From Neptuniibacter sp. UBA6509 (GTDB lineage Bacteria > Pseudomonadota > Gammaproteobacteria > Pseudomonadales > Balneatricaceae), in assembly GCA_002435145.1 (NCBI GenBank), contig DJLT01000045.1, positions 1-33,344 of the forward strand: a stretch of DNA of 33,344 nucleotides, in the 5' to 3' direction. The notes under the pieces were generated by a model. It saw only the letters and a program-made list of their open reading frames with translations. It did no database searches and was not told the origin of the DNA. Position 1 is the stretch's first letter, and every line of letters starts with the position of its first letter. The translations under genes were made by a program, and so were the position numbers. Below, piece by piece: positions 1 to 33,344 of this stretch.

Positions 1-225
1 AACAGCCAATTCAAAAAAACATCAAAAAAGGGCCAAATAATCGCAAATAATTCCGATCCATCCGCAAATAGATTAATAAACATCCATAAGCGATTAAAAT
101 CCGAACAAACTTATATACTCTATATACTCTAAACTTACATATAGATGCTTTACTCTTTCGTTTGCTACAGCAGATAGCTGCCATTACAGTTATTAAAGAG
201 CCGACTTCATTAATGAGATTTTTGT
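1..225. other. AT-rich upstream region of pfkA
   Basis: No coding region or RNA gene is seen here. It is AT-rich and holds a 9-bp tandem duplication, TATATACTC at 112-120 and 121-129. Each copy contains TATACT, a fair -10 element, but I see no good -35 at the right distance, so a pfkA promoter here is only a suggestion. Confidence 0.35.
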
Positions 226-1239
226 ATGTACATCACACCTACACTAAATGATTCAGAGCCCACATCTAAGCCGCGAGCTATAGCGGTACTCACAAGCGGC
301 GGTGATTGCCCCGGCATGAACCCTGCTATTAGAGGCGTTGTTCGGGCTGCTCTCCATAAAGGCATAAAAGTATTCGGTGTTCAAAGAGGCTATAGCGGCC
401 TAATTATTGGTGATATGCAAGAGATGGATTCCTCCTCTGTTTCTAATATTGTGCAGCGAGGAGGAACCTTTCTAAAAAGTGATCGATGCCCAGCATTCAA
501 AGACCCTGCTGTCCGATATCAAGCGGCAGAAGTACTTAAGGAAAAAGGCATTGATGCGGTCGTTGTTATTGGCGGCGATGGCTCCTTAACTGGCGCCCAC
601 TTACTCACATCAGAAAATGACATTCGAGTTATTGGCCTGCCCGGAACTATCGATAATGATATCTACGGTACCGACCTAACGATTGGATTTGATACTGCAG
701 TCAATACCGCTGTGGAGGCAATTGACAGAATACGTGATACAGCCCTTTCGCATGAAAGCTTATTTCTTGTAGAGGTTATGGGACGAAACTCAGGTTTTAT
801 TGCTACTCATGTAGGCATAGCTTGCGGCGCCGAGATGATCATTATCCCAGAATATGAGCTACAGATTGATGCAATCTGTTTTCAACTTGTTAACAATCGC
901 CTACAAGGTAAAAGCTCCAGCGGTATTATCGTTGTTGCTGAAGGACCAAAACCCGGTGTTACGACGAATATAGCTAAACAGCTAAACCAGCAAGAGCTTG
1001 ACCCGAAGGTTTGTATTTTAGGCCACATACAACGCGGAGGAAGCCCATCCGGGCACGATCGAGTTCTCGCCTCCTGCCTAGGAACTTCTGCAGTAGATTA
1101 TTTATGTGCTGGCTATAATGATGTCATGATTGGCGTACAAAACGGAAAAATTAAAGAAACACCACTTCACCAAATCATCGAGAATAATAAACAACTTGAT
1201 AACCAATTATTTGAACGCGCATTAATGTTACATAAGTAA
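226..1239 (+). CDS. pfkA: ATP-dependent 6-phosphofructokinase
   Basis: Phosphorylates fructose-6-phosphate with ATP in the committing step of glycolysis; cytoplasmic, tetrameric in the family. The 337-residue product has the PfkA nucleotide loop LTSGGDCPGMN (residues 22-32), the GGDGS motif (116-120), the catalytic TIDND (141-145), MGRNSG (185-190) and the substrate-binding HIQRGGSPS (267-275). The Gly in GGDGS, rather than the GGDD form of pyrophosphate-dependent enzymes, marks it as ATP-dependent. It is about 15 residues longer than E. coli PfkA because of an N-terminal extension before the first beta-strand. The ATG at 226 has only a weak GAGA ribosome site, so the exact start is open. zapE follows 43 bases downstream on the same strand with no terminator between, so the two may be co-transcribed. 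Confidence 0.93.
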   Translation: MYITPTLNDSEPTSKPRAIAVLTSGGDCPGMNPAIRGVVRAALHKGIKVFGVQRGYSGLIIGDMQEMDSSSVSNIVQRGGTFLKSDRCPAFKDPAVRYQAAEVLKEKGIDAVVVIGGDGSLTGAHLLTSENDIRVIGLPGTIDNDIYGTDLTIGFDTAVNTAVEAIDRIRDTALSHESLFLVEVMGRNSGFIATHVGIACGAEMIIIPEYELQIDAICFQLVNNRLQGKSSSGIIVVAEGPKPGVTTNIAKQLNQQELDPKVCILGHIQRGGSPSGHDRVLASCLGTSAVDYLCAGYNDVMIGVQNGKIKETPLHQIIENNKQLDNQLFERALMLHK

Positions 1240-1282
1240 TGCGCCATCATTTTGCACGCCACCACTCAAATAGATCTGATTT

Positions 1283-2542
1283 ATGAATTTAGTCACACAA
1301 TCACTAATCACTTTATACAAACAGCATGCATATAATTCCAAGCTCACAGCTGATAGTCACCAGAATGAAGTTATTCAACAACTTCAATGCTCGTTAGATC
1401 AACTATCTGAGCAAGACCCTACAATTGCCCAGCAACTCAGGCTCAAATTCCGGAAGCGCACACTTTATACACAAGGGATTTATTTATGGGGCCCCGTTGG
1501 ACGTGGAAAAACCATGCTTATGGATCTATTTTGTGAATGCCTTCATCCAGAAAAACACTTGAGGCTACACTTTCATCACTTCATGGAAATGATTCACCAA
1601 CAGTTATTTGCCAATTCTGGCGAGCGTGACCCTCTATCTCATATTGCCGACAAACTCTCACACCAATATAAGGTCATCTGCTTCGATGAATTTTTTGTCA
1701 GCGATATTGGTGATGCGATGCTCTTAGGTCGCTTATACAAACACCTATTCCGTAACGGTACTTTCATAGTCAGCACATCCAACACAAAACCCGACAACCT
1801 TTACCATGACGGCCTTCACCGCGACCGATTCACACCCGCCATCACCCTGATCAATGAACAAATGAAAACCATAGATTTATGTGATGGGCTAGATCATCGC
1901 CAAAGAAAACTGACTCAACAACGGGCTTACTATATTAAAAACGAAGCAGCTTTATATTCAATTTTTCAACAAATTGCTTCTCCTACTCACAAGCATATAG
2001 CAAGCCTTCATCCCAAAAGCGGTTTATCAATTACGAGAACAGTCACACTCTGTAATCGAACGATTAACTGTAAAGCTCATACCCAAACTACCATTTGGTT
2101 TGATTTCGCAGAACTATGTGAAGGACCACGCTCATCACGTGACTATATTGATCTAGCTTCACTCAACAAACACATCGTTTTGAGTCATGTACCTCAATTT
2201 ACAGGCATTGCTAAAGAGCAGATTAAAGCAAGAGGGACAGAAGACGGGGGAGGAAACGTAAATTCAACTGGATTAAGGAAAGTGACCCAAAATAATACGG
2301 ATGATTCAGCGCGTAGATTTATAAGCCTAGTGGATGAGCTTTACGACAATCGAATTAACCTATTTATCAGTGCGGAATGTAGCATGGAAGAACTGTATAA
2401 AGGAGAGCTTCTAAGCTCGCCCTTTAAAAGAACACTCAGCCGATTACATGAAATGTCGTCAGCTGAGTATCAACAACTACAACTCAAAGCTCTCAACGAA
2501 CATGAGGATTGCTACGCATCTCAACCCCAAATGTTGAGCTAG
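1283..2542 (+). CDS. zapE: ZapE/AFG1-family cell-division ATPase
   Basis: An AFG1/ZapE-type P-loop ATPase; in E. coli ZapE associates with the Z-ring and destabilises FtsZ polymers. Walker A is GPVGRGKT (residues 70-77) and Walker B VICFDEF (131-137). The family signatures LCEGPRSSRDY (278-288) and ARRFISLVDELYDN are present, with the ISAEC strand and FKRTLSRLHEM near the end. At 419 residues it is longer than the usual roughly 370-390. Part of the excess is a glycine- and asparagine-rich insertion at about 311-338, between VPQF and the DDSARRF segment, where relatives run straight through. The last 50 bases overlap the 3' end of the convergent gloC gene. A mitochondrial AFG1-like role is possible, but bacterial members are called ZapE. 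Confidence 0.87.
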   Translation: MNLVTQSLITLYKQHAYNSKLTADSHQNEVIQQLQCSLDQLSEQDPTIAQQLRLKFRKRTLYTQGIYLWGPVGRGKTMLMDLFCECLHPEKHLRLHFHHFMEMIHQQLFANSGERDPLSHIADKLSHQYKVICFDEFFVSDIGDAMLLGRLYKHLFRNGTFIVSTSNTKPDNLYHDGLHRDRFTPAITLINEQMKTIDLCDGLDHRQRKLTQQRAYYIKNEAALYSIFQQIASPTHKHIASLHPKSGLSITRTVTLCNRTINCKAHTQTTIWFDFAELCEGPRSSRDYIDLASLNKHIVLSHVPQFTGIAKEQIKARGTEDGGGNVNSTGLRKVTQNNTDDSARRFISLVDELYDNRINLFISAECSMEELYKGELLSSPFKRTLSRLHEMSSAEYQQLQLKALNEHEDCYASQPQMLS

Positions 2543-3122
2543 GCCCATGACCTGGTATAAATTCAATTGATTCACCTAGAGGAAATAGCTTGTCCTTAAT
2601 TGAACTAATCAACTCTTGATGGTTACCTTGCGGAAAGTCAGTTCTCCCGATTGAACCATGAAAAAGAACATCACCAACTAATGCCATTTGATCTTCAATA
2701 TTATAGAAAACAACATGCCCAGGTGTATGACCAGGGCAATGGATCACTTCAAACACCCCTTCTCCTACCTGAACTTCATCCCCACAATCCAGCCATCGGC
2801 TAGGCTCAAATCCCTCACAATGCGGAAAATTGAACATTGAACATTGCTGCGCCATACCCTCAATCCAGAACAGATCACCTTTATGAGGCCCTTCTATAGG
2901 CAAACTCTTTTCACCCGACAGCTCAGCAGTTCCACCCGCATGATCTATATGCGCATGAGTTAGCATTATTTTTTCTAGCTCAACACCTTCTTCCTCAACA
3001 GCAGCTAATATACGATCTAAATCTCCGCCCGGATCAACCACTGCAGCTTTCATACTTTTCTCACACCAAACGAGTGTGCAGTTTTGCTGAAAAGGCGTCA
3101 CAGGAATAATGCGATACTTCAT
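2493..3122 (-). CDS. gloC: GloC/YcbL-type MBL-fold hydrolase (glyoxalase II-like)
   Basis: A metallo-beta-lactamase-fold hydrolase of the YcbL group, called glyoxalase II type 2 (GloC) in enterics, which hydrolyses S-lactoylglutathione-type thioesters. Counting from the ATG at 3122, the Zn ligands are THAHIDH (residues 55-61), H132 in CPGHTPGH, D151 in LVGDVLF and a C-terminal PGHGP histidine. The 209-residue length fits YcbL (about 215) and lacks the extra C-terminal domain of classical GloB. The frame is open to 3173, but MKYRIIPVTPFQQN is the family N terminus and has an AGAG ribosome site 6 bases upstream, so I chose 3122. The 3' end overlaps zapE by 50 bases, tail to tail. The physiological substrate is not shown by the sequence. 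Confidence 0.85.
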   Translation of the reverse strand: MKYRIIPVTPFQQNCTLVWCEKSMKAAVVDPGGDLDRILAAVEEEGVELEKIMLTHAHIDHAGGTAELSGEKSLPIEGPHKGDLFWIEGMAQQCSMFNFPHCEGFEPSRWLDCGDEVQVGEGVFEVIHCPGHTPGHVVFYNIEDQMALVGDVLFHGSIGRTDFPQGNHQELISSIKDKLFPLGESIEFIPGHGPSSTFGVEMRSNPHVR

Positions 3123-3368
3123 AAATATCTCTACAGTGTGAATAATTAAAAGACGCATTATATCAGGGAGCACTCAATAGCAAAGTACTCACTTCACACA
3201 ATGATCTCTATAAAACAGACTTAAACAATCTCCACACTCATAATTAAGTCTATTTATTTGAAATGGATCTTGTTTTCCTTCAATTTTCAATTCAAAGTGA
3301 CGTTAACTTATGCATAGCCAAGTCTATGACGCACAATATAAACAAGCATACGAGATAGAGTCTTCATC

Positions 3369-3632
3369 ATGAAAAAAAATAAGCACGAAGTCGAATTAGT
3401 CAAAGAAGCCTTGCGCGTTGGAGCCATCTATTTTGAAAAACGCGGCGCAGGAAAATTTGAAGCCACTGATAGCGCTTCAAATAAGCTCACAGCAATCTAT
3501 CGCCTACTCGTTCAAGACAAACTGATACAACCTTTAGCAAAAGGCCAAGACAACGAATTAAATATGAAGCACAAGCTCGCACTCTGGATGGAGAGACAGC
3601 TACCGGAAGGCCATGAACTAAAACAAAAATAA
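3369..3632 (+). CDS. small protein, DUF5062-like
   Basis: An 87-residue, charged, soluble protein with no signal peptide or membrane segment. It resembles the DUF5062 family of short gammaproteobacterial proteins known mainly from Vibrio: VKEALRVGAIYFEKRG near residue 10, ASNKLTAIYRLLVQDKLIQ in the middle and MKHKLALWMERQLPEGHEL at the end. The function of that family is unknown to me, and the assignment is from memory of the pattern. The reading frame starts at an ATG with a purine-rich GATAGAG stretch upstream and is isolated: gloC diverges on the left and a 316-base non-coding stretch follows. Real coding is likely from its composition and family-like segments. Confidence 0.7.
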   Translation: MKKNKHEVELVKEALRVGAIYFEKRGAGKFEATDSASNKLTAIYRLLVQDKLIQPLAKGQDNELNMKHKLALWMERQLPEGHELKQK

Positions 3633-3948
3633 GGAAGACTCTCTTTCGATAGACCAGCCATCCACTTGGGATCTGTGACTTTGCGTCCCCAAATTACTAA
3701 GGGTTTGCCATTATCGAGAGAGGATCTATTCGCTGGAATAGAGCTTAAAAGACCACTAAAGCTTGAGCTAAAGCAAAATATTCAGAATCCATTAAGCCTC
3801 GTTAAATACTAGCAGGCTTATAAAGTTTTGCTAAATATAGAATTAGTATTACCAGCAAAGAAATGATTATTAAGATAGTTTTTGCTATCTAGCAGCGGTT
3901 GAGGCTAATATTTCCATTATAAGCGCTTCAATACAAAGGCCTAATCTG
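3633..3948. other. 316-base non-coding stretch before the MarR-type gene
   Basis: I see no gene or strong terminator here. It holds two inverted repeats. One is TAAGCCT (3793-3799) with AGGCTTA (3814-3820), spacer 14. The other is the tighter AGATAG/CTATCT palindrome at 3873-3890, listed separately. The rest is AT-rich and probably carries the promoter of the regulator at 3949. Confidence 0.5.
3873..3890. promoter_or_regulatory. candidate operator of the MarR-type regulator
   Basis: A perfect 6-bp inverted repeat AGATAG-TTTTTG-CTATCT lies 58 bases before the regulator's start codon. MarR-family dimers usually bind palindromes of this size near their own promoter, so autoregulation is a reasonable guess. 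There is no T-tract after it, so it is not a terminator. Confidence 0.3.
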
Positions 3949-4434
3949 ATGAACAGTGAACCAAACGACACTCCATCCACTAACCGTATGGACTTCCTTG
4001 AATGCCTTCGCTTAATAGAGCGGCTACATCGACGGATACTCGATATAATTAAATTTAGGCTAGAGGCTTTGGGCTACGGCGATATCAACAGTGTTCAAGC
4101 TCTACTACTGCACAATATTGGTGATCGAGAGATGACTGCCGGGGAACTGCGAACTCGTGGCTACTATTTAGGGTCTAACGTTTCTTACAATTTAAAGAAG
4201 ATGGTCGGAAACGGCTACATCATTCAAGAACGCTCAGAACACGATCTTCGCTCCGTACGCATAAGGCTGAGCCCAAAAGGCGCAACCATTCATTCTTTAA
4301 TTGCCGAACAGTTTGATCAACACCTTGAACTTATAAACGCAGAACAACTTATACAAGAAGGGGAACTAAGCTCTTTACGCTCCCAGCTACGCAAGCTCGA
4401 AACCTTCTGGGACCAACAGGCCTGTTATTATTAA
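3949..4434 (+). CDS. MarR-family winged-helix regulator, LdtR-like
   Basis: A 161-residue winged-helix DNA-binding protein. An N-terminal dimerisation helix (about residues 14-45) leads into the HTH: MTAGELRTRGYYLGSNVSYNLKK at about 64-86, where GSNVSYNLKK is the recognition helix. The wing follows, with DLRSVRIRLSPKG, and then C-terminal helices. The GYYLGSNVSYNLKKMV pattern recalls the LdtR group of MarR proteins, known in alphaproteobacteria for controlling L,D-transpeptidase and cell-wall stress genes. That link is from memory and moderate. No L,D-transpeptidase gene is next to it, so its target is not evident from context. A palindrome at 3873-3890 could be its operator. Nearest neighbours are a DUF5062-like gene upstream and a convergent small membrane protein gene downstream. 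Confidence 0.75.
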   Translation: MNSEPNDTPSTNRMDFLECLRLIERLHRRILDIIKFRLEALGYGDINSVQALLLHNIGDREMTAGELRTRGYYLGSNVSYNLKKMVGNGYIIQERSEHDLRSVRIRLSPKGATIHSLIAEQFDQHLELINAEQLIQEGELSSLRSQLRKLETFWDQQACYY

Positions 4435-4485
4435 GACAGCCCCACTGAAGAAATCAAGCATGAGCGCTCAACAAATATCCCTCCT

Positions 4486-4752
4486 CTAACTTTCGTTGGA
4501 GCTATCGCGTTTTGCCGCCGCTTTCTTTTTCTGCGCTTCTAAATACTGCTTATCAAGCTCTGCATACTGACGCTCATAAGCTTCAGGGTCAGCCCTCCAC
4601 ATTCTATAAAGCTTTCGATCATTTGCAGCCATAGGCGGCGGGTTCTCTTTTCGACGACGCAATGCATTTAACGTAACAGGGGTGAATGCAAATACAATCA
4701 ACAGCCCCACCACTAGATACTTTAAAAACTCTTCAGACACTTCACTCACCAC
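4486..4752 (-). CDS. small single-pass membrane protein, unknown
   Basis: An 88-residue product of unknown function. One hydrophobic helix (about residues 10-28, YLVVGLLIVFAFTPVTL) is followed by a basic LRRRK stop-transfer segment and a charged tail of about 50 residues with alternating Lys and Glu that is probably helical and cytoplasmic. No ATG lies before residue 41, so the start must be one of several GTG codons; 4752, 4749 and 4740 are candidates. The last has GGTGAG a few bases upstream. The start sits only 5 bases beyond the T-tract of the thiC terminator, so expression needs read-through from thiDC or a promoter inside that hairpin region. The frame stays open beside a real gene and has membrane-protein composition, so I think it is genuine. 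Confidence 0.55.
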   Translation of the reverse strand: MVSEVSEEFLKYLVVGLLIVFAFTPVTLNALRRRKENPPPMAANDRKLYRMWRADPEAYERQYAELDKQYLEAQKKKAAAKRDSSNES

Positions 4753-4757
4753 TCAAC

Positions 4758-4782
4758 AAAAAAGCCGCTGAAACAGCGGCTT
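4758..4782 (-). terminator. Rho-independent terminator of thiDC
   Basis: On the minus strand AAGCCGCTG-TTT-CAGCGGCTT forms a perfect 9-bp stem followed by a T run, 17 bases after the thiC stop codon. Confidence 0.85.
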
Positions 4783-4798
4783 ATTCATTCATCAACGC

Positions 4799-6700
<1,902 letters not shown>

Positions 6701-6742
6701 TCAACCTATCATTATAATTATTCAAATATCTGCAACTACACG

Positions 6743-7555
6743 CTACCAGATATTATGGAAGTGATTAACAGGGCCATGACCTCGACCCACATTTAAACTA
6801 TCTGCGGCCTTAATTGCGGCCGTAATATACTCTTTAGCCTGAGCCACAGCCTCTGAAACTGCCCCCCCCTTAGCCACATAAGCCGTAATAGCTGAAGCTA
6901 AAGTACATCCTGTACCATGTGTATTTTTTGTCGTGATACGCGCATGATGGAATTCAATAAATTCATTACCATCAAACAAAATATCTGGAGAGTTTTCACC
7001 GCCTAGATGCCCCCCCTTTATCAGCACATTACTCACCCCTAAGCGCTGTAACTTGACGGCTGAAGCCTTCATCTCATCAATAGAAGATGGCTCATCTTCA
7101 CCAAGCAATGCAGCAACTTCAGGAAGGTTCGGCGTCACCAGATAAGCTAAGGGTAGTAATTTATCTTTAAGAACATTGACCGCACTTGAACTCAATAAAG
7201 CATTTCCACTTTTTGAAATCATGACCGGATCAATAATCATTTTCAGATCAGCAACGTCAGAAAAGTAATCCGCTACAGCATTTACCATTTCAGCATTACC
7301 CAACATTCCCACTTTCACCGCTTCGATCTGAATATCAGAAAAAACAGCTTCAAGCTGATCCGTAACAAAAGAAGGAGAAACTGGAAACACGCTTTTAACG
7401 ACTTGAGTATTCTGCGCAGTTAATGCGGTTATGACAGACGCGCCGTAAACGCCCAAGGCAGAAAAGGTTTTTAGATCTGCCTGAATCCCCGCACCACCAC
7501 CAGAATCAGATCCAGCAATCGTTAAGGCATTAGCAATAGATGGAAGGCTATTCAA
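6743..7555 (-). CDS. thiD: HMP/HMP-P kinase ThiD
   Basis: Phosphorylates HMP and HMP-P to HMP-PP, which is then coupled to the thiazole. Ribokinase-fold signatures are clear: NALTIAGSDSGGGAGIQADLKTF at the N terminus, MIDPVMISKSGNALL in the middle, and the ATP/anion-hole motif TKNTHGTGCTLASA near residue 215. The frame opens at an ATG at 7573, but that codon has no ribosome site. The TTG at 7555 has GGAGGG 8 bases upstream and gives the family-like N terminus MNSLPSIANALTIAG, so I prefer 7555 (270 residues). A 24-codon ORF starting right after the riboswitch overlaps this start, suggesting coupling. First gene of thiDC; no thiE domain is fused. Confidence 0.93.
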   Translation of the reverse strand: MNSLPSIANALTIAGSDSGGGAGIQADLKTFSALGVYGASVITALTAQNTQVVKSVFPVSPSFVTDQLEAVFSDIQIEAVKVGMLGNAEMVNAVADYFSDVADLKMIIDPVMISKSGNALLSSSAVNVLKDKLLPLAYLVTPNLPEVAALLGEDEPSSIDEMKASAVKLQRLGVSNVLIKGGHLGGENSPDILFDGNEFIEFHHARITTKNTHGTGCTLASAITAYVAKGGAVSEAVAQAKEYITAAIKAADSLNVGRGHGPVNHFHNIW

Positions 7556-7622
7556 GATTACTGCCCTCCGCATTTACTCGCAGGCCAGCAAAACTGTCTT
7601 TCAATAATTTAGTCATCAACAT
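7548..7622 (-). CDS. possible 24-codon leader ORF of thiDC
   Basis: An ORF of 24 codons runs from ATG 7622 to TAG 7548. The ATG directly follows the last base of riboswitch helix P1, and its ribosome site TAGGA (7631-7635) lies within the conserved aptamer core, so TPP binding would hide it. The stop overlaps the TTG start of thiD by 8 bases. The encoded peptide begins MLMTKLLKDSFAGL and matches nothing I know. Whether it is translated is inference. Confidence 0.35.
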   Translation of the reverse strand: MLMTKLLKDSFAGLRVNAEGSNLE

Positions 7623-7701
7623 CTCGATTTCCTACGCCGGAACAAACCGGATCAGGTTCAACGGGTGTAGTCTCAGCCCCAAAAAGGGCACCCCGACCAA
7701 G
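7623..7701 (-). promoter_or_regulatory. TPP riboswitch (THI element)
   Basis: On the minus strand the thi-box signature is complete: CGGGGTGCCC, GGGGCTGAGA, ACACCCGTTGAACCTGATC and CGGCGTAGGAA, in order. Helix P1 forms between CTTGGT (7701-7696) and ATCGAG (7628-7623). It precedes thiD by 67 bases. I see no terminator hairpin between aptamer and thiD, so control is probably at translation start, as in E. coli thiM/thiC. Confidence 0.95.
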
Positions 7702-7860
7702 AACAAGTCTTATTTTAAATTCTAGCGAGCCTATCTGTCCAGCATCCTTGACCTTTCATGCCATAAAACTCTCAAAAGAGGGATTTAAACCCTATAAAAG
7801 ATAAAAATTAGGAATTTTTCTTATATTTTTATCCACTATTAGGATCCATACTAGTTCACA

Positions 7861-7879
7861 TGGATCTCCTGTTCATGGA
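7861..7879 (+). repeat. 19-bp 5' element shared by the two sRNAs (copy 1)
   Basis: TGGATCTCCTGTTCATGGA occurs identically at 7861-7879 and 8107-8125, at the 5' end of each sRNA. It holds two GGA motifs. Confidence 0.9.
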
Positions 7880-7977
7880 CAGAATAACCGGATGGCCAAG
7901 ACAAGCGGATAGAATGCAGGATGCATTACAAGGACACCCTTCGGGGCACCGCACGGAATATGGATGCCAATAAAGAG

Positions 7978-8008
7978 GAGCGCTTCTAAGGAATGAAGCG
8001 CTCTTTTT
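7978..8008 (+). terminator. terminator of sRNA copy 1, GGA in loop
   Basis: GAGCGCTTC (7978-7986) pairs perfectly with GAAGCGCTC (7995-8003); the loop TAAGGAAT carries a GGA; five Ts follow. The loop GGA is typical of RsmX/Y/Z-type RNAs. Confidence 0.92.
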
Positions 8009-8106
8009 GTTTCTGCCATTTGCAATCATTAATACAACAAACAAAGACCTCAAATTAAGAGTTTTTCCTATATCAATGTTGTTAGTAATAGCGATAATGG
8101 TATATG

Positions 8107-8125
8107 TGGATCTCCTGTTCATGGA
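8107..8125 (+). repeat. 19-bp 5' element shared by the two sRNAs (copy 2)
   Basis: Identical to 7861-7879. Exact identity here against divergence downstream marks it as the functional 5' end of the RNAs. Confidence 0.9.
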
Positions 8126-8213
8126 ATGAATACGAAGGATGGCCTCGAAAAGCGAAAAGGATGGCATTGATGCCCTAGGATATATTGTCGCAAGGATTAC
8201 GGAAGCCAGCAGG

Positions 8214-8247
8214 GGGATGTTTCAAGGAATGAGACATCCCTTTTTTT
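8214..8247 (+). terminator. terminator of sRNA copy 2, GGA in loop
   Basis: GGGATGTTTC (8214-8223) pairs with GAGACATCCC (8231-8240) with one T-G wobble; the loop AAGGAAT carries GGA; seven Ts follow. Confidence 0.92.
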
Positions 8248-8336
8248 ATTCCTATAGAAAGCATACAGAGAACGTTTCTAGTCAGCCATCAACTCAGCAC
8301 CTGCACCTGCACCTATAACACCAAACCCTATATCAG

Positions 8337-9353
8337 CTATTTCGACCATGCCTTTCCTAACAAAGTTTCAATTGAAGCTTTGCATCCCGAAGCAATCCAA
8401 GCTGAAAACAAGCTAGCCATATTAGGTATCGGCAATAATTGAGGGGAACTTTGCTCAAGCCAAGCAGTTACCTGATTACTTTCCAACGCAGTCACCACTG
8501 TACCTAAATTTAAAATCTGTAAAATTTCGGCATTTGATTCTTGCTCAACCTGCCCCAGCTGAGGAATCGTCATAATCTTCTTCCCATATTGCAACGCCTC
8601 GCTTAATAAACCAAATCCAGCGTTACAGATAACCCCTTCACACTCCGCAAGATCCTTTTGAAAGCCAACTCTAGAAAATGCTTTTATATGGCAATTGCCA
8701 TCTGCTTCAGGTCGGTCAATCGCTGCATAGATATGAAAATCAATATCAGGACACCTCTTAAAGATTGGCTGAATTCGCTCTAGCCCATCATGCGGTAGGT
8801 ACACGACAACCTTTCTAGGAATTAATGTCGATTGATTGGCTGCTGGCTGAATTAAAGGGGGAAAGATAGCTTGATCAAAATGATTCCAGTGCAAACCGAT
8901 AGGAATATCAGCTGGAGCAAACAACTTCACTTGAGCCTTCAAAAAACGATCAGATTTCGTATCAGGCAACTCATGCAAAAAGGCATATTGATGAGCAAGA
9001 CCAACGCACTTCACTCCTTGAAGCTTAGCGGCCCAAGCACTTACTGGCTCAAAATCAGTAATTACCAAGTCATACGTACTAAGATCAATTTCCTTTACGT
9101 CCCTTATTAACCGAACCACACTGTTTTTAGTCAACGTTTGCCAGCGACTAACCCGGCTGCCCTGCATATAGAACGTTAACCCTCGTCGACAGCGATACTC
9201 ACCAAATGGTTCCATATTGAATAAATTTTCGGGTTCTCGGCCGCTAAACAAATAGTCGACCTTCACACCTGCTTTTTCTAATTCTGGAGCCATTACACGC
9301 GCACGCGTTATGTGACCATTACCCGTAGCCTGCACCCCATAAAGTACACGCAT
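8337..9353 (-). CDS. VC2487/MJ1255-family glycosyltransferase
   Basis: A 338-residue GT-B-like glycosyltransferase of the MJ1255/VC2487 type, related in fold to MurG and UDP-glucuronosyltransferases. The N terminus MRVLYGVQATGNGHITRAR carries the Gly-rich first loop and the GNGH motif typical of this family. The C-terminal half has the sugar-nucleotide region CEGVICNAGFGLLSEALQYGKKIMTIP (about residues 237-263), with the NAGFG turn and the Glu that usually binds the donor ribose. No signal peptide or membrane helix, so cytoplasmic or peripheral. Substrate unknown. The start lies 3 bases after the stop of the PAP2 phosphatase gene, so the two are surely co-transcribed and probably act on the same lipid or lipid-linked substrate; that link is inference. 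Confidence 0.8.
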   Translation of the reverse strand: MRVLYGVQATGNGHITRARVMAPELEKAGVKVDYLFSGREPENLFNMEPFGEYRCRRGLTFYMQGSRVSRWQTLTKNSVVRLIRDVKEIDLSTYDLVITDFEPVSAWAAKLQGVKCVGLAHQYAFLHELPDTKSDRFLKAQVKLFAPADIPIGLHWNHFDQAIFPPLIQPAANQSTLIPRKVVVYLPHDGLERIQPIFKRCPDIDFHIYAAIDRPEADGNCHIKAFSRVGFQKDLAECEGVICNAGFGLLSEALQYGKKIMTIPQLGQVEQESNAEILQILNLGTVVTALESNQVTAWLEQSSPQLLPIPNMASLFSAWIASGCKASIETLLGKAWSK

Positions 9354-9356
9354 GAT

Positions 9357-9923
9357 TCAAGCCAACCCAACGATTGCAGGAAACATAGCGATAGCTACAA
9401 ACGCACTACACAGCCCTAAAATTGCTCCTGCCAATATATCTGTGGGGTAATGTACACCCAATAGCACTCGAGAGATCCCCACCGAGAGCGCAAGCGTATA
9501 AGAAATGACAGAAAAATCTGGGTAATAATTCGCAATCAAAGCCGCGAAAACAAAAGCCGCAGCAGAATGCCCTGAAGGAAAACTAAACTTATCAGAGGGA
9601 ACGATATAAGCCTCAAAAGGCAGTGACTCGCAAGGCCGATCGCGCCTGATGGTATTCTTGAGTAATAAATATAGAGGAAGTTCGATAGCGTAAGCCAAAA
9701 GCCCCACCACAAGGAAAATCGGCCCAAACGCTGGCTCATAAGCTGCTAAAACAAGCCCTACAAGTAGATAAAACCCACCATCACCCAGGCGAGATATTTG
9801 CCGACTAACAAAAGCTATTTGCGCTGCTCGAGGAAGCCCCAAACACCAATTAAACGCGACCAAATCGAACGCAGTCAGAAACCTAAAAGCACCCATTCCA
9901 GTATCTCCCAATACTTTCATCAT
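9357..9923 (-). CDS. PAP2-family membrane phosphatase
   Basis: An integral-membrane phosphatase of the PAP2 superfamily (lipid phosphate or undecaprenyl-diphosphate phosphatases). All three catalytic motifs are present: K89-NTIRRDRP (K-x6-RP), PSGH (116-119) and SRVLLGVHYPTD (151-162), so it should be active. Hydrophobic segments at about 51-63, 67-87, 120-133, 138-151 and 164-183 give 5-6 membrane helices. Length 188 is normal. It is upstream of and nearly touching the glycosyltransferase gene at 8337-9353. The specific substrate (phosphatidylglycerol phosphate, C55-PP or another lipid phosphate) cannot be read from the sequence. Confidence 0.85.
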   Translation of the reverse strand: MMKVLGDTGMGAFRFLTAFDLVAFNWCLGLPRAAQIAFVSRQISRLGDGGFYLLVGLVLAAYEPAFGPIFLVVGLLAYAIELPLYLLLKNTIRRDRPCESLPFEAYIVPSDKFSFPSGHSAAAFVFAALIANYYPDFSVISYTLALSVGISRVLLGVHYPTDILAGAILGLCSAFVAIAMFPAIVGLA

Positions 9924-9981
9924 GCTTTCAGATAATGGAAGTACTAGGTGACAAGGGGATTAATATTCTTTTACAGTTAGA

Positions 9982-10914
9982 TTACAGTACCGCAGTGACC
10001 ATCTCTTTAGCAAAATGTCGGTCAAACCATTGCGCAGCCATTTCCGCCACCAGCTCTGGCTTAAAGAAAGGAACCATATGCCCCTCTCTTTCTATAACCA
10101 ATAGCTCCATAGGCTGCTCGCAGTAATTCATCACTCGATTAGAGTAACTAACAGGGAGTATCTCATCCTGATCACCGTGCAAAATTGCAGCAGCAAAATC
10201 ATGTTCATGGTTAACTATTTTGCAGCGGTAATTAAATAAACTAGACAGTGTACGAAGGGGGTAATCAAAGACAACCAGAGGATCTTCATTAATTTCCTGA
10301 CCCGCAGGATGACCTTTCAACAATTGCTCAAAATCCACAAATGACTTCAAAGGAACTTTAAAACCAGGCATAAACAAAGATGAGGCCCATGTCCAGTTCC
10401 AGCTCATTTTATAGGAAAGGTCAGGCGCCACATCAGGCACTAACAATGTACCGCAAAGCACAGAGCATAAACGATCATCTTTCTCTGCAGCGGCCATAGC
10501 TAACAAGGCTCCAATGGAATAACCATAAACACCAAAAGGACCATCAAAACGTTGCTGAAGGACATCAATAACATCTGATACCGCTTCACACATCTGATCG
10601 ACAGAGTAATCCCCTCGCACACCCGCAGAATAGCCGTGCCCTAAAGGATCAATACCAACCACATTAAATCCTTTAGCCGAAAGGGTCGCTAACAGCTCAG
10701 CATAAAGCTCGCAGTAAGTCCCCATTCCTGGCAGAAACAAAATGGTTGGCGCATCCGGAGCGTATTCGTATAACTCACAGTGCACTCCTTTCTCACCAAC
10801 ACAGAAAGCTGTTCTCTCTTTCAAATGAGATTCAATATTCAACTTATCACGTAAATTAATACGAAACGCGCAATTTTCCTGAGATAAAACCGGAGGCCTA
10901 ATTTGTACAGTCAT
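9982..10914 (-). CDS. alpha/beta-hydrolase, lysophospholipase/esterase-like
   Basis: A 310-residue soluble alpha/beta hydrolase. The oxyanion segment FLPGMGTYCELY (about 60-71) precedes VVGIDPLGHGYSAG (85-98). The nucleophile elbow is GYSIG with Ser133, the acid is probably the Asp of HGDQDEILP, and the catalytic His is in EREGHMVPFF near the C terminus, so the triad is intact. No signal peptide is seen. The ATG at 10914 has AAGGA 5 bases upstream. It follows mutM by 12 bases on the same strand and is probably co-transcribed. Substrate is unknown; monoacylglycerol lipase or carboxylesterase are the closest guesses. Confidence 0.78.
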   Translation of the reverse strand: MTVQIRPPVLSQENCAFRINLRDKLNIESHLKERTAFCVGEKGVHCELYEYAPDAPTILFLPGMGTYCELYAELLATLSAKGFNVVGIDPLGHGYSAGVRGDYSVDQMCEAVSDVIDVLQQRFDGPFGVYGYSIGALLAMAAAEKDDRLCSVLCGTLLVPDVAPDLSYKMSWNWTWASSLFMPGFKVPLKSFVDFEQLLKGHPAGQEINEDPLVVFDYPLRTLSSLFNYRCKIVNHEHDFAAAILHGDQDEILPVSYSNRVMNYCEQPMELLVIEREGHMVPFFKPELVAEMAAQWFDRHFAKEMVTAVL

Positions 10915-10926
10915 AATAATCCTTGG

Positions 10927-11739
10927 CTATCGCTGACAATGCTTACAAAAAACCGTAGAGCGTTGTCCTAATCGCACTTCAGTCAAAGGAGACAAACAAT
11001 TCACACAAGGCTCACCTTTTCGGCCATATGCATTCAATTTCTGCTGAAAATAACCTGGCTTTCCATCGCCACCGACAAAATCTTTTAACGTAGTTCCACC
11101 TTGCGTAATAGCAACAGCAAGAACCTTCTTAATTTCAACCACAAGCTGCTCAACTCTCAATAACGAAATATTGCCTGCAGCCCTTCTTGGATCTATGCCA
11201 CATAAAAACAAAGCCTCTGTTGCATAGATATTTCCTACACCCACAACCACTTTGCTATTCATAATCACTTGCTTAATGGCTGTTTTCTTCCCTTTGCAAC
11301 ACTCATGCAAATAATCGGCATTAAACTCCTCATCCAGAGGCTCTGGCCCTAAACGATATAAGAGCTCATGACACTCACCTTTTGGCTGCCACAGAACAGA
11401 CCCAAAACGCCGAGGGTCAGTCAACCTGAGCACCTGACCATTCTGAAAACAAAAATCAACATGATCATGCTTTTGAGGCGCCTTCTGCTCACCGACAACC
11501 CTCAAGCTGCCAGACATTCCCAGATGCACCATAACATCACCGCTTTCAAAACCTATTAGAAGATACTTCCCTCTGCGCGTAACACTTTGAACCGATTTCC
11601 CTTCTATCGACGCTGCTAGAAAATCAGGTATAGGCCATCTTAAATTAGGGTTTCTAATGTTAAGCGCTATCAACTTTTGTCCAGATATATGAGGGCTTAT
11701 TCCACGACAGGTTGTTTCTACTTCTGGCAATTCAGGCAT
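10927..11739 (-). CDS. mutM: formamidopyrimidine-DNA glycosylase MutM (Fpg)
   Basis: A base-excision repair glycosylase/AP lyase that removes 8-oxoguanine and Fapy lesions. The start must be the ATG at 11739, since the mature enzyme uses the N-terminal proline of MPELPEVE as catalytic nucleophile; the frame extends to 11757 but that would bury it. Lys58 (Lys57 of the mature protein) in RRGKYLL, the helix-two-turns-helix segment VVGVGNIYATEALF, and the C-terminal zinc finger with Cys245, 248, 265 and 268 are all present. Length 270 matches E. coli (269). It is the first gene of a likely pair with the hydrolase downstream. Confidence 0.97.
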   Translation of the reverse strand: MPELPEVETTCRGISPHISGQKLIALNIRNPNLRWPIPDFLAASIEGKSVQSVTRRGKYLLIGFESGDVMVHLGMSGSLRVVGEQKAPQKHDHVDFCFQNGQVLRLTDPRRFGSVLWQPKGECHELLYRLGPEPLDEEFNADYLHECCKGKKTAIKQVIMNSKVVVGVGNIYATEALFLCGIDPRRAAGNISLLRVEQLVVEIKKVLAVAITQGGTTLKDFVGGDGKPGYFQQKLNAYGRKGEPCVNCLSPLTEVRLGQRSTVFCKHCQR

Positions 11740-11882
11740 GTATTTGGCTAATTTCAATCAATATAAAGAGAATACATATCCAGACTACCATAAAAACATC
11801 AAATTAAACGCTTAAGCTCATCCACAGTGACAAATAAGCATGTTACATTCCACACTTAACTCTTGGGCAGCTTTACTATCTT

Positions 11883-13472
11883 ATGGACTTTATCTGGATT
11901 CTCTTTGCATTTGTTTGCGGTTATACACTTCGACTAATCGATATGCCTCCCTTAATTGGCTATCTTTTCGCTGGCTTCTTTTTACATTTCATTGGAGTAG
12001 AGCCTGTCGATAGCTTAGATACCTTAGCGGATCTAGGTATAACGCTTATGCTATTCACCATCGGATTAAAGCTGAACATTAAAGATCTCTTAAAGACAGA
12101 GGTATGGGCCAGCAGCCTTTCCCACATGACCTTATGGTCACTCCTCATAGGCTCAATTTTCCTATTATTGTCTGCCGCCTCTGCCCCCTTCTTTACCGAC
12201 CTAGATCTTAAATCTGCAGCGCTGATTGGTTTCGCCCTCAGTTTCAGCAGTACTGTCTGCATTGTGAAACTGCTTGAAGAAAGTGGTGAGATGCAAACCC
12301 GACATGGCCAATTAGCGATCGGCGTTCTTGTTATGCAAGATATTGTCGCTGTACTATTTCTCGCTTTCGCTACCGGCAAAGTCCCTTCTATATGGGCGGT
12401 AGGCTTATTTGGACTGGTCTTTATTCGTCCCCTACTCAACCATTTATTGATGCGCGCTGGGCACGGAGAACTACTTCCCCTTGCGGGTTTTTTCCTCGCA
12501 TTAGGGGGCTATGAGCTTTTCACCCTAGTTGGCGTCAAGGGAGACCTTGGAGCACTTGTCTTCGGAATGCTACTCAGCACTCACCCTAAGGCGAGCGAGC
12601 TAACGAAGTCCTTGCTTAGCTTCAAAGACCTATTTCTTATCGGCTTTTTCCTTTCGATCGGCTTTACCGCACTGCCTGATTGGTCAATGCTGGGGATTGC
12701 AACGATTCTAGCGATACTCATTCCACTGAAGTACATCATGTTCTTCTACATGTTCACCCGCTTAAATTTACGCGGTCGTACGTCATACCTATGCGCTCTA
12801 GCGTTGAGCAACTTCAGTGAATTTGGTCTTATTGTTGCCTATTTATGTGTTGATAATGGCTGGTTAGCAAAAGAGTGGCTTGTCATTCTGGCCCTAGCGG
12901 TTTCCATATCCTTCATTATCACAAGCATCGTTTATCGATCTGCTCACTCAATGTACCTACGCTATAAAGATCTAATTAAAAGCCACGAAAGCAACGCACC
13001 ACTACCCTGCGATGTTTTCATTCAACCGAAAGATTCCGAAATTCTGGTCATCGGATTAGGCCGCGTAGGCAAAGGTGCCTTTAACGCTCTACACAATATC
13101 GTCGGCGATAAAGTCTGGGGCATGGATGCAGACAGAAACAGAATAAAGCGCTTCCAAGATAAAGGCTTACATGTGTTCTACGGTGACGGTGAGGATGCAG
13201 ACCTATGGAGCAATATGAAAACGAAGGATATTAAGCTTATCCTGCTAGCTTTACCTTCTATTGACGATATCATCAATATTGCTGAACAGCTCCATAGCGC
13301 CAACTACCCTGGGGAAATAGCCGCTATTGCCCGCTTCCCTGATGAGCATGACAAACTCATTGAAGGCGGCATAGATAAAGTCTTTAACTTTTATACTGAA
13401 GCGGGCTTAGGTTTTGCCGAAGAAAGTTTGCAACTAATTGGCCACCCCAAAAAAGAATCTAGCCAAGCCTAA
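11883..13472 (+). CDS. CPA2-family cation:proton antiporter with RCK domain (KefB/YbaL-like)
   Basis: An inner-membrane monovalent cation/proton antiporter, probably K+ or Na+ for H+. Residues 1 to about 355 hold a dozen hydrophobic helices with family segments PPLIGYLFAGFFLHFIG, LGITLMLFTIGLKL, SFSSTVCIVKLLEE and LAIGVLVMQDIVAV; the last carries the conserved Asp. From 387 a TrkA-N (RCK) NAD-binding fold begins with ILVIGLGRVGKGAF (GxGxxG at 391-396) and ends near 510. There is no TrkA-C domain. The 529-residue length is slightly below YbaL and Kef proteins. It stands alone: mutM diverges upstream and a long gap follows. Ion specificity cannot be decided from sequence; glutathione-adduct gating as in KefB/C is not implied. 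Confidence 0.88.
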   Translation: MDFIWILFAFVCGYTLRLIDMPPLIGYLFAGFFLHFIGVEPVDSLDTLADLGITLMLFTIGLKLNIKDLLKTEVWASSLSHMTLWSLLIGSIFLLLSAASAPFFTDLDLKSAALIGFALSFSSTVCIVKLLEESGEMQTRHGQLAIGVLVMQDIVAVLFLAFATGKVPSIWAVGLFGLVFIRPLLNHLLMRAGHGELLPLAGFFLALGGYELFTLVGVKGDLGALVFGMLLSTHPKASELTKSLLSFKDLFLIGFFLSIGFTALPDWSMLGIATILAILIPLKYIMFFYMFTRLNLRGRTSYLCALALSNFSEFGLIVAYLCVDNGWLAKEWLVILALAVSISFIITSIVYRSAHSMYLRYKDLIKSHESNAPLPCDVFIQPKDSEILVIGLGRVGKGAFNALHNIVGDKVWGMDADRNRIKRFQDKGLHVFYGDGEDADLWSNMKTKDIKLILLALPSIDDIINIAEQLHSANYPGEIAAIARFPDEHDKLIEGGIDKVFNFYTEAGLGFAEESLQLIGHPKKESSQA

Positions 13473-13503
13473 GAAACCTACGAATAAGCCTCTCTAAAAC
13501 AAT

Positions 13504-13536
13504 TAAGGCGGATGAACTTACAATTCATCCGCCTTA
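13504..13536. terminator. perfect 13-bp hairpin after the antiporter gene
   Basis: TAAGGCGGATGAA (13504-13516) pairs perfectly with TTCATCCGCCTTA (13524-13536), loop 7. It begins 31 bases after the antiporter stop. There is no long T-tract on either side, so it may be a weak terminator or an mRNA 3'-end stabilising hairpin. Confidence 0.55.
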
Positions 13537-13739
13537 CATTTCAAACCCTATCTAATCAAAGCACACTCTATTCAATGCTCTCTATTCAAGACACTTTCGC
13601 TTCAAATCACTTCCGATCCCAAACAGCTCTGACTCAAGCCTGCTAAGGGCTGCCAAACAAGCACGGCCCCTGCATTAGAGAAAACCACTCGACTTAATAC
13701 ACAGATACCTCAACTATCCATAAAGAAACAGCAGGCAAT
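13537..13739. other. non-coding stretch between antiporter and rpmG
   Basis: About 200 bases with no gene that I can support. It contains the decamer CTCTATTCAA twice (13566-13575 and 13580-13589) but no clear promoter or hairpin. Confidence 0.5.
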
Positions 13740-13768
13740 AAAAAACCCGGCACAAAGGCCGGGTTTTT
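13740..13768 (-). terminator. Rho-independent terminator of rpmBG
   Basis: On the minus strand AAAAACCCGGC-CTTTGT-GCCGGGTTTTT forms an 11-bp stem ending in six Ts, 17 bases after the rpmG stop. Confidence 0.92.
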
Positions 13769-13785
13769 CGTAAGAATAAAAAATC

Positions 13786-13953
13786 TTATTTGATTTTAGA
13801 TTCTTTGTATTCAACGTGTTTACGAACTACTGGATCGTACTTTTTGAACACCATCTTTTCAGGAGTGTTACGCTTGTTCTTATCAGTAGTGTAAAAGTGA
13901 CCTGTACCGGCAGAAGAAACCAGTTTGATCTTCTCGCGAGAGCCTTTAGCCAT
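13786..13953 (-). CDS. rpmG: 50S ribosomal protein L33
   Basis: A 55-residue protein beginning [19 protein letters not shown] and ending [10 protein letters not shown], the full L33 sequence pattern of gammaproteobacteria. The zinc-binding cysteine pairs of the Zn-type paralog are absent, so it is the Zn-independent (C-) form. It sits in the large ribosomal subunit near the E site. The start lies 11 bases after the rpmB stop, and the pair is followed by a strong terminator: the standard rpmB-rpmG operon. Confidence 0.97.
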
Positions 13954-13964
13954 GATTCAGTTCC

Positions 13965-14201
13965 TTATACTTTGATGCCGTTGGCACGAACATCAGCAAG
14001 AACTGCGTCGATACCTTTTTTGTCGATAATACGCATACCTTTAGCAGATACACGGATGCGAACAAATTTCTGCTCACTTTCTACCCAAAAACGATGCCAA
14101 TGCAGGTTTGGAAGAAAACGGCGACGAGTTTTACGCTGTGAGTGGGAAACATTGTTTCCTGTAACTGGGCGCTTGCCAGTTACCATACAAACTTTAGACA
14201 T
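13965..14201 (-). CDS. rpmB: 50S ribosomal protein L28
   Basis: A 78-residue L28 starting [21 protein letters not shown], with the conserved [17 protein letters not shown] core. The length equals that of E. coli. It lacks the four-cysteine zinc motif, as is normal for the C- type. The ATG has AAGG 8 bases upstream. It leads the rpmB-rpmG operon. A well-formed TATAAT lies about 195 bases upstream (14398-14403), implying an unusually long leader that includes the hairpin AGCAG-TCCAAA-CTGCT. Confidence 0.97.
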
Positions 14202-14397
14202 ATTAATAGCCTTATTAATTAATGGTTACGTTTCTACCCTTAAAATTTATTAAAACAGCCCTGAGCATTATGAGCAGTTTGGACTGCTTTTCGGCTCTTG
14301 GATCAATCTGCACTCATCAGATTCCAAACTATTTTTCAGGCGGAGCGTCCCGTAACTGAACAAACTACCGTACCGGAGTGTGGATAGAAGGTCGCGG

Positions 14398-14403
14398 ATT
14401 ATA
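14398..14403 (-). promoter_or_regulatory. candidate -10 element of rpmBG
   Basis: A perfect TATAAT on the minus strand. The hexamer 17 bases upstream is TGGTAT, a weak -35. If used, transcription starts near 14391 and the rpmB leader is about 190 bases. The element lies between the radC stop and rpmB. Confidence 0.5.
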
Positions 14404-14456
14404 CACAACACTTACCGGGGATACCAGCATTAGTCTAATTTAAACGAACAAATACC

Positions 14457-15131
14457 TCACAGCAGCCCTCGTTCAGCAAAGGAAACGACCTCCTGATCCC
14501 CGATCACCATATGATCAATCACTCTGACATCGATCATATCCAGTGCTTTAACTAAACGATCAGTTATCTGCTGATCAGATGTGCTCGGCTCTGCTATACC
14601 CGATGGATGATTATGAGCAAGAATAACAGCTGCAGCATTATTAGCTAAAGCCCTAGCAATCACCTCTCTAGGATAAACCGCAGCCGCATTAATAGTTCCG
14701 AGGAAAAGCTCTTCATAATTAATAACTTGATGCTTATTATCTAAAAATAGGCAGGCAAAAACTTCACGCTGCTTATGGCGCAGCTTGGAACTTAGATAAG
14801 CGCGCACTTGATGCGGGCTTTCCATTGCATCACCACGCTGCAACGATGAACGCAGGTGACGCCTTCCCATTTCCAGCACAGCCTGTAACTGAGCATATTT
14901 AGCAATACCTAAACCATGCGCATCACAAAATTCTTTTTGATTACTTTCCAACAGCGCCCGTAAAGTGCCGAAATTAGTCAGTAGATCCCTCGCCAAATCC
15001 ACTGCACTTTTGCCCTTAACCCCCGTTCGCAAAAAAATAGCAAGCAACTCCGCATCAGATAACGCTACGGCCCCTTGCTGCAATAACTTTTCACGTGGCC
15101 GTTCAGAAACAGGCCAATCTGTAATTGACAT
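14457..15131 (-). CDS. radC: RadC family JAB/MPN-domain protein
   Basis: A 224-residue RadC protein. An N-terminal helix-hairpin-helix region ([27 protein letters not shown]) is followed by the JAB1/MPN metalloprotease-like domain with metal ligands His173 and His175 in HNHPSG and Asp186 in STSD. The family was once linked to DNA repair; its biochemical role remains unsettled. Placement next to rpmB and divergent from coaBC is conserved in gammaproteobacteria. The 167 bases between radC and coaBC should hold both promoters. Confidence 0.95.
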
Positions 15132-15298
15132 ATAAATTCCCTTTTAAAAACTCATCATTCCTTGATGATTTTGCTGAAATTAGACTTATACAATCTACGA
15201 AACTTTGTATAGAAATGGTATGGTTGATGCCGATTTATTTTACAGTACAACGATAGCCATTATTTTAGCAATCTCAACGAACACAGTGGCCACCAAGT

Positions 15299-16504
15299 AT
15301 GCAGAGACTTACTAACAAACAGATCATTTTAGGCATTACAGGCGGTATTGCTGCTTACAAAAGTGCTGAACTTACCCGCCTACTGAAAACAGCAGGTGCT
15401 GATGTTCGTGTTGTCATGACACCTTCAGCAACAGAGTTCATAACTCCCCTAACTCTACAAGCTCTATCTGGCAATCCAGTACACCTACATCTTCTAGATG
15501 CTGAAGCCGAAGCAGGCATGGGACATATTGAGCTCGCTAAATGGGCAGACCTGATTTTGATCGCCCCTTGCAGCGCCAACTTTATGTCTCGACTTGCTTC
15601 AGGTCATGGTGATGATCTCCTCACAACTATCTGTCTAGCCACTGACGCACCTATCTGCCTAGCGCCAGCAATGAATCAAGCAATGTGGCGAGACTCAGGA
15701 ACACAAGCCAACGTTGAAACACTAAAAAACAGAGAAATCAAACTCTTTGGCCCTGGCATTGGGGAGCAAGCATGCGGAGACAATGGCCCTGGCCGAATGC
15801 TTGAGCCAGAAAAGATTACAAATTTAACAGCATCTCAGTTTGAAACATTTGCACTGACAGGCAAAACTGTTTTCATCACTGCAGGCCCTACACGCGAAGC
15901 ACTCGATCCTATTCGCTATATTTCCAATCACAGTTCAGGAAAGATGGGATACGCCCTTGCAGAAGCAGCGATTGAAGCTGGCGCCAAAGTGAAACTCATT
16001 ACGGGACCTGTCACACTTACTCCACCTGAGCGCGCCACAACAGTAGCGATAGAAAGCGCTAACGAGATGCTTGAAGCATCCCTACTCGATCTATCACTTT
16101 GTGACATTTTCATTGCAGCCGCCGCCGTTGCGGATTACCGCCCCACGGCTATTGCGGAACACAAAATAAAGAAAGGCACCGAAGAGATCATGGAACTTCA
16201 CTTAGTGAAGAACCCTGATATTGTTGCGACGGTGGCATCCAGCACGCCAAAGCCCTTCACTGTCGGCTTTGCAGCAGAAACAAAAGACGTTCTCGAATAC
16301 GCGAAAAGTAAATTAGAACGCAAAAACCTCGATATGATCATCGCCAACGACGTTTCACGTAGCGATATAGGTTTTAACAGCGATGAGAATGCAGTTACCG
16401 TGATAACTCATTCAGGCTCAGAAACTTTACCGCAAACATCAAAGCGTAAGTTAGCCAGTCTGCTTATTGAAGAAATTGCCACCCAGTACAAAGCCAATCG
16501 TTAG
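15299..16504 (+). CDS. coaBC: bifunctional PPC decarboxylase / PPC synthetase (CoaBC)
   Basis: Catalyses two consecutive coenzyme A steps: ligation of cysteine to 4'-phosphopantothenate (CoaB) and decarboxylation to phosphopantetheine (CoaC). The N-terminal flavoprotein domain has GGIAAYK (15-21), the catalytic His76 in GHIELAKWAD, the PAMN motif (123-126) and the active-site Cys in GEQACGDNGPGRM. The CoaB half starts with FITAGPTREALDPIRYISNHSSGKMG, then AAAVADYRP and KKGTEEIMELHLVKNPDI. Length 401 is standard. In pseudomonads and enterics dut comes next; here the 53-base gap to algC has no dut. Confidence 0.97.
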   Translation: MQRLTNKQIILGITGGIAAYKSAELTRLLKTAGADVRVVMTPSATEFITPLTLQALSGNPVHLHLLDAEAEAGMGHIELAKWADLILIAPCSANFMSRLASGHGDDLLTTICLATDAPICLAPAMNQAMWRDSGTQANVETLKNREIKLFGPGIGEQACGDNGPGRMLEPEKITNLTASQFETFALTGKTVFITAGPTREALDPIRYISNHSSGKMGYALAEAAIEAGAKVKLITGPVTLTPPERATTVAIESANEMLEASLLDLSLCDIFIAAAAVADYRPTAIAEHKIKKGTEEIMELHLVKNPDIVATVASSTPKPFTVGFAAETKDVLEYAKSKLERKNLDMIIANDVSRSDIGFNSDENAVTVITHSGSETLPQTSKRKLASLLIEEIATQYKANR

Positions 16505-16557
16505 CTGAAGTATGGGCAAACCATTTATTAAACTCTTATGCTATTTAAAGGATTAAC

Positions 16558-17946
16558 ATGCGTTACACTTTAAAAAACCTAGACCACGCAATTTTTCGCG
16601 CTTACGACGTACGCGGGATTGTTGAAACTGCACTGACTGACGACACGGTATACCATTTAGGCCGTGCCTTTGCCGCCGAGTCTAAATCCCAAGGTGTCAC
16701 CCATGTAAACGTTGCTGCGGATGGTCGTTTATCCAGCCCCTCGCTAAAGAAGATATTCAGTGAAGGCCTTATTGATGGCGGCTGCAGAGTAACAGACGTA
16801 GGTTACGTCCCAACACCAACACTTTACTACTCTGCCCACCAAGATGATCAATGCACTGGCGTTATGATTACAGGCAGCCATAACCCTGCCAATTACAACG
16901 GTTTCAAAATGATGATCAATGGTCATACCCTCTCTGGGGATGACATCCAAGATCTAAAAACTCGCATCATCGACCAAAACTATTCAGAAGGCGAAGGCTC
17001 GTCTGAAGAACTCGACATACGCCAAAGCTATCTAGAGCGCATTCTTGGCGACGTAAAGCTTAATAAAAAGCTTAAAGTTGTTGTTGATTGCGGAAATGGC
17101 ATACCGGGCGAACTAGCACCACAGCTAATCGAGAAATTAGGCTGTGAAATCATCCCTATGTACTGCGAAGTTGATGGCACGTTCCCTAACCATCACCCAG
17201 ATCCAGGCAAACCAAAAAATCTACAGGACGCTATTGCCAAAGTAAAAGAAACAGGTGCAGATTTGGGCCTAGCTTTTGATGGCGATGGTGACCGTGTTGG
17301 CGTTATTACGAACGAAGGCAACATTGTTTATCCAGACCGTGTCATGATGCTGTTCTCTGAAGAGATCTTAAAGCGTAACCCAGGTGCAGAGATCATCTTT
17401 GATGTAAAATGCTCTCGCCTACTAGCTAAAGTAATCGAAGAAGCCGGTGGTAAAGCCACAATGTGGAGAACCGGTCACTCATTAATCAAACAGAAAATTA
17501 AGCAATCCGGCGCTCTACTGGGTGGCGAGATGAGTGGACACATATTCTTCAAAGAACGCTGGTATGGTTTCGACGATGCACTTTATAGTGCTGCACGTCT
17601 TCTAGAGATCCTAACAAACACAGATGAAACAGCCGACTTCCTTTTCAATCAATACCCAGAAGATATCAGCACACCTGAACTGAATATCACGGTTACCGAT
17701 GAAAACAAATTTGATATTGTTGCCGCGCTACAAGAGAAAAGCTTCCCCGGTGGCAATGCCAACACCATCGACGGTATCCGTGTCGATTACCCAGACGGTT
17801 GGGGACTAATTAGAGCCTCCAACACAACACCTGTACTGGTTTTACGTTTTGAAGCAGAGACCGAAGCCGCATTGTTAAGAATAAGAAGTGAGTTTGAACA
17901 GAAACTACATGAAGTAGACAGTAGTTTAGTGATCCCTTACGAATAA
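16558..17946 (+). CDS. algC: phosphomannomutase/phosphoglucomutase AlgC
   Basis: An alpha-D-phosphohexomutase interconverting mannose- or glucose-1- and 6-phosphates, feeding GDP-mannose, UDP-glucose, LPS and exopolysaccharide synthesis. The phosphoserine is Ser107 in TGSHNPANYNG, the metal loop is DGDGDR (241-246), the sugar-binding loop is GEMSGH (323-328) and the phosphate-binding loop RASNTTPVLVLRFEA is near the C terminus. The 462-residue length matches P. aeruginosa AlgC (463) rather than the long AlgC fusion proteins of some relatives. AAGGA lies 6 bases before the ATG. It sits between coaBC and argB as in pseudomonads. Confidence 0.94.
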   Translation: MRYTLKNLDHAIFRAYDVRGIVETALTDDTVYHLGRAFAAESKSQGVTHVNVAADGRLSSPSLKKIFSEGLIDGGCRVTDVGYVPTPTLYYSAHQDDQCTGVMITGSHNPANYNGFKMMINGHTLSGDDIQDLKTRIIDQNYSEGEGSSEELDIRQSYLERILGDVKLNKKLKVVVDCGNGIPGELAPQLIEKLGCEIIPMYCEVDGTFPNHHPDPGKPKNLQDAIAKVKETGADLGLAFDGDGDRVGVITNEGNIVYPDRVMMLFSEEILKRNPGAEIIFDVKCSRLLAKVIEEAGGKATMWRTGHSLIKQKIKQSGALLGGEMSGHIFFKERWYGFDDALYSAARLLEILTNTDETADFLFNQYPEDISTPELNITVTDENKFDIVAALQEKSFPGGNANTIDGIRVDYPDGWGLIRASNTTPVLVLRFEAETEAALLRIRSEFEQKLHEVDSSLVIPYE

Positions 17947-17971
17947 ACGAATGATCCGCGGTTAGTGCTAA

Positions 17972-18910
<939 letters not shown>

Positions 18911-18926
18911 GGATAAAAACAGATAT

Positions 18927-19520
18927 ATGAGCGCAACCGAAAAGCTTTCTCGTCGTGAACAAATCCTCCAATCTTTAGCACATATGCTAGAGAACCCTGG
19001 ACAAAAGATCACAACAGCAGCACTTGCAAAAGAGGTCGGTGTATCTGAAGCGGCTTTATATAGACACTTCCCAAGCAAAGCCCGCATGTTTGAAGGGCTA
19101 ATTGGCTTTATTGAAGAGACTGTATTCAGTCGTGTCACAGCGATTACACAAGTTGAAGCCGACGGCATCAAACAGTGTGAGCAAGTACTTACATTAGTAC
19201 TTGCATTCGTAGAACGTAACCCGGGAATGGCTAGAATCCTAACTGGCGAAGCTCTCGCTGGCGAAACCGATCGACTTCGCCAACGCATAAACCAGTTTTT
19301 CGAGCGCCTAGAGACACAACTTAAACAAATTATGCGTGAGGCTGAAGCTAAAGATGGGCTTCGCACTCAAACGACGGCCGGTGCTTCAGCCAATCTTCTA
19401 ATTGCAACAGTTGAAGGTAGAATCCGCCAATTTGTGCGCACTGAATTTCGCAAGAAACCAAGTGAACAGTGGCAGGATCAATGGCCTCGTTTAGCAGCAG
19501 GCATCTTCCGTAACGCATAA
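18927..19520 (+). CDS. slmA: nucleoid occlusion factor SlmA (TetR family)
   Basis: A TetR-family DNA-binding protein that in E. coli binds chromosomal sites and blocks FtsZ assembly over the nucleoid. The HTH is ITTAALAKEVGVSEAALYRHFPSKARMFEGLI (about residues 30-62), nearly the textbook SlmA sequence, followed by the all-helical dimer and FtsZ-contact domain with VLAFVERNPGMARILTGEALAGE. Length 197 matches E. coli (198). In enterics it follows dut and precedes pyrE; here it follows argB and no pyrE is adjacent. A terminator follows. Confidence 0.95.
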   Translation: MSATEKLSRREQILQSLAHMLENPGQKITTAALAKEVGVSEAALYRHFPSKARMFEGLIGFIEETVFSRVTAITQVEADGIKQCEQVLTLVLAFVERNPGMARILTGEALAGETDRLRQRINQFFERLETQLKQIMREAEAKDGLRTQTTAGASANLLIATVEGRIRQFVRTEFRKKPSEQWQDQWPRLAAGIFRNA

Positions 19521-19533
19521 TTCTGCTACACAG

Positions 19534-19592
19534 CAAAAACGCCAAGCCTCTCTATTTGAATTAGAAAGACCAGAGGGACTTGGCTGTTTTTG
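19534..19592. terminator. terminator after slmA
   Basis: A long stem built from CAAAAAC/GTTTTTG, GCCAAG/CTTGGC and CCTCT/AGAGG blocks, with two small bulges, ends in a T run. It starts 13 bases after the slmA stop. The A-run on the left arm makes it potentially bidirectional. Confidence 0.75.
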
Positions 19593-19655
19593 TTACTAAA
19601 GCTTTCCTGCCCACGATAACGTTATCCCACCAGCCAATTGGATTTAATAGAATCT

Positions 19656-20429
19656 ATGCTAGAACAAGGCGCATTACTGCTTCTTTCTCTCATCGCAAAT
19701 ACATTATCAGCTATGGCGGGCGGTGGCGCAGGCTTATTGCAACTTCCTGTACTGCTCTTTCTAGGATTAAGCTTTAGCACAGCACTGGCCACTCATAAAA
19801 TTGCCAGCGTCGCTTTAGGCGTGGGCGCTACGCTACGCCATATGAGAGAAGGCAAGCTCGATTACCGCTTCTGCGGATTCATCCTGTTATGTGGTTTACC
19901 GGGCGTTATTCTAGGGGCCGATATTGTTCTGAAAATACCTGAGGGCTGGACCATATTTAGCCTTGGTTGCCTAACCTCTGGACTGGGACTTTATTCCTTT
20001 AAAAAGCGCACCCTGGGTTTAGAGGTATGCAGCAAAAATAGAGACCGCCGCGGACTAATAATTGGCGGTATAACGCTCCTTATAATTGGTGCACTTAATG
20101 GCTCCCTCACATCCGGAACAGGGCTATTTGTAACGCTCTGGTTAGTTCGCTGGTTTGGGCTTGATTATAAAACAGCAGTTACTTATGTGCTTATCCTTGT
20201 AGGGCTCTTCTGGAATTCAGCAGGCGCGATAACCATATCTCTGCAACAAGCGCCTCGTTGGGAGTGGCTACCTGCGTTACTTATTGGAGCAACAGCGGGT
20301 TCATATCTAGGCGCACATCTAGCCATTACTCAAGGTAACAAGCTGGTTAAACGTGCATTTGAAACATTAACCATTTTGGTGGGTATAAAGCTGATTTATG
20401 ACGGTGCACAAATACTCATCGGTGCTTAG
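19656..20429 (+). CDS. TSUP (TauE/SafE) family membrane transporter
   Basis: A multi-pass inner-membrane protein of the TauE/SafE/TSUP family, whose members export or import sulfite, sulfoacetate and related organosulfur anions. The two-repeat layout is visible: LIANTLSAMAGGGAGLLQLPVLLFLGL near the N terminus and GALNGSLTSGTGLFVTLWLVRWFGL in the second half, each a Gly-rich motif before a helix, with 7-8 hydrophobic segments. The frame opens at a TTG at 19638, but the ATG at 19656 is the first conventional start; neither has a good ribosome site. The 3' end overlaps the convergent deacetylase gene by 14 bases. Substrate unknown, and the neighbours give no clue. Confidence 0.82.
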   Translation: MLEQGALLLLSLIANTLSAMAGGGAGLLQLPVLLFLGLSFSTALATHKIASVALGVGATLRHMREGKLDYRFCGFILLCGLPGVILGADIVLKIPEGWTIFSLGCLTSGLGLYSFKKRTLGLEVCSKNRDRRGLIIGGITLLIIGALNGSLTSGTGLFVTLWLVRWFGLDYKTAVTYVLILVGLFWNSAGAITISLQQAPRWEWLPALLIGATAGSYLGAHLAITQGNKLVKRAFETLTILVGIKLIYDGAQILIGA

Positions 20430-21279
20430 CCGTTACCGTTAAAGATGCACAATGCCCTTCATCACGATCACAATTTTGCTCTAGCTTAGGCTCAGCCAGC
20501 ATTAAACGCGTTTGAGAGCGCATTTGTAACAATTCTGAAGCCGTCACCAATCTGACCCCTAACGCCTTAAGAATCGGCAGCACCTCTTCTAAATAAGAAA
20601 CAGTCTCTGGATAAGGATGCCCAATAACAACTGCATGTCCCTGAGTCACAGCGATGGTGAGTGCTTCTTTAAACTGCTTATGAATGTAAGCTCTTTGTTG
20701 CCTGTTATCCAAAAACACATCACGCACTAAATAGGGAATACCATGCTCATGCGCAGCTTTCCAAGCCACTGTGTTCGACGTCGTCACACTATCAAGAAAA
20801 AACATATTCCTTTTTTGCACAACCGACATCACTGCGTTCATGCTCTGCCGTTTTTCTGTCAACAAGCTCCCCATATGGTTATTCATACCCACCACATAAG
20901 GAATTGAATCCAAATTACCGTTCAAAATAGCGTTTAATTGCTGATCATTATGATCATCTTTCATTGCACCGGGGCCAAGCCTCAATCCCGCCTTGTTTTC
21001 CATAGGCGCATGCAAGATTACTTCTTTACCTAAGTGGTGCGCTGTTTTTGCTAACTCAAAGGAGTGAGGCGTATGCGGCAGGAAAGCATAAGTTATTGCA
21101 CCGGGAAGGTTTATCGCAGCTAAACCTTTACGACGATTATCACCAATATCATCAATGACAATTGCCATCACAGGCTGTTCGCCATACACCGGGCGAGGGT
21201 CCGCATACGCAGTGCTAACCATGCCATAAGGCATTAGCAATGCGCTGCTAAGCAATAACGTTCTAATGAGCCCCTTCAT
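20416..21279 (-). CDS. divergent polysaccharide deacetylase (YibQ family)
   Basis: A secreted or periplasmic protein with a signal peptide (MKGLIRTLLLSSALLMPYGMVSTAYA, cleavage near 26) followed by the divergent polysaccharide-deacetylase fold. Metal-site motifs VIDDIG (41-46) and LHAPME (89-94) and the segment NNHMGS are present. The family, E. coli YibQ included, sits beside envC in many gammaproteobacteria and is presumed to act on peptidoglycan or another envelope glycan; activity is unproven. The ATG overlaps the ctpA stop as TAATG, so translation is coupled. It ends the envC-ctpA-yibQ operon. Confidence 0.88.
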   Translation of the reverse strand: MKGLIRTLLLSSALLMPYGMVSTAYADPRPVYGEQPVMAIVIDDIGDNRRKGLAAINLPGAITYAFLPHTPHSFELAKTAHHLGKEVILHAPMENKAGLRLGPGAMKDDHNDQQLNAILNGNLDSIPYVVGMNNHMGSLLTEKRQSMNAVMSVVQKRNMFFLDSVTTSNTVAWKAAHEHGIPYLVRDVFLDNRQQRAYIHKQFKEALTIAVTQGHAVVIGHPYPETVSYLEEVLPILKALGVRLVTASELLQMRSQTRLMLAEPKLEQNCDRDEGHCASLTVTAKHR

Positions 21280-22598
21280 TATTTCTGCACTATCACCAAG
21301 GCTTTCAATAAATTCAGTGCTTCATATAACTGATAATCTCTCGTCGCAAGATTGTCAGCTTTTGAATTAGCACCCTCTGATTTCTCATCGTCACCATTTT
21401 CTAGATGACCACTTAAATCACTTTCTTTCAAAAACTCAGGACGATCACTTCTGAAAGTTATTTCAGCATCCTTAACCTCTATATCGGGCTTAATCCCCTG
21501 AGCTTGAATGGAACGTCCTGCTGGCGTGTAATAACGGGCAGTAGTTAATTTCAATGCACGCTCTTTCGTTAAGGGTAAAACCGTCTGAACAGAGCCCTTA
21601 CCAAAACTAGGCATCCCCATAATAATTGCGCGTTCTTGATCTTGCAGGGCACCCGCAACAATCTCGGAAGCAGACGCCGAACCGCCGTTAATCAACACAA
21701 CCATAGGCAATTCAGGCACAAGCGTATCACTTGTTGCACTAAACTTTTGCTCCGTATCAGACATACGTCCCTTGGTATAAACAATCAGCCCTTCACTTAA
21801 GAAGGTATCACCTATATCAACCGCTGCCTGCAAGACCCCACCTGGATTATTTCGCAAATCCAGCACAACACCTTTAAGGTCATTTTTCATTAAACGCTTC
21901 AGATGTTTATTAACTTCTCGACCTGAATCAACTTGGAACTGAGAGACGCGAACATATGCAATATTGTCATTAAGCATACGGCTCTTCACGCTCGCAACTT
22001 GAATAACATCACGAACAACCTCGATCTCTAGAGGCTTCTCTTCACCTTCACGCACAATGGTTAGAATAATTTTACTGCCGGGCTTACCTCGCATGAGCTC
22101 AACAGCCTCATTAAGGTCCATCCCCTGTACCGCATGATCATCTAGCTTAGTGATCAGATCGCCCGCTTTAACACCTGCGCGCTGTGCAGGTGTATCATCA
22201 ATAGGCGTAATAACACGAACAAAGCCTTCATCAATGCCCACTTCAATACCCAACCCGCCAAACTCACCACTGGTATGAGCCTGTAAATTCTCAAACTCTG
22301 TCGGCTCCAAATAGGCTGAATGGGGGTCAAGACCGGCAATCATTCCGCGCAATGCATCTTCTAGAAGCTGCGCATCATCGACCGGCTCAACATAAGATGA
22401 CTTAATTCGCTGAAAAACCTCTGTAAACAAACGAAGTTCATCAAGTGGTAAAGTTTTCTCGACAGGGATAGCCTCTGTTTCGGCTCCCTCACTTTCAGGA
22501 ATAAATTCTTCCGCAATCACAGAAAAAGAAAAGCAACTGCCCAGGGCAACGCCAAGTAAACTGCTTTTTAAAGCGCCAGAAAGAAAAGCTGACTTCAT
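21279..22598 (-). CDS. ctpA: carboxyl-terminal processing protease, S41 family
   Basis: A periplasmic serine protease with a signal peptide (about residues 1-29), an N-terminal helical domain, a PDZ domain (about 110-190, with SGEFGGLGIEVG and the GD loop AGDLITKLD) and the S41 catalytic domain. The nucleophile lies in GGSASASE (305-312), and the general base is Lys334 in SFGKGSVQ. CtpA/Prc enzymes trim C-termini and, with partner lipoproteins, degrade peptidoglycan endopeptidases. Position between envC and the YibQ-type gene is conserved from Pseudomonas onwards. AAAGGGA lies 7 bases upstream of the ATG. Envelope maintenance is the likely role. Confidence 0.93.
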   Translation of the reverse strand: MKSAFLSGALKSSLLGVALGSCFSFSVIAEEFIPESEGAETEAIPVEKTLPLDELRLFTEVFQRIKSSYVEPVDDAQLLEDALRGMIAGLDPHSAYLEPTEFENLQAHTSGEFGGLGIEVGIDEGFVRVITPIDDTPAQRAGVKAGDLITKLDDHAVQGMDLNEAVELMRGKPGSKIILTIVREGEEKPLEIEVVRDVIQVASVKSRMLNDNIAYVRVSQFQVDSGREVNKHLKRLMKNDLKGVVLDLRNNPGGVLQAAVDIGDTFLSEGLIVYTKGRMSDTEQKFSATSDTLVPELPMVVLINGGSASASEIVAGALQDQERAIIMGMPSFGKGSVQTVLPLTKERALKLTTARYYTPAGRSIQAQGIKPDIEVKDAEITFRSDRPEFLKESDLSGHLENGDDEKSEGANSKADNLATRDYQLYEALNLLKALVIVQK

Positions 22599-22611
22599 AA
22601 TCTATCCCTTT

Positions 22612-23757
22612 TTATTTTCGACTAAGCCAACGTGATGGATTACTTGGCTTACCTTTATAACGTACCGCGAAATACAGGCCATTAACATCACGACCACCGC
22701 TACTGCCTACAGTAGCCACTGTATCACCGGCAGAAACCCAATCCCCAGTTTCTAACAATAAGCTTTGGTTATAGCCATACAGACTCATATAGCCAGATCC
22801 ATGATCAATGATCAACACTAAACCGTAGCCTCTTAACCAATCAGAGAACACGACTCGGCCATGATGAACCGCTTTAACTGACGCTGCTTCCCTTGCAGTA
22901 ATCCAGATACCATCATAGCTAATATTATTGGTAACCGAACCGAAAGTTTGCTTTACCTTCCCTTTTATCGGCCAAGGAAGCTTTCCTTTTAACAGAGAAA
23001 ACTTTTTATCATCTTTAACTAACGTAGCAAAATTAAGACTTTTCTCGATCTCTTTTAAAACAGCTTGTAATCTTTTTTGGTCAAGTTGTAACTGCTTAAG
23101 CTTAGTTTTGTCGGTCGAAAGCGTCTTACGTAATTGAGTGAGTGTATTTTTACGCTCATTTCGAGAAAGGCGCAGAGCCGCCACTTCTTTACTCAATTCA
23201 TCGCGTTTAATCACCATCCTCTGTTCTGTATCTGTTAATTCACGCTCTGTCCCTGTCAATTGAGACAGTTTATCCTGAAACTGCTGCATATCATTACGCA
23301 GCTCAGCATTTACAAAATCGTAATAGCGAATCACACGATCCAAAGTTTCAGGGTCACGCTGCGTAAGGAGTAACTGTAAACGTGCTTGATTCCCCATCTT
23401 ATATTGCTGCGAAATCTGTTTCTCAATAAGCGCTGCACGCTTCTTCAACTCGGCCTTTAAAGCATCCCTTTTAACTTCAAGGTCTTCAGCATGAGTCCCC
23501 AATCCAGTTAACTGTTTATCTAGCAGCTGAATTTGACGCGCAAGCTTACCGATAGCCACTTCACTACGTTTCAGTTCAGAACTTAGCTGACGAGAGACCC
23601 CTTCCTGCTTTTGCATATTTTTTTGCAAGGAAGAAATACGAGAGGAAAGCGCCTTAACTTGTTTTTCAGTTAAAGCTTGTTTATCCGCAGCCAAAAGCCA
23701 CGAAGGTGTCAGCCCAGAACAGACTATGACAACGACAAATACACAGATACGCAACAT
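22612..23757 (-). CDS. envC: murein hydrolase activator EnvC
   Basis: A periplasmic divisome-associated activator of the amidases AmiA/AmiB during septum splitting. A signal peptide (about 1-23) is followed by a long coiled coil (about 25-240) that contacts FtsEX in E. coli, then a degenerate LytM/M23 domain (about 265-380). In that domain the canonical Zn-ligand sites are altered: YGYN replaces YGHN and LYFAVRY replaces the LHFEIR pattern. As in EnvC, it should therefore be an activator and not a hydrolase. No ribosome site is evident before the ATG, which lies 16 bases after the gpmI terminator T-tract. ctpA follows after 13 bases. Confidence 0.9.
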   Translation of the reverse strand: MLRICVFVVVIVCSGLTPSWLLAADKQALTEKQVKALSSRISSLQKNMQKQEGVSRQLSSELKRSEVAIGKLARQIQLLDKQLTGLGTHAEDLEVKRDALKAELKKRAALIEKQISQQYKMGNQARLQLLLTQRDPETLDRVIRYYDFVNAELRNDMQQFQDKLSQLTGTERELTDTEQRMVIKRDELSKEVAALRLSRNERKNTLTQLRKTLSTDKTKLKQLQLDQKRLQAVLKEIEKSLNFATLVKDDKKFSLLKGKLPWPIKGKVKQTFGSVTNNISYDGIWITAREAASVKAVHHGRVVFSDWLRGYGLVLIIDHGSGYMSLYGYNQSLLLETGDWVSAGDTVATVGSSGGRDVNGLYFAVRYKGKPSNPSRWLSRK

Positions 23758-23773
23758 ATAATCAGATCAAAAG

Positions 23774-23801
23774 AAAAAGGGATAATACCTTATCCCTTTT
23801 T
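23774..23801 (-). terminator. terminator of gpmI
   Basis: AAAAAGGGATAA-TACC-TTATCCCTTTTT is a perfect 12-bp stem (AT-rich at the base) 8 bases after the gpmI stop. It is palindromic with Ts on both strands but lies on the minus-strand path from gpmI to envC. Confidence 0.8.
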
Positions 23802-23809
23802 ACTTAAAA

Positions 23810-25360
23810 CTAGAAAGAAGCCAATGAGCTGCCGCCCATTTCTGCTGGCGGCTCGAGCCCCATCATATCTAACAGTGTAGGCGCCAGATCACATAGCGCA
23901 CCATCTGCCAATTTAAGGCTCTCTTTACGCGGACCATCATAAATTAACGCAACCGGCCAATTAGTATGCGATGTATGTGGCTGCCCAGTTTCTGGGTTCA
24001 CCATCAATTCAACATTACCGTGATCAGCCGTAATTAACGCCTCACCTCCGACCTCATTCAGCGCTTCAAGTACCTGACGCACACTTTCATCAACCACTTC
24101 ACACGCTTGAACCGCAGCATCGAATTTACCCGTATGTCCCACCATATCGCCATTAGCGTAGTTACATACGATCAGATCATATTTACCGCTTTTGATTGCA
24201 CCTACCAGTTTTTCAGTCACTTCTGGAGCGCTCATTTCAGGCTGAAGATCATAAGTAGCAACATCAGGTGACGGTACAAGAATACGGTCTTCACCCGGAT
24301 ACTCTTCCTCCTGACCACCATTGAAGAAGAAAGTCACATGCGCATACTTTTCCGTTTCGGCAATTCGCAACTGCGTTTTACCAAGGCCTGAGAGATATTC
24401 ACCCAAATCGTTACTGATCTCATTCGGCGGATAAGCACATGCCGCATCAATATCAGACGCATACTGAGTTAGCATCACAAAACTTGATAGCTGAGGTGTT
24501 TTTTCACGAACAAAACCCGCGAATTCTTCACCTTCAGTGAAAGCGCGTGTGATTTCACGTGCACGATCAGGGCGGAAATTGGCACAAATAAGAGTATCGC
24601 CATCTTCAATCGTACCCACAGCCTGCCCACTTGCATCCGCAATGACTGTCGCTTGAACAAACTCATCGTTCTCATCGCGCGCGTAAGCGTTGCTTAATGC
24701 ATCTAAAGCAGATTCCGTAGTGAAAGGTGCTTTACCTAAGGCCATCGCATCAAAACCAAGTTGAACTCGGTCCCAACGATTATCACGATCCATACTAAAA
24801 TAACGACCTGCAACACTCGCTATAGCACCTACACCTAACTCAGCAAGTTTGCTTTCAATTAGAGAAATAGAGGGTTCTGCTGATCTAGGCGGCATATCAC
24901 GACCATCTAAGATCGCATGTACAAACATTTTTTTCGCACCACGTTTAACAGCCATTTCTAATAAAGCGCATATATGCGCTTCATGGCTATGCACACCACC
25001 TGGAGAAAGCAAACCAAATACATGTACCGCTTTGCCCGCAGCCACTGCGTCATCAATACCTTTAGTTAAGGCCGGATTTTCGAAAAAATCGCCATCTGTG
25101 ATCGCTTTAGAAATACGCGTGAAGTTTTGATACACAATACGGCCAGCCCCAATATTCATATGACCTACTTCAGAGTTACCCATTTGACCATCAGGTAAAC
25201 CTACCGCAAGTCCAGAGGTTTGGATTCTGGCATTTGGGTTATCTGAGAGCAGCTTATCCCAAACAGGAGTATTGGCTGCTTGAATAGCGGAGGATTCTGA
25301 AGCCTCTACGCCATAACCATCAAGAATTATCAAAGCTTTCGTTGCGCGATTCTGTGTCAT
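23810..25360 (-). CDS. gpmI: 2,3-bisphosphoglycerate-independent phosphoglycerate mutase
   Basis: Interconverts 3- and 2-phosphoglycerate using Mn2+ and a phosphoserine intermediate. The alkaline-phosphatase-like fold is clear: ALIILDGYG (9-17) with Asp14, the catalytic Ser63 in [29 protein letters not shown] near residue 122, and [13 protein letters not shown] and [10 protein letters not shown] in the C-terminal metal site. Length 516 is standard. It lies upstream of envC in the same direction, but with its own terminator between, an order shared with Pseudomonas. It is divergent from the rhodanese-grxC-secB operon across a 240-base promoter region. Confidence 0.97.
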
Positions 25361-25515
25361 ATCTGCAGGATTCTGTCTTTAGCTATTATCAAATGACGAA
25401 AGATTTTACTGTGAAAGCCCTCTCAAGGCTACGAATGAACCCAATGAAAGTAATAAATCCACCTAATTCGACATTTTCACGCATTTTTCCCCTTATACCG
25501 TCAAAAAACGCAAGG

Positions 25516-25521
25516 TATACT
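25516..25521 (+). promoter_or_regulatory. candidate -10 of the rhodanese-grxC-secB operon
   Basis: TATACT lies 79 bases before the rhodanese start in the gpmI-rhodanese gap. There is no convincing -35 at 16-18 bases. Weak prediction. Confidence 0.3.
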
Positions 25522-25600
25522 ATGGCCCACTTAAAGCGGATCAATAGCATCCTTAGTGTTTTTTATTAGCCGTTAAATTTCGGCCCTATCTGGATACATA

Positions 25601-26014
25601 ATGGACCAACTTATCGAATTTATTAGCAACCACCCATTTATGGTTGCAGCCTGGGTTCTGACTCTGGTTATGTTTATTCTTTTTGAACGCAGCAAAGCAG
25701 GTAAAGCAGTAACACCTGCCCAAGCAACTAATTTGATCAACAAAGAAAACGCAGTAATCATTGATATTCGCCCGAAAAAAGAATGGGATACTGGCCACAT
25801 TACAGGCGCAAAGCATATCCCTCTTGCAGATCTTGATCGCAAAATGGATGAACTCATCAAATACCAACAACGCCCAATCATTGTTGTATGTAATTTAGGT
25901 CAAGCAGCTAGCTCCGCGACGAGAAAACTTAAGGCAGCAGGCTATGAAAAAGCTGTACGTCTTGCAGGCGGCATGACTGAATGGAAGGGCCAAAGCCTTC
26001 CAATCGTTAAGTAA
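25601..26014 (+). CDS. membrane-anchored single-domain rhodanese (YibN type)
   Basis: A 137-residue protein with one N-terminal membrane helix (about 12-28, FMVAAWVLTLVMFILF) and a rhodanese domain (about 38-135). The active-site loop is CNLGQAAS, with the persulfide-forming Cys97; the fold landmarks IIDIRPKKEWDTGHITGAKHIP and RLAGGMTEWK are present. It could transfer sulfane sulfur or act in redox control; the true substrate of the YibN group is unsettled. It is 5 bases upstream of grxC and in the same operon as secB, as in Pseudomonas and E. coli (yibN-grxC-secB). Confidence 0.93.
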   Translation: MDQLIEFISNHPFMVAAWVLTLVMFILFERSKAGKAVTPAQATNLINKENAVIIDIRPKKEWDTGHITGAKHIPLADLDRKMDELIKYQQRPIIVVCNLGQAASSATRKLKAAGYEKAVRLAGGMTEWKGQSLPIVK

Positions 26015-26019
26015 CGCTT

Positions 26020-26277
26020 ATGCAAAATGTAACTATATATACAACCGCTTGGTGTCCGTACTGTATTCGAGCCAAAATGCTGCTCGATAAGAAGCAAGTG
26101 GAATATACCGAAGAAAAAGTGGACGGAGACTTAGCCAAGCGTCAGGAAATGGCGAAACTAAGCGGCGGTCAAACAGTTCCACAAATATTCATTGGCGACA
26201 CCCCTATTGGTGGCTGCGATGAGATGTTTGCCCTTGAAAGACAAGGCAAATTAGATGAGCTACTAAACGCCAAATAA
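26020..26277 (+). CDS. grxC: glutaredoxin 3
   Basis: An 85-residue dithiol glutaredoxin that reduces disulfides with glutathione. The active site is CPYC (Cys12 and Cys15), with the TVPQIFIGD cis-proline loop and the GGCDEM glutathione-binding turn. Length and order match E. coli GrxC. Middle gene of the rhodanese-grxC-secB operon. Confidence 0.97.
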   Translation: MQNVTIYTTAWCPYCIRAKMLLDKKQVEYTEEKVDGDLAKRQEMAKLSGGQTVPQIFIGDTPIGGCDEMFALERQGKLDELLNAK

Positions 26278-26301
26278 ACTCTATAATGATAAGGATTAGA
26301 C

Positions 26302-26787
26302 ATGGCTGATAACGAACAGAATACTGCAGCTCAAGAAGAGCAAGGCCCACAATTCGCAGTTCAACGCGTATACATTAAAGATGCTTCTTTTGAATCACCT
26401 AATGCGCCTGAAATCTTCATGAGCCCTTGGCAGCCAGAAGTTGGCCTTGAGATGAATACTCAGACAAACCAAGTAGGCGACAGCGCATTTGAAGTTGTAC
26501 TGACTTTAACAGTAACCGTTAAGAACGATGACAAAACTGCTTTCTTAGTTGAGCTTCAACAAGGTGGCATTTTTGGTATTTCAGGTCTTGGCGAGCAAGA
26601 GATGCACCACACTCTTGGCGCATTCTGCCCAAGCATTCTATTCCCTTATGCACGTGAAGCTATCGACGCTATGGTTGTTAAAGCAAGCTTCCCTGCACTT
26701 ATGCTTGCACCGGTTAACTTTGATGCTCTATATGCTCAGCAGATGTCACAAGCTCAGCAAGAAGCGACTGCTGAAGCACAGCACTAA
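26302..26787 (+). CDS. secB: protein-export chaperone SecB
   Basis: A cytoplasmic tetrameric chaperone that holds preproteins unfolded and hands them to SecA. The 161-residue product has the SecB hallmarks [41 protein letters not shown], and [36 protein letters not shown]. The short acidic Asn/Gln/Glu-rich N-terminal tail is typical. AAGGA lies 9 bases before the ATG. It closes the operon, with a strong symmetrical terminator 33 bases after its stop. Confidence 0.97.
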
Positions 26788-26820
26788 AAGCGGTTCTACT
26801 GTTTAATTACAGTAAATACG

Positions 26821-26859
26821 CATATAAAAAATCCCGCTTATGGCGGGATTTTTTATATG
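26821..26859. terminator. bidirectional terminator between secB and M14 peptidase gene
   Basis: A perfect 17-bp stem CATATAAAAAATCCCGC (26821-26837) / GCGGGATTTTTTATATG (26843-26859) with a 5-base loop. T runs exist on both strands, so it can end secB from the left and the minus-strand gene at 26896 from the right. Confidence 0.95.
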
Positions 26860-26895
26860 CACAATATCTTCATACGAGGCAAGCGGCACAACTAG

Positions 26896-27795
26896 CTATT
26901 CAATAACTGCATTATCTGCCGTTGCTACAGCGCCCGCTTTACGTTTAGCTTTATATTTAAGCCAACTCACAAGATCAGTCCACATCTTATCGATATCACG
27001 CGGCTTCGGCATAATACCAGCGTACGGCAACTCAATCGTAACGACAGGAATCCCTTTCATAAACCAGCCATAATTACCTAGCGACCCAGGATAGGTACCC
27101 AATTGACGCAAATGTAGGGGCCCAAGTTTTCTTGGAGCCTGAATTCCACCATCAAAATCTAAAATGCCATGTGGCGCATGCACAGACACAATCACTGTTG
27201 GCTTATAACTATCAATCAACTCATGAATCACTCGACTTTCCGGCTCACTCAACGGCTCATGCCCTGGGTAATAACGTAAGCGTTTTTTAGCCTGCTTCTG
27301 CCAATGCACTAATGGCTCAGGAAATTCGGGGGCTGGTAAAAAGTTTCGATTAAGATCAACTTTATTAGCGTTAACCCTCGTAGACTTACGTTGCAAAAGA
27401 CCGTCAGGATTAAGTACGGGTAAAAAATGCCAATCAAACGAACCGCTATGGTGACGCTGTAACGTATTTAACCACTTAAATGTAACACTCACGCTCGAAT
27501 ATTCATCACCATGAATACCACCAATAAAGAGAATACGCGGCGCATCCTTATTATCATCACTCGCGGGAAAACTCGCCTCTAGAATAGCCCTTCCATTTAC
27601 CGAATAGTAACGAGGCTTAGAAAAAGGGTTACTTAAACACTCCTTTGTAGAAACGCTGGCAAGCTTACGACCAACCTGCTGACAGACACGCGCAACATCT
27701 GAATATAAAGTATCAGCACTACTTACCGTCGAAAAAAGAGATAAACTAAACCAAAAAAGCGGCGCAAGCGCCCCAAAGAAAAAGCGAAAAATCAT
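26896..27795 (-). CDS. secreted M14-family zinc carboxypeptidase (MpaA-like)
   Basis: A 299-residue protein with a hydrophobic signal sequence (about 1-27, SLFSTVSSA before the cut) and an M14 peptidase domain. Zn ligands are His95 and Glu98 in GGIHGDEYSS and His206 in VSVHAPHG; the catalytic Glu255 is in VVTIELPYAG, and LNPDGL/VDLNRNF give the substrate-binding Asn-Arg pair. It resembles the murein peptide amidase MpaA, which releases meso-diaminopimelate from muropeptides, but MpaA of E. coli is cytoplasmic while this one has an export signal. Periplasmic muropeptide turnover is the likely role; exact specificity is unknown. Confidence 0.82.
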   Translation of the reverse strand: MIFRFFFGALAPLFWFSLSLFSTVSSADTLYSDVARVCQQVGRKLASVSTKECLSNPFSKPRYYSVNGRAILEASFPASDDNKDAPRILFIGGIHGDEYSSVSVTFKWLNTLQRHHSGSFDWHFLPVLNPDGLLQRKSTRVNANKVDLNRNFLPAPEFPEPLVHWQKQAKKRLRYYPGHEPLSEPESRVIHELIDSYKPTVIVSVHAPHGILDFDGGIQAPRKLGPLHLRQLGTYPGSLGNYGWFMKGIPVVTIELPYAGIMPKPRDIDKMWTDLVSWLKYKAKRKAGAVATADNAVIE

Positions 27796-27844
27796 ACTAA
27801 AAGAAAACCCAACAACTGTTCATTAATTAACCAGTCGATATATT

Positions 27845-28177
27845 CTAACACGCTTTCAAAGAAAGACTCTGAAGAATTTCTTCTGCCTTACCCGCATCCA
27901 AAACACCCTTTATTGCGGAAGCCGCAATCGGCACGACACTCACCAAAGCAGTGGCGGGAATAGTGACATTATCATCGGGCTGCAACTCCATCTGATCAGC
28001 AAGCATCACCATGGGCAACACCTGACTTTTCACAGTCTGAATATTAATCTGCTGATCAACGCCCCCTAAAAGACAAATATTTCGCTCACGAAAATCAATT
28101 AGCGTTAAACGAAATACCTCACCAGCATTTTCCGTGACAAAAGCATCAATTTTGGTAATCACAAACGCATACTGCAT
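27845..28177 (-). CDS. hypothetical protein, 110 residues
   Basis: I do not recognise this protein. It is soluble with mixed beta/alpha pattern: a beta-rich N-terminal half (YAFVITKIDAFVTENAGEVFRLTLIDF) and a C-terminal half rich in small and hydrophobic residues (TIPATALVSVVPIAASAIKGVL). It has no signal peptide; there are two Cys residues (position 35 and the C-terminal residue) with no metal-binding pattern. It lies 56 bases downstream of trmL and about 50 bases before the M14 gene, all same strand, so a trmL-orf-M14 unit is plausible. No ribosome site is obvious before the ATG. Coding composition looks real. Confidence 0.65.
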   Translation of the reverse strand: MQYAFVITKIDAFVTENAGEVFRLTLIDFRERNICLLGGVDQQINIQTVKSQVLPMVMLADQMELQPDDNVTIPATALVSVVPIAASAIKGVLDAGKAEEILQSLSLKAC

Positions 28178-28233
28178 AAAACAGCCTAAAAATCCGAATG
28201 AATAATAATTTTACTATAGCCGTTAAATAGCGC

Positions 28234-28704
28234 TTAGCCGCCGTCAGCACCAATAAAACCTTGCTGACGCCATGCTTCGTACACCACAACTGCACACGCA
28301 TTGGAAAGATTCAGACTACGGCTATCAGACCCCATTGGAAGCCTTAGCCATTGTTCCTTTGGCAAACTCTGTCTCACTTCAGGCGGCAACCCTCGTGTTT
28401 CAGGACCCAGAAGTAAAACATCACCAGCCTGAAAATCTGCTTCTACGTGGGTGACAGTACCTTTGGTTGTTAAGGCCCACACTTTACGCGGTTCAATCTC
28501 AGCCAAACAGCTTTCCAGATCAGGATGAATTTTTACCGCGGCAAACTCATGGTAATCCAACCCCGCACGCCTAAGACGCTTATCATCCAACTCAAACCCT
28601 AAAGGTTCCACTAGATGAAGATGGAAACCTGTGTTGGCACACAACCGGATGATATTGCCCGTATTAGGTGGTATTTCAGGCTCAAAAAGAACAACGTGTA
28701 ACAT
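28234..28704 (-). CDS. trmL: tRNA (cytidine/uridine-2'-O-)-ribosyltransferase-type methylase TrmL
   Basis: A SPOUT-class methyltransferase that 2'-O-methylates the wobble nucleotide 34 of certain leucine tRNAs. The compact 156-residue length fits TrmL/YibK, not longer TrmH enzymes. Motifs are [23 protein letters not shown] (1), [11 protein letters not shown] (2) and [19 protein letters not shown] (3), the last forming the trefoil knot. Its ATG directly follows the T-tract of the ntrC terminator, and its only ribosome site, GGGGA, lies inside the 3' arm of that hairpin (28712-28716). Translation should therefore depend on whether the hairpin is open. Gene order ntrC then trmL then secB recalls Pseudomonas. 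Confidence 0.94.
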
Positions 28705-28740
28705 AAAAAAATCCCCGCAGCGTTTATGCAGCGGGGATTA
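28705..28740 (-). terminator. terminator of ntrBC abutting trmL
   Basis: On the minus strand AATCCCCGC (28739-28731) pairs with the arm ending in GCGGGGATT, with an inner T-T mismatch and a GC pair; six to seven Ts follow and run straight into the trmL ATG. It lies 70 bases after the ntrC stop. Confidence 0.85.
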
Positions 28741-28810
28741 TATAGGAAATAGTCGTTAAGCGTGACAATCAAGAACGCGGGCGCTACAGAGGCTCCCTAA
28801 GCAGACTCAG

Positions 28811-30235
28811 CTAGTCTTTGCCACCCTCTTCATCCATCCCTAATTCTTTAATTTTTCGAGTTAAGGTATTTCGCCCCCAACCTAACAATTCAGCAGCATC
28901 TCTACGGCGACCCGCAGTATGCTTTAAGGCGGTTTCAATCATGATGCGCTCAAATACTGGCACAGCTGAATCCAAAAGATCTTTTCGCCCTAAACTTAAC
29001 TGCTGGTCAGCCCACGCGCGCAAAGTTTGCTCCCAATCACCGGCAGCAACCAATTCTGCCCCACCGCTCTGCTCCATCAGTTCCGGGGGAAGGTCATCGA
29101 TTAGTACTTCACGTCCAGTTGCCATTACAGTCAACCAACGGCAAGTATTCTCAAGCTGACGCACATTACCAGGCCACGATAAATTGCAGATAAAACTCTC
29201 GGTATCACTCGCAAGAATTTTAGGCTCAACACTCAACTCTTCAGCTGAGGTGTTTAAAAAGTGTCGCGCTAGACGCGGAATATCTTCACGTCGCTGTGAT
29301 AGCGTAGGTAGATGGACACGGATAACATTTAAGCGATGAAACAAGTCTTCACGAAAACGCCCCTGCTCCACCAGTTTCTCAAGGTTCTGATGTGTCGCTG
29401 CAATAATACGCACATCAACCTTTACAGCCGTATGACCACCTACACGATAAAACTCACTGTCAGCCAAGACCCTTAAAAGGCGCGTCTGTGCATCAGCTGG
29501 CATATCCCCAATTTCATCTAGAAAGAGTGTTCCGCCATCCGCTTGTTCAAAACGACCATGCCTCGCTGCCGCAGCACCTGTAAAGGCCCCTTTTTCATGA
29601 CCAAACAGTTCTGATTCAATTAAGTCAGCAGGGATCGCCGCCATATTCAGTGGAATAAAAGGCCTATCTTTGCGTGGACTATGCTTATGCAAAGCATGAG
29701 CAACAAGCTCCTTACCTGTACCCGACTCACCATTGATCAGTACAGTGATATTTGATTGCGACAAACGACCTATCGCGCGAAACACCTCTTGCATAGCCGG
29801 CGCTTCACCAATGATCTCCGTAGTATCCTCCATAACCGATTCAGCAACCTGCTGACGCTGCTCAAAAGCATGAGCTAATGCACGCTTTGTTAACGCTACA
29901 GCTTCATCAATATCAAACGGCTTAGGCAGATACTCAAAAGCTCCTCCCTGATAAGACGCAACCGCAGATTCTAAATCAGAATGAGCCGTCATGATGATGA
30001 TCGGCAGTTCAGGATGAGTTTCCTGAATATTTTCCAGTAATTGCAAACCATCCATGCCCGGCATACGAATATCACTAACAATCGCATCGGGTGAATCTGT
30101 CTTTAATCTAGATAACAGCTGGTCAGCACTTTCAAACGCCTCAGAAGACAAGCCCTCAGCAGACAGTGCTTTATCAAGCACCCAACGTATCGAACGATCA
30201 TCATCGACAATCCATACTTTACCTGGAAGGTTCAT
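28811..30235 (-). CDS. ntrC: nitrogen regulator NtrC (NR(I)), sigma-54 activator
   Basis: The response regulator of the NtrBC pair. The receiver domain has the acidic pocket DDD (11-13) and phospho-acceptor Asp55 in SDIRMPG. The AAA+ domain follows with GESGTGKE (169-176), GAFTGA (216-221), which contacts sigma-54, and LFLDEIGDMP. The C-terminal Fis-type HTH is AELLGWGRNTLTRKIKELG (about 449-467). Length 474 is normal. Phosphorylated NtrC oligomerises at enhancer sites with half-site GCACC and activates glnA and other nitrogen genes. Its start overlaps the end of ntrB by 17 bases. A terminator follows at 28705-28740. Confidence 0.96.
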   Translation of the reverse strand: MNLPGKVWIVDDDRSIRWVLDKALSAEGLSSEAFESADQLLSRLKTDSPDAIVSDIRMPGMDGLQLLENIQETHPELPIIIMTAHSDLESAVASYQGGAFEYLPKPFDIDEAVALTKRALAHAFEQRQQVAESVMEDTTEIIGEAPAMQEVFRAIGRLSQSNITVLINGESGTGKELVAHALHKHSPRKDRPFIPLNMAAIPADLIESELFGHEKGAFTGAAAARHGRFEQADGGTLFLDEIGDMPADAQTRLLRVLADSEFYRVGGHTAVKVDVRIIAATHQNLEKLVEQGRFREDLFHRLNVIRVHLPTLSQRREDIPRLARHFLNTSAEELSVEPKILASDTESFICNLSWPGNVRQLENTCRWLTVMATGREVLIDDLPPELMEQSGGAELVAAGDWEQTLRAWADQQLSLGRKDLLDSAVPVFERIMIETALKHTAGRRRDAAELLGWGRNTLTRKIKELGMDEEGGKD

Positions 30236-31301
30236 TGTTAAGCTCCAAAGGAATTAATAATTGAAATTTGGTTTCACCAGGACGTGTATCACACTCAATC
30301 AGCCCGTTATGCTGATTAATTATTGACTGGGCTATCGACAAACCTAAGCCCGAGCCTTCAGCTCGCCCGCTGACCATGGGATAAAAAATCTTACTTAAAA
30401 TATCTTCAGGAATACCCGGGCCATTATCAATAATATCTACACAACAGACTAAACGATGCTTTTCAGCCCCTAACGTGACCTGACGAAAAGCGCGAGTTTT
30501 AATTTTTATACTGGGTGATTCGATATTAGCCGACTGCATAGCCTGCATGCTGTTACGCATGATATTCAGCACAGCCTGAATCAACTGTTCTGCATCACCA
30601 GTAAATTCAGGAATACTTGGATCGTAATCACGGGAAAGCTCGATATCGCCTTTAGTCTCAGCTTCTACCAACTGGCAAACACGCTCTAGAATTGCATGGA
30701 TATTGACACTTTCCAGATTAGGTAGTTTTCTTGGCCCTAATAGACGGTCAACTAAATTACGTAACCGATCAGCCTCTTCAATAATGACATGTGTATAGTC
30801 ATGCAAACTTGGGTCATGCAATTCACGCTCAAGTAGCTGAGCTGCACCCCTAATACCACCTAAAGGATTCTTTATTTCATGGGCTAACCCGCGAATTAAA
30901 GAGCGCGCAGTATCATGCTGATCCAATAGATCCTCCTCACGTTCAATACGCATGAGACGATCCCTTGCTTCAATCTCTATCAGTAGCTGCTTACCTTTAT
31001 CTAAGAAGAGAGGATTTATACTGTAATCAACTGTTAATTCCACCCCACCGAGCGTAACTATTTTCGCCTCACGGTGTGTATACGGGTGACCACTATCAAA
31101 ACACTCTTTAAGATCTTTCTGTTCATCAGCACTAACAATAAACCATTCAGAAATAGCTAACTTGCTTAACCGACGAATACTCGCCTCAAGCAACATTTCT
31201 GCGGCCGGATTAGCGTACTCAACAACCATTTGATCATTAAGTAACACGACTGCCGTTGAAAGATTTTCTAAAATCTTTTTTGAAAATTCAGCTTTTACCA
31301 T
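30219..31301 (-). CDS. ntrB: nitrogen sensor kinase/phosphatase NtrB (NR(II))
   Basis: A soluble histidine kinase/phosphatase that phosphorylates NtrC under nitrogen limitation and dephosphorylates it when bound by PII. A PAS domain (about 8-115) precedes the H-box GLAHEIKNPLGGIRGAAQLL with His141, then the N-box (VLNIMRNSMQAMQ) and the G-boxes DNGPGIPEDI and GSGLGLSIAQ. Length 360 resembles E. coli NR(II) (349). It has its own upstream region of 256 bases after the glnA terminator, holding a sigma-54-like promoter and GCACC-type sites. ntrC overlaps its 3' end. Confidence 0.95.
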   Translation of the reverse strand: MVKAEFSKKILENLSTAVVLLNDQMVVEYANPAAEMLLEASIRRLSKLAISEWFIVSADEQKDLKECFDSGHPYTHREAKIVTLGGVELTVDYSINPLFLDKGKQLLIEIEARDRLMRIEREEDLLDQHDTARSLIRGLAHEIKNPLGGIRGAAQLLERELHDPSLHDYTHVIIEEADRLRNLVDRLLGPRKLPNLESVNIHAILERVCQLVEAETKGDIELSRDYDPSIPEFTGDAEQLIQAVLNIMRNSMQAMQSANIESPSIKIKTRAFRQVTLGAEKHRLVCCVDIIDNGPGIPEDILSKIFYPMVSGRAEGSGLGLSIAQSIINQHNGLIECDTRPGETKFQLLIPLELNNEPSR

Positions 31302-31335
31302 TGATCAATACCCTGGGTCCTTACCCGTTACTAAA

Positions 31336-31350
31336 GCAAAAAACAAACCA
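31336..31350 (-). promoter_or_regulatory. candidate sigma-54 promoter of ntrBC
   Basis: On the minus strand TGGTTTGTTTTTTGC keeps the -24 GG and -12 GC with the exact 10-base spacing of sigma-54 promoters (consensus TGGCAC-N5-TTGC). The start would fall near 31324, 23 bases before the ntrB ATG. The -24 element is imperfect (TGGTTT), so confidence is moderate. Confidence 0.55.
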
Positions 31351-31444
31351 AGTTGCTCAAGCACTATAAAAGACCGCAAACTCCCTATTTTCGGACACTC
31401 CAGCACTACTAGATTAGCTTAAAGAATTAAAAAACAACAAAAAC

Positions 31445-31490
31445 GCACCAAAACAGCGCACCAAAACAAAACAACGCACTACTAAGGTCA
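31445..31490. promoter_or_regulatory. cluster of GCACC-type NtrC half-sites upstream of ntrB
   Basis: GCACCAAAACAGCGC (31445-31459), GCACCAAAACAAAAC (31458-31472) and GCACTACTAAGGTCA (31476-31490) each start with the NtrC half-site GCAC(C/T); the right half (consensus GGTGC) is weak. They lie about 120-160 bases upstream of the candidate ntrB start, a normal enhancer distance. The glnA gene side of this gap also carries its terminator at 31512-31542. Confidence 0.5.
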
Positions 31491-31511
31491 CACAAAGACT
31501 AAAGAAAAAGC

Positions 31512-31542
31512 AAAAAAAAACCTCCACAAGGGAGGTTTTTTT
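31512..31542 (-). terminator. Rho-independent terminator of glnA
   Basis: On the minus strand AACCTCC-CTTGT-GGAGGTT is flanked by A and T runs, ending in a run of about nine Ts, 15 bases after the glnA stop. Confidence 0.92.
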
Positions 31543-31557
31543 CAGAAGAAAACTAAC

Positions 31558-32964
31558 TTATACAGAGTAGTACAGGTCAAATTCAACTGGGTGAGTAGTC
31601 ATGTTCACTTTCTCAACTTCTTCACGCTTCAGTTCAACAAAAGCATCAAGCATGTCATCAGTGAATACGCCACCAGCAGTTAGGAACTCACGATCATTCT
31701 CAAGAGCATCTAGAGCTTCTTCTAGAGATGCAGCAACCTGTGGGATCTCCGCAGCTTCTTCAGCTGGCAGGTCATACAAATCTTTATCAGCAGCATCGCC
31801 AGGGTGAATCTTGTTCTTAACACCGTCAAGACCAGCCATCATAAGTGCAGCGAAGCACAAGTATGGGTTAGCAGATGGATCAGGGAAACGTGCTTCTACA
31901 CGACGAGCTTTCGGGTTAGTCACGTATGGAATACGGATAGACGCCGAACGGTTACGAGCAGAGTAAGCAAGCATAACCGGTGCTTCAAAACCTGGTACAA
32001 GACGCTTGTATGCGTTTGTAGAAGAGTTAGTTAGCGCGTTAAGTGCTTTAGCGTGCTTGATGATACCGCCGATGTAGTAAAGAGCAGTTTCAGACATGCC
32101 CGCATACGTATCACCAGCGAACAAGTTAACACCGTCTTTAGAAAGAGACATATGAACGTGCATACCAGAACCGTTATCACCTACTAGTGGCTTAGGCATG
32201 AAAGTAGCAGTCTTGCCGTACGCGTGTGCAACGTTATGTACACAGTACTTAAGAATCTGAACTTCATCTGCCTTAGCAGTAAGGGTATTTGGACCTACAC
32301 CGATTTCACACTGACCAGCAGTTGCTACTTCGTGGTGATGCACTTCAATTTCTAGATCCATTGCTTCCATCGCGTCACACATAGCGCCACGTAGGTCATG
32401 CAAAGAATCGATTGGTGGTACTGGGAAATAACCGCCTTTAACACGTGGACGGTGACCCGTGTTACCACCTTCAACGTTATGGCTAGAAGCCCAAGAAGCT
32501 TCTTCAGAAGCGATAGTGTAACCACAACCACTGATGTCTGCGTGCCATTTAACTTCATCAAATACGAAGAACTCTGGCTCTGGACCAAACATAGCTGTAT
32601 CAGCAATACCTGTAGACTTCAGGTATTCTTCAGCACGTTTAGCTACAGAACGTGGATCACGCTCGTAACCTTGGCCAGTAGCAGGCTCAACGATGTTACA
32701 ACGAACGATGATAGTCGTTGATTCAGAGAATGGGTCTAATACTGTAGCACTGTCATCCGGCATAAGAATCATGTCGGAATCGTTAATACCCTTCCAACCT
32801 GAAATAGATGAACCATCGAACATTTTGCCTTCTTCAAAGAAGTCGTCACCCATATCGGAAACAGGGATAGTAACGTGCTGCTCTTTACCATGAGAATCGG
32901 TGAAACGCAGGTCAACCCATTTAGCTTCGCTTTCTTTGATAAGATTCAGAGTCTTCTCTGACAT
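31558..32964 (-). CDS. glnA: glutamine synthetase type I
   Basis: Makes glutamine from glutamate, ammonia and ATP; dodecameric, central to ammonia assimilation. The 468-residue product has [10 protein letters not shown] near the N terminus, the active-site strands [11 protein letters not shown] and [14 protein letters not shown]-like [30 protein letters not shown], and the adenylylation loop DKDLYDLP with Tyr397, exactly the E. coli position. It is therefore GSI-beta, switched by the adenylyltransferase GlnE. GGAG lies 7 bases upstream of the ATG. A sigma-54 promoter and two GCACC-type sites lie upstream, and a strong terminator separates it from ntrBC. Confidence 0.98.
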
Positions 32965-33046
32965 GTGACTTTCTCCACTTTAATAATTACCAGGCTGAGT
33001 TTGTTCAACCTTGAGAAATCAGAATTTAACATCGACCTTAATGCAG

Positions 33047-33061
33047 GCAATAAATATGCCA
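33047..33061 (-). promoter_or_regulatory. sigma-54 promoter of glnA
   Basis: On the minus strand TGGCATATTTATTGC is a near-consensus -24/-12 element (TGGCAC-N5-TTGC, one mismatch) with exact spacing. The start would fall near 33035, about 70 bases before the ATG. This parallels glnAp2 of E. coli. Confidence 0.8.
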
Positions 33062-33126
33062 TAAGGCCTATCATAATGATTGCCCCGTAAATACAGGGAT
33101 CACGACAACTTTAATCAACATGGAGC

Positions 33127-33171
33127 GCACCAAAATAAAGCATATGGATTTTTAACGCACCAAAACAGGGC
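33127..33171. promoter_or_regulatory. two NtrC enhancer sites upstream of glnA
   Basis: GCACCAAAATAAAGC (33127-33141) and GCACCAAAACAGGGC (33157-33171) share a perfect left half-site GCACC. They are 30 bases apart centre to centre (about three helix turns), at roughly -99 and -129 from the predicted start. E. coli glnAp2 has its strong NtrC sites at about -108 and -140, so the layout agrees well although the right half-sites are degenerate. Confidence 0.65.
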
Positions 33172-33344
33172 GAGGCAGTTTTAACAGAGAATCCCCTATA
33201 CCCTAGCTGGCAATATCATACTCCAACCCAGACGTAAAAACATAGCTCTAAGCTCTAGTTTTCAACGTTTATCACCACCTAGATCAATACCCGCTAGTGA
33301 GCACTCCTTGACGATAAAACAACAATTCCGCCCAATAAACATTA
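33172..33344. other. non-coding right end of the window
   Basis: No ORF, hairpin or RNA gene that I can support. It is the far upstream region of glnA and may hold the promoter of a gene beyond the window. Confidence 0.4.

Follow-up and report, generated by a model that had tools for sequence, protein, structure and literature searches.

Tandem GGA-rich small RNA genes beside the thiamine genes of a Neptuniibacter genome: probable CsrA sponges of a family-specific kind

Described Csr and Rsm small RNAs

The RsmY, RsmZ and RsmX RNAs of Pseudomonas (Rfam clan CL00106) resemble the units described here in length (about 110–150 nt), in displaying GGA in hairpin loops and in ending with a terminator. 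Tandem arrangement also has a precedent, as the available part of a report on P. brassicacearum places rsmX-2 in tandem with rsmX (PMC7911923). Unlike RsmY, RsmZ and RsmX, the units score below Rfam cut-offs, lie behind another promoter box and stand next to thiamine genes, with as many as three copies in tandem. The same regulatory logic is seen in Marinomonas mediterranea, a marine bacterium in which CsrB and CsrC, both GGA-rich and terminator-ended, operate with CsrA and the BarA/UvrY-like pair PpoS/PpoR; the accessible portion of that report gives a canonical TGTAAGN6CTTACA box and a PpoR that is 50.9% identical to GacA (PMC8523701). Against what that portion describes, both the box and the regulator of Neptuniibacter are divergent. 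Pseudoalteromonas fuliginea belongs to another order. Its RNAs Pf1, Pf2 and Pf3 are likewise new Csr sRNAs of a marine non-model bacterium, a likeness drawn by description from the excerpts available (PMC9927453, PMC11882849).

UvrY/GacA, like the regulator encoded on contig C28 of the present genome, joins a receiver to a LuxR-type DNA-binding domain, and its site ahead of Csr sRNA genes is an inverted repeat; according to the available part of PMC4682653, the E. coli UvrY site is 18 nt long and, at csrB, a distant upstream element with its centre at -183/-182. The Neptuniibacter box differs from the site so described in being 15 nt long and about 37–51 bases upstream, and the regulator falls below the equivalog cut-off. 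A literature search, mostly without subscription papers, found no small-RNA work on Neptuniibacter, no Csr work in related genera and nothing on Csr sRNAs of the family; it returned one Alcanivorax sRNA paper, accessible in part. Five marine genus or order names were looked for in the accessible text of a CsrA-sRNA prediction paper (PMC5568370), and none was found there.

The two units, their setting and their relatives

The window, a stretch of 33,344 nt, is part of a 3.88 Mb draft genome. An initial annotation had placed in it two consecutive GGA-rich units on the plus strand, each closed by a terminator with GGA in its loop; both units lie at the positions claimed with the GGA counts listed in Table 1, and both terminators were confirmed. 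Unit lengths depend on a start set one base 5' of the common TGGATCTCC, and the first 19 bases, TGGATCTCCTGTTCATGGA, are identical between the units. The GGA count of unit 1 was equalled in 1 of 2000 dinucleotide-preserving and 0 of 2000 mononucleotide shuffles; for unit 2 the figures were 55 and 1, a modest excess over the former kind of shuffle. On either strand of the window, 145-base stretches with at least 8 GGA occur only at unit 1, at unit 2 and at 2232–2394 (+), the last lying inside an AFG1-like ATPase gene.

Table 1. Positions of the two units and their elements in the window
Feature	Positions	Strand	Details
Unit 1 palindromic promoter box	7809-7823	+	TAGGAATTTTTCTTA
Unit 1 -10 element	7847-7852	+	CATACT (family consensus CATAAT); position-specific conservation over 37 units
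sRNA unit 1	7860-8008	+	149 nt, 10 GGA; start assumed; model R1 120.5 bits
First hairpin, unit 1	7871-7885	+	GUUC-AUGGACA-GAAU, GGA in loop
Hairpin, unit 1	7913-7927	+	AAUGC-AGGAU-GCAUU; covarying helix 3, 81.8% of cells paired
Intrinsic terminator, unit 1	7973-8008	+	Loop with GGA; T run; 12 of 12 pairs of the 3' helix two-sided
Unit 2 promoter box	8056-8070	+	TAAGAGTTTTTCCTA
Unit 2 -10 element	8093-8098	+	GATAAT
sRNA unit 2	8106-8247	+	142 nt, 9 GGA; start assumed; model R1 130.3 bits
Intrinsic terminator, unit 2	8211-8243	+	Loop with GGA; T run

Other structural claims fared less evenly. Perfect small hairpin loops bearing GGA had been attributed to both units. They are clearer in unit 1 (the first hairpin, AATGC-AGGAT-GCATT and the terminator) than in unit 2, in which the GGC...GCC hairpin has a loop without GGA. 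Folding of both units, which had been put forward as a check, likewise divided them: the predicted energy of unit 1 is better than that of shuffles (z -2.42), whereas that of unit 2 is not (z -0.37). When unit 1 is folded alone, moreover, the program favours an alternative pairing over its first hairpin.

The genes flanking the units are on the opposite strand, and each unit has its own box, -10 element and T-tailed terminator. The neighbourhood is that of the thiamine genes, as the initial annotation had stated: they lie on one side (Pfam ThiC, phosphomethylpyrimidine kinase), and a convergent glycosyltransferase-like gene (8337-9353) occupies the other flank. The thiamine genes have a TPP riboswitch (Rfam; 7612-7705, minus strand), and a TPP riboswitch falls within the same ~3 kb locus in 10 of 13 loci scanned, from several genera, so the genomic place of the sRNA genes is often conserved; in the same-genus genome G002 the homologous place is on contig C10 (L009). 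A riboswitch or leader role for the units themselves was considered and rejected, since the TPP riboswitch is on the opposite strand, the downstream gene is convergent and both units end in a terminator. Elsewhere in the window, a c-di-GMP-I riboswitch (3645-3719, minus strand; 51.6 bits, cut-off 35) lies upstream of a metallo-beta-lactamase-fold gene (2493-3173).

Rfam, named earlier as a route to checking the units, gave no match at gathering level in the unit region. At relaxed thresholds the best score was 20.5 bits for RsmY on unit 1 (cut-off 57), and PrrB_RsmZ reached 10.4 bits on unit 2 (cut-off 44); among relatives, RsmY scored 25.9 and 23.0 bits, both in one of the 13 loci scanned. 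Every score for clan CL00106, in the window and in these 13 loci, is below its gathering cut-off, and by membership the units are not Rfam RsmY or RsmZ.

Relatives were sought in 57 genomes, 36 of the same family (own genome included) and 21 from other families of the order. Besides the own genome the genus is represented by ten, and blastn matched the pair or parts of it in nine of these (E 8.8e-85 to 1.7e-14), with E 0.026 only in the tenth (G007); matches in the family's other genera were weaker. An alignment of 37 units cut from 24 genomes was used to build a covariance model, R1, whose scores on these sequences are thus partly by construction. R1 matched 28 of 36 family genomes, with one to three copies each, and none of the 21 genomes of other families; training sequences came from 24 of the 28, the others being G013 (weak, 29.4 bits), G021, G025 and G034. 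Within the genus, three copies were counted in G005, G006 and G010, two in the own genome (G000), G001, G003, G008 and G009, one in G002 and G004, and none in the fragmented assembly G007; the first unit of G003 seems decayed, with a weaker start, box and score. In 390 genomes drawn from the order R1 matched 16, of which 15 are within the family, including four new and untrained ones (G246, G266, G305, G388), and the single match outside is marginal (26.1 bits). The GGA loops, whose absence from related genomes would have spoken against the earlier reading, are retained there, and GGA number, hairpins, box and -10 element all appear conserved as far as sequence tells.

Promoter box and GacA-like regulator

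The sequence TARGA-N5-TCYTA, a 15-base palindrome of odd symmetry, stands in 35 of 37 units with its start at -52 to -50 relative to the TGGATC start, and the -10 bases A-13, A-11, A-10 and T-9 are each found in 33–35 of the 37; this numbering assumes a transcription start, the defined promoter elements being the box and the -10. The pattern TARGANNNTTTCYTATA was matched 73 times within the family, spread over 24 of its 36 genomes (6 times by the reversed-pattern control), and once in the 21 genomes of other families (control 12). The published GacA/UvrY box, TGTAAGN6CTTACA (PMC8523701 and PMC4682653, each in its available part), has 18 positions and even symmetry and so differs from the conserved family box. 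Its exact form, with palindromic sites counted once, is missing from the own genome and occurs at 4 sites in the 36 family genomes (control 3) and at 8 in the 21 others (control 3). The strict canonical pattern is too rare to prove its use by other families, and the contrast therefore rests on the literature and on the census of the family box. The promoters of the units are not canonical GacA promoters. The LetA box of Legionella is similar in composition to the family box; its string was not found in the literature searched, and no argument here draws on it.

The other components expected of a Gac/Csr circuit are encoded in the own genome: two CsrA genes (91.3 and 90.7 bits, cut-off 27) and, on C54, a BarA/GacS-type hybrid kinase with sCache_4, HAMP, HisKA, HATPase and receiver domains. 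The GacS sensor domain was found in 28 of 36 family genomes. None of the 36, however, reaches the cut-off (280 bits) of the UvrY/SirA/GacA equivalog NF007018, which is passed in 12 of 21 genomes from other families and missed by less than 10 bits in two more. The best match in the own genome is the C28 protein (C28:28898-29566), a receiver plus LuxR-type DNA-binding protein with 190.8 bits, for which NF007018 is in turn the best of the NCBIfam models (189.8 bits). At E <=1e-40 this protein has counterparts in 31 of 36 family genomes (46–88% identity, self excluded); in 7 of the 21 others the search lands on canonical GacA places at 38–42% identity. By cut-off the regulator is not a GacA equivalog, yet by sequence likeness it is the nearest GacA relative found in these genomes.

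All 31 family proteins have KT[VI]H[AST]HR[TAS]N as the recognition helix, which reads DNA in this regulator class; all 12 canonical proteins from other families (12 of 13 loci, L290 of G052 being left out) have KTVN[ST]YRYR. In a tree from which the own-genome paralogue L118 was left out, and in which the outgroup rows are long and one join was flagged by the program, the proteins of the family group in a single clade (88/77) next to the canonical one (100/100). A receiver spacer of 10–15 residues is present in 26 of 31 family proteins (three rows, G005, G008 and G022, read by eye) and is 2–3 residues in G011, G015, G023, G024 and G026, all of them genomes without an R1 match. Across the 36 family genomes, sRNA and GacS sensor domain are both present in 26, both lacking in 6 and discordant in 4 (Fisher p 3.6e-4), and sRNA and a regulator with the receiver insertion are both present in 25, both lacking in 7 and discordant in 4 (p 1e-4), these p values being raw figures that ignore shared ancestry. 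Mere presence of the regulator does not track the sRNA in the same 36 genomes (p 0.30). In G013 (weak R1 match), G018 and G034, R1 is present and the regulator was not found at 1e-40. The gacA gene usually adjoins uvrC; the regulator gene does not, uvrC being ~6 kb off. In G029 (C25:9236-10363; L198) a second window-type sRNA gene lies ~330 bases from the GacA-like regulator gene.

These observations bear on which protein acts at the box. Binding of TAGGA-N5-TCCTA by the GacA-like regulator is the reading we consider reasonably probable, and a joint, family-wide change of regulator and box is the likely novelty, the link between the two being deduced. Alternatively the RNAs may be CsrA sponges whose box is bound by some other transcription factor. 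This is the less probable of the two, but it draws on the 61 matches to the UvrY/GacA model in the own genome (E <=0.001), which imply many receiver/LuxR-type proteins, on the sRNA-bearing genomes G018 and G034 noted above, and on a box of 15 positions and odd symmetry where that of GacA has 18 and even symmetry. It is at odds with the regulator being nearer to GacA than any other protein of those family genomes in which it was found, with a helix change that is as family-wide as the box, and with the nearness of the second R1 match of G029 to the regulator gene.

With the GacA-like regulator as the preferred binder, the circuit would run as follows. The BarA/GacS-type hybrid kinase would signal to the GacA-like response regulator, a putative divergent GacA variant particular to the family and altered in its recognition helix, which would bind the palindrome TAGGA-N5-TCCTA about 37–51 bases upstream and switch on the sRNA promoters. 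Each unit would have a promoter and a terminator to itself and so yield a separate transcript, and each RNA would offer several GGA sites, some of them in hairpin loops, to CsrA dimers. Sequestration of CsrA by the RNAs would in turn free its mRNA targets. Taken whole, tandem CsrA sponges with promoters switched through a GacS-type kinase and a GacA-like regulator are a very likely explanation of the locus.

RNA structure and further candidates behind the box

Five helices were named in the 37-unit alignment: pairing of the 5' UGG with CCA just before the 3' hairpin; the first hairpin, whose loop contains GGA; a hairpin of GGC...GCC type; a two-pair hairpin; and the 3' hairpin (terminator). 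Cells of this structure are paired in 92.6% of cases versus 80.9% in shuffles and 38.6–52.2% in slid versions, and 112 cells are two-sided versus a shuffle mean of 29.6, with two-sided changes in 16 of 24 pairs; the tested structure derives partly from the same 37 sequences and is favoured to that extent. Most of the covariation comes from two helices: the 3' hairpin, with all 12 pairs two-sided, where a terminator alone would account for it, and the third helix, with 3 of 3. In the first hairpin, the second helix of the alignment (7871-7885 in unit 1), 98.0% of cells are paired and a single pair changes on both sides. No pair does so in the closing helix or the two-pair hairpin, whose support is thus conservation. 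Both window units have at least 4 consecutive T after the 3' hairpin; 13 of the 37 aligned units lack such a run, and termination in those relatives appears questionable.

The GGA content might conceivably be incidental, the units being Hfq-type sRNAs that pair with mRNAs. The 19 bases at the 5' end are almost invariant across the 37 units, beyond what a sponge needs; however, part of this conservation could be explained by the predicted pairing of the invariant start with CCA before the 3' hairpin (helix 1, no two-sided changes). Furthermore, each of the 37 units keeps 7–12 GGA while the remainder varies, and many of them have three conserved hairpins with GGA in the loop, two of these hairpins clearly covarying. 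We therefore hold mRNA pairing to be improbable. That the stretch is instead a minus-strand protein gene is hardly credible: the 103-aa open reading frame 7856-8167 exists and frames of at least 102 codons occur at three other loci (at least 100 codons over a unit in 4 of 10 genus loci, window included), but the longest antisense frame is just 34–59 codons in the other 6, which makes the frame most likely spurious, as first proposed, and the conserved features are plus-strand RNA helices and promoter elements.

We thus read the units as tandem CsrA-sponge sRNA genes of a family-specific kind, and put the probability of sponge function at about 0.9. The initial annotation had called them the organism's CsrA sponges. 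A CsrB/RsmY-type reading is very probable in view of the conserved GGA, hairpins, box and -10, the two CsrA genes and the GacS-type kinase; what did not stand is the implied exclusiveness, for there are further candidates. With one mismatch allowed, the box pattern occurs at 10 places in the own genome (control 2), two being those of the window, and three (C13:200503, C60:17152 and C64:8679) show no clear sponge-like unit. At C42:42760 (L153) an RNA-like stretch carries four GGA hairpins (GAGTC-ATGGAC-GACTC, GCCCTC-AGGAT-GAGGGC, CATC-AGGAT-GATG and TGTCAGCA-AGGA-TGCTGATA), with relatives in G002, G003, G004 and G008, all of the same genus; an alignment of six has 20 consensus pairs, 6 of them two-sided, and leaves the first and third hairpins outside the consensus. 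The stretch behind the box at C8:40684 (L156) contains eight GGA as well as a terminator; it has relatives in G001, G006 and G031, another genus of the family among them, and in an alignment of four 11 of 36 consensus pairs have two-sided changes.

Two short candidates, C65:26147 and C13:50378, consist of GGCC-AAGGAY-GGCC and a terminator-like hairpin. The former is near a second csrA among phage-type genes: the region C65:26147-29600 (L154, L293), presumably a Mu-type prophage, encodes an HU-like protein, DUF3164 and, by PHROG matches, a CsrA-like regulator as well as a transcription regulator. The same prophage-like region holds a Rfam Hammerhead_II match (L154:2217-2290, minus strand; 58.8 bits, cut-off 37). 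The C13:50378 candidate adjoins a gene whose PHROG matches are phage DNA methyltransferases.

At least two GGA hairpins lie within 200 bases of 19 of 42 box sites of other than window type, the 42 being those of the 73 matches with surroundings examined, some of them in genomes that are nearly identical and one truncated where its contig stops; among 3000 random 180-base stretches drawn from the loci examined the figure is 6.7%. Other boxes precede short coding genes, and at five loci (G000:C13:27604 (L157), L245, L252, L253 and L254) the conserved hairpin TCTACA-AGGAA-TGTAGA or its core lies just before a likely start, its loop probably containing the ribosome-binding site, an arrangement that would suit a CsrA target. 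No Pfam match was obtained for the 115-aa protein at G000:C13:27604. A Rfam search of 14 box-bearing loci at E <=0.5 returned no Csr/Rsm family. Since the same box precedes these other GGA-hairpin RNA candidates, the tandem pair belongs, on sequence grounds, to a larger box-marked set.

In its broadest form the proposal is that the family rewired Gac/Csr, with a recognition helix changed from NSYRYR to HAHRxN, a receiver insertion in most members, and an operator shifted from an 18-bp even to a 15-bp odd palindrome that now also drives unrelated-looking sponges, GGA-leader mRNAs and phage-side short RNAs, one of them near a prophage csrA; we give this an even chance. Sequence drift makes CsrA sponges difficult to detect. 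Here a family-specific operator acts as a tag leading to several structurally different sponge candidates, where Rfam at its cut-offs reports none in the loci scanned. If the link to the regulator is true, the family would be a clear example from nature of a global regulator that shifted specificity together with its regulon of small RNAs.
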